Assembly: GCA_012523595.1 (NCBI GenBank)
Contig: JAAYIG010000212.1
Coordinates: 1-64,000 of the forward strand
DNA length: 64,000 nucleotides
Source of the DNA: Fibrobacter sp.
Lineage (GTDB): Bacteria > Fibrobacterota > Chitinivibrionia > Chitinivibrionales > Chitinispirillaceae
Direction: 5' to 3'
The position numbers and the translations under genes were made by a program. Below are positions 1-64,000 of this stretch, one piece after another; position 1 is the first letter of the stretch, and every line of letters begins with the position of its first letter. Under the pieces are notes generated by a model. The model had not been told where the DNA came from. It was given only the letters and a program-made list of their open reading frames with translations, and made no database searches.

Positions 1-962
1 CCGGTCCAGCAGACAGCCCCCAGGCTTTCAATCTTTTCTGAACATCTTTTTGTCCAGTTCAATCCATTGGGTGAAGTGTAAATTTCACCATACCCTCCCA
101 CTGCCATGGCCTCCTGCCCTGTCCAGATCACATTTCTGAAGCTTTCCGCCCAGGTAAATTCTTCCTGCCATTTTGTCCCATTAGTAGATGTGTAGACAAC
201 ACCAGAGAAACTGGTAACCACAATCAGTGAATCTGTCCAGCAGACTGAAGAGAGTACTCCGTAATTGCTATCATTTACATATATTCTTTTCCATTGTGTT
301 CCATCTGCAGACATAAAAGCATGAATAGCGCCATTATATCCGCCCACTGCAATTATCTGATCTCCTGCTTTGGCAACACCGTAAAATCTGCCGGATGAAT
401 AGGTGCAAACCCAGTTCTCCCCGTCTTCAGAAGTATAGATACCACTGTACCCGACTGCAACAAGCAGGTTTCCGGTCCATGTTACAGCATAGAAATCGAC
501 ATCAAGGGAAACAGGAATTTTGGTCCATGATATCCCGTCAGGAGAGGTCAGAATGGTGTGGTATCCTCCCACAGCCACATACTTTTCTCCTGTCCAGATT
601 ACAGATCTGAGCGTCCAGTATGTTCCGGAGTTCTGCGCTGTCCAGACCACACCATCTGGAGATGTAAGTATTACTCCGTCCTCCCCGACTGTCACAAGCA
701 GGCTGTCTGCCCAGATAACAGAGGTCAGATATTTTGTCGTTCCAGATGATTGCCGGGTCCACACCTCTTTATCGGTTGATGTCAAAATGGTTCCGCTGTC
801 ACCAACTACTACATATTGACTTCCGGTCCATGCCGCTGAGGAAAGGCTGTAACCTGTCGGTAAAGGGTACCTCCAGGTCCAGGATGACTGGCTGAAAGCA
901 CTGCATATTAACAGCAAAGTAAACATTCCGGCGGGTATGGTTGTTTCCGGCAGTCTTTTCAT
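1..962 (-). CDS. BNR/YCF48-like repeat secreted protein (partial, runs off left edge)
   Basis: The reverse strand is open from the ATG at 962 to base 1 (about 320 codons) with no stop, so the C-terminus lies outside the window. The first 24 or so residues form a Sec signal peptide ending near CSAFSQ. The rest is a run of about 50-residue repeats with the pattern W(T/A)G..YVAVG..G.I.TS.DG..W, seen at least six times. This is typical of BNR/sialidase-like and Ycf48-like beta-propellers. Such proteins are exported to the periplasm or cell surface; no enzymatic residues can be assigned. A weak AGGA lies upstream of the start. Function is unknown; it may be a surface or scaffold protein. Confidence 0.85.
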   Translation of the reverse strand, partial: MKRLPETTIPAGMFTLLLICSAFSQSSWTWRYPLPTGYSLSSAAWTGSQYVVVGDSGTILTSTDKEVWTRQSSGTTKYLTSVIWADSLLVTVGEDGVILTSPDGVVWTAQNSGTYWTLRSVIWTGEKYVAVGGYHTILTSPDGISWTKIPVSLDVDFYAVTWTGNLLVAVGYSGIYTSEDGENWVCTYSSGRFYGVAKAGDQIIAVGGYNGAIHAFMSADGTQWKRIYVNDSNYGVLSSVCWTDSLIVVTSFSGVVYTSTNGTKWQEEFTWAESFRNVIWTGQEAMAVGGYGEIYTSPNGLNWTKRCSEKIESLGAVCWT

Positions 963-989
963 GATTCTTCCTGTGGTTTCATCATCACA

Positions 990-1882
990 TTAATGGTGAA
1001 CTGTGTCAAGATTTGTTTCTACTGTTTCTTTGCTGATATAAAGTTCCTCATTTAAGATTCTTTCATCAACAATTTTTATCTCGTTATTAAGTATCCAGCT
1101 CTTTATCAGGCTTTTATTAGTTGTAATAGCCGCTATATAAATTCCATAGCTGAAAAATGCTTCCGAGTTTTTTGCCGGCTCTACAGTCACACATCTACTG
1201 CCAAGATAGTTTGAATGTATGAAATAGAGCCTTTCTTGATATTTAAAGATAAGACCCACATGGTAGTCAAGCCCGCAAAATACAACCCGTCATCCCGCGT
1301 GAGAAAATACTCCAGTACTTTACTGTATGGGAGGCCTTCCAGCAGCTTCACACTGTCCATGACACTTATGGAGTAAGCCTCGGTGGACGGGCTCCCCTGG
1401 GCAAGCTTGAAGCGGTTTATTTTAAACCCGGCATCCCTGAGAACAGTGGAGACAAAATACCCGCAGGCCACAGTACCATTCCGAGGCACTTCCGTATGCC
1501 CTTCAAAAGACCATCGTGTCCTGTACCAGAAAGGAATCAATTCATACACGATCTGATCTGTGAGGAGTTTTCCGGCTTCATTTATTATCTGTTCTCTCTG
1601 CAGTTCTGTTTCTGCACTCTGAAAGACACCACGCACCGAGTCTCTTCTGGCACGCGCAGCAATTTTCACACTGTCATAACTCCCCTTCGGGCTGGCATTA
1701 AAAAGTCTGTTTTCAAGAGCAGAAATGACTGAGTCCTTTTCAGGCTGCAGCTTTTTTCGCCCTATAATTTTAAACTTCTGGTTTTGATTTACAGCTTTAC
1801 TTGAATCTTCTGATGCACCAGCCTGACATCCGTAAAACAGTAAACTCGCAATAAGAAGAAGCATGCCGGATTTTTTACTCAT
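990..1882 (-). pseudogene. NlpC/P60-like lipoprotein, interrupted by a one-base frameshift
   Basis: The 5' part (1882 down to about 1272) starts with MSKKSGMLLLIASLLFYGCQ, a lipoprotein signal with a lipobox Cys. It then carries a papain-like Cys context (VACGYFVSTVLRDAGF, about residue 140). The expected His segment (DYHVGLIF) and a following FIHSNY appear only in the next frame, from about 1272 to 990. Adding one base near 1270 would join the two frames into one protein of about 297 residues with a Cys-His arrangement like NlpC/P60 or amidase-type cysteine hydrolases. The frames overlap, so this is a recent lesion or an assembly error. A peptidoglycan or amide hydrolase role is inferred. 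Confidence 0.65.
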
Positions 1883-2214
1883 ATTGGTCTGTCCTGTTAT
1901 TAAACCGGAGAAAACGATACTTCTTATAATGACACTTGAATTGTCTTAAACAGCTCAGCATCGGAAAGTTTCTTCCTTTGTGTTCTCTGTGGAATAACTC
2001 GTACCCATTATGCAGTACCCTGCGGGCAACTGTATAAACTACAATTTTTGTGTTTTTTAATGATTGGGATGATTGTAATGAATTGAATAGTAAGGAAAAC
2101 CAAAAAGCTGATATTGGTAATTTCTCTGCACAGAAAGTACAATTTATATTACTATGCTGCCCTGAAATCCTTCGGTGCAGTCGGTTCATTCAGCAAATGA
2201 AAAAGGGGTCCACC
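1883..2214. other. divergent intergenic region
   Basis: About 330 bases separate the divergently transcribed lipoprotein and exported-protein genes. The stretch is AT-rich. No RNA gene, clear terminator or convincing sigma-70 promoter was found. The downstream gene's reading frame stays open back into it without signal-peptide or domain character, so it is best read as leader and promoter space for both genes. Confidence 0.4.
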
Positions 2215-3159
2215 ATGTCACAGTTCAGATCGATTCTCTCTGCCTCTGTTCTCTTACTCTCAATGGCCTTTCCATCGATGGCGATCGTTGGTGTCGGAAT
2301 CCACTGGGGAAACGACCTGACTCTCCGTATGGACGACGCCAAAGATGAGCAGCTTGGGTTAGCCGGGCTTAAAATTAATATCACTTCGATAGATAGCCAA
2401 GCCAATATGCCTCCAGAGTTGACCGAAATTTCCGCTGAAAACCTGCCTATATACATTAACCGGACAGGCTGGGACAGAACGCCGTTTAACTTTGGAGCCA
2501 AAATCTATATTGACATAATTCCTTTAATTGACGCGGTAGAATTTTCTTCAAACTTCGGATGGTGGGAATATGATGGTTCAATCAAATACCCCAAATCACT
2601 GGCATTTAAAAATGTAAACATTTCTGAAGTTGATGGCCCCGAAGATCTTTTTGAAGCAGAATATGATATTCTTCCAATCACAATGGAAGAATTCGATATG
2701 AGTTTCCTGGGTTTCAAGAAAACTCCTTACATGAAACTCAATTTCGACCTCACGGCCAGAAAGTACATAGCACAGTTTCCGAAGAGTGTCAAGCTGCTGA
2801 AGCTTTACGGGGGAGCAGGTCTCAGTGTGCATTTTGCCACACCAATTCTCAACAAAGGACTCATCGAGGATGCTCTCGGTGACGCTATCGAGGGTGCAAA
2901 GGATGTGGCAGAGTTAGGAACAGATATCTTTGCCAACAAAGAGGTAGCGAAAAAAATCATAAAAGAGATCACCTCCAACCTGATGACTCCTCACTGGGGA
3001 TGTCATCTGGACCTTGGTGTAATGGTCAAGCTTCCGGTTATTCCGGTGGGGATCTATGTGGACGGGAAACTGATGATTCCTTTTGATAACATGGACAAGA
3101 ATGTAGACCTGGGCGGAGCAGGATTTCTGCTTAACACAGGCATAAGCCTCTCATTTTAA
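2215..3159 (+). CDS. exported barrel-like protein of unknown function
   Basis: A 314-residue protein. The ATG at 2215 is chosen because a GGGG ribosome binding site sits 6 bases upstream and the residues after it form a good signal peptide (SVLLLSMAFPSMA). Longer in-frame starts exist at 2050 and 2197. The mature part alternates short hydrophobic strands with polar turns and ends in Phe (NTGISLSF), as outer-membrane barrels often do. A segment around residues 220-260 is more alpha-helical. I do not recognise the family. It precedes the HIT gene by 17 bases and is probably co-transcribed with it. Confidence 0.75.
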   Translation: MSQFRSILSASVLLLSMAFPSMAIVGVGIHWGNDLTLRMDDAKDEQLGLAGLKINITSIDSQANMPPELTEISAENLPIYINRTGWDRTPFNFGAKIYIDIIPLIDAVEFSSNFGWWEYDGSIKYPKSLAFKNVNISEVDGPEDLFEAEYDILPITMEEFDMSFLGFKKTPYMKLNFDLTARKYIAQFPKSVKLLKLYGGAGLSVHFATPILNKGLIEDALGDAIEGAKDVAELGTDIFANKEVAKKIIKEITSNLMTPHWGCHLDLGVMVKLPVIPVGIYVDGKLMIPFDNMDKNVDLGGAGFLLNTGISLSF

Positions 3160-3176
3160 ATCATGAAAGGGTTTTA

Positions 3177-3668
3177 ATGGATCGTTTGTGGGCACCCTGG
3201 AGAATGAAATATATCCAGGAAATAAGTAAAAAAGAGGACGGCTGTATATTTTGTACAAAGCCGAAACAATCAGATGACAAGAGCAACCTGATTCTTCACA
3301 GAGGGAAAAACTGCTTTGTCATTATGAATCTTTTCCCTTACAACAACGGGCACCTGATGGTTGTTCCCCATATGCACACATCCGATCCGCTCACCCTTGA
3401 TAAAGAAAGTTCATCCGAACTGTGGGATCTTCTCTGCCTCTGCAAGAAAGTTCTTACAGAGGCAATACATCCTGACGCCTTTAATATCGGAATGAATATC
3501 GGCAGGGTTGCCGGAGCAGGTATCGATCAGCATATACACATGCACATAGTTCCAAGATGGAACGGAGATACCAATTTCATGCCGGTGCTGGGAGATACCA
3601 GGGTTATATCACAGGGGATTTCAGAGTGCTACGATTCATTGCTGCCGTTTTTCAAATCGCTGCAGTAA
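3177..3668 (+). CDS. HIT-family nucleotide hydrolase/transferase
   Basis: 163 residues. The histidine triad appears as QHIHMHIVPRW (His119, His121, His123); the middle His is the nucleophile in this family. An N-terminal CIFC pair (residues 23-26) and the NLFPYNNGHLMVVP segment are typical of the bacterial branch related to Ap4A phosphorylase. Such enzymes split nucleotide-phosphate bonds in dinucleoside polyphosphates or nucleoside phosphoramidates in the cytoplasm; the exact substrate cannot be told. AAAGGG lies 5 bases before the ATG. The 3' end overlaps the convergent lpxH-like gene by 40 bases. Confidence 0.92.
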   Translation: MDRLWAPWRMKYIQEISKKEDGCIFCTKPKQSDDKSNLILHRGKNCFVIMNLFPYNNGHLMVVPHMHTSDPLTLDKESSSELWDLLCLCKKVLTEAIHPDAFNIGMNIGRVAGAGIDQHIHMHIVPRWNGDTNFMPVLGDTRVISQGISECYDSLLPFFKSLQ

Positions 3669-4417
3669 ATCTCTCCAGGTGAGAGTCCCTCTCTGTAACG
3701 CCAGAGCCGTATCTCACCGTTTTTCATACTTGCGAAGTTGTAGTTGATAAGCCACGATCCGGTATTGCAGTAAATACCTGAATCAAACCTGCAGAGCTCT
3801 CCCTTGTGGGTATGGCCGAAGATCACAATATCATTGCCTTTTTTTAACAGATCCAGAGCATGCTGCCTGTACTCCCTTATTATGCTCTCATTTAGCAGAG
3901 GCCTGAGATATTTCCTGCTTGAGCCGGATACCAACGTCCCGAGTGCCACCCCGAGATCAGGATGAATCAGTTTATAAAGTTTCTGGTTAAAGTGGTTACG
4001 CAGAACCTTTTTCAGAACCCGATATCCGACATCCCTTTTTATAAGCCCGTCACCATGGTAGATGTGAACCTTTTTCCCCTGAATTTCTGCGTTGTAGTTC
4101 CCGTGATGAATGATTATACCAATTTCCTCTTTGAGAAAAGATCCCAGGGCAAAATCATGATTCCCTGCGAGATAGTGTATTTCAGTTCCCTGCTCGGAAA
4201 CCTTTTTCAAAGCATGAAGGACCTGAAAATAATCGGCCCTGATAGAGGATTTGTATTCGATCCAGAAATCAAAGAGATCACCTACAATGATCAACTGGGA
4301 CATCTCCGGGGAGATCTCCTGCAGCCATTTGAAAAAGGCTGCCTCTCTTTTTTCACATCCTTGCAGATCGATTCCAAAATGCGCATCAGAAATCAAATAA
4401 ACGGTATCTTTTTCCAT
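3629..4417 (-). CDS. lpxH: UDP-2,3-diacylglucosamine hydrolase-like metallophosphoesterase
   Basis: About 262 residues. The calcineurin-like metal ligands are all present in order: SDAHFG, GDLFDFW, GNHD, HGD and GHTHKG. This combination with the YFQVLHAL helical insert fits LpxH, which removes UMP from UDP-diacylglucosamine in lipid A synthesis at the inner membrane. A relative acting on another phosphoester is possible. The ATG at 4417 is chosen over an upstream TTG at 4441 because the conserved fold starts directly after it; neither has a strong ribosome binding site. The last residues are read from DNA that also encodes the HIT protein on the other strand. Confidence 0.82.
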   Translation of the reverse strand: MEKDTVYLISDAHFGIDLQGCEKREAAFFKWLQEISPEMSQLIIVGDLFDFWIEYKSSIRADYFQVLHALKKVSEQGTEIHYLAGNHDFALGSFLKEEIGIIIHHGNYNAEIQGKKVHIYHGDGLIKRDVGYRVLKKVLRNHFNQKLYKLIHPDLGVALGTLVSGSSRKYLRPLLNESIIREYRQHALDLLKKGNDIVIFGHTHKGELCRFDSGIYCNTGSWLINYNFASMKNGEIRLWRYREGLSPGEIYCSDLKNGSNES

Positions 4418-4541
4418 CGGACAATAACCGGAAATCCCCAAACAGTTTTATCGTGAGCCGACGATGCACGCAAGAAAAAAGGCGAACAAAGGTGTCCGCC
4501 CTGAAAACGAAACCGGTGTGTGATTGACAGTAAACCCCGGT

Positions 4542-4727
4542 TTATTCCCAGAGGTCATCTGTACTGTCTAAATCACTGGCCATATCGTCAAAATTTGCAT
4601 TTTCATCATGGACATTGCCGAAATTCAATTCACGCATGTCCTCTTCACTTTGAATATCATCTTCAAGATATCTTTCATCTACGTCGCGCAGAATTTCATC
4701 AGCATCGAATTGTTCATCTAAAATCAC
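4542..4727 (-). CDS. 61-residue highly acidic small protein
   Basis: It starts with GTG, preceded by a full-strength GGAGGTGAT ribosome binding site with 5-base spacing. A textbook sigma-70 promoter lies about 55 bases further up. The product has 15 Asp and 9 Glu against 3 Arg and no Lys in 61 residues, giving a net charge near -21, with a C-terminal STDDLWE. There are no Cys residues, membrane segments or recognisable domains. The expression signals argue that it is real and abundant. It could act as a nucleic-acid mimic, an RNA-polymerase-associated peptide or a cation buffer, but none of these is shown. Downstream, a weak inverted repeat (4510-4543) overlaps the stop. Confidence 0.7.
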   Translation of the reverse strand: MILDEQFDADEILRDVDERYLEDDIQSEEDMRELNFGNVHDENANFDDMASDLDSTDDLWE

Positions 4728-4781
4728 TCAGTATCACCTCCCTCCGCGCCTTTCTGTAGCTTGAAGAAAAATGCAGATCAA

Positions 4782-4810
4782 ATAATAATGAATTCTAAAC
4801 ATCTTGTCAA
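4782..4810 (-). promoter_or_regulatory. sigma-70 promoter of the acidic small protein
   Basis: On the reverse strand there is a perfect TTGACA (4810-4805), a 17-base spacer, and TATTAT (4787-4782). The leader to the GTG start at 4727 is then roughly 45-50 bases. The surroundings (4740-4917) are strongly AT-rich. This is one of the best promoter matches in the window. Confidence 0.75.
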
Positions 4811-4917
4811 TACCTTTTTGTTTTTTTTATTGAGAGTCCTTTTTACATTTGAGCGTAACTACGCATTGTGATCAAAAAAAATTGTATGTAATTCAATTTT
4901 CCGAAATCAGAATTCCT

Positions 4918-6696
4918 TTAAAAAGGCAGCCCGGCAGCAATTTCCAGTTTTCCGTCAAGATCCCAGTCCCCATCGAGCCTTACCCCATAATCAAGCCTTA
5001 AAAGTAGAAAAGGCCATGCAAACCTTATTCCCAAACCCACCGACCAGCGCAGATCTCCCGGGGAAAAATCACCCCAGGTCTCCCAGATATTTCCTGCATC
5101 AGCAAACAACGCTCCTCCAAGCCATCTGTAAACGGGAAAACGAAACTCAACCGCATTTACAGTCAATGCCAGTTTCCCGCCGATAATATCCTCCTGATCG
5201 TTTACCGGCGAAACCTCTTCCTCGTCATATCCCCGCACCGGCCTTATACCATCTTGACCTGTATAAAAAAGTGCATTTGGCGGCACAAACCGGCCATCTC
5301 TACCATACCCATTTACATACCCGGCCACTATCGCTGAGGATATCCCCCACCTTCTGTCCGGAAAACCCAGATATGCCCGGAGATCAATTATGGTCTTGTA
5401 AAACTGATTGCTCCACGACAAACCCGGTCCGGCTATCTGTTCTTCCAAATGCATATAAATTGCCGATCCAGGCATAAAAATATTGTCTCTGGTATCTCTT
5501 CTCAGCCATAGTCCCAGAAGAAAGGTGTTGAGATCCGGATTCTGCCCGGGAGGATCTCTCAGCCAATGCACCCGCTCCAGACGGTTCCATAAACGAAAAC
5601 TGTTAAACTCACTGAATTCTCCACTCAAAGCAGCCTCACCACCATAAAAAACCCCAAAAAACGCATCCTCCTCCCTGCGGTTGATATAAGCAGTAAAATC
5701 AGCATCCAGTGGATATGAGAAAACCCATGGATAGAAATAGGTCAGCCGCAACCCTGAAAAATTAGAGGAGATTTCACCTGATCCGGTCAAACGATGCCCC
5801 AATCCGAAAAAGTTACGGTAAGATGTCTCCACCTGGGCGTAAAACCCACCCGCAGACTGATAACCACCCCCGATCTGCACTTGAAACATCTGTTCCAGTT
5901 CACGCACCTGAATCAATACCGGAACAACCACAGTATCCTCCCGAGCGGGTGTATAGAAAGTGTCGACAGGCTCTATTGCTGCTAAATCAAACAGGCTTGT
6001 GCTGTAAATGCCATCAATCGAGCTCTGAATCGATTCGGATGTCAACACCTGTCCGCTTCGGAATTTAAGCTCACGTGCCACAACCTCCTCCCTGACCCTG
6101 TCCAACCCCAGGAAATCAAACTCCCCGGCCACCACAAGCGGCCCCCGGTCGATTTCACAATTCACCTTTGCCATGCTGCCATTAGAATCCAATTCATAGC
6201 CACACACCACATCGGCAAACATGAAACCCTCACTGTTCAGACTCACCCTTAGCTCCTCCTGCAGGGAATCGATCCCGTCTAACATAAGAGGACTGCCCGG
6301 CTCCATTTTGCTTGACCTTAGCAGTCCGGGGGTTTCAACAACGGCATCACCGCTGATAATCACAGTATCTATTTGAGCCTGCTGCCCCTCATCGATAAAG
6401 AGAAAAATATCAACTCTTTGCCGGGAGGAATCATGGTTTAGTTTGGCCAAACCCACATTGGCCCTGAAAAAGCCATTTCTCATATAGAATTCCTGAAGTG
6501 CGGCAATATCATCTATCAATTGGGACAGAGTAAATTCGGATTTTTGGAAAATTCTCTCCGGCTGCAGGATCATCTGTTCCAGAAGCTCTTTTTCTTTTAT
6601 GGAATCATTTCCAAAAATATTGATATCACCGACCAGCCATCGCTCCTGAGCCGGGATAGCTGAGATAATGAAGGCGGTGAGAAGAATCCATTTCAC
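4918..6696 (-). CDS. Omp85-family outer-membrane protein (TamA/BamA-like)
   Basis: 592 residues. A signal peptide (residues 1-16, ending IPAQ) is followed by about three POTRA-type repeats: residues 20-95 with the NGFFRANV segment, 105-165, and 170-240 with GLDRVREEVV. A 16-strand-type surface-antigen barrel runs from about 270 to the end and closes with GLPF. The VRGY-type motif (RPVRGYDEEE) of Omp85 barrels is present. Family members insert or export proteins across the outer membrane; with three POTRAs it resembles TamA more than the five-POTRA BamA. It appears to be transcribed alone, and a repeat-rich region lies upstream. A second, divergent Omp85 gene lies 5.5 kb away. Confidence 0.88.
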   Translation of the reverse strand: MKWILLTAFIISAIPAQERWLVGDINIFGNDSIKEKELLEQMILQPERIFQKSEFTLSQLIDDIAALQEFYMRNGFFRANVGLAKLNHDSSRQRVDIFLFIDEGQQAQIDTVIISGDAVVETPGLLRSSKMEPGSPLMLDGIDSLQEELRVSLNSEGFMFADVVCGYELDSNGSMAKVNCEIDRGPLVVAGEFDFLGLDRVREEVVARELKFRSGQVLTSESIQSSIDGIYSTSLFDLAAIEPVDTFYTPAREDTVVVPVLIQVRELEQMFQVQIGGGYQSAGGFYAQVETSYRNFFGLGHRLTGSGEISSNFSGLRLTYFYPWVFSYPLDADFTAYINRREEDAFFGVFYGGEAALSGEFSEFNSFRLWNRLERVHWLRDPPGQNPDLNTFLLGLWLRRDTRDNIFMPGSAIYMHLEEQIAGPGLSWSNQFYKTIIDLRAYLGFPDRRWGISSAIVAGYVNGYGRDGRFVPPNALFYTGQDGIRPVRGYDEEEVSPVNDQEDIIGGKLALTVNAVEFRFPVYRWLGGALFADAGNIWETWGDFSPGDLRWSVGLGIRFAWPFLLLRLDYGVRLDGDWDLDGKLEIAAGLPF

Positions 6697-6755
6697 ATTT
6701 TGGCCTTTGGGGAGGTGTTCCTGGTAAGCAAAGGGAATACCTATGCCAGGGGGGC

Positions 6756-7352
6756 TGGGGACGGACTATCTTTTTACTTTTATGCACCGGGGAAATTAAG
6801 GGTTTGTTTTAAAAGGGTGGCAAACCCAGCATCTGTGTGGAAAAAAAACCTGAAAATGCGAAATATAACAGCACAGGCTGAAGACCTGTCTGAGGGAAAA
6901 ACTCAATCTGTTTGAATGATTCCTGGGAGATGTTAAGCTTGTGAAATGGTGTTCAATTTAACTCGTTAAGTCACCATTTCTCCTCCGAGGTGAAAAATTG
7001 ACCCAAGACCGGGCAGGAGACGGACTATCTTTTTACTTTTTGCGCCAGGAAGAATTGAGAGCCTACTTAAGGAGGAAACTCAATCTATTCGAATATTTTC
7101 CTGGAGATTTGAGACTGGGAGCAATGTTCAATTTAAACTCATTAAGTCACTATTTCTCCTCCGAGGTGAAAAATTGACCCAAGACCGGGCAGAGGACGGA
7201 CTATCTTTTTACTTTTTGCGTCAGGAAGAATTGAGAGCCTACTTAAGGGAATACACCTAAGCCCTTAAAAGAAAAAAGGTAGTCCATCCCCTTTCATTTA
7301 AGCGTTTATAAAAGTAAAAACATAGTCCGTCCCTTTTTACTTAAGCGCTTAA
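6756..7352. repeat. nested direct and inverted repeat cluster in a 750-bp gene-free region
   Basis: The stretch 6697-7444 holds no convincing gene. Two long direct copies with a 176-base period lie at about 6897-7072 and 7073-7250. Each contains CTCCGAGGTGAAAAATTG and the core ACGGACTATCTTTTTAC. A third core copy sits at 6760-6777. The same core returns in inverted orientation at about 7306-7333, next to a second inverted version at 7281, with a 43-base period between them. The cluster ends with the palindrome TTAAGCGCTTAA (7341-7352). It resembles REP-like or non-autonomous mobile DNA; no transposase is present. Confidence 0.75.
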
Positions 7353-7444
7353 ATCACCCCTATAAAAGGTGCCACCCTCCACCAACACTCCCCAACATAT
7401 TAAACTGGAAAAAGTAACAAAAAAGGCTGGTCTCTATACAATTC

Positions 7445-7705
7445 TCAATGAGAATCGCTCTTCTTTATTATATCGTCGATTTCCTGCTGGATCTTGGCCT
7501 GATACAGCGCCTCCTCGATATCATGGGCCACTTTCTTCCCCTGCTCCAACACATTAGCCCTCTTCTCAAGCAGCGCCAGTTCCAATTCCCTTTTGCGGTT
7601 TTCCTCTTTGCGGATCTTCAGGAGCAACACACTATGCCCGATGGAGATCCCCAAAAGAAGAATAAATATCTGAATCAAATAAAAGAAGATCATTCCTTCG
7701 TTCAT
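7445..7705 (-). CDS. small single-span membrane protein with coiled coil
   Basis: 86 residues from the ATG at 7705, which has AAGG 7 bases upstream; a TTG at 7741 in the same frame is less likely. One N-terminal membrane span (MIFFYLIQIFILLLGISIG) is followed by a highly charged helix rich in Lys, Glu and Arg (about residues 30-80) that looks like a coiled coil. This gives a cytoplasm-facing membrane anchor with a helical tail. No family is recognised. It lies downstream of the GH57 gene on the same strand with about 110 bases between. Confidence 0.6.
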   Translation of the reverse strand: MNEGMIFFYLIQIFILLLGISIGHSVLLLKIRKEENRKRELELALLEKRANVLEQGKKVAHDIEEALYQAKIQQEIDDIIKKSDSH

Positions 7706-7817
7706 ATTTAGCCTTATTTTAAAATTCATATCAATCGACAAGCAGTACCAATCTTAAATATATCTAAAACAGGAGGTAAATGCAATGTAATAAAAAAGCG
7801 TTTTTTGCGCTCTTCTG

Positions 7818-10307
7818 TTATTTTTCGCTAAATTCAAAAGCATCTGTATTGAAATTCATGCGCCTGGCAAAACTCAGCAGTTTCAGCAGCAACTCCCTGT
7901 CTTCAGTACGCACAGTGCCCCCCTCGTTTTCTTTAACCTTGAGGTAAAGGCTGCGTATGCTGCTGTTTAATATAGGATTAAAAATATCCTCCAGCTTGTG
8001 CTTATAAACAGGAATAGAGAACCGGTCCACCAGGTTAAGGAAAAACCTTATCCGATCACAGTGCTTTTCCTTCAAATTTTTAGCGAGATTGTTCAGTTCC
8101 AGGATAAGTAATTTTTCCAGAATAACAGCGGAGCCCTCCAGATTAAGCGGAATGTCGAACCTCTGAACAGTTCTTGTGAGTTCGAGAAGCTCTGCAAAAA
8201 TCGCATCCTCGTTTCCACAGGTCTCCAGTCTCGCCATCAGCCGGTTCCACTGTTCCTGATAAACAAAAGAGAGCGGAGCCTTGCAATATTCGGGAATAAG
8301 GGAGCTCAGGCCAGAGAGAAGAGCCAGTTCCTTCTCATTCTTCTTCATCCATATACTGAACCGTGCATCGGTGTCTTTGGTAATCTTATGCAGCAAAAAG
8401 CTGGTCAGCTCATGCTGCGATGAAACAAAAGTATCGGCAAATTTGTAGGATTTAGCCTCAGCATGACCCATCCAGATCTCCGGACGCAGAGATTTTTTCT
8501 CCGGCAGGCATGATGAGGGCAGAACCCAGCCGGTAATTTCTGAATTGCTCCTGTTGACAACCAGTACAGACCAGACATCGCATTCACCGTTTGATTCGTT
8601 CTCCAGCTCGATATTGTAAGCATCATAGCAGAGTGCACCATTTTTGGTTGCCAGAACCTGATCCAGTTTTGCAGCATAACCAAAAAGCTCAAACTGCATT
8701 GTTTTTTTGATACCAAGTGTCTTCTGAATCGCTGCTGAAAAAGCCATAATCTTTCCATGTTCAAAATAGGAAAGCAATTCTTTTTCAAACAGTGTTCTTC
8801 CATTGGTATTGGGCAGATTACTTGGCGCCTTCTCCAGGTCGGCAAGAAAACTTTCCAGAGCAGCCTTTCTTTCAGACTCAGGCAGGCCCAACTGAAGCGC
8901 ACGGCAGGCATAGGCAAGATTCTGTATCGATTCGATACCGCTTATGTCTGAAAAAAACCATCCGCAGGAGGTAAAGGAAAAAAGAGAGTATTTCTGAGCC
9001 TCCAGAAGCCTTCTGATCTTCAGGGTCTGCGCTCTGTCAAGCCCGGTAAATCCGCACTGTTTTTCCAGGAAACTTTTGAATTTCTTTATTGATGGTTCCC
9101 CTGAGATGGTTATGTATTTGTCTCTGACCTCCCAGGGGTCAACTTCATACTTCTCCAGTTGAGTCTGATATTCGTTATCGATTTTCTCCTGAAGTCTGGT
9201 GAGAGCATCTCTCATGGGACCGCGCCAGGTCTGTTTCCAGTGACTCTCTCCTCCCGTTTGACAACCACAGTCCCTCTTCCATCTGCCTACACCATGCGCA
9301 CAGCTCCAGGCTGTTCCTTCACCAAAGGAATCCTTAAGGTTGACCTCGTACTGCGGAGGATTCTTCTCCAGGAAATAACCGAAATTCACGGGAATCATAT
9401 CGAATTTACTGGCGACATTCTTGAAAAAATACGCCAGACACATGTCACCGAAAGGTTTATGATGACCGAAGGTCTCTCCGTCAGTGGCAATTGTTACAAC
9501 CTGATCAGTCACACTGCTTTCATCATAACATGATCTCAGCTTATTCCCCAGAATATGGGCGTCCTTAAGCAGACCGCCGAAACTGACCTCTTTGGAGAGG
9601 CCCTCATCAAAAAAGAACACATCGAGATGCCCTGGCAGCCGCTGTCCATCCCGATTCCTGGGAAAGATACGGTAAGTGCGCCTGGTGTCTATCCCGTGGC
9701 TCACAGTGGAGATCCATTGTGCGTTCTCCTGCATCGGCCTGAAACACTCCGCCTGACTTGGAGACAATATTACAAATTTGATGTTCTCCTCAATAAGGCA
9801 GTTTACCGTTTCCATGTTAATAGCGGTCTCTGCGAGCCACATCCCTTCAGGATCACGTCCGAACCGCTTCTGAAAAAAGTGTTTGGACCATCGTATCTGC
9901 GTGAGCTGGTCCCGTCGTGAGGCCAGAGGCATTATAATGTGATTGTAAACCTGGGCAATAGCGTTTCCATGCCCCCCGAATCTCCTGCAGCTTTCGGCAT
10001 CAGATTCGATGATGCGCCGGGCAGTCACGGGATGAAACTGTTCGAGCCATGAAAAGAGTGTCGGCCCAAAATTGAAACTCATGCTGAGATAATTGTTGTA
10101 GATGTCAACAATCATTCCCTTTGAGTCAAGCAGACGCGAATAGGCGTTTGGCCGGTAGCATTGATCATAGATCCGCTCATTCCAGTCATGATGAGGTGCG
10201 GCGGATGGTTGCCGCTCTATTCTGTTGATCCATGGATTTTCCCGCGGGGGCTGGTAAAAATGTCCATGTACTATCACATATTTTTTTGGTTGATCATTGC
10301 CAGTCAT
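7818..10307 (-). CDS. glycoside hydrolase family 57 / DUF3536 protein
   Basis: 829 residues. The N-terminal GH57 (beta/alpha)7 domain spans about residues 8-330. It opens with VHGHFYQPPRENPW and carries the likely nucleophile Glu160 in GMWLAETA and the likely acid/base Asp276 in ATDGETFGHH. The long C-terminal half (about 360-820) matches the DUF3536 type by its position and the TAWSCAHGVGRWKRDCGC segment. GH57 enzymes act on alpha-glucans (amylases, glucanotransferases, branching enzymes); the substrate of the DUF3536 group is not settled. There is no signal peptide, so it is cytoplasmic, probably in glycogen or maltodextrin metabolism. Its 5' end overlaps the upstream 81-residue ORF by 14 bases. 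Confidence 0.9.
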   Translation of the reverse strand: MTGNDQPKKYVIVHGHFYQPPRENPWINRIERQPSAAPHHDWNERIYDQCYRPNAYSRLLDSKGMIVDIYNNYLSMSFNFGPTLFSWLEQFHPVTARRIIESDAESCRRFGGHGNAIAQVYNHIIMPLASRRDQLTQIRWSKHFFQKRFGRDPEGMWLAETAINMETVNCLIEENIKFVILSPSQAECFRPMQENAQWISTVSHGIDTRRTYRIFPRNRDGQRLPGHLDVFFFDEGLSKEVSFGGLLKDAHILGNKLRSCYDESSVTDQVVTIATDGETFGHHKPFGDMCLAYFFKNVASKFDMIPVNFGYFLEKNPPQYEVNLKDSFGEGTAWSCAHGVGRWKRDCGCQTGGESHWKQTWRGPMRDALTRLQEKIDNEYQTQLEKYEVDPWEVRDKYITISGEPSIKKFKSFLEKQCGFTGLDRAQTLKIRRLLEAQKYSLFSFTSCGWFFSDISGIESIQNLAYACRALQLGLPESERKAALESFLADLEKAPSNLPNTNGRTLFEKELLSYFEHGKIMAFSAAIQKTLGIKKTMQFELFGYAAKLDQVLATKNGALCYDAYNIELENESNGECDVWSVLVVNRSNSEITGWVLPSSCLPEKKSLRPEIWMGHAEAKSYKFADTFVSSQHELTSFLLHKITKDTDARFSIWMKKNEKELALLSGLSSLIPEYCKAPLSFVYQEQWNRLMARLETCGNEDAIFAELLELTRTVQRFDIPLNLEGSAVILEKLLILELNNLAKNLKEKHCDRIRFFLNLVDRFSIPVYKHKLEDIFNPILNSSIRSLYLKVKENEGGTVRTEDRELLLKLLSFARRMNFNTDAFEFSEK

Positions 10308-10539
10308 ATTTTCTTCCGTCCGGGTATGTCACACTTCTGTTTTCCAGGCGGGTTTTGAGTATCCCGATCCCCTGTTCTATTATATCGTTCCTGGTATCAT
10401 GAAAATTGTCGAACCACTTCTCTACCTCATCATTTATTCTCGTATAACACTTATCTCCTATCCTCTTGTCTCCAATCTGAATTTCCAGTGTGCTTTTCTG
10501 GCCATCGATAAGAACATTCCTGATCCATCTGATGCTCAT
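10294..10539 (-). CDS. small conserved-looking protein, unknown function
   Basis: 81 residues starting at ATG, with AAAGGA about 6 bases upstream. It is mixed charged, with segments LEIQIGDKRIGDKC and EVEKWFDNFHDTRNDIIEQG. No membrane span, signal peptide or known domain was seen. It sits 25 bases after the TPR-like lipoprotein and overlaps the GH57 start by 14 bases, so it is likely translated in the same transcript. It could assist the GH57 enzyme, but this rests only on position. Confidence 0.55.
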   Translation of the reverse strand: MSIRWIRNVLIDGQKSTLEIQIGDKRIGDKCYTRINDEVEKWFDNFHDTRNDIIEQGIGILKTRLENRSVTYPDGRKYDWQ

Positions 10540-10564
10540 GAGAAATCCTTTGAAACTGTTCCGA

Positions 10565-12178
10565 TTACATTTTCGAGTTGATTTCAGAAAGGAAAATGCG
10601 TGCTTTACCGGAAAAAATATCGCCTGGGAACTCCATGACTATCCGCTTCATTATTCCCATGGCACTGTCTGTTTCACCTGTGCGGAATAATGCTTCTCCT
10701 TTATAATAGAGAAATTCCGGAGTAGGTTTGGACTCTTTCCAGGTTGAAAGCAGGCTTAAAGCAGCCCTGTTTTCCCCTCTGTCGATCAAAGCCCCCGCAA
10801 GATGAAGAATAAGATGTCCCTTGAGATCATCGGACACTTTCGCTTCTGCTAAAACTCCTGTTGCCTGCTGAGGTTTGCCGATGTAGATATTATATTCGAT
10901 TTCTGCCCACGTATCAAGTGCTACAGTGGATTTGGCCAATCTCTGCATGCGGTACTTATATGAAAGCAGTTCCCCGGCATTATCCCATGAAGGCACGATT
11001 TTGACTTTTTTCAGGTATTCCAGAAACTCATCCATCCTGCGGCTGAAAAGAAGTGTCCGGATTTTCCACAATACGGTCAGTTTCTCCGATTTGTTTAAAA
11101 AAGTCGAACTTTTGACTGCATCTGCGGCCTTTTCCCGCTCACCTGTAAACAAATACTGCCTCAGGATAAGTGTGTCCCGTCCCAGAGATCTTGGAAGCGA
11201 ATCGATAAGTGCTGACGCCTTGTTGAATTGTCCTGCATTCTGATAGAGAATCACGGCTTCGGCAATGGAATTATCGGTTCTGTATCCGGTACGTTCGATC
11301 CAGGTAATCGCCGAATCATCAGCACCTGTTTCCCGGAAAGAGCGATAAATGATTGTGGCAGCTTCTTTGTTCGGTTTTATTTCATAAAACTTCTTCGCTG
11401 CCTTTATAGCCTCCCTGTATTTTCGTCTTGAAAACCTGTTCTTTGCAGCATCGAGGAGCTTCTCTTGTATAGATGGCAAACGAGAGAGACTGAGTATTTC
11501 AATCTCCAGATCATAAAAACCAAGCCTCGAACAAGCATCAGCTGTCCAGGAAATGATCGTTGCGGAATCCGATCCCGGTTTGGCCAGACCGCAACTGAGA
11601 AATCCTTTAATGGCGCTGTCGGCTGCTGATGGCGACATCTCATCCAGAAAACCATTAAACTGGTTTAAAGCTACTGATGTCAGCCTCGGTTCAGCATCAA
11701 TAAACCGGCAGACAAGACCTGGAATTCTCTTGAAATCACCAATTACGCTCTTCACCTTTGCCCACCTGAGCAGATCATGAGAATCGAGCTTACCCTCACT
11801 TTCAAAAACAGTGAAAATCCGGTCTGCCTCTTCCTGCTTTCCGGAATTTACAAGCGAAACAAAGACTTCATAGGGTGTACCGTTGCTTTTCTCCCAGATT
11901 CTGATGATTTCCTGCCAGTGGCGGGCATGACTCCTCAGTTTGCTCTTGTAACAATTCACCAGTGCCTCATTACTCAAATGATTTTTCGCAGACCACTTTT
12001 TTAAGAACGCCAGAACGGAATCACTGGAAGAAACCCCCTCAAGTAAACGGCAAAGACAAGTGTCTGCAGGCTCAGATCCAGGAAGGCATGCTGACCCATT
12101 CTTATCAGCAGCCCGGGAACAGGCAGCAGCAAAAAGGATTGTGAAGAAAATTGGAAGGTATAAAAATCTGAATTTCAC
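10565..12178 (-). CDS. TPR-like repeat lipoprotein
   Basis: About 537 residues from a GTG at 12178; an in-frame TTG at 12217 would add 13 residues that fit a signal peptide poorly. The start MKFRFLYLPIFFTILFAAAC is a lipoprotein signal with lipobox AAAC. The body is almost wholly helical with repeated short helix pairs, ending in a TPR unit (YYKGEALFRTGETDSAMGIM) followed by FPGDIFSGKARIFL, reminiscent of BamD/YbgF-type repeats. The gene starts just downstream of, or overlapping, the second Omp85 gene and is probably co-translated with it. It may be a periplasmic partner of that Omp85 protein; this is inference. Confidence 0.75.
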   Translation of the reverse strand: MKFRFLYLPIFFTILFAAACSRAADKNGSACLPGSEPADTCLCRLLEGVSSSDSVLAFLKKWSAKNHLSNEALVNCYKSKLRSHARHWQEIIRIWEKSNGTPYEVFVSLVNSGKQEEADRIFTVFESEGKLDSHDLLRWAKVKSVIGDFKRIPGLVCRFIDAEPRLTSVALNQFNGFLDEMSPSAADSAIKGFLSCGLAKPGSDSATIISWTADACSRLGFYDLEIEILSLSRLPSIQEKLLDAAKNRFSRRKYREAIKAAKKFYEIKPNKEAATIIYRSFRETGADDSAITWIERTGYRTDNSIAEAVILYQNAGQFNKASALIDSLPRSLGRDTLILRQYLFTGEREKAADAVKSSTFLNKSEKLTVLWKIRTLLFSRRMDEFLEYLKKVKIVPSWDNAGELLSYKYRMQRLAKSTVALDTWAEIEYNIYIGKPQQATGVLAEAKVSDDLKGHLILHLAGALIDRGENRAALSLLSTWKESKPTPEFLYYKGEALFRTGETDSAMGIMKRIVMEFPGDIFSGKARIFLSEINSKM

Positions 12179-12188
12179 TTTCGACCCG

Positions 12189-13877
12189 TCAAAACCCGGA
12201 TTGGATTTTTCCTGCAACTTCAGCGAGTGTGTTTTTTATTCGGAAATGGATACGCCCCATCCCGCGCTTTTCCCTGTAATTGCGCGCCCAACCAATCTCC
12301 ATGCTCCCCAGTTTTGACGGGAGGCGCACCCCCAGGCCGTATCCAAGCAGGAAACTGTGGTCATAGCGCAAACCGACTTCCTGCTTGAAGCCAGCTCCTC
12401 CATCAGTGAAAATAAATACAGATCCGGTTTTTATGAAATATAGAAGATATTCAAGTTGCCCATATACAACGGTTCTGAAAGGGAACTCGTTCTCAGCATA
12501 TCCCCGGATTGAATTTGCTCCACCCACTCTGTACATCTCTGCAGGCACAAGCTCTTTTTCCGCGGTGATAATATGCTTTGATACAAGCCTTGTGACCACA
12601 GCCTGATTTCTGAACAACGGCAAGTGAATCCCGCCGGAAAAATCAAAATGAGACCGGGTGTATCGCTTGCTTTTTTTCGCCATCCCGCTTCCGGTTTCGA
12701 TTAGAATCTCGCTTGAAAACTGTCCAGCCCTGTTTTCTTCGGGAATGCGATACAGAATCAGGTCAGCACCGTAAAAAGTACCATAATCGCCAATAGTGTC
12801 CTGTGAAGGGGTGGTTTCATTGACATTAAAACCTATCCCTGCCCGCCACATCGGTCCTGCCTCACCAACCAGCCTGAGTTTTGCGAAGACATACCCATAT
12901 TGTTTCTGGATAACCTCCATACCCCCGCCGGCACTGACTGTCAGAGGCAGATTAAAGATCCACGGCTTTGACATGTGAAACTGAAGCCGCTGCTGGGTTC
13001 TATCACCTGCATACTCAAACTGTACAGATTCGCCACTATGAAACAGATTCAGGAAAGAAAAAAGCAGGTTTCCCTGTATCTGGGGTTTACCCTCAGTACT
13101 TTCCACCCCGATTGCCCCATCCAGCCCCAGACCGGACCTATCCACAATTTCCATCGGGACAGAAACTCTCTGGGCAGTATCCACTGGCTGTCCGGGGTTT
13201 GTCAGTACCGCCGGAGGCCCGGGAATCACATCGGCAATGTAGGATCTTGACCTGAGCCGTCTCTGTGATTCTTTCACCATTTCCATATCGAATACTTCAC
13301 CCTCCCGGATCGTGATATCGTTCAGGAGCAGCTTTTTACTCGTCGAGTATTTACCGATAAGTTCTGGTGAAGAGAACCGGTATTTCTGATCGGCTTCAAT
13401 GGTGAATTTGACAGAAATGGAGTCCCTCATTTCGGAACTGATCAGTTCTACCGCAACTGTTGCGAAAGGATAACCGGTGCGAGCCATGCAGTCGATTATA
13501 TGTGCAGCCCGCTGATTGATCTTTCCGGCATCGTATAGAGCAGGAAGATCCATGGGTAAAAGTCCTTTGATAGAATCGGCCGGAAATCCGGAGATCGATT
13601 CCAATACCATTAAGCTTCGTGGGCCGGGGCAGATTCTCACCGAATTGGAAAGGGTATCCCATTGCTGGTTGAAGAAACCAAGAGAATCAAACAGGTTCCG
13701 GACCTGTACCGGTTTAGAAAACCGCTTTAACTGGAGGCAGTCAATGCTCTTATTCTTTGATTTGCATTCAGAAAGGGTGGAGTTACTTAACAGGAAGGAG
13801 ATACATTCATTTGATGGTTTACCTGAAATTAGAACCGGAAAAATAAAAAGCAAGAAAATTGAAAGATAGACCCGCAT
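12189..13877 (-). CDS. second Omp85-family outer-membrane protein
   Basis: 562 residues. A signal peptide (residues 1-19) is followed by POTRA-like segments: residues about 90-170 (INQRAAHIIDCMARTGYPFA) and 170-235, with ITIREGEVFDMEMV resembling the classic POTRA start. The beta-barrel runs from about 255 to the end. The Omp85 hallmark appears as GGANSIRGYAENEF and a terminal strand ends GKIQSGF. The POTRA set is short, so it is likely a TamA-like or other specialised Omp85 rather than BamA. It is followed by the TPR-like lipoprotein. Strong divergence from the Omp85 at 4918-6696 suggests a different role. Confidence 0.85.
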   Translation of the reverse strand: MRVYLSIFLLFIFPVLISGKPSNECISFLLSNSTLSECKSKNKSIDCLQLKRFSKPVQVRNLFDSLGFFNQQWDTLSNSVRICPGPRSLMVLESISGFPADSIKGLLPMDLPALYDAGKINQRAAHIIDCMARTGYPFATVAVELISSEMRDSISVKFTIEADQKYRFSSPELIGKYSTSKKLLLNDITIREGEVFDMEMVKESQRRLRSRSYIADVIPGPPAVLTNPGQPVDTAQRVSVPMEIVDRSGLGLDGAIGVESTEGKPQIQGNLLFSFLNLFHSGESVQFEYAGDRTQQRLQFHMSKPWIFNLPLTVSAGGGMEVIQKQYGYVFAKLRLVGEAGPMWRAGIGFNVNETTPSQDTIGDYGTFYGADLILYRIPEENRAGQFSSEILIETGSGMAKKSKRYTRSHFDFSGGIHLPLFRNQAVVTRLVSKHIITAEKELVPAEMYRVGGANSIRGYAENEFPFRTVVYGQLEYLLYFIKTGSVFIFTDGGAGFKQEVGLRYDHSFLLGYGLGVRLPSKLGSMEIGWARNYREKRGMGRIHFRIKNTLAEVAGKIQSGF

Positions 13878-13917
13878 TTCATGTAGACTTTTTTATTTCC
13901 GGTTATTTTCAGGGTTT

Positions 13918-13948
13918 GGTTCCCGACGGCATAGTTGTGCCGGGAACC
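13918..13948 (-). terminator. hairpin downstream of the DksA-like gene
   Basis: GGTTCCC (13918-13924) pairs with GGGAACC (13942-13948), and the inner GGCA/TGCC can extend the stem with a small bulge. It begins 28 bases beyond the dksA-like stop and before the second Omp85 gene. There is no strong U-tract on either side, so it may be a transcript-end stabiliser rather than a classic terminator. Confidence 0.45.
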
Positions 13949-13975
13949 TGAAGAACAGATGGGGGGAGGTAGTGC

Positions 13976-14374
13976 CTACACGCCCTGCCGTCTACGTTTC
14001 TCCATGATCTCTTTACCTTTCACGGAGTATTTGGCGACCGGTACTTCTTCCAGACGTTCAACCGGTATCAGTTCACCGGTTACCTTGCACACCCCATAGC
14101 TTCCCTCGTCGATCCTCTGAAGAGCCTCATCGATCTGCTCCAGATACTTCTGCTGACGCTCGGCAAGCCCCATAGAGAATTCTCTCCCGTAAGACAAAGA
14201 TGCCACATCTCCCAGATGATAACTGTAGCGGGAGATTTCTCCGGCAGAATCAGAAATGGACTGCTTGAGATTGCTCTGCTGCAATTCATCCATCCCCTCA
14301 AGGACTTTCTGCTTTTCAGAAAGAAGTTTTTCCTTGAAATAATCCAATTGCTTTTTGGTCAGCTTCTTTGCCAT
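13976..14374 (-). CDS. DksA/TraR-family RNA polymerase-binding protein, incomplete zinc finger
   Basis: 132 residues. An N-terminal coiled-coil pair (about residues 3-95) is followed by the family's globular region with EALQRIDEGSYGVC and TGELIPVERLEEVPVAKYS. DksA proteins bind the RNA polymerase secondary channel and adjust initiation with ppGpp. The usual four zinc ligands are reduced to one Cys: positions normally holding the second CxxC are YSVKGK. Cys-poor DksA relatives are known to fold without zinc. The ribosome binding site GGAGGG lies 6 bases before the ATG, and a good sigma-70 promoter lies upstream. Confidence 0.85.
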   Translation of the reverse strand: MAKKLTKKQLDYFKEKLLSEKQKVLEGMDELQQSNLKQSISDSAGEISRYSYHLGDVASLSYGREFSMGLAERQQKYLEQIDEALQRIDEGSYGVCKVTGELIPVERLEEVPVAKYSVKGKEIMEKRRRQGV

Positions 14375-14484
14375 TTGTTCCCTCCATCCAGCTCAGTAAG
14401 AAATTACCAAAAAATAGATTAGGTGATTCCGACATTCAACATTAGTGAAAAACCTGCGCCATTTAGATTGGCTTTGTTTAGGTA

Positions 14485-14513
14485 ATAATACCATTTGAAC
14501 AAAATTTTTACAA
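14485..14513 (-). promoter_or_regulatory. sigma-70 promoter of the dksA-like gene
   Basis: The reverse strand reads TTGTAA (14513-14508), a 17-base spacer, and TATTAT (14490-14485), about 110 bases before the gene start. The remaining gene-free stretch 14375-14680 also holds a 9-bp inverted repeat (TTTTTCAGT at 14617 with ACTGAAAAA at 14641) just ahead of thiC. No thiamine pyrophosphate riboswitch was seen there. Confidence 0.6.
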
Positions 14514-14680
14514 GGATATGGCCGGTTCTGGTTTAAATTGCATAAGCTGTGCCACATTTTTATCGCAGAATGTCCATCACAGATCTATTTTATTATCTTT
14601 TCAGAGACACACACACTTTTTCAGTATTTTCTTCTTTGACACTGAAAAAAATCTCATTAATACTGAAGTGGAGCAGATGA

Positions 14681-15961
14681 GTGACTAGAGTACAACAGGC
14701 AAAAGCCGGGATTATTACAGATGAAATCAAAAGGGCATCAACTCTTGAGGGTATCAATCCGGAGAAGCTCTGCAGCCTTATAGCAGACGGAACAGTTGTC
14801 CTTGTTAAAAACCGGCTTCGATCAATAGAACCGCTGCTTATCGGTCCACCTACCCGTATAAAAATCAACGCAAATATCGGCACCTCCTCCTCTCATGCAA
14901 GAATCGAAGATGAGATAGAAAAGATGAAGGTGGCGATTCATCATGGTGCGGATGCGATAATGGATCTCTCCACATCCGGTGACCTCGCAGCCATCAGAAC
15001 CGAAATAATGAAGGAGAGCTCTGTTGCGGTTGGCACAGTACCACTCTATGAGATGGCGATGAGAGCCAGGGAAAACGGCAAATCGGTGCTGGAGATCACT
15101 GCTGATGATATGTTCGCAGTTATCGAGGAACATTGCAAGCAGGGTATCGATTTCCTCACACTCCACTGCGGGGTCAACATGCAAACTGTTTCCCGCTTCA
15201 AGGAGGTAAAAAGACTTGCCGGAGCCACAAGCAGGGGCGGAACCATAATAATGGAATGGATCCACTGCAACGGAAAGGAAAATCCTCTTTACGAACAATA
15301 CGACAGGCTTCTTGACCTGCTTGCAGAGTACGATGTGGCAGTCAGCCTGGGTGACGGCTTCCGGCCCGGCGCTCTATATGATGCCACAGACCGGGTTCAG
15401 ATCGAGGAACTGATCGTTCTTGGTGATCTTGTCAAAAGGGCCAGAGAAAGAAATGTCGGAGTGTTCGTTGAAGGTCCTGGCCATGTACCCCTCAATCAGG
15501 TAGCAGCCAACATTCAGATCGAGAAAACACTGTGTGAAAACGCACCATTCTACGTGCTTGGCCCTCTTGTGACCGATATATCCCCGGGATACGACCACAT
15601 CTCTGCCGCAATAGGCGGTGCAGTTGCCGGGATGGCAGGGGCTGATTTCCTGTGCTATGTCACACCTGCCGAGCACCTTCGTCTCCCATCACTGGATGAT
15701 GTGCGGGAAGGCGTTATAGCATCGAAAATTGCCGCTCACGCTGCAGATATAGCAAGGGGAAATCCCCACGCAATAGAATGGGACAACTCCATCTCCAGAG
15801 CAAAGGTGGATCTTGACTGGGAACGGATGCTCTCACTCTGTGTAGATCCGGAAAAAGCCCGAATCTACCGACAATCTCTCCCACCCTCAGATGATTCTTC
15901 TCTCTGCAGCATGTGTGGAGAGTTCTGCGCCATCAGGCGCTCAAAAACCATAACATCATAA
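14681..15961 (+). CDS. thiC: phosphomethylpyrimidine synthase ThiC
   Basis: 426 residues from a GTG with GGAG 8 bases upstream. ThiC converts aminoimidazole ribotide to HMP phosphate for thiamine, using a 4Fe-4S cluster and SAM. The C-terminal cluster motif is CSMCGEFC (CxxCxxxxC type, last 20 residues). Other hallmarks are INANIGTSS, LHCGVN, EGPGHVPL, LGPLVTDI and GYDHISAAIGGA. The length is that of the short form common in anaerobes. The paralogue BzaF (hydroxybenzimidazole synthase) is close in sequence and cannot be fully excluded, as no other thiamine or cobamide gene is near. prmA follows by 11 bases. Confidence 0.9.
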   Translation: MTRVQQAKAGIITDEIKRASTLEGINPEKLCSLIADGTVVLVKNRLRSIEPLLIGPPTRIKINANIGTSSSHARIEDEIEKMKVAIHHGADAIMDLSTSGDLAAIRTEIMKESSVAVGTVPLYEMAMRARENGKSVLEITADDMFAVIEEHCKQGIDFLTLHCGVNMQTVSRFKEVKRLAGATSRGGTIIMEWIHCNGKENPLYEQYDRLLDLLAEYDVAVSLGDGFRPGALYDATDRVQIEELIVLGDLVKRARERNVGVFVEGPGHVPLNQVAANIQIEKTLCENAPFYVLGPLVTDISPGYDHISAAIGGAVAGMAGADFLCYVTPAEHLRLPSLDDVREGVIASKIAAHAADIARGNPHAIEWDNSISRAKVDLDWERMLSLCVDPEKARIYRQSLPPSDDSSLCSMCGEFCAIRRSKTITS

Positions 15962-15972
15962 GGGAGATTCTT

Positions 15973-16815
15973 TTGTCATACTTCTCCGTTAGCGGCACGA
16001 TCCCTGAGGAGGAACTCGACACTCTCCAAGGCTACTGGTACTCCATCGGGGTACTGGGAAGCGAGGAGAGAGTTGTCTCCGAAGGTATACAGGTAACGGC
16101 CTACTTTAATGACAGGGAAGCTGCTCAGGTTGCTTTTGATGACCTCAAGAGACGCTCCCGGTTGCAGAATACAAGTTTAAAGGAAGTAAAAAACCAGGAC
16201 TGGAACAGAAAATGGCGGGAATCGATGCAGCCGGCCCTTTTGGCTCCAGGTGTATGGGTCTCTCCTCTCTGGCTGCCGCCCTCAGCGGAAAAAACTGATA
16301 CCTGGATCAAGATTGAACCCAAAATGGCTTTTGGAACAGGCCATCATGAAACCACCCGTCTGGCCAGCCGCGCCCTTCTATCCCGTAAAGAGTGGCTTAA
16401 AGGGAAAGTGCTGCTTGATATCGGGACTGGATCCGGAATCCTCTGCTTTGTAGCTGATCTCTGTGGTTCATCAAAAGCTCTCGGAATTGAAATCGATAAA
16501 GACTGCCTGGAAAACCTTTCTGAAAACCGTTCTCTTAATCCCCCCAACGGAAAAATCGGTTTCCTCATCGGAACACTTGACTGCATCCGTCCACAAAAAA
16601 TTTTCGACATTGTCATTATGAATATGCTTATAAGTGAGTCAAAACCTCTGCTCCCCGCAGTGTCAGAGTTGCTCAGGGATGGAGGAATGATGATCTGGTC
16701 GGGAATTCTGAAGGAAGAGAGAGAGGAAGCAATCGAAGAGGCGCTCCGTATAGGATGCAGACTAGCTGGAGATGAGTCGGAGAACGAGTGGTGGTGCGGA
16801 ATATTCTTAAAGTGA
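15973..16815 (+). CDS. prmA: ribosomal protein L11 methyltransferase
   Basis: About 280 residues from TTG at 15973, chosen because AGGGAG sits at good spacing and the frame upstream lies inside thiC. SAM-dependent methyltransferase fold: KMAFGTGHHETTRL and motif I LDIGTGSGIL, with IMNMLI at the catalytic-strand position (family NxL/NILA). PrmA trimethylates ribosomal protein L11. The N-terminal domain (about residues 1-95) is the L11-recognition ferredoxin-like part. It lies between thiC and the PRPP synthetase-like gene in one transcription unit. Confidence 0.88.
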   Translation: MSYFSVSGTIPEEELDTLQGYWYSIGVLGSEERVVSEGIQVTAYFNDREAAQVAFDDLKRRSRLQNTSLKEVKNQDWNRKWRESMQPALLAPGVWVSPLWLPPSAEKTDTWIKIEPKMAFGTGHHETTRLASRALLSRKEWLKGKVLLDIGTGSGILCFVADLCGSSKALGIEIDKDCLENLSENRSLNPPNGKIGFLIGTLDCIRPQKIFDIVIMNMLISESKPLLPAVSELLRDGGMMIWSGILKEEREEAIEEALRIGCRLAGDESENEWWCGIFLK

Positions 16816-16831
16816 AAGTAAAGAGAGTGAA

Positions 16832-17962
16832 ATGGATAGAGTAGAATATTCAAGCCAGTTCCTTACTCCTGAAAAATTCGACCAATTGAAAAAACGAGGC
16901 CTTTCCGGGCCGAACGGATGGCTCCTCTTCGTGGCATGTAATTCAGGTATCGACTTTGCCGAATCTGTCAGGCGCGAATATGAGGCCATGCTCCGGGAAA
17001 ACAACAGTGAACTGGAATCAATCCCGCTGCTTGGAAGTTACAGTGAACCGATCACAACCATTTTTGCCGACAAGGAGACCTGCCCCAGGCTCAGACAGCA
17101 TGTAGCCGGTTCCAATGCCTACGTTTTCCAGTGCGTTCATGAATTCATCTCTCCAAACACTGTCAACGAAAATATTCAGCAGCTCCTCCAGGTGATCCGG
17201 ACACTGAGAGCACACAGAGCAAAAAGCATTACAGTTGTTACACCATATTACCCTTACTCAAGACAGGACAAGCCAAGTTTCCTTGCCAGGGAAGCAACGC
17301 TTGCCAGTCTGTTTTCAGATCAACTGAAGATCGCGGGTGCAAATATTCATCTCACATATCATCCGCATGCTCTCTCTCTTTACGGTTTTTATGAACCGGA
17401 AATGATGCTTGTTGCACTCAGCGGGCTCGATCTTTTTCTGGATATCTTCAGTCAATTCAAAGGCCGCGACGATGTCGTAGCAGTGTCAACTGATGCAGGC
17501 GGGGCAAAGATGACTGTGCACTTCTCCGATGCCATGGACATCCCATACGCGATTGCCAATAAATTCAGACCCGGGAAAGACCGCGCAAACCTCCTCGGAA
17601 TTATCGGGGACATAAGCGACAAAAAAACAGCCATTATTACCGATGATGAGACTGTGACAGGCTCCTCCATTATTAACGCCTGCAGATGGCTTTACCAGAA
17701 CGGAGTACATGAGATATACGCTGCAGTAAGCCATTTTAAAGTCAAAGAGGAGTACATTCCCAGAATTGTGGAACTTCATGAGAAGTTTGGATTGAAGGAG
17801 TTTCACACCACAGATTCGGTTCCTCAAATTCCCGCAATCAAAAATCTTAGTTTTGTCAAGGTTCATTCTCTGGCCAGAAGATTCGCAGCGACAATTAACC
17901 ATCTGCATTATAATCAGTCTGTAAGCGAGCTTTTCCGGCTCTCGGAAGAGCACCTGATGTGA
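16832..17962 (+). CDS. ribose-phosphate pyrophosphokinase-like protein
   Basis: 376 residues, longer than the usual ~315 of Prs. Prs-type landmarks are present: VVTPYYPYSRQDK, the second-domain entry HALSLYGFYE, and the PRPP loop as IITDDETVTGSS (canonical form ivDDmidTGGT). The usual DLHA metal site reads YHPHA and the KRR region reads NKFRPGKDR, so this is a divergent member. Prs makes PRPP from ribose-5-phosphate and ATP for nucleotide, His and NAD synthesis. A divergent paralogue with another role is possible if a second canonical prs exists in the genome. It starts 16 bases after prmA. Confidence 0.8.
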   Translation: MDRVEYSSQFLTPEKFDQLKKRGLSGPNGWLLFVACNSGIDFAESVRREYEAMLRENNSELESIPLLGSYSEPITTIFADKETCPRLRQHVAGSNAYVFQCVHEFISPNTVNENIQQLLQVIRTLRAHRAKSITVVTPYYPYSRQDKPSFLAREATLASLFSDQLKIAGANIHLTYHPHALSLYGFYEPEMMLVALSGLDLFLDIFSQFKGRDDVVAVSTDAGGAKMTVHFSDAMDIPYAIANKFRPGKDRANLLGIIGDISDKKTAIITDDETVTGSSIINACRWLYQNGVHEIYAAVSHFKVKEEYIPRIVELHEKFGLKEFHTTDSVPQIPAIKNLSFVKVHSLARRFAATINHLHYNQSVSELFRLSEEHLM

Positions 17963-17995
17963 AACGGCATTGTGTGGTCGGAGGCTAATTTACTT

Positions 17996-18037
17996 CGATA
18001 CCGATTCCGATACAGATTCCGATACCGACCCCGATTG
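17996..18037. repeat. degenerate hexamer array (GATACC/GATTCC), copy a
   Basis: About seven tandem hexamers of GATACC, GATTCC and close variants follow the prs-like gene. Three more arrays of the same kind occur in the window at 19651, 38990 and 51816, all between genes. There is no coding potential. Confidence 0.85.
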
Positions 18038-18141
18038 AGAAGCAGAAAACAGAGGTTGAACCGTACCCTCCCGGAGTGCTAAAATAGAAAACAGCGGCTT
18101 TTTGCGTTTCCGCTCTGTGTAATCATTAGGCAAAAAAAATA

Positions 18142-19638
18142 ATGAAGACATTCCCGCCTGAGAGAACATACTTCCTTCTCTCATTTTGTTTTTTCCTGAT
18201 TTTCATTCCAATGGGAAATCTCCCATCGGACACTGAATACAGTGTGGCCACAGCAGCTTCTATTTGTGAAGGGAAACTTTCTGTGGAACCCACCGGGAAT
18301 TTTCCAAACCTGAAAACAGGTCGTGATGGTCTCTCCTACAGCAAGTATGGAATCGCTTACGCATTTCTGTTCACTCCCGCTGCTTTCCTGGCGAAAACCA
18401 CTGCAACAGTTATCCCTGTAGAAGAAATTTTTCTGCTCTATGGATTGGCGGTTTTTACAAATACTATAATAGCCTCCTTTACAATTCTTCTTTTCTTCAG
18501 ATTGTTCCGTAAAATGGGATACTCAGGAAAAATCATTCTCTTAAGTATCATTTCCATTGCTGCGGGATCGATTCTTCTCCCTTACTCAAAGATAACCCAT
18601 TCTGAAATCCCCACCACCGCACTGCTTCTTGTATTTCTGCTAAGAATGCTCTCAGGTGAAAACCTCGATATCAAAAATGGAAACATATACGGTCTCATCT
18701 CATCAGCACTGATTCTGCTTAAACCCGGGAATGTGATTTACTCAGGATGCATTATCGGATGGGGGATTTATCTCATTATCCGGAGGAGAGTTACACCAGC
18801 AGGGGTTGCGACACTCTTATTCTGGCCGGCAGCCGCAGTACTGATCATGGCAGGACTTAACATCTACCGGTTTGGAAACATCTTCGATACCGGGTATGGA
18901 GCGGAACAGAGCGCATTCACCACACCGCTTCTCACAGGTCTCGGCGGGCTGCTTTTCTCCCCATCAAAATCTCTTTTCCTCTTTTCCCCGCTCGTTATCT
19001 TATGCATTCTGTCAATCTATTCTGCCTGGAAAAAATACCGTAATCTTACTGCTATGGTTCTTCTTATGTTCCTGGGTAACCTTCTTTTCTATTCAAAATG
19101 GCATGACTGGCATGGAGGATGGTGCTGGGGACCGAGACTGATTCTCCCCTCCCTTATTATAACCCACATCTTTCTTCCCGAATTTATCAGTAAACTGAAC
19201 AAAGGCTGTTTGAAAAAAGCTCTGTTTGTCTCTCTATTGTCAGCTGCCGTTATAATTAATTTGACAGGTGCACTGGTATGGTACCAGCAGATATACTATT
19301 TCCATACCGATCATCGCACGGTCACTGGTTCCCACCTCATTATAGCCGAAAAACTTTTAATCAATAAGCTCCAGGGGAAACCTGAAATTTACTCCTGCAG
19401 TGACTTTAAAAGTTACTGCTCAAGCATACAGCAATGGAATAATTTTGTAGATGGAGACAAAATTGATTTCAGTGATTTTCAGACTTTTCAGGGTCTCTCT
19501 ACCTTATGGAGCGGATTAGCAAGAAACTATGGTCTGAATTTCATGTGGCTAATGCCGGTTTCGCTTCTTCTGATTGTCATTTCCATGGGTATCATACAAT
19601 GGAAACAGTTAACAGGCCTGCAGAAGCAGAATGAATAA
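18142..19638 (+). CDS. polytopic membrane glycosyltransferase-like protein
   Basis: 498 residues with about 10 membrane spans beginning near residue 10. A large extracytoplasmic loop (residues 30-70) carries PSDTEYSVATAASICEG, where the acidic pair could serve as the catalytic site used by lipid-phosphate-sugar (GT-C fold) transferases. Later landmarks are NIYRFGNIFDTGYG, LFSPSKSLFLFSPL and WHDWHGGWCWGPR, which recur in this family of uncharacterised GT39-like proteins. It probably transfers a sugar from a polyprenyl carrier outside the inner membrane. Hexamer arrays flank the gene on both sides. Confidence 0.75.
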   Translation: MKTFPPERTYFLLSFCFFLIFIPMGNLPSDTEYSVATAASICEGKLSVEPTGNFPNLKTGRDGLSYSKYGIAYAFLFTPAAFLAKTTATVIPVEEIFLLYGLAVFTNTIIASFTILLFFRLFRKMGYSGKIILLSIISIAAGSILLPYSKITHSEIPTTALLLVFLLRMLSGENLDIKNGNIYGLISSALILLKPGNVIYSGCIIGWGIYLIIRRRVTPAGVATLLFWPAAAVLIMAGLNIYRFGNIFDTGYGAEQSAFTTPLLTGLGGLLFSPSKSLFLFSPLVILCILSIYSAWKKYRNLTAMVLLMFLGNLLFYSKWHDWHGGWCWGPRLILPSLIITHIFLPEFISKLNKGCLKKALFVSLLSAAVIINLTGALVWYQQIYYFHTDHRTVTGSHLIIAEKLLINKLQGKPEIYSCSDFKSYCSSIQQWNNFVDGDKIDFSDFQTFQGLSTLWSGLARNYGLNFMWLMPVSLLLIVISMGIIQWKQLTGLQKQNE

Positions 19639-19650
19639 CAAATTACATTT

Positions 19651-19679
19651 CGATACCGATTCCGATACCGATACCGACG
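19651..19679. repeat. degenerate hexamer array, copy b
   Basis: Nearly five tandem GATACC/GATTCC hexamers fill the short space between two convergent glycosyltransferase-like genes. Same orientation as copy a. Confidence 0.85.
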
Positions 19680-19692
19680 ATGGAAGAGATCA

Positions 19693-21318
19693 TCACTGCA
19701 AAACAAAAACGCAATACGATTTCTGAGGAGCCCCGAACTTGACAGAATAAGGGATCCGGCCGGCCCCGTAGAATCCGCCCTTGAATCCCATGGTACGCAC
19801 AGGCCAGTTATAAAGGTTAATTGTATCGACTGGTACAGCAGTCAATCCCTGCAGGAATTCCCGTGCCTTGTAATCTCCCGGTATCACGTTTTCCACCAGA
19901 TAGTGCCCCTTCTGAGGTCTATCCTTATCGATCCTGATATTGCGATATCCTGCCCTCGAGAGATAGTAATCAAAGGAGAGACGCCCGAAATACCACGTAT
20001 CCTCAGGATAGTACCCTTTCCTGTTCAGTAAATACGGAAGTTTACGGTCTGAATCACTCTGAAAATAATCGGCACAGGCCAGAGCTATGGAAAAGACAAA
20101 GGAAAAAAGAATTGCAGATGACAGGAATAATCTGCGATGCTTCAAAAAACGGATCTCTTCACCAAGCACTATCAGTCCTACTGGAATAAGAGGCAGCATA
20201 TACCTGACCATCGCTGACGGAAGCATTATCATTATTCCTATGTACAACAGTGAATAAGCTCCTATCAGTCTGCTTTCGTAAGATTCTGCGCCTGTTCCGG
20301 ATATCTTTACAAAAACAGATTTCCACAAAATCCAGATACCGCTGGCAGTAAAAAATGAATATGCCAGACCAAGCCATACCGGTTCTTTCAGTACTACAAT
20401 AAGCAGTACACCCCAGAAAACAGCGATGGATGAAGTGATTGCCAGGGCTCGAAAACTTCTTCTGGCCAGCATCAGCCAGTACCAGAACACAGGAAGTATC
20501 AATGCTCCTCCGGCATAGCTTACAAAACGCTCTATCCTGTACCGTACATCACCGGGACTCAACCCAAACCACCCTATTGAAATGTACTGGATTTTTTTAT
20601 ACACAATGATATTATGCCCCACCCAGATCAGCGGCAGCAATATTGCGGGAATGCACCAAAGGAGTAAAAACCTCCATTTTCTCTTCAGAATCAGGCAAGG
20701 CCCGAAAAGAAAATAGAGCGGCAGGGCATTGGTTTTGGTAAGTGCGGCCAGCCCGGTGACAATTCCTGAAAACAGAATAAAGATTCCATTGTCTTTTCTG
20801 AGTCCGTAAAGGAAAAGAACAAGAGACAACAACATCAGTGCTGTGATCGGCACATCCCACATCACATTGTGGCTGTTTACAAGCAAAGACGGAGAAACCG
20901 TCCACAGAAGAGTACCTGCTGATTGATAACCGGGTGAAAAAAACATTCCCAGAAGGTACCAGACAGAAACAATGGCCAGAACATAAAACGCAAACAGAAC
21001 TGTATGAAAAACCCATTCCCGGTCACCAAAGAGAACAATGCTGCAAGCAAGAATTGCAGGAAGAAGGGGGGGGTGGCCGCAGCGGAAAAACACACTCGTT
21101 TCAGGCATTTCAGTTTTATCATGCAGAACCATGTGGCGCCCGTAATCACCCAGAGGAGGATCGACAGGATTTTCGATTATCTGACGGGCTGTATACACCA
21201 GCATGTCAGCATCTATATGCAGAGCCTTATTTGCAAACGGGAAATAACACAGGATTGCGACACCCAGAATCAAAAGTACTTGAGGCAGAGGCCGCAGGAG
21301 ATATGGTCTTTCCTTCAT
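19693..21318 (-). CDS. GT39/PMT-like membrane glycosyltransferase
   Basis: About 541 residues from ATG at 21318 (AGGA four bases before it); an in-frame TTG at 21360 is less likely. About 11 membrane spans. The first periplasmic loop carries ALHIDADMLVYTARQI, with acidic residues where dolichyl-phosphate-mannose and ArnT-type GT-C enzymes hold catalytic Asp, followed by RCGHPPLLP, which matches the ..HPPL.P motif of the family. The C-terminal 120 residues are soluble and exported. The likely role is transfer of a lipid-linked sugar to an envelope acceptor. It is convergent with the 498-residue protein, and the two may modify the same polymer. Confidence 0.82.
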   Translation of the reverse strand: MKERPYLLRPLPQVLLILGVAILCYFPFANKALHIDADMLVYTARQIIENPVDPPLGDYGRHMVLHDKTEMPETSVFFRCGHPPLLPAILACSIVLFGDREWVFHTVLFAFYVLAIVSVWYLLGMFFSPGYQSAGTLLWTVSPSLLVNSHNVMWDVPITALMLLSLVLFLYGLRKDNGIFILFSGIVTGLAALTKTNALPLYFLFGPCLILKRKWRFLLLWCIPAILLPLIWVGHNIIVYKKIQYISIGWFGLSPGDVRYRIERFVSYAGGALILPVFWYWLMLARRSFRALAITSSIAVFWGVLLIVVLKEPVWLGLAYSFFTASGIWILWKSVFVKISGTGAESYESRLIGAYSLLYIGIMIMLPSAMVRYMLPLIPVGLIVLGEEIRFLKHRRLFLSSAILFSFVFSIALACADYFQSDSDRKLPYLLNRKGYYPEDTWYFGRLSFDYYLSRAGYRNIRIDKDRPQKGHYLVENVIPGDYKAREFLQGLTAVPVDTINLYNWPVRTMGFKGGFYGAGRIPYSVKFGAPQKSYCVFVLQ

Positions 21319-21530
21319 CAATCCTGAGTATACAGGAAAAGAAAATCCCTGTCGACCCAAAAATACCAGGGGTTCTCACCTGCCCCGCATTGTCTCAGTG
21401 TTTTAAAATGGCTGCAAAAATGCACGATTACAGGATATATATAATGAAAAACACTTTACTACAGACCGCTGGAAAGGTATTATTTTGAGCTAAGACAGCT
21501 TTGTTCAGAATTTATCCAATCCGGCTGCTG

Positions 21531-23669
21531 ATGAGTCAAATAAAAGCATACATCTTCCTGATATGTATCTTTACCTCCCTTCTCTCTGCACAAACCTTTG
21601 AGGTGCACTCTATTACAGGCAACGCAAAGGTGCAGAGGCCTGATAAAAGGGAATGGGAAAAGATCTCAAGCGGGTCAAAGCTCTCAGACAATGACCTTGT
21701 GGAAACTTTTTTCCAGACAAGGCTTATCCTGACTTTTGGAAATAACAACCAGGTGATTTTAGGGTCAAACTCCAGGGTTCTGCTGAATATTTCGACAACA
21801 AGCCAGCAGGATTCAGTATTAAAAGTTAATTTGACTCTCTTTGGCGGTGCAATTTACACGAAAACCGTATCAGGATGCCATACGGTAATTTACACGGCAA
21901 ACGCAGTCTGTGAAATGGACAGCGGCTCGGTTTCCACGGTCGCGGATATCAAAACCGGAGAATCCGGATTCCACTCTCTTGGCGGTTTGGTTTACGTAAG
22001 AAATATCGCTCATCAGAAAGGCTTAGAGCTGCATCCGGGAATGACCACAATGGTCCTGCCCAGTAAAGAACCTGCGGTTCCGCTCTTTATTACCCACCGG
22101 CACACAGCCCTTCTCAAATCCCTTTTTGGTGATGAGTTTATTGAAAATGAGATGGAGGCGATGAAAATCGAGCCCACAGAGGATTACGGGACCGGAAGCC
22201 ATCTCACCCCCTCACAGACTCTGCCGCCAGAATCGAACAAACCTTCAGATCAGGAGATGCCCAAAAACCAGTTCAGCCTGGACAGGATTTACGGAATCAT
22301 ACTCGAAAGTCAAAAAAGTGAGACCAGGTTTTATACACCGTTGCAACGACCTGTTTATGCCGCATCGAATAAACTGATCCTTTCAGCAGGCACTGATATC
22401 GGTTTTTACGATGGAAAGAGGTATCCAGCTTTAACGATCCAGCCATCCCTGAACCTGCCGGTATTTTCACTTGGCCTCAGATTAAGATTTGCTGAAGATT
22501 ACCGGGACAGGATAAATTACGGCTTTAAGTCCAGGGCAGGACTGCTCGATAAACTGGAGCATATACTTATCGGTAAAGATTCCACATATATCTATGCAGG
22601 CTCGATCAGGAATTATACTCTCGGCCACGGGCTGATAGTCAACGATTTTACAAATGAGGACCCCCGGGAGATATTTCATCCGATAGGGGTAAAGGGTCAG
22701 GTACAAATCTCAGAAATCGGCATCAGAGCCTTTTTATCAGATGTCACTAATCCACAGATCGGTGGAATTTACTTAAGCATGGAACCATCCATGTATTCCC
22801 TGGGCCTGGGATACTATTTTGACCTGGATCAGCATAAAAATCGTGACAATTCAGGAAACTTCAGGTACTTTAAACAACCTTCATCCGGCACACTGGTTCC
22901 TGATCCGCAGGAAGACATTTCCAACGCCCATATTTATGAATTCAACTTTTCTTCCGATATTATCTCCAATCACAAGATAAAGCTCCGGCTCTCTTTTGAA
23001 CTGGCTCAAAAGCTTCAGCCGCATAATGATGGGCTGATATTGAGAATGCCGACCGTATACTGCAATTTTAACAGGACAGGACTCGGGTTGAGCTTTATCG
23101 GTGAGACCGGAAGACTAATGTCTCATCAGTTTGACTCACATTACCTCCTTAACCGTTACCGCATCAAAAGCGCATCCACATCTGATACCCTTATAACCCA
23201 GAACAATTACCTGTCAAATGACAGACGGGCTATAGGCTTTCAACTGTCTTTTAACTCCAATCCATTTAAAGGCATAGATATCGATTTTAAATACAAACAG
23301 GATTTTCTGGGAAAGCATCAGATCAGGCTGATTCAGACAGACTCAACCAGCAGTATCGATGTATCAGGTGATTTTTCATACAAACTGATGTGCAGATTTA
23401 ATAATGAACTGATACCATTTCTGAAATACGGAGATTTGTATATTCAGCAGTTCCATGGGAAAACCCTGCCTGCAGGAGGAAAGCTTATATATTCATGGGG
23501 CACTGAATTCGGAGGATATCTTTTGACAGAACCGCTATTCCTCAACACTGCGATTGAAGCAGGAGTAAAAGCACTCTTTATGGATAACATTGACAATTTA
23601 AACAACACCGCAGAACCGGAAGATATGCTTTGGGAGTTTTATGCCGGTCTGCAGATTGGTTTCTTATGA
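21531..23669 (+). CDS. FecR-domain outer-membrane barrel protein
   Basis: About 712 residues from ATG at 21531 (in-frame TTG at 21501 possible; no strong ribosome binding site for either). After a signal peptide (AYIFLICIFTSLLSAQ) a FecR-type domain spans about residues 25-165, with the typical sequence of GNAKVQ, WEKISSG, L.DND.V.T and the rising strands TRLILTFGNNNQVILG. A linker rich in Pro, Ser and Glu follows (about 205-250). From about 265 to the end amphipathic strands ending in LQIGFL indicate a barrel. FecR domains normally sense or scaffold in the periplasm. It overlaps nadC by 4 bases. Confidence 0.75.
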   Translation: MSQIKAYIFLICIFTSLLSAQTFEVHSITGNAKVQRPDKREWEKISSGSKLSDNDLVETFFQTRLILTFGNNNQVILGSNSRVLLNISTTSQQDSVLKVNLTLFGGAIYTKTVSGCHTVIYTANAVCEMDSGSVSTVADIKTGESGFHSLGGLVYVRNIAHQKGLELHPGMTTMVLPSKEPAVPLFITHRHTALLKSLFGDEFIENEMEAMKIEPTEDYGTGSHLTPSQTLPPESNKPSDQEMPKNQFSLDRIYGIILESQKSETRFYTPLQRPVYAASNKLILSAGTDIGFYDGKRYPALTIQPSLNLPVFSLGLRLRFAEDYRDRINYGFKSRAGLLDKLEHILIGKDSTYIYAGSIRNYTLGHGLIVNDFTNEDPREIFHPIGVKGQVQISEIGIRAFLSDVTNPQIGGIYLSMEPSMYSLGLGYYFDLDQHKNRDNSGNFRYFKQPSSGTLVPDPQEDISNAHIYEFNFSSDIISNHKIKLRLSFELAQKLQPHNDGLILRMPTVYCNFNRTGLGLSFIGETGRLMSHQFDSHYLLNRYRIKSASTSDTLITQNNYLSNDRRAIGFQLSFNSNPFKGIDIDFKYKQDFLGKHQIRLIQTDSTSSIDVSGDFSYKLMCRFNNELIPFLKYGDLYIQQFHGKTLPAGGKLIYSWGTEFGGYLLTEPLFLNTAIEAGVKALFMDNIDNLNNTAEPEDMLWEFYAGLQIGFL

Positions 23670-24535
23670 AAATCGACAGTGAAAAAGAATATCTGGATGT
23701 CCTTCTTGCCTGTGCACTGCGGGAAGATCTCGATGAGAGAGGCGATGTAACTTCGGAAGCTGTTTTTTCCGACAGTGATATGGCGGAAGCTGTTATTAAA
23801 TGCAAATCACATGGCGTTCTTTCGGGTATATACCTGATAGAGCCTCTCTTTCAAAAAATCGACAGCAGAATAAAAATCGAGATATGCTGCAATGATGGTG
23901 ATCAGGTCGCGCCTGGAAAGATGATCTGCATCTTGCATGGGCCGATAAAGGGGATTCTGGCAGGCGAGCGGATCATACTGAATTTTCTGCAGAGGTTAAG
24001 CGGAATTGCCACTGTCACTTCCCAGTATGTAAAAGCTATCGAGCATACCGGCACGAAACTGCTTGACACGAGAAAAACCACCCCTGGCCTGAGATTCCTT
24101 GAGAAGAAAGCTGTTTTACACGGTGGCGGACTCAATCATCGCTTCGGCCTCTTTGATATGATCCTTATCAAGGATACTCATGTCAAACGATGCGGTGGTC
24201 CGGCAAATGCTCTGAAAAAGGCGTTAGATTTCAGGTCAGATAAAAAAGACCTGAAAGTGGAGGTGGAAGTCCAGTCTTTTGAGGAATTCCTGGAGACAGT
24301 AGAGTACTTGCCCGACAGAATTATGCTTGACAATATGTCCCTTGCAGATATGAAGGCATGCGTGGAACATATCAGGAAAAACCATTCCAATATAGAGCTG
24401 GAAGCAAGCGGAAATATAACGCTGTCAAATATTGCCGCAGTTGCCGCCACAGGGGTCGATTTCATCTCATCGGGAGCTATCACCCACAGTGCACCGGCTC
24501 TTGACATTCACCTGGTGATCAAGCAGGCAGGATGA
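23666..24535 (+). CDS. nadC: nicotinate-nucleotide pyrophosphorylase (carboxylating)
   Basis: 289 residues. The ATG at 23666 overlaps the preceding stop as ATGA. NadC condenses quinolinate with PRPP to nicotinate mononucleotide and CO2 in NAD synthesis. Seen: LREDLDERGDVTSEA at the N-terminus, ERIILNFLQRLSGIAT, TRKTTPGLR (substrate-binding Arg and Lys), GGGLNHRFGLFDMILIKDTH, VEVEVQSFEE, and the C-terminal phosphate loop SSGAITHSAP. Length is normal. It is translationally coupled to birA by another 4-base overlap; coaX follows, forming a cofactor cluster. Confidence 0.96.
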   Translation: MKIDSEKEYLDVLLACALREDLDERGDVTSEAVFSDSDMAEAVIKCKSHGVLSGIYLIEPLFQKIDSRIKIEICCNDGDQVAPGKMICILHGPIKGILAGERIILNFLQRLSGIATVTSQYVKAIEHTGTKLLDTRKTTPGLRFLEKKAVLHGGGLNHRFGLFDMILIKDTHVKRCGGPANALKKALDFRSDKKDLKVEVEVQSFEEFLETVEYLPDRIMLDNMSLADMKACVEHIRKNHSNIELEASGNITLSNIAAVAATGVDFISSGAITHSAPALDIHLVIKQAG

Positions 24536-25266
24536 GACCCGACTGTCTCAATGGACTGCCGTTTGTCCGGAAATTCATCCATCTCGAGAATATCGATTCA
24601 ACAAACCTCTTCGGCCGGTCTTTAGAGGACATTCCCGAATCAGGGATTACAGTGATTCAGGCAGACAGCCAGAGTTCCGGACGTGGAAGGCTTGGAAACT
24701 CCTTTTTCTCATCGCATTCCGGCGGTCTCTGGGTCAGTATCATTACGCCGATTTCAGACCTGAGCAGACACTTTCAGTTCAACAGGGCAATTTCACTTGC
24801 CATACACGATTCCATCCTGAAACTATTCCCGGATTCTCCATTGGGAATCAAGTGGCCGAATGATATTTACTGGGCAGAGAGGAAAATCTGCGGAATTCTG
24901 CTGGAAAACCATCTGTTTAATCCTGAATTCCTGGTAATTGGCTTTGGTATAAATGTAAATATCAAAGCCTGCGATTTTCCGCCTGAGATCAAAGACAGGG
25001 CAACTTCGGTTCTTATCGAAACCGGACAAACCATCTCCAGAACCCTGCTCCTGCGCTCTATTCTGGAAAACTTTCATATCAACCTTTCCGCCGACCAGAT
25101 ATCTCTTCACATCAGATACCTGGATCATCTGTACAGAAAAAGTTCGGAGGTTGAGATTGGAGAGGTCAGGGGGGTGCTGCATTCTGTGGAAGTAGATGGA
25201 AGGCTGTGTATACGGCGTGATAGTGATTATATTTATGTCGGTTCCGGGACACTGAACTTTCTCTGA
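24532..25266 (+). CDS. birA: biotin-[acetyl-CoA-carboxylase] ligase
   Basis: 244 residues, monofunctional: there is no N-terminal DNA-binding domain, so it does not act as a biotin repressor. Motifs are IDSTN (biotin contact), SSGRGRLGN (the biotinyl-AMP loop, GRGR.G), IKWPNDI (catalytic Lys), KICGILLE and GFGINVNI. The short C-terminal SH3-like domain is present (about residues 200-244). It attaches biotin to the carrier protein of acetyl-CoA carboxylase, linking to the fatty-acid operon further along. ATGA overlap with nadC. Confidence 0.95.
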   Translation: MRPDCLNGLPFVRKFIHLENIDSTNLFGRSLEDIPESGITVIQADSQSSGRGRLGNSFFSSHSGGLWVSIITPISDLSRHFQFNRAISLAIHDSILKLFPDSPLGIKWPNDIYWAERKICGILLENHLFNPEFLVIGFGINVNIKACDFPPEIKDRATSVLIETGQTISRTLLLRSILENFHINLSADQISLHIRYLDHLYRKSSEVEIGEVRGVLHSVEVDGRLCIRRDSDYIYVGSGTLNFL

Positions 25267-25276
25267 ATAAAGAGCA

Positions 25277-26032
25277 ATGGCATACACAATCGCGATCGAT
25301 ATCGGAAATACAAGAACCCATCTTGGGTTGATAGACCCTGAAGAGCTGCAGTGCATGAGCAGACTGGATCTTCCCTCTTCAGAAATTGAACACCAATTGC
25401 TTCCTTCTGTGCACTCACTTAAAGAGCAAGGCCATGGTGATATCGGGCGGATCGTTCTTGCTGGCGGGATAAGAAAAGCCAGGGAATGGTCAGCCGGAAT
25501 GCTGCGGAAAACCTTTGGAAATGTTATCGAGTTCAAATATAATCCGGAACTGCCGGTAAAGTTTGACTATGAGAATATAAACTGCCTGGGAGCAGACAGA
25601 ATTGCGCATGCGCTTTACGGAAACGCCGTCTTTCCAGAGAAAAATCTCATTATTATAAGTATAGGAACAGCCATAACTGTGGATCTTCTGGTTGATCATG
25701 AATTCAAGGGCGGAACAATCCTTCCGGGAATCCTGATGCAACTGCAAAGCCTTCATAAATTTACAGACGCGCTCCCTGAAATCATGCCGGAAGGGGAATT
25801 CTCTCTGCCGGGGAGATCAACTGAGTGGTGTATCAGGGCCGGGGTATTAAATGGCACTGCCGGAGCTCTGAATCACATTGTGGAGTCTTATAAAGGCTCT
25901 TTTGCATCTTTAGATTTCAGGATTGTCTCAACCGGAGGCGCCTGGCCCCTTATTGAGAAACTGGTGAATTTCGAGACTGTTTATATCCCTGATATGACAC
26001 TCATCGGTATGTCCATTTTACAATCACCCTGA
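25277..26032 (+). CDS. coaX: type III pantothenate kinase
   Basis: 251 residues. The ASKHA-fold signature is clear: IAIDIGNTRTHLGL (phosphate loop 1), GADRIAHALYGNA (residues about 110-122), IISIGTAITVDLL (phosphate 2) and GGTILPGI. CoaX phosphorylates pantothenate, the first step of CoA synthesis, without feedback inhibition by CoA. It starts 10 bases after birA, completing nadC-birA-coaX. Confidence 0.95.
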   Translation: MAYTIAIDIGNTRTHLGLIDPEELQCMSRLDLPSSEIEHQLLPSVHSLKEQGHGDIGRIVLAGGIRKAREWSAGMLRKTFGNVIEFKYNPELPVKFDYENINCLGADRIAHALYGNAVFPEKNLIIISIGTAITVDLLVDHEFKGGTILPGILMQLQSLHKFTDALPEIMPEGEFSLPGRSTEWCIRAGVLNGTAGALNHIVESYKGSFASLDFRIVSTGGAWPLIEKLVNFETVYIPDMTLIGMSILQSP

Positions 26033-26087
26033 TCAACATCTCCTTTGTTGCCTCTTTAGAACCTTAAAAGGTAATTTATAAGCCAGA

Positions 26088-26306
26088 ATGGAAAACAATC
26101 AGGAACCGTTCCGCTACCAGATAATCAGAAAAATCAACTCCGGGGGAATGGCCTCGGTTTTTCTTGCAATCGACAGCAAGCTTGGCCGTGAGGTCGCGCT
26201 TAAAAAGATTCATCCTCATCTGCTAAACCAGAAAGAAACCATCATCAGATTCAATTTAAAGGGTTTCATTGCAGGTGAATTCTCAATCCAGTATATTCGA
26301 AGGTAA
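26088..26306 (+). pseudogene. truncated Ser/Thr protein kinase (N-terminal fragment)
   Basis: 72 codons encode the start of a Hanks-type kinase: YQIIRKINSGGMASVFLA (glycine-rich loop), VALKKIHPHL (ATP-binding Lys) and KETIIRFN. The frame then departs from the kinase pattern at about 26258 and stops at 26306. The C-lobe with the catalytic HRD and DFG motifs is absent. The break joins DNA belonging to another gene remnant, so this is the stump of a deletion or recombination. Confidence 0.75.
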
Positions 26307-26810
26307 ACATCAGCCAGGGTAGCATCAAGACGTCACTGAGAGGCGCTACACTTAATTCAATGGTAGATTCCAAAAGCAGACATCTTAAAATTGCTATTGC
26401 CATAAAGGATGATGTTGATGAGGATTATCCTTTAACACTGGCCAGCATTATTCTGCCTCCCTCATCGGGTATTTCCAGATCATCGGTTACCATTAAGTCA
26501 GCTTTATTGAACGAGGGGCAGAATTCTGTCCAATCTTGACATCCTTGCATCCTCACAATCTGTTGAGAATAAAGATCTCTCCCGGAAGATGATAGAAATC
26601 AATGGACGGAATCTCATTTTCAACAATCCCGAAGGCAATAAGGCTTCACTGAGAATCTATTCACTAAACGGCAAGTTACTCATGAATAAAGAATTTACCG
26701 GTAGAATAGTAAGGGATCCGATCAGACTGAATTTAACAAAAGGTCTATACCTTTATCAGATAAAAACCGGTGTAAAAATGTTCCGGGGAAGATTTGTAAT
26801 TAAAGAATAG
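26279..26810 (+). pseudogene. 3' remnant of a secreted protein with a C-terminal sorting-like domain, frameshifted
   Basis: From 26279 one frame reads about 86 codons with no start (ILNPVYSKVNISQGSIK and onward) to a stop at 26537. The next frame continues the sequence from about 26515 to the stop at 26808. The last 60 residues (SLRIYSLNGKLL, then LNLTKGLYLYQIKTG and FVIKE) form a compact beta domain like the C-terminal secretion/sorting domains of FCB-group secreted enzymes. The upstream body and signal peptide are missing, having been replaced by the kinase fragment. The product is not expected to be functional. Confidence 0.65.
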
Positions 26811-26832
26811 AGTTTTCCGCGCTTCTGTAAAG

Positions 26833-26875
26833 TGGACATTGCGGGTTGCATTCCAGTCCGTGATGTCCATTTTTA
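26833..26875 (+). terminator. rho-independent terminator-like hairpin
   Basis: TGGACAT (26833-26839) pairs with ATGTCCA (26863-26869), followed by TTTTTATT on the + strand. The loop is long (23 bases), which weakens it. It probably ends the transcript of the decayed secreted-protein gene. Confidence 0.5.
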
Positions 26876-26937
26876 TTCTATCACCATCAATCAAAACCAG
26901 GCTGAATAAACACGAACTCAAATTGTAAAATTCAGGT

Positions 26938-28515
26938 TCAAACTGATTGAACCGGTTTATGCTTTAAAACTGGCTTGTTATACGAAATAGATCGTATAAC
27001 TCTGAAAATATTACCCATCACATCCGTTGCGATCACAGAATGCTCACCATAGTGCTTACTTGCCAGAGTTCCAGCTTCTGCCTGGATGTAATTCCCAAGA
27101 ATTGCTGATGAGATAACCGGTAACCCCTGTGCCATCAAAGATAATATTACTCCGCTTAGAACATCTCCCGTTCCCGCTGTAGCAAGCGCGGAATTGCCGA
27201 AAGGAAGAATATAGGCACTTCCGTCGTATCCGGCGATAATAACAGGGGCTCCTTTCATCAGTATTGTCATCTGATACTCTCTTGCCTTTCTCTTGAGAGT
27301 TTCTACAATCTCAGCGGGATCTTCCGGAAGGCTGCCGAACAAACGATGCCACTCCCCTCTGTGAGGAGTAATCAGCAGGTCTCCCGCATGATTTCCCAAT
27401 TCCTCTGTATAGTTCTTGAAAGCATTTATTCCATCGGCATCCAGAACCGTGGGAAGTGGAATTGTTTTAATAATTTCTCTTACCAGCCGTGAAGTCTGAT
27501 CATGATGCGAAAGCCCCGGCCCTACGCACAGGGCTTGTTTATTAATCGAGAGTTCTTTTATCTGATCAATCGCACTGAAAGCCGCTGTTCCGCTTCCGGT
27601 TTCATTGACAGGATGAAGAACTGTCTCAGTCAGTTTTACGGAAAGCAATGGTATGAGAGATTCCGGTGAAGCAAGATGAACCATGCCGCAGCCTGTTCTC
27701 AATGCCGATTCAGCTGCAAGTGTGGCTGCCCCTGTCATTCCTCTGGACCCGCAAAGCATCAGTACTACTCCATGATCATACTTGGACCCGGCAGGGTGCC
27801 TCTTCGGGAAAAACCCTGCCATGTCCTCCAGTTCCGGGAAACAGAGCCAGTTCTTCTTCTCCCCTACAACTTCTTCCGGATAACCAAGATCCTGAACAAC
27901 TACTTTCCCCGCATTTAACCTCCCAGGGTAAAAGTAAAGCCCGATTTTGGGATATCCCATAGTCACAGTAACAGCGGCTTTTATGCAGGGATTACCGGGT
28001 ATCCCGGTATCATTGTTGAGCCCCGATGGGGTATCGGCTGCCAGAACCGGAACACCTGAAATGTTTACAGCCTCTATAGCCATTGCACACAATCCATGAG
28101 GATCACCCTGAAGTCCGGTCCCAAGCATCGCGTCAATAATAAGCTTATACCTGGAGAGGTTGGAAAGATCCGCAGGATCACTGATTACCAGGTGGTTGCC
28201 TTTCTGGCTTATATACTCGTTAAAAGCGATTTTGCACTCTCCCTTGAGTTCCTCTGTGTTGTAAAGCGAAAAGCACATCACTTTATATCCGGCATCTATC
28301 AGCATCCTACCTGCCACATATCCATCACCACCGTTATTTCCTTTCCCACAGATAATAGCGATCTCACCGGACCTGTTATCCGGAACCATTTCCCTGGCCA
28401 GATTCAGAAGACCCATTCCCGCCTTCAACATGTATGAATATCCCAGGGTTACATTATCCCCTATGGTATCACTGTCTATCTGCCGCATCTGTGAAACCTT
28501 CAAGACTGGAATCAT
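26938..28515 (-). CDS. nnrD: bifunctional NAD(P)H-hydrate epimerase / ADP-dependent dehydratase
   Basis: About 525 residues from ATG at 28515 (AAGGG 8 bases upstream); the upstream extension to 28605 has no ribosome binding site. The N-terminal YjeF_N epimerase domain (1-215) shows GKGNNGGDGYVAGR and ADTPSGLNNDTG. The C-terminal dehydratase (225-515) shows KYDHGVVLMLCGSRGMTGA, VLDADGINAF, ITPHRGEW and ATAGTGDVLSGVI. The pair repairs hydrated NADH and NADPH. Fusion is the common bacterial arrangement. Transcribed alone, divergent from thpR. Confidence 0.95.
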   Translation of the reverse strand: MIPVLKVSQMRQIDSDTIGDNVTLGYSYMLKAGMGLLNLAREMVPDNRSGEIAIICGKGNNGGDGYVAGRMLIDAGYKVMCFSLYNTEELKGECKIAFNEYISQKGNHLVISDPADLSNLSRYKLIIDAMLGTGLQGDPHGLCAMAIEAVNISGVPVLAADTPSGLNNDTGIPGNPCIKAAVTVTMGYPKIGLYFYPGRLNAGKVVVQDLGYPEEVVGEKKNWLCFPELEDMAGFFPKRHPAGSKYDHGVVLMLCGSRGMTGAATLAAESALRTGCGMVHLASPESLIPLLSVKLTETVLHPVNETGSGTAAFSAIDQIKELSINKQALCVGPGLSHHDQTSRLVREIIKTIPLPTVLDADGINAFKNYTEELGNHAGDLLITPHRGEWHRLFGSLPEDPAEIVETLKRKAREYQMTILMKGAPVIIAGYDGSAYILPFGNSALATAGTGDVLSGVILSLMAQGLPVISSAILGNYIQAEAGTLASKHYGEHSVIATDVMGNIFRVIRSISYNKPVLKHKPVQSV

Positions 28516-28626
28516 ATAATCTGCCCTTTGCTTTTCCAGAGATAAAAACGTATATAAAATAGATCTGGTATAATATTCTGGGGAAATCTGCAAAAATAAG
28601 GCCAACTCGATAACAATGGAGGTCCA

Positions 28627-29166
28627 ATGGCCCGCCTTTTTGTTTCAATCGATCTACCGGAGCGCATTAAAGACGATATCGAAGATCTTTATATGGCAAT
28701 TCCCGGTGCTAAATGGGTTGACTACTCTCAGATCCACCTGACGCTCCGTTTTATTGGGGAAGTGGACAACATCATGGAAGAGCAGATAATAGCAGTTCTG
28801 AAAACGATTTCAATGCCACCATTTGAGCTTTCACTTAAGGGGGTCGGTTACTTCCCACCCAGAAGACATCCACGGATACTATGGGCAGGAGTCGCAGAAA
28901 ATCCGGAACTGTTCCGATTGCAGGGCAAAATCGAACGCGCCTTGAACTCCATCGGAATCGCCCCTGAGCAGCGCCGGTTTCATCCCCACATCACAATTGC
29001 CCGTCTCAATGAACCGCCATTGGAAAAAATAGCGCTCTTTATGGCCCAAAACAGCCTGTTTTCAACAGAACTGTTTGCAGTGTCACAATTTCATCTATAT
29101 CGCAGCTATTTGAGCAAAAGGGGTGCTTACCATCAGAAGCAAGCCACATTCTATCTGACCACTTAA
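28627..29166 (+). CDS. thpR: RNA 2',3'-cyclic phosphodiesterase / 2'-5' RNA ligase
   Basis: 179 residues with GGAGGT three bases before the ATG. The two HxTx motifs of the 2H phosphoesterase fold are HLTLRF (about residue 38) and HPHITIAR (about 121). The family opens 2',3'-cyclic phosphates in RNA and can ligate tRNA halves in vitro; its physiological substrate is uncertain. A strong terminator separates it from the convergent ppdK. Confidence 0.93.
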   Translation: MARLFVSIDLPERIKDDIEDLYMAIPGAKWVDYSQIHLTLRFIGEVDNIMEEQIIAVLKTISMPPFELSLKGVGYFPPRRHPRILWAGVAENPELFRLQGKIERALNSIGIAPEQRRFHPHITIARLNEPPLEKIALFMAQNSLFSTELFAVSQFHLYRSYLSKRGAYHQKQATFYLTT

Positions 29167-29167
29167 C

Positions 29168-29207
29168 AAAAAGGCAAGAAACGCATTTAGCGAATCTTGC
29201 CTTTTAA
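29168..29207. terminator. bidirectional rho-independent terminator
   Basis: AAAAAGGCAAGA (29168-29179) pairs with TCTTGCCTTTT (29195-29205). There are T-rich tracts on both sides, so it serves both thpR and the convergent ppdK. Confidence 0.85.
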
Positions 29208-29226
29208 TTACTACTCTAAAGAAAGC

Positions 29227-32118
29227 TTACCTTTTTCTGGCGGCCTTCTTAGACATTACCTTCTTAGCAGCTTTCGCAGGTTTCTTAACTGCAGTCTTAG
29301 CCTTCGCAGCTACTTTTTTTGCAGAAGAAGATATCTTTGCGGATGCTTTTTTAGCGCTCTTTTTGGCGCTCTTTTTGGCAGGTGCTTTGGAAGCAGTCCT
29401 CTCTTCCACAGCCGCCTGAGCAGCAGCCAGTCTGGAAATCGGAATACGGAACGGTGAACAGGAAACATAGTTCATTCCGACCCGGTGACAGAACTTGACT
29501 GATTCGGCATCACCACCATGCTCACCACAGATACCGACCTTCAATTCAGGACGTGTACTGCGGCCACGCTCGATACCAAACCTGATAAGCTCCCCGATTC
29601 CTTCCTGGTCTATTGTCTGGAAAGGATCATCAGGAAGAATCTTGGAATTCAGATAATCGGGCAGGAAACTTCCGATGTCATCTCTGGAGAACCCGAAACC
29701 CATCTGTGTAAGATCGTTGGTTCCAAAAGAGAAGAACTCTGCTACATCAGCCAGTTTGTTGGCAGTAAGAGCAGCACGAGGAATCTCAACCATGGTTCCA
29801 TACATGAAAGGAATTTTCCTCAGCCCAAGGTTTTTACAAACTTCAGCATATACTCTATCCACGATCTGTTTCTGGTTGCTGAGTTCATTAACAGCGCAGG
29901 TAACAGGGATCATGATCTCAGGGAAAGCCTTCTTTCCCTCTTTAATCAGCTCTCCGGCAGCTTCAAGAATCGCCCTTATCTGCATCTCAGAAACTTCAGG
30001 ATAGGTCACTCCCAGGCGTACACCTCTGTGTCCGAGCATCGGGTTGTTTTCCTTGAGGCTTTCCCCTCTTTTCTTGACTTCAGCAAGACTGACTTTCAAT
30101 TCAGCAGCTATAGCCGCAAGTTTGTCCTCGGTGTGAGGAACAAACTCATGCAACGGCGGGTCAAGGAGACGGATGGTGATAGGAAGACCATTGAGTACTT
30201 CCATGGTCGACTTGATGTCTTTCTTGACATAAGCTGAGAGCTGGTCCAGTGCTGCTACCCTTTCCTCTTTTGTGCTGCTCATTATCATTTTGCGCAGCAG
30301 GAAAAGCGGCTTATCACTACCCTCACCATAAAACATATGCTCAGTACGGAAAAGACCGATACCCTGGGCTCCAAACTGAATTGCTTTTTTGGTATCTCTG
30401 GGAGTGTCGGCATTTGTTCTGATCTTCAGCACTCTGAACCTGTCACAGAGCTTCATCAGATCATTGTAGGAAGTATTATGCTCAAGATCCACATCGATCA
30501 GCGGTAACTGTCCCTCATAAACCAGGCCCTTAGTTCCGTTTATAGTGACCCAGTCACCCTCTTTAACTACTTTCCCGGATTTGGTCTTGAACGAATTTTC
30601 ACCCACTTCGATATCAGCACAGCCTACCACACAGCATTTTCCCCAGCCTCTTGCCACCAGAGCCGCATGTGATGTCATACCACCTTTTGAGGTCAGAATC
30701 GCCTGTGACTTGTGCATCCCGTCAACATCTTCCGGTGAAGTCTCTTCACGAACAAGGATCACCTTCTCACCATTCTGCGCCCACTTTACAGCAGCCTCAG
30801 AGGTGAAAACCGCTCTACCCTTGGCACCACCAGGACCCGCCGGAAGTCCCTTGGCAATGGGTGATAAAGCTTTCTCAGCAGCAGGATCGATCATCGGCAG
30901 AAGCAGCTCAACAAGCTGGTTGGGACCAACTCTCATCACAGCAGTCTCTGCATTGATGAGCTTCTCCTTGTACATCTCGGTAGCCATGCGTACAGCGGCA
31001 ACTCCATTGCGTTTACCAACACGGCACTGAAGCATGTAAAGGGTACCGTTCTCAATGGTAAACTCAATATCCTGCATGTCTTTATAATGTTTTTCAAGCT
31101 TCTTCTGGATAGCATCGAGCTTCTTGTAGATTCCAGGCATCTTCTCTGCAAGAGTGGGCAGATGCCTGCTCTGCTCGTTCTTGGAATAGTCGTTGATTGG
31201 AGCAGGTGTGCGGATACCGGCAACAACGTCCTCACCCTGAGCATTTGTCAGATACTCACCGTAAAACTTGTTCTCTCCGGTTCCGGGATTGCGGGTAAAA
31301 GCAACACCAGTTGCGCTGTCCTCACCCATGTTTCCAAAAACCATGCTCTGAACGTTTACAGCGGTTCCCCATTCATCCGGTATTCTCTCGATACGACGAT
31401 ACTCAACCGCGCGTTTTCCATTCCAGCTCATGAACACAGCTCCGATACCACCCCAGAGCTGATCATAAGGATCTTCGGGGAACGGATGACCCAGCACTTC
31501 CTTTACTTTCTGCTTAAAGAGGACAACAAGATGCTTCAGTTCATCAACTGTCAGATCCGTGTCGCTCTTATAGCCCTTTTCCTTCTTGATCTCATCCATC
31601 ATCTCATCAAGAGTTTTCCTGATCCCTTTGCCGCCATGGGGCTCAAGGCCTTCCGCTTTCTCCATCACCACATCAGCATACATCATGATAAGCCGTCTGT
31701 ATGCATCGTAAGCAAACCTTGGATTGTTGGTTTTGGCAATCAAACCCTCGATAGTCTTGTCGTTCAAACCAATATTGAGAACCGTATCCATCATTCCCGG
31801 CATGGACTTGCGGGCTCCTGACCTTACAGAAACAAGCAGCGGGTTTTTGGTATCACCAAACTTTTTCCCCATCAATTTTTCTACGTTTTTCAGAGCCTTT
31901 TCCACCTGACCCTTCAGTTCTTTAGGATAACTGCGCTTGTTATCGTAGTAGTAAGTGCAAACTTCAGTGGTGATTGTAAATCCAGGGGGAACCGGCAACT
32001 TAAGGGCTGGATGCCCGGCCATCTCGGCAAGATTGGCTCCTTTACCACCGAGCAGGTTTTTCATTGACTCATTACCATCTGCCCTACCACCACCAAAGAA
32101 ATAGACATATTTTGGCAT
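29227..32118 (-). CDS. ppdK: pyruvate phosphate dikinase with Lys/Ala-rich C-terminal tail
   Basis: About 963 residues from ATG at 32118 (GGAGGA 7 bases upstream). The enzyme interconverts pyruvate+ATP+Pi and PEP+AMP+PPi. In order: nucleotide-binding domain (KNLLGGKGANLAEM, then SVRSGARKSMPGMMDTVLN), phosphohistidine swivel domain with the catalytic His in GGMTSHAALVARGW (about residue 484), and the PEP/pyruvate barrel (GLFRTEHMFY, NPMLGHRGVRLG, SFGTNDLTQ, GICGEHGGD). The core ends near residue 906. The last ~57 residues are an AKK/SAKK-rich tail like histone H1 C-termini, which is unusual for PPDK. With the phosphofructokinase at 55.5 kb it points to PPi-linked glycolysis. Confidence 0.95.
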   Translation of the reverse strand: MPKYVYFFGGGRADGNESMKNLLGGKGANLAEMAGHPALKLPVPPGFTITTEVCTYYYDNKRSYPKELKGQVEKALKNVEKLMGKKFGDTKNPLLVSVRSGARKSMPGMMDTVLNIGLNDKTIEGLIAKTNNPRFAYDAYRRLIMMYADVVMEKAEGLEPHGGKGIRKTLDEMMDEIKKEKGYKSDTDLTVDELKHLVVLFKQKVKEVLGHPFPEDPYDQLWGGIGAVFMSWNGKRAVEYRRIERIPDEWGTAVNVQSMVFGNMGEDSATGVAFTRNPGTGENKFYGEYLTNAQGEDVVAGIRTPAPINDYSKNEQSRHLPTLAEKMPGIYKKLDAIQKKLEKHYKDMQDIEFTIENGTLYMLQCRVGKRNGVAAVRMATEMYKEKLINAETAVMRVGPNQLVELLLPMIDPAAEKALSPIAKGLPAGPGGAKGRAVFTSEAAVKWAQNGEKVILVREETSPEDVDGMHKSQAILTSKGGMTSHAALVARGWGKCCVVGCADIEVGENSFKTKSGKVVKEGDWVTINGTKGLVYEGQLPLIDVDLEHNTSYNDLMKLCDRFRVLKIRTNADTPRDTKKAIQFGAQGIGLFRTEHMFYGEGSDKPLFLLRKMIMSSTKEERVAALDQLSAYVKKDIKSTMEVLNGLPITIRLLDPPLHEFVPHTEDKLAAIAAELKVSLAEVKKRGESLKENNPMLGHRGVRLGVTYPEVSEMQIRAILEAAGELIKEGKKAFPEIMIPVTCAVNELSNQKQIVDRVYAEVCKNLGLRKIPFMYGTMVEIPRAALTANKLADVAEFFSFGTNDLTQMGFGFSRDDIGSFLPDYLNSKILPDDPFQTIDQEGIGELIRFGIERGRSTRPELKVGICGEHGGDAESVKFCHRVGMNYVSCSPFRIPISRLAAAQAAVEERTASKAPAKKSAKKSAKKASAKISSSAKKVAAKAKTAVKKPAKAAKKVMSKKAARKR

Positions 32119-32178
32119 CTTGCTATCCTCCGCAGTTTGTTTATGGAACAAAAATCGTGACGTAAACTAAAACAGTAG

Positions 32179-32207
32179 AATATAAATGCTACTAATTACC
32201 TTTTCAA
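32179..32207 (-). promoter_or_regulatory. sigma-70 promoter of ppdK
   Basis: The reverse strand carries TTGAAA (32207-32202), a 17-base spacer, and TATATT (32184-32179), about 60 bases before the ATG at 32118. The region is AT-rich and lies between divergent genes. Confidence 0.65.
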
Positions 32208-32287
32208 GTTAAATTCATTAACATCAACACCTGAAAATCAATTTCATCATTGAAACAAATCCAGAAGAATTATAAATTGAATAGTAT

Positions 32288-34210
32288 ATGAAACGAGAAA
32301 GCATAGCACTTCTCCTGCACCCATTCAAAAACAGACTGATTCCACGGGCAGCACTGAAAGATTCTTCAGACAGATTCGTAGATAATCTCCTCTCCCTTGT
32401 CTCCAGTCACCCTCATCTCAAACTCAATATTGTCATGCCAGGTTACATACTTGAGACCGTAGATACTCTACTTCTTTCAAACTTGAGAGAGCTTCTTAAA
32501 AAAGGAGCACTGGAGTGGATCCTGACCGGCTACACCGAGCCATTTCTAAGCCTCTCTCCGTTCAGCTTAACAAAAGATAACATCGCCTGCGGTATGCAGG
32601 TCTTCTCGGAACTCACAGGTCAAACACCAGCCGGCTTCCTTCCCCCATTCTCCAACTGGGAACCTTCCTTTATCAATTTGCTCCGTAAATGCGGAATCGA
32701 TTACACTATTCTCAGCCGTGAAATGCTTCCACCTCAGAGCAGGTCGGCCTGCGGCTACTGGATGGCTGAATACGCAGGTAACTCAATACCTCTGATCACC
32801 ACAGATATCATCTATCCCACAACCGCTCCTACCGATTTCAAAGGATGGGTAAATCAGATCTTTTCACAAGATAAGCTGGATAATCAGCAATCAAAATTCA
32901 TTGCATTACAGTACATGGTTCCTCTTCAGGCGGAAAGTGAATCAGATCCCTTCAGATGGCTGAGTTTTGCCGCTTCAGAAATCGATAAACACCTTCTGAG
33001 TTTTCAACCTGTAAGGTTCAGCGACTTTATCAGTTCAGCCCCGCCCCTGGGACTTCAGTACATCCCTCCATGTATCCGAACCGGGGTCAGAGAGAAGGCA
33101 GATCTCCATTTCTTCAATTACGTCTACTCATTTGATCAGGTCGGAATCCTGCAGCGCAAATTGATGGAAGTAAATGATCAATTGCAGTCCATTGATGATC
33201 CCAAAGGAATTCCCCCTCTGAAACGACAGTTGTATTTTGTCCAGGATATAAATCGTATGCTGCCGGGAAAAGAATCCGGCTTTGAAAATCTCAACGACAG
33301 GCTGTGGTCCTACTCCAAACTCATAGATGTCGAAAATGCGCTCCATACCCGGAAAAACATTAAAGGCGGCCAGATCCGCATAACCGATTTCCTGCGTAAC
33401 GGATCCAAGTCGATTGTCCTCTCAAATAAAGCACTGAAAACCTATATAGATTGTGTAAACGGCGGCAGTATCTTCGAATTCGATTTCAGAGAACGAAGTC
33501 TCAATCTCTGCTCTGCCTATAATCCTTCTCTTCATCATCCACCCAATATTACCTCACCGGGAAAATCCAGAACATGGTTTCTTGACCGGCTGCTCTCAGA
33601 GGAAGCAAAGAGCTCAGACCTGCTCAATGATACCTGCAAAGATCTGGGCAACTTTTCAGGCCAGTTTGATTACAAGGTAAGAAAAACCACCGATGGGGTA
33701 AAGGCAACCCTTTTGCGCCAGGGATCCATCCTGCAGGGAGAGAAGTTCTACCCGATAAACCTGGAAAAGGTCTTTGGTCTGGAGAAGGACGGAGCTGTGC
33801 TGTCTTTTGTATATCAACTCTCCAATCCCTCCCTGATAGCCAGTAAATTCAAATTCTCTACCCAGTTCTCAATCAGCCTTCAGGGACTCTCAAGCGGTGA
33901 TGTCAGGTTTCAGCACGGATCTGAATCAATAGAAAAACTGGGATGGGAACTCTGCTGTGTGGAAGCGAAAACGAAATGGAGTATTGAGGACAGGATATCT
34001 GGAATAAAGATGACTTTCCAGACACAGAAACCCGTTGACATCTGGTTTTTTCCTCAATCCGCATCCGATCTACATGGAATTCAGCCCCAGGGATTAACAA
34101 TCGTGCTTTCCTGTAATGTCAACCTCGAACCCAGCTCGAAGTGGAAAATAATCGGTAAAATCTCCTGCAGGAAAATCAAGAAAAAAGGAGAAAATATCGA
34201 TGCGCTTTGA
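32288..34210 (+). CDS. GH57-like protein lacking catalytic residues
   Basis: 640 residues, no signal peptide. The N-terminal ~270 residues follow the course of GH57 4-alpha-glucanotransferases: ALEWILTGYTEPFLSLSP corresponds to the vEll.GGyyEP.L..iP segment, and GFLPPFSNWEPSF to the G.WLTERVWEP nucleophile segment, here with Phe where the catalytic Glu belongs. The DGEKFG acid/base site is not recognisable, and the N-terminal HNHQP is reduced to LLLHPFKN. The C-terminal half resembles the DUF1925/1926-type beta domains of that family. It is therefore probably a non-catalytic glucan-binding or regulatory protein. It overlaps the STAS gene by 11 bases. Confidence 0.7.
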   Translation: MKRESIALLLHPFKNRLIPRAALKDSSDRFVDNLLSLVSSHPHLKLNIVMPGYILETVDTLLLSNLRELLKKGALEWILTGYTEPFLSLSPFSLTKDNIACGMQVFSELTGQTPAGFLPPFSNWEPSFINLLRKCGIDYTILSREMLPPQSRSACGYWMAEYAGNSIPLITTDIIYPTTAPTDFKGWVNQIFSQDKLDNQQSKFIALQYMVPLQAESESDPFRWLSFAASEIDKHLLSFQPVRFSDFISSAPPLGLQYIPPCIRTGVREKADLHFFNYVYSFDQVGILQRKLMEVNDQLQSIDDPKGIPPLKRQLYFVQDINRMLPGKESGFENLNDRLWSYSKLIDVENALHTRKNIKGGQIRITDFLRNGSKSIVLSNKALKTYIDCVNGGSIFEFDFRERSLNLCSAYNPSLHHPPNITSPGKSRTWFLDRLLSEEAKSSDLLNDTCKDLGNFSGQFDYKVRKTTDGVKATLLRQGSILQGEKFYPINLEKVFGLEKDGAVLSFVYQLSNPSLIASKFKFSTQFSISLQGLSSGDVRFQHGSESIEKLGWELCCVEAKTKWSIEDRISGIKMTFQTQKPVDIWFFPQSASDLHGIQPQGLTIVLSCNVNLEPSSKWKIIGKISCRKIKKKGENIDAL

Positions 34211-34823
34211 TGCTCTGGATATTACAATCGAGGGAAGGGACGATGCGGTGTGGATCACATTCTCCGGTCCCTTCTATAAAGAGCAGATCCCTCAAATCAG
34301 GGAAAAATTCTCTGTACTCCTCGAGGATGGCAACCGGGTTTTCATCGTCGACCTGGAAAAAGTCACCGGCATCGATGATTCAGTAGTGCAGATGTTTCTT
34401 CAGCTTCTCAATATCATAAAAGGTAAAAACGGGGAACTTAAACTGGTATTTAAAAATGAAATCTTATGGAAAGCTTTTTCACAATTCTCAAATATTATCC
34501 CTATCTTCCCCGACTCTTCAATACTGGCCTCAAGCGGCTTTCTGGAAAGCCTGCGCCGCAGAAGTGAAGCCCTTTCCAGAAAAACCGGTATCCGCATCTC
34601 CCGTCCGGTAGCTTTGTTTCTGCTTGCAGTTCTGTGCGGATGGTTTCTGACTCTGGGGTTTATCATTCACCTCCAGAAAAGACATATCAAGGAGCAGCAA
34701 AGCGAAATTCTGAAATTGACACAATGGAAAGAACATTCACTGATAGAGATAGACAGACTTACAGAGCGTATCAAGCCTCTTGAACAACTTGGAATCCTTC
34801 CGGACACAGTTTTGGAGCGTTGA
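34200..34823 (+). CDS. STAS-domain protein with membrane span and coiled coil
   Basis: 207 residues. Residues 5-110 resemble a STAS (anti-sigma antagonist-like) domain: a beta strand WITFSGPFYK, then VFIVDLEKVTGIDDSVVQMF, where the Ser of DDSVV sits at the position of the phosphorylatable Ser of SpoIIAA-type proteins. A membrane span follows (about 138-160, PVALFLLAVLCGWFLTLGFI), then a charged coiled coil (160-200). The domain would face the cytoplasm and the coiled coil the periplasm, or the reverse. Coupled at both ends: an 11-base overlap upstream and TGATG to the transglycosylase downstream. Confidence 0.72.
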   Translation: MRFDALDITIEGRDDAVWITFSGPFYKEQIPQIREKFSVLLEDGNRVFIVDLEKVTGIDDSVVQMFLQLLNIIKGKNGELKLVFKNEILWKAFSQFSNIIPIFPDSSILASSGFLESLRRRSEALSRKTGIRISRPVALFLLAVLCGWFLTLGFIIHLQKRHIKEQQSEILKLTQWKEHSLIEIDRLTERIKPLEQLGILPDTVLER

Positions 34824-35584
34824 TGCCAAAATCACCCGGCGCCTTACGCATCGGTATCATATTTCATGGAAGCAAGATCTGGCTTTCTGAATTTGTCAGT
34901 ATCATCTGTGTTACACTGCTTCTTCTGACACTGTTTACCTTCAGCTTAATTATCCTGCGTAACGAATTCACCAGTCATCGTTATGCTTCTCAGATAACAG
35001 CGCTGAAAAGTGAAAGGATCTATCTCGAACACCAGAAAAAGGTTCTCCTTGAAAAAAACCGCCTTGCACAACTGCTCTGCCATTCTATTGGAAGTAAATT
35101 ACCACCTCATACCATATATCATCTCTCTGAAATCATCTACACAAACAGCAGACAGTACGGGTATGATCCCATTCTCCTGCTTGCAGTAATCCGGGTTGAG
35201 AGTCTCTTCAACCCCAGTGCAAGGGGAAAATTCAGAAGCGGGAATCTAAGCGGGGCACTGGGGCTGATGCAGATAAAACTGGAAACTGCACAGGAAATGG
35301 CAAACCTTATGGGTATGGGAAAACTCAGCTCCGATGACCTGCTGAAACCCGAGGTGAATCTGGTGCTTGGTGTCGCCTATCTCACAAAACTCATCTCCCG
35401 TTTTAAAGACTTCAAACTGGGACTGCTTGCGTATAATGCCGGTCCCGGAGTAATTAGAGGTAATCTGTCCAGAAAACAACCTTTATCCATGAAATACTAT
35501 AAAAGGGTACTACATCATTACTACAAGTTTCAAAAGTCGGTGCAGGAACTGAAACTTACCGACTCATTCTCCGCCTGCGATTGA
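34823..35584 (+). CDS. membrane-anchored lytic transglycosylase (SLT domain)
   Basis: About 253 residues from ATG at 34823, sharing a base with the preceding TGA (TGATG). An N-terminal membrane span (residues 20-45) and a short coiled coil (50-80) are followed by a family 1 SLT domain (about 100-240). Catalytic Glu lies in LLAVIRVESLFNPSA; the other hallmarks are GALGLMQIK, NLVLGVAYL and LLAYNAGPG. It cleaves peptidoglycan glycan strands to anhydromuropeptides in the periplasm. Coupling to the STAS and GH57-like genes suggests a wall-remodelling complex controlled from the cytoplasm. Confidence 0.9.
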   Translation: MPKSPGALRIGIIFHGSKIWLSEFVSIICVTLLLLTLFTFSLIILRNEFTSHRYASQITALKSERIYLEHQKKVLLEKNRLAQLLCHSIGSKLPPHTIYHLSEIIYTNSRQYGYDPILLLAVIRVESLFNPSARGKFRSGNLSGALGLMQIKLETAQEMANLMGMGKLSSDDLLKPEVNLVLGVAYLTKLISRFKDFKLGLLAYNAGPGVIRGNLSRKQPLSMKYYKRVLHHYYKFQKSVQELKLTDSFSACD

Positions 35585-35586
35585 AT

Positions 35587-36312
35587 ATGAGAGACTACAG
35601 ACATTTTCTTTTCTTTACACGACAGATAAGTCCTGATAAAGTTGTTCTGGATCAGGAAGAAACCCGTCATGCAGTAAATGTGCTCAGACTTTCTGAGGGA
35701 GAAAGTTTTCTTGCCACCGATGGAAGAGGGAACATGTACAGATGCATCCATGGAGGAATCCATAACCATCAACTGGAAGGCATCATAGAAGAAAAACGGT
35801 TTAAAGGCAGAACTTTACCGCTGATACATCTCTTTATCGGCATGCCGGAGAAAGATCCCTTCGAAACAGTACTTGTCGACTGTACGGCTCTGGGAGCCGC
35901 GTCAATAACTCCGCTGATCTGTGAATTCTCCCAGAAACAGTGGTGGAAAAATGCATGGCAGAAACAGTTTCAGCGGCTTCAGAATAAAATGATCTCCTCC
36001 GTAAAACAATCCCTGTCTCCGTGGATTCCTGAATTGAACCAGCCGATTGCATTTACGCATCTGAACAGTTTGTCTGGAATAGTAATAACGGCTGATCCCG
36101 ATGGCAGAAGTATTTACTCGAACAGAGAGAAAATTATCCATGCCGATACAATAAACCTTCTTATCGGTCCACCCGGAGGATTCAGCCCGGCCGAGGAGAA
36201 AATTCTCGAAAACCCGGGTATCCTGCATGTAAAAATTGCAGCATCACGGCTGCGGACCGAGCTTGCAGCATCAGCACTTCTCGCACAGGTAGCCGGGCTT
36301 CTGACAGACTGA
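35587..36312 (+). CDS. rsmE: 16S rRNA (uracil-1498-N3)-methyltransferase
   Basis: About 241 residues; ATG at 35587 is chosen over TTG at 35581. SPOUT fold: N-terminal PUA-like part with TRHAVNVLRLSEGE, C-terminal knot with LLIGPPGGFSPAEE and SRLRTELAASALL, the RsmE signatures for SAM binding. It methylates U1498 in the decoding region of 16S rRNA. It begins 2 bases after the transglycosylase stop, probably a housekeeping passenger in that operon. Confidence 0.93.
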   Translation: MRDYRHFLFFTRQISPDKVVLDQEETRHAVNVLRLSEGESFLATDGRGNMYRCIHGGIHNHQLEGIIEEKRFKGRTLPLIHLFIGMPEKDPFETVLVDCTALGAASITPLICEFSQKQWWKNAWQKQFQRLQNKMISSVKQSLSPWIPELNQPIAFTHLNSLSGIVITADPDGRSIYSNREKIIHADTINLLIGPPGGFSPAEEKILENPGILHVKIAASRLRTELAASALLAQVAGLLTD

Positions 36313-36318
36313 AAATGC

Positions 36319-37023
36319 TCAACGGCTGACTAACAGAATAACCTGCAGGCTGTGAGTAAAAAACATCTCCTTGTAAGAGATTTCTTTGTAGGGAAAAAGG
36401 TCGCGTCTGGTCTTGTAATTGACAGGTACCCAAAAGCGGAAGCCATACTGAATAGAGAGACGTTTGTCCTTGACTTTCATCTCAAACCCGGCCCCGGCAT
36501 CGGCACTCACAGAGAAATTACGGCTGCTTTCCAGGTAAGGATCGTTTATTTTCACGGATGAATTACCGGCTATAGTTTCCTCCTCCCTCGCCCTGACATA
36601 GTGAACCCCGCCGCCCGCTGAGAAAAAGATTTCAGCGTCACTGCTCACCGGAAGCGATACCTGCAGTTCAGGAACAATTCCCAGGTGAAACAGAGCAACT
36701 GACAAATAAAGCTGTTCGACAGAGTTATCATCCAGAGGAACCGCATCAGCTGTGTCCTCGATGACACTGCCGTATTCTATCTGAAAAGGAACCCTTAAAC
36801 GCAAATTCCCGAGGAAAGAGAATTGCCTTCCTAACGATGCACCATAAGAATAAAGATTGGCCTTCTGGTATTTCTGCTCCTTTCCACCGGAAAGCTCATA
36901 GGAGCAGAAACGCTGGTTATTGGAAAGCCGAAGCCCGGCAAACCACAAATCTTTTCCCCCCTCAGCCATCGCAGGAAAACTGACAAGGAATAATAAAAGT
37001 AAAACAGTTTTTCTTTTTATCAT
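36319..37023 (-). CDS. outer-membrane beta-barrel protein, unknown
   Basis: 234 residues with a signal peptide (MIKRKTVLLLLFLVSFPAMA). The mature chain consists of alternating amphipathic strands such as LRLRVPFQIEYG, AEIFFSAGGGVHYV and SIQYGFRFWVPV, giving roughly 8-10 strands, like small OmpA/OmpW-type barrels. No ligand or enzyme can be named. It follows the heptosyltransferase by 7 bases in the same direction and is convergent with rsmE. Confidence 0.75.
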   Translation of the reverse strand: MIKRKTVLLLLFLVSFPAMAEGGKDLWFAGLRLSNNQRFCSYELSGGKEQKYQKANLYSYGASLGRQFSFLGNLRLRVPFQIEYGSVIEDTADAVPLDDNSVEQLYLSVALFHLGIVPELQVSLPVSSDAEIFFSAGGGVHYVRAREEETIAGNSSVKINDPYLESSRNFSVSADAGAGFEMKVKDKRLSIQYGFRFWVPVNYKTRRDLFPYKEISYKEMFFTHSLQVILLVSR

Positions 37024-37030
37024 CTTCTCT

Positions 37031-37978
37031 TCATCTGCGGATTTCTGATACCAGTTCCATAACCGATTCCGCAGTAATTTTTTTCAGGCAGGAATAATGC
37101 TCCTCAGGGCACGTTCTTTCAAAACAGGGAGAACACTTTTCATAAACCGATGCGATCCGGACTTCAGCGCCAAGCGGGCGGGTCCACTTCGGAGTTGTGG
37201 AACCGAATATCCCCACCACCGGTGTACCAAGATAACCTGCAACATGCATCAAACCAGAATCATTTGAGATAACAACCGAAGCTCCGGCAATGATCGAGAC
37301 AACCTCCTCAAGCGTTGTCTCTCCGCATAAATCCGTGACCTTATGGGGCATGTGTCTGGCGATTTTGGATGAAACCTCCTTGTCCCGCTTATCTCCCAGA
37401 ATAACTATCTTTGAATCGTGCATCAATCTTACCAGAACATTGAATTCCGGCCACTGCTTTGACGGACCATAAGCAGCCCCCGGACATAACACAACCGCAC
37501 CACTGTATTTCGGGTCTGCTTCTGTCCTCAAATCCCCTTTCCACTCTTCAGGGTTGACATAGGGTACATCCAGTATTGATGAGTATTCTTTTGTGAGATG
37601 CTCATTCCTGATAGCCAGTCTCCTGTGCAGCCTGTCCGTAAGCAAAAATCCCCTCAGTTCAGAAGAGATACCCCGCCGCACAGGCACTCCGGCTCTGAAA
37701 GCAAACCAGGCAGAGGAAAAGGAGTGGGGAAACAGGTAAAAAGTATCAAAAGAGGCTCTTCTTATCTCGGAAACGGAATTCAGAAAATCTTTCCGGTTTT
37801 CCCTTTTGTATTCAATCTGAGGGAGTGGGCTTAGTAGCTTTCCCAGACCGGAGAGTTTCTCAGGGACTATAAGGACAACAGAACTCTCAGGCTGCTTTGC
37901 TTTCCTTTCAACCACTGAAAGCGCCATCACAAAATCACCAACCCAATTGGGCATAAGCACCGCTATTTTTTTTGGCAT
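37031..37978 (-). CDS. family 9 glycosyltransferase (heptosyltransferase-like)
   Basis: About 315 residues from ATG at 37978, directly before the GT-B N-terminal strand KKIAVLMPNWVGDFVMAL; the frame extends upstream but without family similarity. Further landmarks are VVLCPGAAYGPSKQWP, TDLCGETTLEEVVSII, and the donor-binding VISNDSGLMHVAGYLGTPVVGIFGST typical of WaaF/WaaC. The C-terminal Cys cluster (CSPCFERTCPEEHYSC) also occurs in many WaaF relatives. It adds heptose or a similar sugar to the LPS inner core. Divergent from msrA. Confidence 0.88.
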   Translation of the reverse strand: MPKKIAVLMPNWVGDFVMALSVVERKAKQPESSVVLIVPEKLSGLGKLLSPLPQIEYKRENRKDFLNSVSEIRRASFDTFYLFPHSFSSAWFAFRAGVPVRRGISSELRGFLLTDRLHRRLAIRNEHLTKEYSSILDVPYVNPEEWKGDLRTEADPKYSGAVVLCPGAAYGPSKQWPEFNVLVRLMHDSKIVILGDKRDKEVSSKIARHMPHKVTDLCGETTLEEVVSIIAGASVVISNDSGLMHVAGYLGTPVVGIFGSTTPKWTRPLGAEVRIASVYEKCSPCFERTCPEEHYSCLKKITAESVMELVSEIRR

Positions 37979-38075
37979 AGATGGAATATACATCCTAAAT
38001 CGGCATCTAAACCTCCCAAAGAATGGCAAAAAATACCGACATTCATAAAGACGTATAACTAGAAGGAGGTGTATC

Positions 38076-38624
38076 ATGTCACAAAAAACCGAACTGGCGA
38101 CATTCGCCGGTGGATGTTTCTGGTGTATGCAGGGTCCTTTCGATGCCACAGAAGGTGTAATTTCGACCAGAGTCGGTTATACCGGCGGCACAAAAGAAAA
38201 CCCTACCTATGAGGATGTAAGCAGCGGCAGAACAGGTCACGCTGAGGCTATAGAGATCGAGTTTGATCCGGAAAAGGTTTCTTACGAAGAACTGCTTGAA
38301 ATCTTCTGGCGGAATATCGACCCTACAACAAAGAATCAGCAGTTTTCCGATAAAGGCACTCAATACCGTACAGCTATCTTTTATCATGATGAGAAACAGA
38401 AAGAACTGGCGGAAAAATCAAAAATGGAACTTGAAAAATCAGAAATGTTCGACAAGCCGATTGTCACAGAAATTGTGCCGGCTTCCAGGTTTTACCCTGC
38501 CGAGGAGTACCATCAGGAGTTTTATCAGAAAAACCCGCAGCATTATCAGGCCTACAAAACAGGATCCGGAAGATCGGCGTTCATTGAGAGAATGTGGAAA
38601 CAGAAATTCGGGAGGAAACAATGA
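38076..38624 (+). CDS. msrA: peptide methionine-S-oxide reductase
   Basis: 182 residues with GGAGGT five bases before the ATG. Catalytic Cys in FAGGCFWCM, with RVGYTGGT, GHAEAIEIEFDP, YRTAIFYH and the family's ASRFYPAEEYHQEFYQKNP. It reduces methionine-S-sulfoxide in proteins with thioredoxin. Cytoplasmic by lack of a signal peptide. The stop overlaps the pterin dehydratase start as ATGA. Confidence 0.96.
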   Translation: MSQKTELATFAGGCFWCMQGPFDATEGVISTRVGYTGGTKENPTYEDVSSGRTGHAEAIEIEFDPEKVSYEELLEIFWRNIDPTTKNQQFSDKGTQYRTAIFYHDEKQKELAEKSKMELEKSEMFDKPIVTEIVPASRFYPAEEYHQEFYQKNPQHYQAYKTGSGRSAFIERMWKQKFGRKQ

Positions 38625-38947
38625 GTCTGAAGGAAAAACACTGCACTCCACTGGATAAGGACACCAGGGCTTTAGATCAGAATCAGGAGGAAGAGCTTCT
38701 CAGGGAGTTAAAGGGATGGGAGATTGACCGGGAAAAGACTCACAAACTCACAAAAACTATCAAAACGGAAACATTTATGGATGCTGTGAGGTTGATCAGG
38801 AAAATTGCAGAGATATCGGAGTCAGAACAACATCACCCTGATTTACATCTGTACTACAACAATCTTGTCGTGGATCTTTATTCGCACAAAGTCGGAGGCC
38901 TCACCATGAATGATTTTATAATGGCGGCAAAATTCGATGATCTTTGA
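38621..38947 (+). CDS. pterin-4a-carbinolamine dehydratase
   Basis: 108 residues; ATG at 38621 with AGGA upstream, inside the msrA stop. The signature EQHHPDLHLYYNNLVVDLYSH gives the catalytic His residues (E..HHP..H.), with GLTMNDFIMAAKFD at the end. In animals it recycles the pterin of aromatic hydroxylases; in bacteria lacking those the role is less clear, with moonlighting in molybdopterin or one-carbon metabolism proposed. No phenylalanine hydroxylase gene is nearby. Confidence 0.92.
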   Translation: MSLKEKHCTPLDKDTRALDQNQEEELLRELKGWEIDREKTHKLTKTIKTETFMDAVRLIRKIAEISESEQHHPDLHLYYNNLVVDLYSHKVGGLTMNDFIMAAKFDDL

Positions 38948-38974
38948 CCACTGATTAACCTGATTTCACTGATT
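38948..38974. repeat. single copy of the CTGATT-type intergenic repeat
   Basis: CCACTGATTAACCTGATT and the following TCACTGATT match one arm of the 121-bp inverted-repeat element at 52465-52585. It lies directly after the pterin dehydratase stop, and a hexamer array follows 16 bases later. Confidence 0.6.
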
Positions 38975-38989
38975 GCTATACCACTCAAA

Positions 38990-39025
38990 ATCGGCATCGG
39001 TATCGGCATCAGTATCGGTATCGAT
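38990..39025. repeat. degenerate hexamer array, copy c
   Basis: About six tandem hexamers ATCGGC/ATCGGT/ATCAGT, the reverse-strand form of copies a and b. It lies between the pterin dehydratase and the DUF2156 gene. Read in frame with the latter it would give a Ser-Ala-Ser-Val string, a reason to start that gene downstream. Confidence 0.85.
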
Positions 39026-39062
39026 AGTAAGATACCAACCCCGAAAAAGAAACCGGACAAAA

Positions 39063-39968
39063 ATGACAAAATACCCACCTTTTCCGGATTTTAAGCCTCT
39101 GGAGCTTAAAGACCGGGCTCTCATCGAGCCTTTTTTCCTGGATTATCAACCCGAAACATCAGAGATGTCCTTTACGAATCTTTTTTTATGGAGAAAGTAT
39201 TACAATTTCAGATGGTCTGTGCTTGATAATTTTTTGCTTGTCACCGTGGATGAGAAAGGAAAAACTTTCGGCTATCAACCGGTAGGAAACGGCCCCAGAC
39301 TGCGTATAGTCGAAGCATTCATCAACTGGCTCTCCTCTCTGGACAACAAATCCACCCCTTGCATTATCAGAGCAGACCAGCGTCTTATCGATGAACTCCG
39401 GGATAACGGCAGTTTTCAAATCGAACCCACAAGAGAGCATTTCGATTATGTTTACAGGACAGAAGATCTTTCCAGTCTTCAGGGACGAAAGTATCACTCT
39501 AAGAGAAACCATCTTAACCGTTTTTTAAGAGAATACTCATTTACCTGGGAACCATTTACCGAATCATTGATCCGCGACTGTCTTGATTTTTGCGACCGTT
39601 GGTGCAGGGATCACCACTGCTCCAGCACCCAGGCTCTCAGAGCGGAGTGGATCTCCACACGTGAAATCATCCTCAATTACAGGAGATTCCAGTTGATGGG
39701 AGCGGTTATCAGGATTAACGGAAGAGTGGAGGCCTTTACATTTGCAGAGATGCTCAACAGGGACACCGCAGTGATTCACATTGAAAAAGCCAGCAGTGAG
39801 TTTCATGGAATCTATGCAGCAATTAATCAGTTATTCTGCAGTAAAGAACTCTCCGGAACCCGGTTTGTTAACCGGGAACAGGATCTGGGTAATCCGGGCC
39901 TGCAAAAAGCAAAGAAATCATACTACCCGGTAACGATGGTGAAAAAATACAGAATAATGATGGCTTAA
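39063..39968 (+). CDS. DUF2156 / GNAT-like acyltransferase
   Basis: 301 residues from ATG at 39063; the upstream extension only translates the hexamer repeat. The pattern FPDFKPLELKDRALIEPFF, MSFTNLFLWR near the start and GRKYHSKRNHLNRFLREY followed by FTFAEMLNRDTAVIHIEKA is the DUF2156 double-GNAT fold, shared with the catalytic domain of the lysyl-phosphatidylglycerol synthase MprF. Soluble, without membrane spans. It may transfer an aminoacyl group from tRNA to a lipid or other acceptor; the substrate is unknown. The 3' end overlaps the convergent methyltransferase by 4 bases. Confidence 0.82.
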   Translation: MTKYPPFPDFKPLELKDRALIEPFFLDYQPETSEMSFTNLFLWRKYYNFRWSVLDNFLLVTVDEKGKTFGYQPVGNGPRLRIVEAFINWLSSLDNKSTPCIIRADQRLIDELRDNGSFQIEPTREHFDYVYRTEDLSSLQGRKYHSKRNHLNRFLREYSFTWEPFTESLIRDCLDFCDRWCRDHHCSSTQALRAEWISTREIILNYRRFQLMGAVIRINGRVEAFTFAEMLNRDTAVIHIEKASSEFHGIYAAINQLFCSKELSGTRFVNREQDLGNPGLQKAKKSYYPVTMVKKYRIMMA

Positions 39969-41107
39969 TCCCTTGCAAGCAGCATCAGTGATTCAAGATG
40001 ATGAGTGTTGGGGTAGAGGTCAAAGAGGGCACATCTTTTTATTCTGTACCCGCATTCCTTAACAAAAAAATGCACATCCCTGGCCTGTGTTGAAGGATTG
40101 CAGGATACATATAGAACTTCCTGTGCTTTGATACTCCGGACAGCCTCCCGGGCTTTTCTGGTCAGCCCCGGTCTGGGAGGATCGACAATGAGCAAATCAG
40201 GTTCTGAAGGAACAGCGTCTATTGCTTTTTCCACCTCTGAATGTACAACTTTAAAATTAGTAAAGCCATTGAGCCCGAAATTTCTCTCTGCTTCAAGTAT
40301 ATTCTCTCTCAACGATTCAACAAGTACAATCCTTTTAAAACCTTTTCCCATCATCACCGAAAAGAAACCAACACCTCCGTAGAGATCTACGAGATTTCCT
40401 CTGTCTGTGTCCTCTGAAGCTCCCCAGAGCCCCATCTGCCCAAGTAAATAGCGGTTACCCTGAAAAAAGCTGTTGCCATTCACTATAAAAACACTCTCTC
40501 CTGCCCGGATCTCAGTTTTATCGGATGTCAGGTTCTTGAGAGGCGGGACAGAGGCAACACCATTCTCCCCTGCAATGACCTTGAAATTGACAGTTTTTTC
40601 CGGATTCAACCGGACGGGAAGATCGCTTTCCAGCAGAGAATTCAGAGAATCAGAGAGCAGTGGACAATTCAGGATTTCCACTATCTCGTTTGTCTTTTTT
40701 TTGAAGAAACCTGAAGCACTGCGGCTTACCTTTATCTGGGCCCTGATACGGTATCCGGTCTGGGGAGAGGAAAAAACCTGCGGTTCGGGTATTTCAAGTT
40801 TCCCTATTCGTCTGAAACAGTCAATGAGGATCTCCTTTTTACAGAGCAACTGTTCCGAATATTCTATATGCAGCCAGTCACACCCTCCACACTCTCCCGC
40901 ATACCTGCATGGCGGCTCCCGTCTTGCTGGAGATGCTTTGAGGATTTCTCTGGCAATGGCAATAGTCGAACCATTGACCCTGGACTCTGCCGATACCTCG
41001 ACTTCCTCTCCGGGTAATGCACCGTGTACAAACACCACACCCGATCCGGTACGTGCAAGCCCATACCCACCGTAAACCATCTTTTCTATTGTTAATTTTG
41101 CAGACAT
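39965..41107 (-). CDS. 23S rRNA (uracil-5)-methyltransferase family protein (RlmD/TrmA type)
   Basis: 380 residues. N-terminal TRAM domain (MVYGGYGLAR, FVHGALPGEEVEV), then a 4Fe-4S cluster motif CRYAGECGGCDW (Cx5Cx2C) with NCPLL supplying the fourth Cys. The C-terminal SAM methyltransferase has FFQGN, VDLYGGVGFFSV, DPPRPGL, and the catalytic Cys in YVSCNPSTQARD. It places m5U in rRNA or tRNA; family members differ in target (U747, U1939, U54), which cannot be decided from sequence alone. Confidence 0.92.
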   Translation of the reverse strand: MSAKLTIEKMVYGGYGLARTGSGVVFVHGALPGEEVEVSAESRVNGSTIAIAREILKASPARREPPCRYAGECGGCDWLHIEYSEQLLCKKEILIDCFRRIGKLEIPEPQVFSSPQTGYRIRAQIKVSRSASGFFKKKTNEIVEILNCPLLSDSLNSLLESDLPVRLNPEKTVNFKVIAGENGVASVPPLKNLTSDKTEIRAGESVFIVNGNSFFQGNRYLLGQMGLWGASEDTDRGNLVDLYGGVGFFSVMMGKGFKRIVLVESLRENILEAERNFGLNGFTNFKVVHSEVEKAIDAVPSEPDLLIVDPPRPGLTRKAREAVRSIKAQEVLYVSCNPSTQARDVHFFVKECGYRIKRCALFDLYPNTHHLESLMLLARD

Positions 41108-41167
41108 AAATTCCAGGAGTCTGTATCTTTGGATTACGGGCAGGAAGTGATTTCAGTAATCCACCGG

Positions 41168-42121
41168 TTATAAATCATCTTCTGATATGATTTTATATCC
41201 TGCCGCATAGGTTTTGCCCAAAGCAGGAATCTGTTTTGTAATAGCAAGAGAATCCGGTTGTATTCCAACCCTGTGGTAATCATCACCGTTTATACGACGG
41301 AGTTGCAGATAAGTGATCTGCAGAGTAGGCCGGTGGTCCCTCCTCTGGAGAATTATCTGGCCAATTGCTTTACCGTAAGTCCTCTGTCCGACAAGCTTCG
41401 CAGGATAACAATCCTTCAAGGCTGCAGCCAGGATTTCCGATGCACTGGCAGTTCTATCATTTACAAGTACTGTAATATTCTTATTCTCCAGTTCCTTCCG
41501 GGCAGCTCTTTTGGTGACCCAAGGATGCCATTCAAGGGTTTCAGCTTTATGTGATCTCTTGTCATACTTGCGCTCCCTTGCCAGAATATATTCTTTACCC
41601 GCAGGAAGAAAGGCTTCAATGATAGAATCCATTTCCTCAATATCTCCGCCTGCATTATCGCTCAGATCTACAATGAGGTTTTTGTATTTTTCAACATCTT
41701 GAAGACAGGATAAAAACTGGTAATAAGTAATTCCGGTGGTAAAACTATCTATATCAATTAACCCGGTCGTATCATTTACAACCCTGAATGTGACTATAGA
41801 TACCACATTATTATTATTCTTATTTGAAATAGAAGCTGAACGTCCGAAACGTGAGTAATTGTAATCTGTGTAGTTGTTCTCCCGAAGAGTATCATTGAGT
41901 GATTTGAGCATCTCTTCCGGAGAACTGTAGAGAAAAGGTTCCTCCGGAACTCTGTCCTGGTAGATGCTGTAGACCTTCAGATACTGCCATACGCTTTCAA
42001 ATTCTATGAGATCGGGGAATTCAGGCTGGGCTGTATTTCCAATGCAGAAAAGAAGAAAGGGCAATGAAGCAGCTAAAGCTGATTGAAGAGCTGCCCTAAG
42101 CCTGTGATGCCTTTGCCGCAT
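41168..42121 (-). CDS. S41-family (C-terminal processing) peptidase
   Basis: 317 residues. An N-terminal hydrophobic stretch (SALAASLPFLLFCIGN) should direct export. The catalytic Ser lies in VLVNDRTASASEILAAAL and the Lys in GQRTYGKAIGQ, the usual S41 dyad spaced about 25 residues. IVDLSDNAGGDIEEMDSIIE corresponds to the LR.N.GG segment. No PDZ domain is recognisable: residues 60-110 are Asn/Ser-rich instead. CTP-like proteases trim periplasmic proteins. The start lies inside the end of rpe (26-base overlap). Confidence 0.82.
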   Translation of the reverse strand: MRQRHHRLRAALQSALAASLPFLLFCIGNTAQPEFPDLIEFESVWQYLKVYSIYQDRVPEEPFLYSSPEEMLKSLNDTLRENNYTDYNYSRFGRSASISNKNNNNVVSIVTFRVVNDTTGLIDIDSFTTGITYYQFLSCLQDVEKYKNLIVDLSDNAGGDIEEMDSIIEAFLPAGKEYILARERKYDKRSHKAETLEWHPWVTKRAARKELENKNITVLVNDRTASASEILAAALKDCYPAKLVGQRTYGKAIGQIILQRRDHRPTLQITYLQLRRINGDDYHRVGIQPDSLAITKQIPALGKTYAAGYKIISEDDL

Positions 42122-42773
42122 TTCTGATCGCCTCTATTTTTTCACGGTAATCCTGTGCACCGAAAATATAGCTTCCGGCAACAAACACATTGGCACCGTA
42201 TCCGGCACAGATTGCTGCGGTACTGTCGTTAATCCCTCCATCAACCTGCAGATCCGTTGACAATCCCCTGGCAGAGATCGTTTCAAAAACGCTCTTTATC
42301 TTGCCTGTCATTTCCTGTATAAACTTCTGTCCGGCAAAACCGGCATAAACAGTCATGATAAGTACCTGGTCGATCTTATCGATCAAATCAATAAACAGAT
42401 CGACAGGCTTGTCAGGGTTGACAGTCACACCTGCGCGAACCTTCTTTTTCCTGATCTCCTCTATTACAGATCCCAGATCGGTGCAGGTCTCAGCATGAAC
42501 CGTAAGGATATCAGCTCCGGCATCACAGTAACTGGAGATGTATTTGTCAGGATTGGAGATCATAAGATGCACATCGAGAGGAATCGAGACGCATTTTTTA
42601 ACCGCCTCCACAACAATAGGCCCGAAGGTCAGATTGGGCACAAAATGCCCGTCCATGATATCACAATGAATTCTGTCCGCTCCGGCATCCTGTACTGCTT
42701 TGACTTCACGTTCAAGACTGCGGAAATCTGCAGAGAGAATGGATGGCGCTATTTCGATTTTCCTGGATTTCAC
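42096..42773 (-). CDS. rpe: ribulose-phosphate 3-epimerase
   Basis: 225 residues from GTG with GGAG 7 bases upstream. TIM barrel with IAPSILSADF, HCDIMDGHFVPNLTFGP (metal His and Asp), LDVHLMI, MTVYAGFAGQKF and VDGGI. Two substitutions stand out against the usual MsVnPGfgGQ: it reads MTVYAGFAGQ. It interconverts ribulose-5-P and xylulose-5-P in the pentose phosphate pathway. Downstream it overlaps the S41 peptidase. Confidence 0.94.
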   Translation of the reverse strand: MKSRKIEIAPSILSADFRSLEREVKAVQDAGADRIHCDIMDGHFVPNLTFGPIVVEAVKKCVSIPLDVHLMISNPDKYISSYCDAGADILTVHAETCTDLGSVIEEIRKKKVRAGVTVNPDKPVDLFIDLIDKIDQVLIMTVYAGFAGQKFIQEMTGKIKSVFETISARGLSTDLQVDGGINDSTAAICAGYGANVFVAGSYIFGAQDYREKIEAIRNAAKASQA

Positions 42774-42821
42774 ATTTAACTCCGCTGGTCAGGTTCTGGA
42801 ATACTGGAGGAATTGAAGCTG

Positions 42822-42847
42822 AAAAGGGGTGGCGGTATCGCCACCCC
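42822..42847 (-). terminator. rho-independent terminator after the acyl-CoA dehydrogenase
   Basis: A perfect 9-bp stem, GGGGTGGCG/CGCCACCCC with a 4-base loop (42826-42847), is followed on the reverse strand by TTTT. It lies 6 bases beyond the dehydrogenase stop and ends the fatty-acid operon before rpe. Confidence 0.85.
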
Positions 42848-42853
42848 GGAAGA

Positions 42854-44008
42854 TCATGCGGAAGCAGCACCTTTGATAAGCTGCAATGCAATCTCATTAC
42901 GCTGTATCTGGTTTGTACCTTCGTAAATCTGGGTAATCTTCGCATCACGCATGCGTTTCTCCATGGGGTATTCCCGCATGTAACCGTAACCACCCATTAC
43001 CTGCACTGCATCCACTGTTACCTTCATCGCGACATCGGAGCAGAAAAGCTTTGACATGGCAGATTCTTTTGCGAAATGCTTCTCACCGGCATCGATAGTC
43101 TTCGCTGTTGCATAAAGCAGAGCTCTTGCAGCTTCCACCTGAGTAGCCATATCTGCAAGCATGTGCTGCACAGCCTGAAAAGAGGAGATCGACTGCCCGA
43201 ACTGCACTCTCTGGCGTGAATAAGCAATCGCATCCTCAAGTGCACCGGCAGCGATTCCCAGAGCCTGTGATCCCACACCAGGACGGGAATAGTTCAGGGT
43301 GTTGATTGCAACAATGGAACCCATACCCTCTCTGCCCAGCAGATTCTCCTTTGGTATACGGCAGTCCTGGAATACCAGTTCAGTTGTACTCGATGCCCTG
43401 ATACCCATTTTATCCTCATGCTTACCAAAAGTAAAACCGGGGGTACCTTTCTCAACAATAAAAGCACTGATACCACGTGCTCCCTTGGCAGGATTGGTTT
43501 TGGCCATCACCGTATACACAGAAGCGTTTTCACCGTTTGTGATCCACTGTTTTGTGCCATTTAACACATAGTGATCTCCATCGAGAACTGCTGTTGTTTT
43601 CATACCCAGAGCATCAGAACCTGCATTCGCTTCAGTGAGTCCAAAAGCGGCAATCGTCTTACCGGCTGCGATTCCAGGAAGATACTTCTGTTTCTGTTCT
43701 TCATTGCCAAAAAGCAGAATAGGAAAAGTTCCAAGAGCGGTTGCAGCCATAGCCAGTGAGATGCCACCGCAGACTTTGGAGAGTTCCTCTACAGCCAGGC
43801 ACAGTTCAAAAACACCACCGCCGAATCCACCGTACTCCTGAGGAATGTAAAGGCCGCACATATCAGCATTTGCCAGAGCCTCCACAACATCCCAGGGGAA
43901 AATCCCCTCATGGTCGTACTTCTCGCGTACCGGAAGGATTTTCTTCTGCGCTATCTCACGCGCTGTTTCAACAATCATCTGTTGCTCTTCAGTCAGAAAC
44001 CAGTTCAT
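42854..44008 (-). CDS. acyl-CoA dehydrogenase
   Basis: 384 residues, AAGGAG upstream of ATG. Full family layout: AAFGLTEANAGSDA and TKQWITNGENA (FAD/substrate binding), RVQFGQSISSFQAVQHMLADM, and VQVMGGYGYMREYPMEKRMRDAKITQIYEGTNQIQR, with the catalytic Glu in YEGTNQIQR. It oxidises acyl-CoA to enoyl-CoA, passing electrons to ETF, though ETF genes are not in view. The first 20 bases overlap the end of rnc, making it the last gene of the fatty-acid synthesis operon. It may adjust short-chain or branched acyl-CoA primers, but this is inference. Confidence 0.93.
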   Translation of the reverse strand: MNWFLTEEQQMIVETAREIAQKKILPVREKYDHEGIFPWDVVEALANADMCGLYIPQEYGGFGGGVFELCLAVEELSKVCGGISLAMAATALGTFPILLFGNEEQKQKYLPGIAAGKTIAAFGLTEANAGSDALGMKTTAVLDGDHYVLNGTKQWITNGENASVYTVMAKTNPAKGARGISAFIVEKGTPGFTFGKHEDKMGIRASSTTELVFQDCRIPKENLLGREGMGSIVAINTLNYSRPGVGSQALGIAAGALEDAIAYSRQRVQFGQSISSFQAVQHMLADMATQVEAARALLYATAKTIDAGEKHFAKESAMSKLFCSDVAMKVTVDAVQVMGGYGYMREYPMEKRMRDAKITQIYEGTNQIQRNEIALQLIKGAASA

Positions 44009-44801
44009 CTTTACCTGCTCCTTTGAGACGGGAAATTATCTCTTTTTTATTGTAGTTCATTATTGCGATCTGTGCAGCTTTCTGCTGAGCTATCTTTTTA
44101 TTCGGACCAGTCCCTTCACCCATCGGCAATCCTGCAATATCGATCCTTACCCTGAACTCCTTTGCATGATCAGGTCCGGAAGCGGCGATTGTCTCATACC
44201 TTGGTATACCGAACCCGTCTTTCTGAGACAGTTCCAGAATGCGGCTCTTGAAGTTGATATTACGCTCATCTTTTAAAAATTCGGGAATCCTCCCGAAAAG
44301 ATATTTCGCCAGAACCGCTTTCGCCTTCTCCAGCCCTCCATCCAGAAAAACCGCTCCCAGAACCGCCTCGAAAGCGTTTGAAAGAGTTGACAGCCGATTT
44401 CTGCCGCCGGATTTCTCCTCCGAAGGGCCGAAGATCAGGTATTTGCCAAGCTCCAGAGAAAGAGCAATTTCTCCCAGGATTTTCCGGCTGACAATAAGCG
44501 ATTTGATTTTAGATAACTGTCCTTCGCTTTTTTCCGGGTAAGTCAGATACAGATATTCAGTAACAAGACAGTTCAGCACTGCATCCCCCAGAAACTCCAA
44601 TCTCTCATTGGATTGCAGCCCCATTGTGTCTTCCGGACTGCTGGATGATTTATGTGTGAGCGCCTGCCTGAGTAAACCGATGGATTTGAACTGGTATCCA
44701 AGTGTATTCTGCAACCGCTCAATTGAACCCTCAGCCTTTACCTTGCAAGCTGATCCGAAAATCGATCTAATAAACTTAATTGCCGGCTTCAGGGGATTCA
44801 T
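43989..44801 (-). CDS. rnc: ribonuclease III
   Basis: 270 residues from ATG at 44801, within the end of fabF. The RNase III catalytic domain shows SNERLEFLGDAVLN (signature with catalytic Glu and Asp) and LSNAFEAVLGAVFLDGG. A dsRNA-binding domain follows from about residue 195 (GPDHAKEFRVRIDI, then IAQQKAAQIAIMNY). It cleaves double-stranded RNA in rRNA processing and mRNA turnover. fabF-rnc linkage is a frequent bacterial arrangement. Confidence 0.95.
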   Translation of the reverse strand: MNPLKPAIKFIRSIFGSACKVKAEGSIERLQNTLGYQFKSIGLLRQALTHKSSSSPEDTMGLQSNERLEFLGDAVLNCLVTEYLYLTYPEKSEGQLSKIKSLIVSRKILGEIALSLELGKYLIFGPSEEKSGGRNRLSTLSNAFEAVLGAVFLDGGLEKAKAVLAKYLFGRIPEFLKDERNINFKSRILELSQKDGFGIPRYETIAASGPDHAKEFRVRIDIAGLPMGEGTGPNKKIAQQKAAQIAIMNYNKKEIISRLKGAGKDELVSD

Positions 44802-46032
44802 ATTTGCCAAGCGCAAGACAGGCATTGTGCCCCCCAAAACCAAATGAATTGCTTAAAGCATACCTGATTTTCTTCTTTACAGCCACATTTGGAGTGTAGT
44901 TCAGGTCGCATTCCGGATCAGGATTTTCGTAATTGATGGTGGGCGGTATAGTTTCATTCTTGATAGCCAGTACGGAGGCAATAAATTCGATTGCACCGGA
45001 GGCACCCAGGAGATGTCCGGTCATAGACTTGGTCGAACTGATTGCCACAGAATCCGCCGCTTCACCGAAAACCTTTCTGATAGCATTGGATTCAAGCTTG
45101 TCATTCAGCGGAGTAGATGTACCGTGGGCATTGATATAATCGATCTGAGAAGGCTTCAGGTTTGCTGAACTCAGAGCCATCCTGATAGCAGTCTGAGCGC
45201 CCGCGCCCTCAGGAGCAGGAGCGGAGAGATGGTAAGCATCACCTGATGCTCCGTACCCATACATTTCAGCATAGATTTTCGCCTTGCGGGCAAGCGCATG
45301 CTCCAGACTCTCAAGAATAATTATTCCAGAACCCTCACCCATGACAAACCCATCACGCTTTACATCGAAGGGAGAGCTTGCTTTTGTGGGATTTTCATTG
45401 CGTGTGGAAAGAGCCTTCATGGAACAGAACCCGGCAAAAGCCAGTGGAGTGATCACAGCCTCTGTACCACCGGCCATTACAAGATCAACCAGCCCGCACT
45501 TGATCATCATGAAAGCGTCACCGATTGAATGAGCACCTGATGCACAGGCACTGACCACTGCGTAATTAGGTCCCTTGAAACCGGAGGAAATCGATACCAT
45601 TCCGGCAGACATATCCGGAATCATCATCGGAATCAGAAACGGAGAAACCCTGTTTGGACCGCGCTGAACCAGTTTTGAGTGTTCAGTTTCCAGAGTGGAA
45701 AGACCGCCAATCCCGGAACCGATAATTGTGCCGCATCTTTCCATGTCAAGAGAACTCATGTCGAGTGCGGAATTATCGAGTGCTTTCTTAGCTGCAACAA
45801 TGGCCAGAAGGATAGCACGATCAGTACGTTTCACCTCTTTTACATCCACATACTGACTGAAATCGATATCCTTTACCTCACCGGCAATCTTACATGGATA
45901 TTCTGTTGTGTCAAACAAAGTGACCGGACCGATGCCGGACTTTCCAGAACACAAAGAACTCCAGAATGTATCAATCTCATTCCCTACCGGACTGGTCAGT
46001 CCGAGGCCGGTAACCACAACTCTTCTAGACAT
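44776..46032 (-). CDS. fabF: beta-ketoacyl-ACP synthase II
   Basis: 418 residues from ATG at 46032. Thiolase-fold condensing enzyme with the catalytic Cys in VSACASGAHSIG, His in NAHGTSTPLND and a second His in KSMTGHLLGASG. GFGGHNACL closes the protein. It elongates acyl-ACP with malonyl-ACP and governs the C16-C18 step. A strong hairpin lies between it and acpP. The end overlaps rnc by 26 bases. Confidence 0.96.
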   Translation of the reverse strand: MSRRVVVTGLGLTSPVGNEIDTFWSSLCSGKSGIGPVTLFDTTEYPCKIAGEVKDIDFSQYVDVKEVKRTDRAILLAIVAAKKALDNSALDMSSLDMERCGTIIGSGIGGLSTLETEHSKLVQRGPNRVSPFLIPMMIPDMSAGMVSISSGFKGPNYAVVSACASGAHSIGDAFMMIKCGLVDLVMAGGTEAVITPLAFAGFCSMKALSTRNENPTKASSPFDVKRDGFVMGEGSGIIILESLEHALARKAKIYAEMYGYGASGDAYHLSAPAPEGAGAQTAIRMALSSANLKPSQIDYINAHGTSTPLNDKLESNAIRKVFGEAADSVAISSTKSMTGHLLGASGAIEFIASVLAIKNETIPPTINYENPDPECDLNYTPNVAVKKKIRYALSNSFGFGGHNACLALGKYESPEAGN

Positions 46033-46069
46033 GAGCAAAAAAACCCCGCAAATTAGTGAAGTGTTCACT

Positions 46070-46102
46070 CTCGCTTACCGCATTCCGGTAAGCGAGTTTT
46101 TT
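46070..46102 (+). terminator. perfect hairpin with T-tract, oriented against the fatty-acid operon
   Basis: An 11-bp perfect stem CTCGCTTACCG/CGGTAAGCGAG with a 5-base loop, followed by TTTTTT on the + strand. It lies in the acpP-fabF spacer of an operon read on the - strand, so the U-tract is on the opposite strand. It could block antisense transcription, or act in the operon mRNA as a processing or stability hairpin. Confidence 0.7.
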
Positions 46103-46109
46103 CTTTAAG

Positions 46110-46343
46110 TTACACCTTGGTTGAGAGATATTCCATGGCATCTTTTACAGTCTTGAGCTTTTCCGCATCTTCATCAGGGATCTCTACGTCGAAAGCATCT
46201 TCAAAAGCCATTATCAGCTCAACCTGATCAAGCGAATCCGCACCGAGATCATCGACAAATGAAGCCTGCGGATTAACTTTATCTTCACTGACACCCAGCT
46301 TCTCAGCAATGATCTGCTTGACTTTTGTTTCCATTTCGCTCAC
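46110..46343 (-). CDS. acpP: acyl carrier protein
   Basis: 77 residues from GTG with AAGGAG upstream. Acidic four-helix protein with the phosphopantetheine attachment Ser in [17 protein letters not shown]. It carries growing acyl chains for FabD, FabH, FabG, FabF and PlsX. Position between fabG and fabF is classic. Confidence 0.97.
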
Positions 46344-46407
46344 GATAAACTCCTTTCAGAAAGAAAATGTTTTCTTATTAATTACTATAAAATGATTATT
46401 CCCCACT

Positions 46408-47151
46408 CTACATAACAAGTCCGCCATCAACGGTCAATACCTGTCCTGTAATATAATCGGCCAGAGAGGAACTGAGAAACAGAACCGCATTCGCTACATC
46501 CAGGGGTGTTCCCAGAGTCTGCATCGGTATCTGGCTTGTTAATTTCTCCTTGTCGGAATCTGAAAGCTTGTCTGTCATTGCAGTCCTGATAAACCCGGGT
46601 GCGACAGCATTGACATTTATGGAGCGGGATGCAAATTCTCTGGCCAGGGTTTTTGTAAGCCCGATAAGACCCGCCTTCGAGGCAGAATAATTGGCTTGTC
46701 CAGCATTTCCCATAAGACCCACAACCGAAGCGATATTGATGATTTTCCCTGTGCGCGCCTTCATCATCGGACGAGCAGCCTCTCTGCAGCAGAGAAAAGC
46801 ACTTTTAAGATTTACACTCAAAACCAGATCCCAGTCCGCTTCTTTCATCCTGACAAGAAGACCATCTCTGGTGATTCCGGCATTATTCACAAGTATGTCG
46901 AGTTTGCCGAACTTCTCAAGAAAAGATGCAAACATCGCCTCGACATCTGAACTGCTGGAGACATCACCCTTTATAGCCAGCGATCTTCTGCCGGTACCTT
47001 CTATTTCGGATGCTGTTGACTGGGCAGTATCAAGATCGATATCACTGATTGCAACATCGCAGCCGGCTTTTGCCAGTCTCATTGCAATCTCTTTTCCTAT
47101 ACCACGCCCGCCACCTGTAACCAGAGCAGTTTTTGATGAAAGGTCAATCAC
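46408..47151 (-). CDS. fabG: 3-oxoacyl-ACP reductase
   Basis: 247 residues from GTG at 47151 (AGGAG 7 bases upstream). Short-chain dehydrogenase: TGGGRGIG (NADPH loop), LVNNAGITRDGLL, SVVGLMGNAGQANYSASKAG (Ser-Tyr-Lys catalytic set) and AVAPGFIRTAMT. It reduces beta-ketoacyl-ACP. Lies 25 bases after fabD. Confidence 0.96.
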   Translation of the reverse strand: MIDLSSKTALVTGGGRGIGKEIAMRLAKAGCDVAISDIDLDTAQSTASEIEGTGRRSLAIKGDVSSSSDVEAMFASFLEKFGKLDILVNNAGITRDGLLVRMKEADWDLVLSVNLKSAFLCCREAARPMMKARTGKIINIASVVGLMGNAGQANYSASKAGLIGLTKTLAREFASRSINVNAVAPGFIRTAMTDKLSDSDKEKLTSQIPMQTLGTPLDVANAVLFLSSSLADYITGQVLTVDGGLVM

Positions 47152-47176
47152 GAATTCACTCCTTTTGCACACGATT

Positions 47177-48100
47177 TCAGGAATTTGTCAGCAGAGAATA
47201 TATGTTTGTAGCAGTATCACTAGGAACAACATTCAGTTTTTCACTGCATTTTTTAGCTAAACCCTTCAGCACACTTCCCGGTCCTGCCTCTATACAAGTA
47301 CCACAATCCAGACCAGCCAGAGTGTTCATGGAGTCAACCCATCGCACCGGAGAGATAAGCTGCATTGCAAGGAGTTCCTTGAGAACAGCCGGATCAGTTT
47401 CCGGTTTAGCAGAGACATTGGTGATTACCGGACAAACCGGATCGCGGAAAGCAAGGGCATTCAGTGTTGATGAAAACTCATCAGCCGCAGCCTGCATAAG
47501 AGGTGAATGGAAAGCACCGCTTACCGGAAGAAGAATGGCTCTTTTTGCACCGGCGGATTTAAGCTTCTCACATGCATCCTTGACAGCCTCAACCTCACCG
47601 GAGATAACTGTCTGGTCAGGAGAATTTTCATTTGCAGGTACCACGATTCCACTTGCCTCAGCCTTCAGTACCTCCCCGATCTTTTCCCGGCTCAACCCGA
47701 TTATCGCAGCCATAGTACCAGGAGAGGTCTTTCCAGCCCGGGCCATCAACTCCCCCCTGAAAGCAACCGCTTTCAATCCGCTCTCAAATGTAAGAACTCC
47801 TGCAGCATAAAGAGCACTGTACTCACCAAGAGAATGCCCGGCACAATATGAAGGGAGAATATCTTTGGCCTTAAGCACATTGCATATTGCAGCCTCAACA
47901 GTAAAAAGAGCCGGCTGGGTATTTTGTGTGGCTGTCAACTCCTCCTGCGGTCCTGAGAAAATAATAGAGACAAGATCTCTGCCAAGAATCTGATTAGCGG
48001 AATCAAATACCTGACGTGCTTCAGGGAAAGCATCATAAAGGTCCTTGCCCATTCCTACTGCCTGTGATCCCTGTCCGGGAAATAAAAAAGACCATCTCAT
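47177..48100 (-). CDS. fabD: malonyl-CoA:ACP transacylase
   Basis: About 307 residues; ATG at 48100 is chosen because GGAG lies 6 bases upstream (an ATG four codons earlier is possible). FLFPGQGSQAVGMG opens the protein. The catalytic Ser is in GHSLGEYSAL and the His follows in PVSGAFHSPLM. It loads malonyl groups onto ACP. Confidence 0.96.
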   Translation of the reverse strand: MRWSFLFPGQGSQAVGMGKDLYDAFPEARQVFDSANQILGRDLVSIIFSGPQEELTATQNTQPALFTVEAAICNVLKAKDILPSYCAGHSLGEYSALYAAGVLTFESGLKAVAFRGELMARAGKTSPGTMAAIIGLSREKIGEVLKAEASGIVVPANENSPDQTVISGEVEAVKDACEKLKSAGAKRAILLPVSGAFHSPLMQAAADEFSSTLNALAFRDPVCPVITNVSAKPETDPAVLKELLAMQLISPVRWVDSMNTLAGLDCGTCIEAGPGSVLKGLAKKCSEKLNVVPSDTATNIYSLLTNS

Positions 48101-48120
48101 TGTATTCTCCATCTGTTAAA

Positions 48121-49083
48121 TCAGAACCGGATCAATGCGCTGCCTACGGCAATTCCTCCGCCAAGAGCAGTAAAAAGCACTCTGGTTCCCTCTGATATGG
48201 CACCTTTATTCCAAACTTCTTCAAGAGCAAGAGGTATCGATGCAGAAGAGGTGTTTCCATATCGGTCAAGATTGGTAACCACCTTCTGCACAGGAAGCTT
48301 TAAACTCTCCGCAACAGACTGAATAATACGGACATTTGCCTGATGAGGAATAAAAAAGTCGATGTCATCCAGAGCAAGGCCTGCGTCATTGATAACCTTG
48401 TTTGAGGCTTCGGACATCAAACGGACAGCATGCTTGAAAACCTCGTTCCCCCTCATTTTCATGGTACGCTTCTCACCCCAGGCCGGAAGTTCCAATATGT
48501 CTCCCAGGTTACCGTCGCTGATAAGAAAGGTGGAAAGAATACCCCGCTTTTCATCATTACAGCCCTGAACAACTACCGCCCCTGCCCCATCCCCGAAAAG
48601 AATACAGGTGGAACGATCTGTCCAGTCAAGAGTCTTTGAGATCACCTCTGCGCCCACAACCAGAACATTACTTCCACGTCCGGAAAGAATCAGCCCATTT
48701 GCAATAGTGAGGGCGTATACAAAACCAGCACAGGCTGCGCTTACATCGAACGCATACGCATTTTTGCAGCCAAGCTTGGCCTGTATGGCACAGGCAGTAG
48801 AGGGAAAAAAATTGTCGGGAGTAAAAGTAGCGCAGATAATTCCATCGATGTCTTCAGGTTTAAGATTCGCTTTTTCCATAGCAGACCGGGCAGCTTTAGC
48901 ACCCAGTTCGGAAGCTGCAATCGCCTGTTCAGGAGGAGCAATATGCCTCTGGCGGATTCCAGTCCGGGTTACAATCCATTCATCGGATGTGTCAAGGAAC
49001 TTTTCGAATTCCCGGTTATCCATCACATTCTCAGGAACAAATGAGCCAACTGAAACAATCCTTGCGCGATTAAATTTTGCCAC
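48121..49083 (-). CDS. fabH: beta-ketoacyl-ACP synthase III
   Basis: 320 residues from a GTG directly after the plsX stop. The catalytic triad is visible: Cys in DVSAACAGFVYAL, His in FIPHQANVRI, Asn in YGNTSSASIPLAL. GTRVLFTALGGGIAVGSAL ends the fold. It starts fatty-acid synthesis by condensing acyl-CoA with malonyl-ACP; primer preference cannot be told. Confidence 0.96.
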   Translation of the reverse strand: MAKFNRARIVSVGSFVPENVMDNREFEKFLDTSDEWIVTRTGIRQRHIAPPEQAIAASELGAKAARSAMEKANLKPEDIDGIICATFTPDNFFPSTACAIQAKLGCKNAYAFDVSAACAGFVYALTIANGLILSGRGSNVLVVGAEVISKTLDWTDRSTCILFGDGAGAVVVQGCNDEKRGILSTFLISDGNLGDILELPAWGEKRTMKMRGNEVFKHAVRLMSEASNKVINDAGLALDDIDFFIPHQANVRIIQSVAESLKLPVQKVVTNLDRYGNTSSASIPLALEEVWNKGAISEGTRVLFTALGGGIAVGSALIRF

Positions 49084-50040
49084 TTACAACACCTTTCGGT
49101 CGCCAGAGAAGACGGCATCATTTTTTGCTGTTCTTACAGCAGTAAGAACAGCATTAGCTATTGCGCGGGAAGAGGATCCGCCATGTGCTTTGAGCACTGT
49201 ACCACCTATTCCCAGAAATGGTACTGCTCCGTAGTTTTCCGGATCCAGCACAGCCATCCGGCTCCTCATCTCATCATTGCGCCCAAGAACAGATTTAACA
49301 AGCTTATGGAAAGTCTCACAGGTTTTCAGAAGTACATTTCCTATAAAACCGTCACAAACCGCTACATCAGCAGTTCCAGACAAAACCCCATCACCTTCGA
49401 TATAACCTATGTAGTCTTTTACTTCACTTCTGAGGATCTGATCAGCATTCCAAACAGCTCTTGTTCCTTTGTGCGATTCCTTACCGATATTGAGCAGTGC
49501 AACTGAAGGAGCCTTCTTGTTAAGATACCTGCTGACGTAGCTGTGCCCCATTTTTGCGAAAGAAACCAGATGCTCTGCCCTGCAGTTCAAATTTGCCCCA
49601 ACATCTAAAAGGAGAACCGGCTTTTTCCGGGTCGTTGGAAGGAAAGCAGCCAAAGCAGGCCGCGACACTTCTTCAGACCGTCCCAAAATAAATAATGCCG
49701 CACCCATGAGAATAGCGGTATCTCCGGCACTGACTGAAGCATCAGCTTTCCCTTCTTTCTGCAGTGTGATACACCTGATAATAGAGGAATCCACACGCTG
49801 CCGCCACACCCTGGCCCTCTTGTCATGAGGAGAAATGGAGTCGGAGCAATGAACAATCTCAATTCCTGGATCATTAATACCAGCCTCATCCAGTGCATCT
49901 CTGATCCGGCTTCCATTTCCGCACAACAGCGCCTTGAAACGAATACCCCCATCCCTGAGCGCCTCCGAAAGACCGGCAATGATTACCTTCGGCCCAAAAT
50001 CCCCACTTTCAACATCAATGGCCAGGCGAATATTTTCCAT
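49084..50040 (-). CDS. plsX: phosphate acyltransferase PlsX
   Basis: About 318 residues from ATG at 50040, 31 bases after rpmF; the longer frame to 50115 lies inside rpmF. RLAIDVESGDFGP is a variant of the usual ..DaMGGD.gP, with Glu-Ser in place of Met-Gly. LLDVGANLNCRAEHLVSFAKMG and VCDGFIGNVLLKTCE are standard. It converts acyl-ACP to acyl-phosphate for phospholipid synthesis at the membrane. Confidence 0.93.
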   Translation of the reverse strand: MENIRLAIDVESGDFGPKVIIAGLSEALRDGGIRFKALLCGNGSRIRDALDEAGINDPGIEIVHCSDSISPHDKRARVWRQRVDSSIIRCITLQKEGKADASVSAGDTAILMGAALFILGRSEEVSRPALAAFLPTTRKKPVLLLDVGANLNCRAEHLVSFAKMGHSYVSRYLNKKAPSVALLNIGKESHKGTRAVWNADQILRSEVKDYIGYIEGDGVLSGTADVAVCDGFIGNVLLKTCETFHKLVKSVLGRNDEMRSRMAVLDPENYGAVPFLGIGGTVLKAHGGSSSRAIANAVLTAVRTAKNDAVFSGDRKVL

Positions 50041-50071
50041 TGCTGCTATACCAGGAATTGCCTTACTTTTA

Positions 50072-50251
50072 TTAATCTTCCGGCGGCCTGACTTCCATCC
50101 CGGCATAATAGCCACAATTTGGACAAACCCTGTGCGCAGTCTTGGGCTGCTTGCAGTGCGAACACAACACCGGCTTTGAGGGCTTTAAGGCCAGATGACT
50201 GCGCCGCCTGTCACGACGGGTTCTGGAGTGATGTTTTTTAGGAACAGCCAT
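50072..50251 (-). CDS. rpmF: 50S ribosomal protein L32
   Basis: 59 residues, starting with MAVPKKHHSRTRRDRRRSH, the universal L32 N-terminus. It then carries a zinc ribbon CSHC...CPNC (Cys30, 33, 43, 46) and ends in VRPPED. GGAGGAG precedes the ATG by 3 bases. It sits between yceD and plsX, the expected place. The four Cys indicate the zinc-binding (C+) form. Confidence 0.96.
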   Translation of the reverse strand: MAVPKKHHSRTRRDRRRSHLALKPSKPVLCSHCKQPKTAHRVCPNCGYYAGMEVRPPED

Positions 50252-50288
50252 GTCTCCTCCTTATTTAAATATGCTGTATATACTATTT

Positions 50289-50777
50289 CTATTCTTTATT
50301 CTTCAAGCGTCTTAAAGCTTCCCATCTGGGATCAATCGCTTCCTGCTCTGATTCTTTACCGGTCTCCAGGTGAATCCCTTTACAGTCCTCTGAACACAAC
50401 GGCTTGAGAGGCATGTTTGTCATTATCTCATCGTAAATCGATGAACTGATGTCCAGAAGATCAGTGCGGTTGTCAAAATAAAAATCAACCTCATCATCAT
50501 CCAGAGAAGCACCAAACCTGCCCTGCTGTTCTCTCAATATCAGCCGAATATCACCATTGAGCGGCAGCTTAAAAACATTAAGACACCTTGAACATTCTAC
50601 ATCGAACACACCGCTGTACCACAGATGCATGAAAATCTGCGATCCCGAACGGTTGACTTCTGCATGACACCTGATTTTCTCGGCAAATCCAGGCAGATCG
50701 GATTTCACAGACTCCAGATCAGAATCTCGAGTAATTTTCGAATAGCCTTCCGGAATTGTCCGTAAATCGATTTTCAT
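50289..50777 (-). CDS. YceD/DUF177 family protein
   Basis: 162 residues from ATG at 50777, with AAGGAGTGAT just upstream; the open frame to 50885 lacks a start signal. Typical pattern: WYSGVFDVECSRCLNVFKLPLNGDI with a CxxC, then DEVDFYFDNRTDLLDISSSIYDEIMTNMPLKPLCSEDCKGI. Two CxxC/CxxxC pairs suggest metal binding. In other bacteria YceD is needed for 23S rRNA accumulation and is nearly always linked to rpmF. First gene of the fatty-acid operon. Confidence 0.92.
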   Translation of the reverse strand: MKIDLRTIPEGYSKITRDSDLESVKSDLPGFAEKIRCHAEVNRSGSQIFMHLWYSGVFDVECSRCLNVFKLPLNGDIRLILREQQGRFGASLDDDEVDFYFDNRTDLLDISSSIYDEIMTNMPLKPLCSEDCKGIHLETGKESEQEAIDPRWEALRRLKNKE

Positions 50778-51050
50778 ATCACTCCTTAATAAAAATCTAA
50801 TACCACACGTAGTATTTCGGATATCCCCCGAAGGAATTACCGGATTTTTATTATGGTGCCTTAACCCGATTCCTGCAACCAGCACTTGAGGAAGAATGCG
50901 CGCGAGGTATTATTCTCCAGCTTGACTGCGGGATCCGGATATAAAGTTCTACAAAATAATTCCTCTCTGAGGTGTTTTCAAGATCAGAAAAGAAAATCGA
51001 CCCCGACAATCAATTATATCACCGGCAGAGAAGCAACAGAAAAATACCAG

Positions 51051-51716
51051 TTAATTTCCCGATGAAGCGATCAAAGCGTTGGCCTTCTGAAATTTATCGT
51101 ATGCAGCCCTGGCTTTCTGACGAAGGATCTTCTCCCGGAGATTCTCCTGCTCCGAATCTTCGGAATAGTAGTAGGAGCGATAATAGTAGGAAGCCTCAGC
51201 AAGTAATCCCATCGCCTCTTTTATAAGCGGAGTTGGTCCTGGAAAAAGCGAGTCACTGGCAGCAACCTTTTCAAAATCATTTTTCAATTGATCAGTGTTC
51301 TTTCTCGCCTCAACAGCCCTGCGGATTAGAGCATCCAGATCGATGCTTCTGTCCTGAAGATCAGCGCTGATCATAGAGGACGCATAGCCAGTTCCCATAG
51401 AAATGATAGAATTGATCCTGGTGATGTAATTTGTTCTTTCCTTGTTTGCCCTCAATGCCTCTTCCTGCGACTGGATCCGTTCTTCGGCTATCCGCTTCTC
51501 CGCCTCCAGCCTTTTGAACTCCTCCATTTTTTTGGCATCCAGGTCAGTGTTGACATACTTTACAATGCCCCAGACAGTTCCTGCCAGCATAACCGTAGCG
51601 ATAAAATATGACAGACTAAGGCGTGTGGGACCATGAGCATTGATTGCGATCATGTATGCCAGTAATGTTATTCCACAAGCGACCGCCAGCAAAAGCACTT
51701 CTACTGTCATCTGCAT
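51051..51716 (-). CDS. two-span membrane protein with long coiled coil
   Basis: 221 residues; AGGAAG lies ahead of ATG. Two N-terminal membrane spans (residues 5-25, 33-55) are followed by a coiled coil (60-98, AKKMEEFKRLEAEKRIAEERI). A helical region runs to the end, with a Tyr-rich patch YYYRSYYYSEDSE (about 175-187). No domain is recognised. The spans suggest an inner-membrane anchor with a cytoplasmic rod. No operon partner is evident; about 270 bases without features separate it from yceD. Confidence 0.7.
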   Translation of the reverse strand: MQMTVEVLLLAVACGITLLAYMIAINAHGPTRLSLSYFIATVMLAGTVWGIVKYVNTDLDAKKMEEFKRLEAEKRIAEERIQSQEEALRANKERTNYITRINSIISMGTGYASSMISADLQDRSIDLDALIRRAVEARKNTDQLKNDFEKVAASDSLFPGPTPLIKEAMGLLAEASYYYRSYYYSEDSEQENLREKILRQKARAAYDKFQKANALIASSGN

Positions 51717-51815
51717 TAAACTTCCTTTTTAGGAGAATAAAACTCAACTGAACAGAATATAATATAGAAATTATTGTTTGCTTTTAGCAATGTTTATGCA
51801 GGTGTTTGTTCTCTT

Positions 51816-51864
51816 AATCGGGGTCGGTATCAGTATCGGCATCGATTCCAATTCCAATACTGAC
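51816..51864. repeat. degenerate hexamer array, copy d, with hairpin potential
   Basis: ATCGGGGTCGGTATCAGT and following hexamers switch to ATTCCAATTCC, then ATACTGACCC, whose end can pair with the starting GGGTCGGTAT, giving an imperfect hairpin. Same orientation as copy c; lies between ssb and the coiled-coil membrane protein. Confidence 0.8.
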
Positions 51865-51911
51865 CCAGAACGAACAAAAAATTCTTCTTAAACCAACAAT
51901 ACTGATCAGGA

Positions 51912-51931
51912 GCCGGGCACAAATTCCCGGC
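51912..51931 (-). terminator. GC-rich hairpin downstream of ssb
   Basis: GCCGGG (51912-51917) pairs with CCCGGC (51926-51931) around an 8-base loop, 13 bases after the ssb stop. No U-tract follows, so termination is only likely. Confidence 0.45.
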
Positions 51932-51943
51932 CCCCTGAATTCG

Positions 51944-52387
51944 TCAGAAGGGCAGGTCCTCCTCTACCATCGGAGCAGTTTCAGGCATTGCCTGATTCAT
52001 ATCAAAGGATGATGCGTTAGAAGATGAGGAATCCGTCTCAGGGCTTGGTCCGCTGCCGCTTCCACCCAGGAACTGAATCTGGGTAGCTACTATTTCAGTT
52101 TTGTATCTCTTATTACCGTCGCGATCATCCCAGGACCTGGTTGTGATTCTCCCTTCCACATATACACTGCGCCCTTTTTTCAGATACTGTCCAACCAGTT
52201 CCGCAAGTTTTCCCCAAGCCACAACAGTGTGCCACTCGGTACGGTCCTGGCGCTGGCCATTACGATCAGTAAATCTCTCGGAAGTTGCAAGCGAGAAAGT
52301 GGCAACAGGCTGTCCTCCTGCTGTTGAACGAACATCAGGATCTTTCCCCAGGTGCCCGATGAGAATGGCTTTGTTTACCCCAATCAT
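51944..52387 (-). CDS. ssb: single-stranded DNA-binding protein
   Basis: 147 residues, AGGAGG 6 bases before the ATG. OB fold residues 4-110 with [36 protein letters not shown] and [11 protein letters not shown] Ser/Pro/Gly-rich linker then leads to the acidic tip EEDLPF that recruits DNA-repair partners. Standard length. Transcribed alone. Confidence 0.97.
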
Positions 52388-52464
52388 AAGACCTCCTAAA
52401 ATAATGATGGGTACGATAAATGTAGTACCTTAATATGATCTCAAGAAAGATAGAAATCAAGTAA

Positions 52465-52585
52465 TAACCGCTGATTAAACTGATTAAATATCTTGTACAA
52501 CAATTACCTGTTATAAGATGATTTAGCTGATCAAGAAAAATCATCAAACCAGATAATCAGATTTAATCAGGTTAATCAGTGGTTA
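52465..52585. repeat. 121-bp element with 25-bp terminal inverted repeats (MITE-like)
   Basis: The left arm (52465-52489) begins TAACCGCTGATTAAACTGAT. The right arm (52561-52585), read on the other strand, begins TAACCACTGATTAACCTGAT. They agree at 23 of 25 positions. Between them lie 71 bases without coding content. Another arm-like copy is at 38948. The right arm supplies the stop codon of the neighbouring 184-residue protein. Confidence 0.75.
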
Positions 52586-53130
52586 GTGGTTTGATCAGTA
52601 AAAGCCATAAGGCCAAAGGAGATAATTCCTGCCCCGATAAGGGTAATTGTAATAGGAGCAGCAATATTGAACTGTTTTTTTCTCAGAACTTCCGGCTGCT
52701 TCAGCTTTCTCCAGAGTTTAAGCTGAAGAGTATTCTCCGGGGCAACACTGGCATCATAATGCCATCCCTTCTCAAGCGAGAACAAAATCTGAGATCTCTT
52801 TCCAGATAGCGACATCACAGATTCCATGTTTTTTATCTCAAAGTCCCCGACAATCGGATTTTTCAGACTGTCAAGCTTCTCTGATTTGATCTGAACGCCG
52901 TAAAAATCAATCACCATCTTCCCTGAGGAAGTATTGTAGTAAACCCAGTAATCACCAGGACAAGTATCAAAAGGAATAGAAAGGAAATGAGTTATGGTCC
53001 CATTCTGAATCTTCGGAGGACTGACCTGGGGATTTTTCCGCACTTCAACTGTCGGCACTTCTGAAGCCAGGATGAAAAACGGAAAAACAACCATTATCAA
53101 GCCTGCCATATTAATACAGCCCGATCTCAT
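52576..53130 (-). CDS. exported/membrane protein of unknown function
   Basis: 184 residues. An N-terminal hydrophobic signal (MAGLIMVVFPFFILASE) and a C-terminal membrane span (IAAPITITLIGAGIISFGLMAF) bracket a beta-rich domain (about 30-145). WVYYNTSSGKMVIDFYGVQI and SQILFSLEKGWHYDASVAP recall AMIN-type domains that bind peptidoglycan, but the match is by eye only. The last residues and stop are read from the inverted-repeat element, so the C-terminus may have been altered by its insertion. Confidence 0.6.
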   Translation of the reverse strand: MRSGCINMAGLIMVVFPFFILASEVPTVEVRKNPQVSPPKIQNGTITHFLSIPFDTCPGDYWVYYNTSSGKMVIDFYGVQIKSEKLDSLKNPIVGDFEIKNMESVMSLSGKRSQILFSLEKGWHYDASVAPENTLQLKLWRKLKQPEVLRKKQFNIAAPITITLIGAGIISFGLMAFTDQTTNH

Positions 53131-53518
53131 ATATCAATCATTACTCCTGGTCCTTCTTGTTCCGGAAAACATTTCGCTTTACAGGCCCGAAGCCATGCAG
53201 CTTTACCCCGTCAACAGCGCCGAAGACCGGCACTTTCCTTATTATATATCTGTTCCTTCTTTTCTTCCATACCTAATTTATTATATGAAAATACATAGTT
53301 CCGATTTCAATTCCGCCCCCGATAAGTGCAGGATTTATAAAATGCTATATTTGCTTGCCAATATATCCATCAATAACCGAAATATCAGGAAAATGAACTG
53401 TCGCTTGCCGGTTTATTGTATTTTATTCAGATTTCAGCAACCGGCATGCAAATAGCCCCCGCAGGTCACGTTCCATGTCAGGCTCCTGAGTCCAGGTTTC
53501 CAGGTTCCCGAGGTAGAA
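53131..53518. other. gene-free region between divergent genes
   Basis: 388 AT-rich bases between the 184-residue protein and the hisN-like gene. An open frame on the + strand (53072-53455) has no ribosome binding site, antisense overlap with a better gene and an unconvincing composition. No RNA gene or repeat was recognised. Confidence 0.4.
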
Positions 53519-54298
53519 ATGAATTACAAATCAGAGATATCGGCTGCACTTGACATCGCTAAAAATGCAGGAGACTTACAGCTTCAATTCCAGCACAAGC
53601 TCAAAACCATAGAATTAAAGGAAGACCGCTCACCGGTCACAGAAATTGACAAACAATGTGAAGCAATGATCCGTGACCAGCTTCTGAAAATTTTTCCTCA
53701 GGACGGATTCCTTGGAGAGGAAACCGGCAATCACAATGGAACAAGCGGCAGAAGATGGATAGTTGACCCGCTCGACGGCACACGCCCTTTTATCAGGGGA
53801 ATACCGACATTCAGCGTGCTTATCGCTCTTGAAGATGGCGGGATTCCATCTCTGGGAGTGATTTTCCTTCCGGCAATGTCTCTAACCTGCTGGGCATTCA
53901 GGAACGGAGGAGCCTTTCTCAACGATCAGAAGATTCACGTCTCCACAGTTGAGCGTTTGGAAAACTCGATGGGAAGTGCCCTTGGGTTTCTGGAAAAATC
54001 CGATTACCGGGCAGGCAAACAATTGCTCTCACTTCTCAGCAAATGTGATTACAATTACGGTTTCATGGATGCATTTTCCTATGTCTGTGCGGCAGCAGGA
54101 AAAATTGATTTTGCTGTCAACTTGCTGGATAAAGCATGGGACTGCGCTGCCGCAGCCTGCATTGTAACAGAGGCAGGAGGCAAATTCTCAGACATAAACG
54201 GAAACCATTCCGTGTATAACGGGTCTTTCGTAATCTCAAATGGCATTCTGCACAGCCAGGTACTGGATTTTTTCCGGGAACCGAAGGAAATACAGTGA
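53519..54298 (+). CDS. hisN: inositol-monophosphatase-family phosphatase, histidinol-phosphatase-like
   Basis: 259 residues. Metal ligands are in order: GEE (about residue 67), WIVDPLDGTRPFIRGIP, and DKAWDCAAAACIVTEAGG near the end. The Arg-Pro-Phe-x-Arg-Gly variant after DPLDGT is the feature that separates HisN-type histidinol phosphatases from inositol monophosphatases (usually DGT.NF). It would remove phosphate from histidinol-phosphate. No other his gene is near, so SuhB/CysQ-like roles remain possible. Confidence 0.85.
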   Translation: MNYKSEISAALDIAKNAGDLQLQFQHKLKTIELKEDRSPVTEIDKQCEAMIRDQLLKIFPQDGFLGEETGNHNGTSGRRWIVDPLDGTRPFIRGIPTFSVLIALEDGGIPSLGVIFLPAMSLTCWAFRNGGAFLNDQKIHVSTVERLENSMGSALGFLEKSDYRAGKQLLSLLSKCDYNYGFMDAFSYVCAAAGKIDFAVNLLDKAWDCAAAACIVTEAGGKFSDINGNHSVYNGSFVISNGILHSQVLDFFREPKEIQ

Positions 54299-54466
54299 AT
54301 GTTTCACTTTTCATATCATCCGGATTCGCTAATGACATATTTTAAACCCGGCACGGATAATGCTACACAGAAACCACGCAAGGCAGAAGTACGAGTAAAA
54401 TATTCACCGATTCATTTCGAATTATATACCTGTTCCTGTCAACTGTAACCCGAAGCGGAGGGCGTT

Positions 54467-55474
54467 TTGTCCAATACCAGACGATCTGAGCAAGCCGGAA
54501 TTCTTCATTTCATCCGTGAGATGGGTTCCGCACTCATTATGGCGCTGATCGCCATAGTATATGTAATCCAGGCATTTAAAATTCCTACAGGTTCCATGGA
54601 AGACAGTCTGCTGGTTGGAGATTTCCTTCTGGGCCTCAAATTCATGTACGGCGCCCCTATCGTACCATTCTCCCAGGAGCTTGGGATAACCACCCGTTTC
54701 CCTGCAGTAACAGATCCCAAAACCGGTGATGTAATCATATTCAAATATCCTGGTACCGACAAGAAAGATTATATCAAAAGGTGTGTCGCCGGACCGGGGT
54801 CAATAATCGAAATCCACGGGAAGAAGCTTATTGTAGACGGCAAAGAGATTCAGATACCACCCAGGGGTAAGTATCTCAATGACGGTCAACTTGACAGCAG
54901 AATTACAAATTTCAGACCTCTGAGAATACCCGCCAAAGGCGACATCATAAAAGTCGCTGATCTGGATACAAGGGAGTTTCTGTTTCTCAAACATCTTATG
55001 CGTCAGGAAAACCCGCGTGCCAAAGTCAGAGCGGACTTTCAGCTTTACCTCGATGGAGAGTTCTCAAACAATCAGACAATCCGGATGATCGATCCTTTTA
55101 CAAAACAGGAATTCCGCATCGCATTCAGCGATATAAAATTCGAGCATGATGACTGGACTGTACTCGAAGACCTGCTTTCTTATGTAAAACAATCATTTCC
55201 GGACAGGGAAGTTGATATTAGAAAGATGATCTATATCGGTGACAAACCTGTCGATGAATACAAGGTCAAGTATGACAACTACTTCATGATGGGTGATAAC
55301 AGGGACAATTCTCTGGATTCACGCTACTGGGGATATCTGAACCGCAACTACATAAAGGCCAAAGCCTTCATTCTTTACTTTTCGCTCGATAAACATATCC
55401 CTGCCTGGCAGCTTCCTCTGAAGATCCGATGGGATCGCATAGGCAAGCTGATCAGATCCTGGGACGGGATTTAA
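54467..55474 (+). CDS. lepB: signal peptidase I
   Basis: 335 residues from TTG with GGAGGG 5 bases upstream. One membrane span (residues 20-40) precedes the catalytic Ser in FKIPTGSMEDSLL. Box D/E residues: KKDYIKRCVAGPG (catalytic Lys) and MMGDNRDNSLDSRYWG. Longer than the typical ~260 because of an insert of about 80 residues (roughly 135-240) between the Lys box and the final box. It cleaves Sec and Tat signal peptides on the outer face of the inner membrane and would process the many exported proteins here. Confidence 0.95.
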   Translation: MSNTRRSEQAGILHFIREMGSALIMALIAIVYVIQAFKIPTGSMEDSLLVGDFLLGLKFMYGAPIVPFSQELGITTRFPAVTDPKTGDVIIFKYPGTDKKDYIKRCVAGPGSIIEIHGKKLIVDGKEIQIPPRGKYLNDGQLDSRITNFRPLRIPAKGDIIKVADLDTREFLFLKHLMRQENPRAKVRADFQLYLDGEFSNNQTIRMIDPFTKQEFRIAFSDIKFEHDDWTVLEDLLSYVKQSFPDREVDIRKMIYIGDKPVDEYKVKYDNYFMMGDNRDNSLDSRYWGYLNRNYIKAKAFILYFSLDKHIPAWQLPLKIRWDRIGKLIRSWDGI

Positions 55475-55488
55475 GCAGATACAGAAAA

Positions 55489-55518
55489 GCCCGCCTCATG
55501 ATTTCTTCTGAGGCGGGC
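55489..55518 (-). terminator. terminator between lepB and phosphofructokinase
   Basis: A perfect 10-bp stem GCCCGCCTCA/TGAGGCGGGC with a 10-base loop. On the reverse strand it is followed by TTTTCTG, serving the phosphofructokinase gene; it may also stop lepB transcripts. Confidence 0.82.
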
Positions 55519-55546
55519 AAGATTCCTTCTATACTTCTGTCAAATT

Positions 55547-56866
55547 TTAAACTTCCACATTTTTCATCAACGCCGGCTGACCGGTCGCATGCACAACATC
55601 ACGCCATAGAGGGCTCTCAGGATCGATCCTATTACGCTGTGATACCGCCAGCTTCATCGGCACATGTACATAAGTATTATGTATAAGGCTGATCAGCATC
55701 TTGGTTTTTCCCGCCATTGCAGCATGTACTGCGTTTGTCCCAAGACGTGTGCAGTAAACAGAATCACTGGGATTGGATTCCGTGCTGCGGATTATGTAAC
55801 TGGGGTCAAGATACTTCAAATTGATCTCAATATTCTGCTCCTTGAAATAGGAGGATATCCTCTGTTTGAGCAATAACCCGATATCTCCCAGTTTTCTGTT
55901 CCCTGAAGCATCACGCTCCACCTCGGAATCGGGAAAAAGCTCCTGTCCGGCTCCCTCGGCAACTACAATGAGTGCATGTTTACGACGCTCAAGCCTCTTC
56001 TTGAGATTCGCAAGGAGTCCCTTCTCCCCATCCAGATCAAAAGGGATTTCCGGGACAAGAACATAATTGACATCGTTGGAGGCAAGGGCAGTATGCGCAG
56101 CTATAAAACCCGATTCTCTCCCCATCAATTTGACAACAGCTATTCCGTTTACAGCATCGTGTGCCTCGACATGTGCCCCGGAAACCGCCTCTACAGCCTT
56201 GGAAACCGCGGTCTCGAAACCAAAGGACTTTTCAATAAAACTGAGATCATTGTCAATCGTCTTGGGAACTCCCACCACAGCAGTTTTAAGGCACCTCCGT
56301 TCAATCTCCTCAGCAATCTTCAAGGCACCCTTCTGTGTCCCATCGCCACCTATAGTAAATAGAATCGTCAGGTTCATCCGTTCAATAGAATCGACGATGT
56401 CGGACGTGCGCTCGCCATTTCCTCTCGATGATCCCAGAATTGTTCCACCCATGCGATGAATATCAGATACAACATCGGGATTAAGTTCAACTACAGGCAG
56501 ACCATAGTCCGGAATAAATCCCCTGTATCCAAACCTGATACCGGAAATTTTACGTACCCCATACTGATACCACAGAGTCATCACTATAGCTCTGATAACA
56601 TCATTCAAACCCGGACAAAGCCCCCCGCAGGTGACAATCCCCGCATGCACTTTGGATGGATCGAAGTAGATATATTCACGGGGCCCGGCTTTCTCCACAA
56701 GCTCCTCTCTCTTGGGAGTGTAGGTTTTTCCAGGCTGAGCATTAATACCGTAAATAATCAGCTCGTCATCGGAAACATAGTTTGCGATCATATCACCCAT
56801 CTTTTTAGATAAAGAAACAGGTGAGGGTACTTTAGCGGATCCCAGTGTGGAGATAATGAAACTCAT
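55547..56866 (-). CDS. 6-phosphofructokinase, plant/long ATP-type signature
   Basis: 439 residues. PFK fold with VTCGGLCPGLNDVIR, IGGDGTQKGA, PKTIDNDL, LMGRESGFIA and YLDPSYIIR. Gly in GGDGT together with Lys in PKTIDND is the combination of ATP-dependent long PFKs (plant, trypanosome, some spirochaetes); PPi-PFKs have Asp in the first place, bacterial short ATP-PFKs have Gly in the second. The N-terminal ~75-residue extension fits the same group. It phosphorylates fructose-6-phosphate. Cosubstrate assignment follows a known rule but is not proven. Confidence 0.9.
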   Translation of the reverse strand: MSFIISTLGSAKVPSPVSLSKKMGDMIANYVSDDELIIYGINAQPGKTYTPKREELVEKAGPREYIYFDPSKVHAGIVTCGGLCPGLNDVIRAIVMTLWYQYGVRKISGIRFGYRGFIPDYGLPVVELNPDVVSDIHRMGGTILGSSRGNGERTSDIVDSIERMNLTILFTIGGDGTQKGALKIAEEIERRCLKTAVVGVPKTIDNDLSFIEKSFGFETAVSKAVEAVSGAHVEAHDAVNGIAVVKLMGRESGFIAAHTALASNDVNYVLVPEIPFDLDGEKGLLANLKKRLERRKHALIVVAEGAGQELFPDSEVERDASGNRKLGDIGLLLKQRISSYFKEQNIEINLKYLDPSYIIRSTESNPSDSVYCTRLGTNAVHAAMAGKTKMLISLIHNTYVHVPMKLAVSQRNRIDPESPLWRDVVHATGQPALMKNVEV

Positions 56867-57030
56867 ATCTTGGTTCTGACCTTGATTACTTGATTAAAGG
56901 ATTTCCTTATCTGCTCGGATAATTCAGTTTCTACTGTATACCTTAATATAATTCTTTTCCCTCCTGTTTCCCGGAATCTCTGATTCCATGTAAGTTGTGA
57001 AAACATCGGCTATTAAGTTATTTTTCAGTG

Positions 57031-58692
57031 ATGCTCAATAAAAGAATCATTTCAACACTCTGCCTTTTGATTGTGCTTTCCTGTGCACATCAGATGACAC
57101 CAGGAGGCGGTCCGGATGATAAGACCGGTCCGGTTGTCCTCTCTGTCAGTCCGGATTTAAAATCGGTAAATGTCAACAGGAACACAGAAATCAGATTCAC
57201 CTTTTCCGAATGGATCGATAAAAAATCAGATAAGGGTATATCGATCTTTCCTCCGGTTGAGTTTAAATCCAAAATAAAAGGCAATTCACTGATCATAAAA
57301 CCGGTTACAGAACTGGCAGAATCCACAACTTACCATGTGGAAGTAGGTTCGATGCTGAAGGATCTCAGGGGCAACCCTGTGACAACCCCTTACAGCCTCA
57401 TTTTCTCCACAGGTCCGACTCTTGACAGCGGGGCAATCAGCGGATGCGTTGTTGACCCATCAAAAAACCTTCTGCAGCCCAGAATCGCACTGTTCTCTCC
57501 TAAGGAAAAAGCCGATTCGGGGTTTTCCGGCCCCCCGTCATATCTCCTGCAGACAGACAGCACAGGTCACTTCAGTTTTAACAACATAAAAACTGGAATT
57601 TACACAATAATCGGTTATCTCGATTTGAACAATGACTCACGCCTGCAGCCTGTAACCGAACAGGTTTACATGCCGGCAGACTCTATCATAAAGGTACAGA
57701 GCAGCCCTGCAGAAATTGTTCTCTACCCTGCTGTTTATGATACAGCTTTCCCGAAAATAGCATCTCTGCAGGCTCAGGGAACCGTTTTGACCGGTAAATG
57801 GAACAAACCCTTCGACTCGCTTTCTTTAATGCAACCCGGTTTCAAGATCGAGCACGCAGGGGAATCATCAGGAAAAATTCCGGAGTTCACATACCTCCCC
57901 TTCACAAACACAAACAGATTCGCTCTCAGGACATCAGAACCCTTCAAAACCGGCCAGTACAGACTCATATACATACTTTCCAGAAATTACAGCTCAGAAT
58001 CTGCAGCGGACACCGCAGCTTTCACCGTTCAGGATGGAACCGATACTGTTCCGCCTGTACTCACATCCTGGACATCTGATAAACCTGCAGACCTCCTTCC
58101 TTCAATAAAAATAAACTGGTCAGAGCCGGTGCTCCTGAGAGATTCACTCATCATGACCGACTCCTCAGGCGACACAGTTCTCCTGTCCACAAACAGACTT
58201 TTTTCCGACAGCCTTACATTGGTCCCATTAAAAAAGCTTCAGCCCGGGACAAGCTACAATCTGGTGCTTTTCAAGCATTCAGGAGAAGATCTCAGCGGAA
58301 ATCCTCTTAAAACCAAAGACACGACAACTGATACTGTAGCAAAAATCACGCTTTCCACTCTCAACATTGACAGCCTGGCATCGAGCATTCAGGGTGGAGC
58401 TGAATGCCTGAAAGGGGAAAAAGGTGCCAAATGGAGATTTTCCCTTTTCAATGGAAAAACATACACCACTAATGACAGCGCAGGATCGTTTTACTTCGAA
58501 ATGATCCCCTCCGGAAAGGGACTGATGGGGTATTTCATTGACAGAAACGGAAACGATATACCTGATCCCGGTAAACTGATCCCCTGGACAGCACCAGAAA
58601 AACAAATAATGTCCCCGGACACTGTTGAAGCAAGGGCACGATGGGACATAGAAGGTCTGCAGATCCGGGTTTGCGACCCCTGCAGCAGGTAA
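57031..58692 (+). CDS. Big_5-domain lipoprotein
   Basis: About 553 residues. Lipoprotein signal MLNKRIISTLCLLIVLSCAH with lipobox LSC, then PGGGPDDKTGPVV, a frequent start among FCB-group lipoproteins. A Big_5 Ig-like domain (about 35-130: FTFSEWIDKKS, LIIKPVTELAESTTYHVEV) is followed by a carboxypeptidase-regulatory-like beta domain (about 135-235: GHFSFNNIKTGIYTIIGYLD). A second Big_5-like repeat begins around 340. Probably surface or periplasmic; function unknown. Convergent, two bases from the spermidine-synthase-like gene, with no terminator between. Confidence 0.82.
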   Translation: MLNKRIISTLCLLIVLSCAHQMTPGGGPDDKTGPVVLSVSPDLKSVNVNRNTEIRFTFSEWIDKKSDKGISIFPPVEFKSKIKGNSLIIKPVTELAESTTYHVEVGSMLKDLRGNPVTTPYSLIFSTGPTLDSGAISGCVVDPSKNLLQPRIALFSPKEKADSGFSGPPSYLLQTDSTGHFSFNNIKTGIYTIIGYLDLNNDSRLQPVTEQVYMPADSIIKVQSSPAEIVLYPAVYDTAFPKIASLQAQGTVLTGKWNKPFDSLSLMQPGFKIEHAGESSGKIPEFTYLPFTNTNRFALRTSEPFKTGQYRLIYILSRNYSSESAADTAAFTVQDGTDTVPPVLTSWTSDKPADLLPSIKINWSEPVLLRDSLIMTDSSGDTVLLSTNRLFSDSLTLVPLKKLQPGTSYNLVLFKHSGEDLSGNPLKTKDTTTDTVAKITLSTLNIDSLASSIQGGAECLKGEKGAKWRFSLFNGKTYTTNDSAGSFYFEMIPSGKGLMGYFIDRNGNDIPDPGKLIPWTAPEKQIMSPDTVEARARWDIEGLQIRVCDPCSR

Positions 58693-58694
58693 GT

Positions 58695-60605
58695 CTACTG
58701 CCTTTTCAATAGCGGAACTATAGATAACAGTTTTACTACCATCAGCGCGGCAACCACTCCCTGAATATCAAGCAGCGGAAACAGGATCACCGGCCCGGAG
58801 GCCATCCCTATTACCCCGCCAGCCAGATCCGAGGCATTGAGTTTTCCGAACTCAACTGATCTGCGGGTCACGAACTGCGCTCCGGCAATAATACCCATCA
58901 AAGCATTGAATAACAGAAATAAACCAAGCGGCGGATAACTGAGTTTTGTCAAAAGTAAAAGACTCAAACAGGCATACAGACCCACAACAAGATCAGAAAA
59001 CGGGAATCTTCGGAATAAACTTCCGAGCACGAATCCTCCGGTCATGGCTATCATCAGCAGAGGTAATCTGGAGTAAAGCATCCCGTAGAGGGACTGGTAA
59101 AGAAGCATCAACCCTATTGAATACACTCCAGCAACAAACCCCGTTGAACCCACAGAGAGATCCGGAACTGAACGCATGAAAAAAAGCAGAATCACAACCA
59201 TTATGAATACTGCTGTGGAAATGAGAAGAACTGAAGATACCTCAAATTTATCAAGATATCTCTTGATGGAAAAGATAAGCAGTGAGGATAAACCTTTTGT
59301 CCCGGACTCATCAGAGAATGACTGCCGGTTCGCGGCAACAATTTTTTCAGGTGTAAGGGACGGCAGTATGAAATTTTTATAATACGGTGCATCGACAGGA
59401 CACATCAAAGTAAAATCAAAGGGCTTGTCAGAGGCCACAAAGGTATACCCCTCGCCGGGAAAGATCTTGACGTTCTTAAAAACAGCCGAGAGGGTTCTGA
59501 CCGTAAAATCCCTGATCTGTTTCTCCTCTTTGGACAGATATTCGGAATTGAAGTGAAGTGTAAAAGAAAGTGCCCCGGTATCTGTCATATTCATCTTCAT
59601 CCTGTGAAAGAAGGATTCTGTGAAAAAACGGCTTTCCGAGAGATTCTCAGGGATACTCACCCCTGAGATGACCACATCGAATTTCTGACTGAAACTGTAA
59701 GTTTCCGGAGAGCCGCAACTGCACTTTTCATCTGCAAGGGAGGGATTATGTTCCAGACAGGTCAGTTCCGTACCTGTGTACTTTCTTATTTCTTTTGAGT
59801 GCCCCTGATCCTGTATAAGCAACACACGGACTGGCGATGAAAACAGTGACATCGGAACATGAACAGCCTGCTCAACCGAGGGACGGGGAACAGCAGTGCG
59901 GTAAAGATGATTATTGAGCAGGACAGTCTCTTTATTCTCGGTATATGCTATCTCTCCTTCCGGGCCGTAAAGCACATTGGTAAACCCTGATGGATATTTC
60001 CATTGCCGTGATGTGCCGTCAAAAACGAGAGCAAAAACAATCAGTGCCGCTGATCCAGAAAAGCAGATCCGGTTTGGAAAAACAAAAGGAATCATGGAAC
60101 ATGAAACAGCTGCGGCCATAATCATATTCGGAACTCCGGCAAGGATTGCGGCTGCAGAGAGAAGTAATCCCGCAAATCCTCCTGCATTTTCGAACCTGTA
60201 AAGTCTTCTTCCATCATTTTTCCCGGAAAGTGCCCCGTAAACAAAGCCGGAAAAAAAAGAGAAGGGTACAATTGAAAGAAGCATCACCGCAACCGCGACT
60301 TTGATTGAAAGCTCCTCTCCGGGTGGGAAAAAAGTTTTTACAGAACGGATAATAAAAATGCCGGAAAAGAACAATGCTATCAAAAGTAAAGAGGTGGTGT
60401 CTGTACGAAGTTTATCCGCTTTACAGCCTGTTTTGCTCCCGAAAGCTGCAGCGAGAAGCCAGAGAGAGATGAAAAAACCAAGGATAAGCTCGTTACCTGA
60501 AAAAACAGACAGGAACTCCCGAATGAGGATAATCTGGGCAACTGCGGCAAAAAAGCCGCAGGAACCGGAAAATAAAAACGGATGCTCCTTCCGGAAAAAA
60601 ATCAT
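58695..60605 (-). CDS. spermidine-synthase-like polytopic membrane protein
   Basis: 636 residues. Six or seven N-terminal spans (10-205) begin with GSCGFFAAVAQIILIREFLS and SGNELILGFFISLWLLAAAFGS, the typical start of membrane-fused spermidine-synthase-like proteins. A soluble Rossmann-like part (about 225-420) shows VRVLLIQDQGHSKEI, TCLEHNPSLAD and FDVVISGVSIPENLS; the catalytic Asp of the canonical vDltDP motif is absent. Seven more spans follow (450-630). The start overlaps the MEMO1/AMMECR1 stop as ATGA, so it belongs to that operon. Probably not a polyamine synthase. Confidence 0.82.
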   Translation of the reverse strand: MIFFRKEHPFLFSGSCGFFAAVAQIILIREFLSVFSGNELILGFFISLWLLAAAFGSKTGCKADKLRTDTTSLLLIALFFSGIFIIRSVKTFFPPGEELSIKVAVAVMLLSIVPFSFFSGFVYGALSGKNDGRRLYRFENAGGFAGLLLSAAAILAGVPNMIMAAAVSCSMIPFVFPNRICFSGSAALIVFALVFDGTSRQWKYPSGFTNVLYGPEGEIAYTENKETVLLNNHLYRTAVPRPSVEQAVHVPMSLFSSPVRVLLIQDQGHSKEIRKYTGTELTCLEHNPSLADEKCSCGSPETYSFSQKFDVVISGVSIPENLSESRFFTESFFHRMKMNMTDTGALSFTLHFNSEYLSKEEKQIRDFTVRTLSAVFKNVKIFPGEGYTFVASDKPFDFTLMCPVDAPYYKNFILPSLTPEKIVAANRQSFSDESGTKGLSSLLIFSIKRYLDKFEVSSVLLISTAVFIMVVILLFFMRSVPDLSVGSTGFVAGVYSIGLMLLYQSLYGMLYSRLPLLMIAMTGGFVLGSLFRRFPFSDLVVGLYACLSLLLLTKLSYPPLGLFLLFNALMGIIAGAQFVTRRSVEFGKLNASDLAGGVIGMASGPVILFPLLDIQGVVAALMVVKLLSIVPLLKRQ

Positions 60606-62044
60606 TCCTGAAAGTGTTCTGCAGTATAGGTCCTGACTTCAGATGTTTTCCAACCGTCTCTGGCCATTCCCCCCTTCATCGATAAATGCTCAAGGAACAT
60701 TATCTTATCAGGGAGCTGTTCCCAGACCTGTGGAAGAAATGTCGAATGGTAAGGGCCTTTCTGAAGTATCACACCGTGAACACCGGGCTTTAACTTCTGC
60801 AGCAGATCATCCGGGGTCTTAAACTCAAGAGGCACAGGGTTACTAAGCACCGATACTTCGACATTGATTTTTCCAAGTTCATCCTGTCTGACAGGAGAGA
60901 ATCTTGGATCACTCAGAGCAGCACTTCTGGCATTGTCGATTACAGCCTGATAAAGAGGTTTGATGGGCTCAATATAACCGATACATCCGCGCAAATTCCC
61001 GTTTATTGTGAGTGTCACAAAGCAGCCGCTGCTCTTTTTCAGAGCTGATGGAACACTGTCTACAACCGGTGGCTTCATCCCTTTCACCGCCAGTACCATG
61101 CTCTCCCTCGCCAGATTGAGAAGATATTTCTTCAATTCAGGAGACAGGGATGACTTTTCAGAACTGATTTCCTTTTTGATTGTACCGGATTCAATCCAGG
61201 CAATGGAGGCGTAGCCGACAACCTTCGACTCAGAGCCATAAGATGGAGCTGTTTCAAAGGATGTCCGCGCATCGAGTTTAACCGGCTTCAGGCCCATTTT
61301 CCGGCCAAGGTGCATTACTATCCGTACAGGAGTCTCTCCGCATCCGTCAATAAACCCCATTGCATCACCAGAAAGTATAGTTTCAATACTCCTGTCATCG
61401 ATGCGGCGAGCTTCCTTTTGATGCTGATAGTGGGAGAGATCGGACGAAGCAATAACCAGGGTCTCTTTATCGATGAGAGGAAATAAAAGTTCGGCAGCCT
61501 GGGCCGGATCAATTCGCCCTGTGATGATGGGCAAAAATGTAAACTGTCCCAGCTTCATTTGCAGAAACGGCAACTGTACCTCTATGCAGTGTTCCGGATC
61601 CTCTGCTCCCCGGGCTGAACACACAAGCGGACTCTTTTTCAGCCTGTCCCTGAGATCCTGATCAACCTTTACTTTTCCAAGAGGAGTTTCATACCATGTT
61701 GCGTCAGTGACAGCCAGTCCATTTATCAAAGCATGATGGGATGGGCCGATAATGATTACTTTCTTGACATTTTTATCTATGGCGGCGAATCCTTTTCCTG
61801 CAACGGGTCCCGAAAAGACATACCCCGCATGCGGAGATACAAGCAGACGTGCGGGCGCTTGGAGCTGGCTGGCTCCTGCAAAATAAGTCTCCAGTTCCTT
61901 TTTAAGCGCAGAGGGATTGGCAGTATAAAACTGCCCCGCAACAGCAGCTTTTCTTATTACATCCGCGGCTTGCAGCCCGAATAGTCCAGCCATCAGCAAC
62001 ACTCCTGAAATGTATCGGTAAATATGGAAGACACGTTTATTCAT
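60602..62044 (-). CDS. MEMO1-AMMECR1 fusion (AmmeMemoRadiSam proteins B and A) with signal peptide
   Basis: 480 residues from ATG at 62044, overlapping the radical SAM stop as ATGA. Residues 1-26 form a Sec-like signal (GVLLMAGLFGLQAAD). MEMO1 domain (30-285) resembles extradiol dioxygenases: VSPHAGYVFSG (His72), GPSHHALINGLA (His103/104) and CGETP (Cys235) occupy the positions of the human MEMO1 metal ligands His49, His81 and Cys244. AMMECR1 domain (300-478) carries LRGCIGYIEP and DPRFSPV. Biochemical function of the trio is unresolved. Export signals are not the expected form for this family. Confidence 0.9.
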   Translation of the reverse strand: MNKRVFHIYRYISGVLLMAGLFGLQAADVIRKAAVAGQFYTANPSALKKELETYFAGASQLQAPARLLVSPHAGYVFSGPVAGKGFAAIDKNVKKVIIIGPSHHALINGLAVTDATWYETPLGKVKVDQDLRDRLKKSPLVCSARGAEDPEHCIEVQLPFLQMKLGQFTFLPIITGRIDPAQAAELLFPLIDKETLVIASSDLSHYQHQKEARRIDDRSIETILSGDAMGFIDGCGETPVRIVMHLGRKMGLKPVKLDARTSFETAPSYGSESKVVGYASIAWIESGTIKKEISSEKSSLSPELKKYLLNLARESMVLAVKGMKPPVVDSVPSALKKSSGCFVTLTINGNLRGCIGYIEPIKPLYQAVIDNARSAALSDPRFSPVRQDELGKINVEVSVLSNPVPLEFKTPDDLLQKLKPGVHGVILQKGPYHSTFLPQVWEQLPDKIMFLEHLSMKGGMARDGWKTSEVRTYTAEHFQE

Positions 62045-63129
62045 GCCCAGACCCCTGGAATGGCAGTCCCGCACTTGCCGCAGGAACCGGATTTAAGATT
62101 ACGGTTATTAATCACATAGCCGGATCTTGAAATCAACAGTTCGCCACAAGATAAACAGTACGTATTAGAATCCATTTCCATCACATTTCCAATATAAACA
62201 AATTTTAACTTTTCCTCCAACGCGATCTTCCTGGCAGACAACAGTACCTCTGATGGAGTGGGATAAAGATGGGCAAGTTTATACAATGGGAAAAATCTGG
62301 AAAAGTGCAGCGGAACCTCAGTTCCCAGTTCCTTCGCGATCCATCTGCACATCGAACGTATCATCTCAAGTTTGTCTGTCCATTGGGGAACCACCAGGTT
62401 TATTATTTCCACCCAGACGCCCTTTTTACGTGCCAGTTTAAGCGTATCAAGCACCGGCTGCAGCTTACCGGCGTTGAGATCCTGATATACCCTGTTGTCA
62501 AAGCTCTTGAGATCTATGTGCGCAGCATCGATCAATTCCGCAAGCTCAGAGAACGGTCCCTGATTTATATATCCCGAAGTGACAAGGACATTCTTCAGAC
62601 CGGCTTTACGGGCCAGAGCCGCAGTGTCAAGCACATACTCGATCCAGACAGTCGGTTCTGAATAGGTATAGGCAATGATTTTACAATCATGACTTATGGC
62701 CTCCTGAACCACCTTTTCCGGAGAGAGATTGTAGTTTTCTGTCTCCAGAGGACTTTTCTGACTGATAGCATAATTCTGGCAGTTCTTGCACCGAAGATTG
62801 CACCCCGCAATCGCCAGGGAGAAAGTTCTGGCACCGGGAAGAAAATGGTAAAGAGGTTTCTTTTCAACAGGATCAACGTTTACTGCACAAGGCTGGGAAT
62901 ATCCCAGAGTGACAAGCTTGCCTCCAGAATTCTTCCGGTTGCGGCAGTTACCTGTTTTCCCTTCAGGTAAAACACATCCGTTCGGGCAAAGCTCACACAG
63001 AATACTGTTGCCCATCTTCGACCAGTACCTGGCAGCATGATAACGGGGAGCGGATGCCAAAGAAGGCCCGGCAGCAATAGTGCCTGCCAAAAGAAGAAGA
63101 TCCTTAATAAGTTCTCTTCTGGTCCTCAT
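62041..63129 (-). CDS. AmmeMemoRadiSam radical SAM enzyme with Tat-like signal
   Basis: 362 residues. The start MRTRRELIKDLLLLAGTIAA has a twin-arginine pair and hydrophobic run, followed by an AxA-type site (SLASA). An N-terminal Cys set (Cys45, 48, 52, 62) precedes the radical SAM motif CNLRCKNC (Cys110, 114, 117). SAM-barrel features are AYTYSEPTVWIEY and NLVVPQWTD. The C-terminal zinc-like module has CLSCGE and CGKCGTAIPGVW. PflA-like activating enzymes are the nearest relatives. A radical SAM protein folded in the cytoplasm and exported by Tat would be notable. Starts 2 bases after the zinc-ribbon gene. Confidence 0.92.
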   Translation of the reverse strand: MRTRRELIKDLLLLAGTIAAGPSLASAPRYHAARYWSKMGNSILCELCPNGCVLPEGKTGNCRNRKNSGGKLVTLGYSQPCAVNVDPVEKKPLYHFLPGARTFSLAIAGCNLRCKNCQNYAISQKSPLETENYNLSPEKVVQEAISHDCKIIAYTYSEPTVWIEYVLDTAALARKAGLKNVLVTSGYINQGPFSELAELIDAAHIDLKSFDNRVYQDLNAGKLQPVLDTLKLARKKGVWVEIINLVVPQWTDKLEMIRSMCRWIAKELGTEVPLHFSRFFPLYKLAHLYPTPSEVLLSARKIALEEKLKFVYIGNVMEMDSNTYCLSCGELLISRSGYVINNRNLKSGSCGKCGTAIPGVWA

Positions 63130-63131
63130 CC

Positions 63132-63323
63132 TCAGTAAGCTTCAAAAAAGCGGCTTGAAACACCACCATCACCAATGGGTACTTCTACTCTTTTTCCACA
63201 CCTGGGGCACTGTCCCCTGTAGGATTTCCCCTCTTTACTTTTATAGATTCTGGTGTAAACATTACAGCAGCGGAAATGGATACCCAGAAACTTCTTACCC
63301 TCTGCATCCTTTTCCTGGTTCAT
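63132..63323 (-). CDS. 63-residue zinc-ribbon protein
   Basis: Starts inside the end of nadD (29-base overlap) and stops 2 bases before the radical SAM gene. A Cys pair (CC, 19-20) and CPRC (39-42) in IHFRCCNVYTRIYKS and GQCPRCGKRVEVPIG form a rubredoxin- or zinc-ribbon-like knuckle; GVSSRFFEAY ends it. Likely binds Zn or Fe. Possibly a metal or electron carrier for the adjacent radical SAM system, judged only by position. Tight spacing supports it as a real gene. Confidence 0.72.
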   Translation of the reverse strand: MNQEKDAEGKKFLGIHFRCCNVYTRIYKSKEGKSYRGQCPRCGKRVEVPIGDGGVSSRFFEAY

Positions 63324-63942
63324 GGCTGTATACCTTTCTGTTTCCCATGGAATCCACCCGTGTATTCCTGTAAAGCCCTTTCTTTAAAATATACTCTCTT
63401 ACCTGCTCAGGGATAAGATGACGGCAGGAGAGTCCTTCTTTCAGATACCGCCGGATCATAGTGGAGCTGATTCCCCACTCCGGTGAAGGGAAAGTACGGA
63501 CAGAGGCTTCTTTCAGTTCAGGAGGGATTTTTATCGCATAACCAGGCCGATGAGCTATACACAATTCGACCATCTGTATAATTCTGCGGTACCTGTGCCA
63601 GCCCGGAATTTCAGTAATATTGTCAGAACCAATAATAAAAAAGAACTGCCCATCATACTGCTTTCTGAGCTCATGAAGAGTATCGATTGTATAAGAGTAG
63701 CCGCTGCGATGCAACTCCTCCTCCCGTATCTCTGCACCGGGCTCATTTTTGAGGGCAAGCCGCAACATCGCCAGCCGGTCTTCAGCAGAAGCTGTTACAC
63801 TGTCTTTATGAGGAGGAGAACCGGAAGGGATAAAAAGAACTTTCTGCAGACCAAAAAATTCACGGGCCAGTGAGGCAATCGCGAGATGACCATTGTGAAC
63901 AGGATCGAAAATACCGCCGAGTATTCCGATGTGCCCTGACAT
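63295..63942 (-). CDS. nadD: nicotinate-nucleotide adenylyltransferase
   Basis: 215 residues. GILGGIFDPVHNGHLAIA is the nucleotidyltransferase (HIGH-type) motif; PSGSPPHKD, FFIIGSDNITEIPGWHRY and WGISSTMIRRYL complete the family signature. It adenylylates nicotinate mononucleotide in NAD synthesis, the step after NadC, whose gene lies at 23.7 kb. Residues beyond about 192 extend past the usual end and overlap the zinc-ribbon ORF. GGGGAG precedes the ATG. First recognisable gene of the operon. Confidence 0.95.
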   Translation of the reverse strand: MSGHIGILGGIFDPVHNGHLAIASLAREFFGLQKVLFIPSGSPPHKDSVTASAEDRLAMLRLALKNEPGAEIREEELHRSGYSYTIDTLHELRKQYDGQFFFIIGSDNITEIPGWHRYRRIIQMVELCIAHRPGYAIKIPPELKEASVRTFPSPEWGISSTMIRRYLKEGLSCRHLIPEQVREYILKKGLYRNTRVDSMGNRKVYSHEPGKGCRG

Positions 63943-63963
63943 TCTGCTCCCCTGAAAACACTA

Positions 63964-64000
63964 TCAGGATTTACGGGAGCGCAGCGCTTTGGCCTTGTTG
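63964..64000 (-). CDS. 3' end of an unidentified upstream gene (partial)
   Basis: On the reverse strand the last 12 codons before TGA at 63966 read NKAKALRSRKS, a basic tail suited to a ribosome-linked or RNA-binding protein. The gene would end 21 bases before nadD. It is too short to identify; reading-frame choice is supported only by the stop and the spacing. Confidence 0.35.
   Translation of the reverse strand, partial: NKAKALRSRKS

Follow-up and report, generated by a model that had tools for sequence, protein, structure and literature searches.

An ORF check of the window, the 64,000-nucleotide stretch of Fibrobacter DNA analysed here, placed five genes on the minus strand where the original prediction had drawn them, and the ORF coordinates confirm the spacing it described. 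The first gene, nadD (63295..63942), encodes nicotinate-nucleotide adenylyltransferase (TIGR00482, 175 bits against a cut-off of 112), a housekeeping neighbour transcribed in the same direction. It overlaps by 29 bases the gene for a small zinc-ribbon protein (63132..63323), which reaches the cut-off of no family. Two bases separate the zinc-ribbon stop from the start of an AmmeMemoRadiSam-type radical SAM enzyme of 362 residues (62041..63129), which is followed by a MEMO1-AMMECR1 fusion protein (60602..62044) and a 636-residue multi-span membrane partner, hereafter SPD (58695..60605). ATGA overlaps join the last three genes, at 62041-62044 between radical SAM and fusion and at 60602-60605 between fusion and SPD. 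The longest ORF for the fusion opens at GTG 62074; we adopted ATG 62044 because the ATGA overlap is formed there and a typical signal peptide is opened. An Rfam search of the window gave no match.

In profile searches the radical SAM protein scores 349 bits against TIGR04337 (cut-off 220) and also exceeds the cut-off of PF04055. Its nearest solved structures are pyruvate formate-lyase activating enzymes (profile E 1e-14), and with these and other glycyl-radical activases it shares the radical SAM core and the CxxxCxxC motif for a 4Fe-4S cluster (C110, C114, C117; 62779..62802), which is invariant in 20 exported homologues and present in 93/93 signalled rows of a larger set. It differs from PflA-type activases in its Tat signal and in additional cysteine motifs at both termini; against the PflA profile it scores 62 bits, far under the cut-off of 232, and no glycyl-radical enzyme was seen adjoining its gene. 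The N-terminus, MRTRRELIKDLLLLAGTIAAGPSLASA..., holds a TRRxLxK Tat motif (TRRELIK) followed by a hydrophobic core (63040..63129), and the motif is kept in operon relatives of the same order and absent from unsignalled paralogues. With this twin-arginine motif, the hydrophobic core and a TatC encoded in the source genome (G000), the enzyme is a candidate Tat substrate.

The fusion opens with a putative Sec-type signal peptide (MNKRVFHIYRYISGVLLMAGLFGLQA/AD; 61964..62044), read from sequence and matched by signal-like N-termini on homologous MEMO genes of the order. Its MEMO1 domain (61199..61954) scores 232 bits against TIGR04336 (cut-off 26, E 2e-69) and matches human MEMO1 structures (E 4e-25), while its AMMECR1 domain (60611..61126) scores 192 bits against TIGR04335 (cut-off 99, E 6.5e-57) and aligns with 1zq7 (E 1e-27). 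Human MEMO1 binds its metal through two histidines and one cysteine, H49, H81 and C244 (PMC11081632). The window's domain has candidate metal-ligand motifs: PHAGY and GPSHH align to MEMO1, and CGETP is assigned by motif alone, its cysteine lying past the aligned stretch. The domains are common to the human MEMO1/AMMECR1 family and the window's protein, but the latter is bacterial, fused, provided with a signal peptide and associated with a gene for radical SAM. Conserved and linked to human disease, MEMO1 and AMMECR1 have, as far as we know, no agreed molecular function; nor do we know of an agreed activity for the AmmeMemoRadiSam system. The genome contexts of MEMO are reportedly treated by Burroughs et al. 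2019 in J Biol Chem, which PMC7159879 cites.

AlphaFold2 models SPD (pLDDT 90.5) as seven helices, a spermidine-synthase-fold domain (residues 208-425, 59331..59984; Foldseek to spermidine synthases E 8e-7) and about seven further helices; from loop charge pattern and helix count, the soluble domain is predicted to lie outside the cytoplasmic membrane. It shares its fold with SpeE and spermidine-synthase-like membrane proteins but sits between two helix sets and scores below the curated cut-offs (20.9 of 249.6 bits for TIGR00417, 18.3 of 22.9 for PF01564, Spermine_synth). The glycine-rich nucleotide loop is degenerate in the window's SPD and lost in 14/14 counted members of its clade; by a strict pattern it is found in 31/60 other SPD proteins. 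Because the loop is lost, SAM feeding as a general role of SPD is not upheld for the window's clade. A thiol relay was rejected too, as homologue comparison revealed no invariant cysteine.

How widespread is this arrangement? Judged from sequence, the operon sits in a branch of the AmmeMemoRadiSam system that is old and widespread. Its three components (TIGR04335, TIGR04336, TIGR04337) lie in one operon and exceed the curated cut-offs, as in that system at large; here, however, they bear export signals, have a fixed membrane partner and belong to a clade separate from unsignalled copies. In the tree, 93/93 signalled TIGR04337 copies fall in one cross-phylum clade (support 95), and 0/48 rows outside it were called signalled, the orphan copy of the source genome included. 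Loci of the wider set were picked because their proteins resemble signalled ones; a signal was called from its motif, its hydrophobicity, a comparison with homologues and a simple automated rule, with labels assigned by eye. The signal type on the radical SAM protein follows the export machinery: TatC is missing from 23 of the 28 genomes with Sec/anchor-type signals versus 4 of the 22 with Tat-type signals. MEMO-AMMECR1 homologues carry Sec-type or lipoprotein signals, and in loci that encode MEMO and AMMECR1 separately the halves have signals of their own (both halves in L054, AMMECR1 in L039 and L110). The twin-arginine signal on the radical SAM protein and the Sec-like one on the fusion, both named in the original prediction, are confirmed by motif, hydrophobicity and homologues, and the N-terminal extensions recur as signals in order-level relatives. 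Envelope targeting, as it proposed, is supported by signals kept across phyla that change in type where TatC is missing.

The membrane protein, which the same prediction had cast as a partner, is supported as a true one, with adjacency conserved and co-occurrence at genome level. In a phylum sample of 151 genomes, SPD is found in 20/21 with an exported radical SAM protein, 1/16 with only unsignalled ones and 0/114 others. The adjacency count across genomes that had been suggested places SPD beside 57/75 signalled versus 5/36 unsignalled copies, and with automated labels the counts point the same way (52/66 versus 11/49). Exceptions run both ways: SPD is not nearby at 18 signalled loci, and it stands alongside an unsignalled radical SAM gene in L125, L232 and L256. 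A tree-corrected pair test had no power, the independent events in the tree being too few.

The two upstream genes fared differently. The zinc ribbon, proposed as a metal or electron helper, adjoins the operon in relatives from the order and is found at 0/80 loci of a wider scan; nadD was found at 1/80 loci, 3.5 kb away. Both adjacencies are local to this order, and we rejected both genes as core parts of the system. Electron carriers do recur: DsbD/CcdA-like genes lie near 22/93 signalled versus 2/60 unsignalled copies, and FMN_bind and Fer4_5 (NosR-like) proteins abut the radical SAM gene in some lineages. The FMN_bind, Fer4_5 and DsbD_2 domains known from NosR/PceC-type proteins and DsbD/CcdA adjoin or fuse with the module in some lineages, including a single case (L256) in which FMN_bind/Fer4_5 domains are fused to SPD, but none adjoins the window's operon, nor do electron carriers lie beside most loci.

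Are all components exported together? Not universally: the radical SAM gene is unsignalled or split in some lineages. The expectation that signals co-occur across the system breaks down in Prevotella-like loci and a handful of others, where MEMO-AMMECR1 is signalled and radical SAM is not. A second departure is a radical SAM gene recurrently split from its signal (16 loci of one phylum-level group, plus others). Assembly error was rejected for that group, in which the 16 loci have the split in common and ATG and GTG interchange at the start of the catalytic ORF. A tie to Tat loss was also rejected, TatC being present in 15/16 such genomes and in 4/4 others with split or unsignalled radical SAM.

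These exceptions feed the most serious alternative, in which only MEMO-AMMECR1 and the SPD domain lie outside and radical SAM catalysis stays in the cytoplasm with its supply of SAM and reductant, the enzyme's signal being a tether or a relic shed by several lineages. The catalytic ORF of the split genes has its own conserved ATG/GTG start, an unsignalled copy stands beside exported MEMO-AMMECR1 in Prevotella-like loci and, to our knowledge, SAM is not known in the periplasm or elsewhere outside the cytoplasm. Yet Tat motifs are maintained across phyla, Sec/anchor signals replace them where TatC is missing (although Sec export of a 4Fe-4S protein would be unusual), outward electron carriers adjoin the gene and positive N-termini predict an N-in/C-out orientation; we regard a cytoplasmic enzyme as unlikely, though a reading to be taken seriously.

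Could SPD instead be a separate transporter or enzyme that shares the operon by chance, leaving an ordinary three-part system? The weak MFS-like Foldseek matches of its membrane part, the many lower-scoring SPD relatives in genomes lacking the system and the signalled loci lacking a nearby SPD would fit. Full-length SPD is nearly limited, however, to genomes with an exported radical SAM protein, including one (G022) in which the genes are unlinked; gene order and strand near SPD vary across phyla, and the electron-carrier fusion in L256 also speaks for involvement, so that coincidence appears improbable. That the signals arose by chance or from mis-annotated starts, with nothing exported, is more improbable still. 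Labelling by eye leaves some room for it, but the automated rule calls signals in 79/93 copies labelled signalled versus 1/60 labelled unsignalled, motif and position are conserved, split MEMO and AMMECR1 genes are signalled separately and signal type is linked to TatC. The signals go beyond chance: order-level relatives have the same ones, and unsignalled paralogues lack them.

We favour, as the probable reading, an envelope-facing AmmeMemoRadiSam branch in which exported radical SAM and MEMO1-AMMECR1 proteins meet SPD at the outer face of the membrane. From the signals, the clade, the partnership and the predicted fold, all of them read from the sequences, we infer this location, radical chemistry there, a role for SPD and a substrate that may be an envelope protein or a membrane lipid. 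The PflA-like radical SAM protein probably folds, iron-sulphur cluster included, in the cytoplasm; Tat would then carry it to the cytoplasmic membrane's outer face, a task that would fall to Sec-like or anchor signals in lineages lacking Tat. Outside, it would partner the exported, putatively metal-binding MEMO1-AMMECR1 protein and SPD, which has roughly 14 helices and is predicted to hold its spermidine-synthase-fold domain on that same side of the membrane. Docking the enzymes and holding their substrate is the most likely task of SPD; a SAM-like ligand may be held instead by those homologues whose nucleotide loop is intact. Electrons would need to cross the membrane, and in some lineages they could do so through a DsbD/CcdA-like or NosR-like protein from a neighbouring gene. 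In the papers searched, nothing joined AMMECR1 with spermidine synthase.

This arrangement suggests that radical chemistry, normally done inside the cell, may be done at the envelope. We tentatively propose, as a real but far from settled possibility, a radical SAM family that acts beyond the cytoplasm. It would have a membrane partner of its own and, in some lineages, its own means of passing electrons through the membrane, and would modify a component of the envelope jointly with secreted MEMO-AMMECR1. A bacterial version that is exported, has a fixed membrane partner and repeatedly occurs with electron carriers would make the envelope the place to seek the substrate and open the question to testing. 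If the radical SAM protein truly acts outside, by what route would SAM and electrons of low potential get to a class of enzymes known from inside the cell?

The five open reading frames on the minus strand (58695-63942) and their spacing match the original prediction when ORF positions and overlaps are rechecked in the window. The radical SAM protein (62041..63129) and the MEMO and AMMECR1 parts of the fusion (60602..62044) pass curated cut-offs. The proper fusion start should be the ATG at 62044, given its ATGA overlap with the radical SAM stop; the product made from there begins with a clean signal peptide. The small zinc-ribbon protein (63132-63323), which overlaps or abuts nadD (63295..63942), is kept within the order (L040-L043, L045, L048, L064); neither it nor these relatives have a family match, and the roles first assigned to it and to nadD are not supported. 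Past the window end, two TPR-protein genes (63964-65643 in window numbering; L003) lie upstream of nadD on the same strand, one with a lipoprotein-like start; the pair is conserved in order relatives, where one matches YfiO.

Does export follow the radical SAM family or the operon? The same genome supplies a control: its second TIGR04337 gene (contig C46:6310-7371, L004) is unsignalled, with no convincing N-terminal signal and no MEMO, AMMECR1 or SPD (the multi-span membrane partner) nearby, and the genome has only one MEMO gene. In the phylum sample, 37 of 151 genomes encode a TIGR04337 protein above cut-off. When N-termini were compared, copies within the MEMO-AMMECR1/SPD operon carried TRRxxL-type signals, one copy adjoining SPD (L058) had an N-terminal membrane segment, and the remainder started near the domain. 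When two genes encode MEMO and AMMECR1 separately, the halves are signalled individually (both in L054; AMMECR1 in L039 and L110).

Full-length SPD, defined as a match of 270 bits or more, occurs in 20/21 phylum-sample genomes with an exported radical SAM protein (including G080, where a contig end cuts the radical SAM N-terminus) versus 1/16 with only unsignalled copies, that one being a partial match in G002 (Fisher 3e-8), and in none of the remaining 114. Lower-scoring relatives are frequent elsewhere, so this specificity holds for the full-length form only. Our species-genome scan comprised 80 loci picked by similarity to signalled radical SAM proteins, and is thus a biased set. In this set, SPD adjoins the radical SAM gene in Bacteroidota, Desulfobacterota, Ignavibacteria, Omnitrophota, Latescibacterota, archaeal-labelled MAGs and others, with varying gene order and strand. 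Among all loci with enough flank, SPD lies beside 57/75 signalled versus 5/36 unsignalled radical SAM genes (Fisher 5e-10), as labelled by eye with neighbours known; two of the five are paralogues close to a signalled copy. An automated signal rule gives 52/66 and 11/49.

Could shared ancestry account for this pairing? In a FastTree of 176 radical SAM domains with N-termini removed, one 128-row clade (support 95) includes every signalled row (93) and every split row (16), and the 48 rows outside are unsignalled, save three labelled unclear. Along the tree there are about four changes of the signalled label and 14 of SPD adjacency, too few to give a pair test corrected for the tree any power. 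In Bacteroidota, unsignalled radical SAM proteins lack an adjoining SPD (such as L099, L109, L117, L149 and L158), and at some of their unsignalled loci the MEMO protein is also unsignalled.

SPD itself (58695..60605) gives only sub-threshold spermidine-synthase matches to curated profiles. Its AlphaFold2 model (pLDDT 90.5, pTM 0.90) places seven helices before a domain at residues 208-425, which Foldseek groups with spermidine synthases (E 8e-7), and more helices after it, by our reading seven, depending on how the last, long helix is read. Alternating K/R-rich loops in the family alignment put the N-terminus inside and the domain outside, a predicted topology in which two of the first seven helices are short. 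We claim no SAM-feeding role here, since the nucleotide loop, retained in many homologues, is kept in 0/14 members counted from the window's clade.

When neighbours of signalled and split loci were clustered, the commonest family was DsbD/CcdA-like (Pfam DsbD_2), near 22/93 signalled versus 2/60 unsignalled radical SAM genes. It sits between radical SAM and SPD in L116, L234, L245 and L258; Omnitrophota-like loci that lack SPD have it after MEMO-AMMECR1. One Omnitrophota-like group (L122, L124, L233, L235, L236, L242, L249) has pilin-like genes near the module, possibly a hint of envelope context in that single clade. In six loci (L111, L121, L130, L134, L255, L257) the gene abutting radical SAM encodes Fer4_5, mostly with FMN_bind and sometimes DsbD_2; membrane proteins just upstream in L111, L121 and L134 combine all three. 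NosR-type proteins pair FMN_bind with Fer4_5. A single 1166-aa ORF (L256:853-4350, minus strand) fuses SPD to FMN_bind and Fer4_5, a direct link between the membrane partner and electron-transfer domains. Judged from gene content, such carriers suggest that electrons may be delivered across the membrane in a minority of lineages; the window's own operon has no such neighbours.

In Prevotella-like and a few other loci MEMO-AMMECR1 carries an export signal and radical SAM is unsignalled. In 16 loci around L113 (titled Aegiribacteria; one phylum-level group) the radical SAM gene is split: the upstream ORF carries the signal and first conserved residues, and its stop overlaps the ATG or GTG at which the catalytic ORF begins. 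Split genes were seen in L113, L200-L216 and L259-L269, and also, with a different frame offset, in L130, L132, L240 and L241. The ATG/GTG interchange favours reinitiation, and a catalytic domain made in this way would carry no signal. Co-export is thus common, not universal.

Signal type follows the Tat machinery. TatC is missing in 8/11 and 15/17 genomes (two sets) with a Sec-like or anchor signal versus 2/18 and 2/4 with a Tat signal (pooled p 1e-5, the genomes not being independent samples, as many are incomplete MAGs and many come from one class). Even so, this pattern, a different signal with the same direction of export, is the one expected under selection for location. The comparative evidence gives good support to the core of the original prediction, that the system is directed to the envelope and has a membrane partner; actual location, chemistry and substrate are inferences. 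Among AmmeMemoRadiSam systems, the window operon counts as a new variant.
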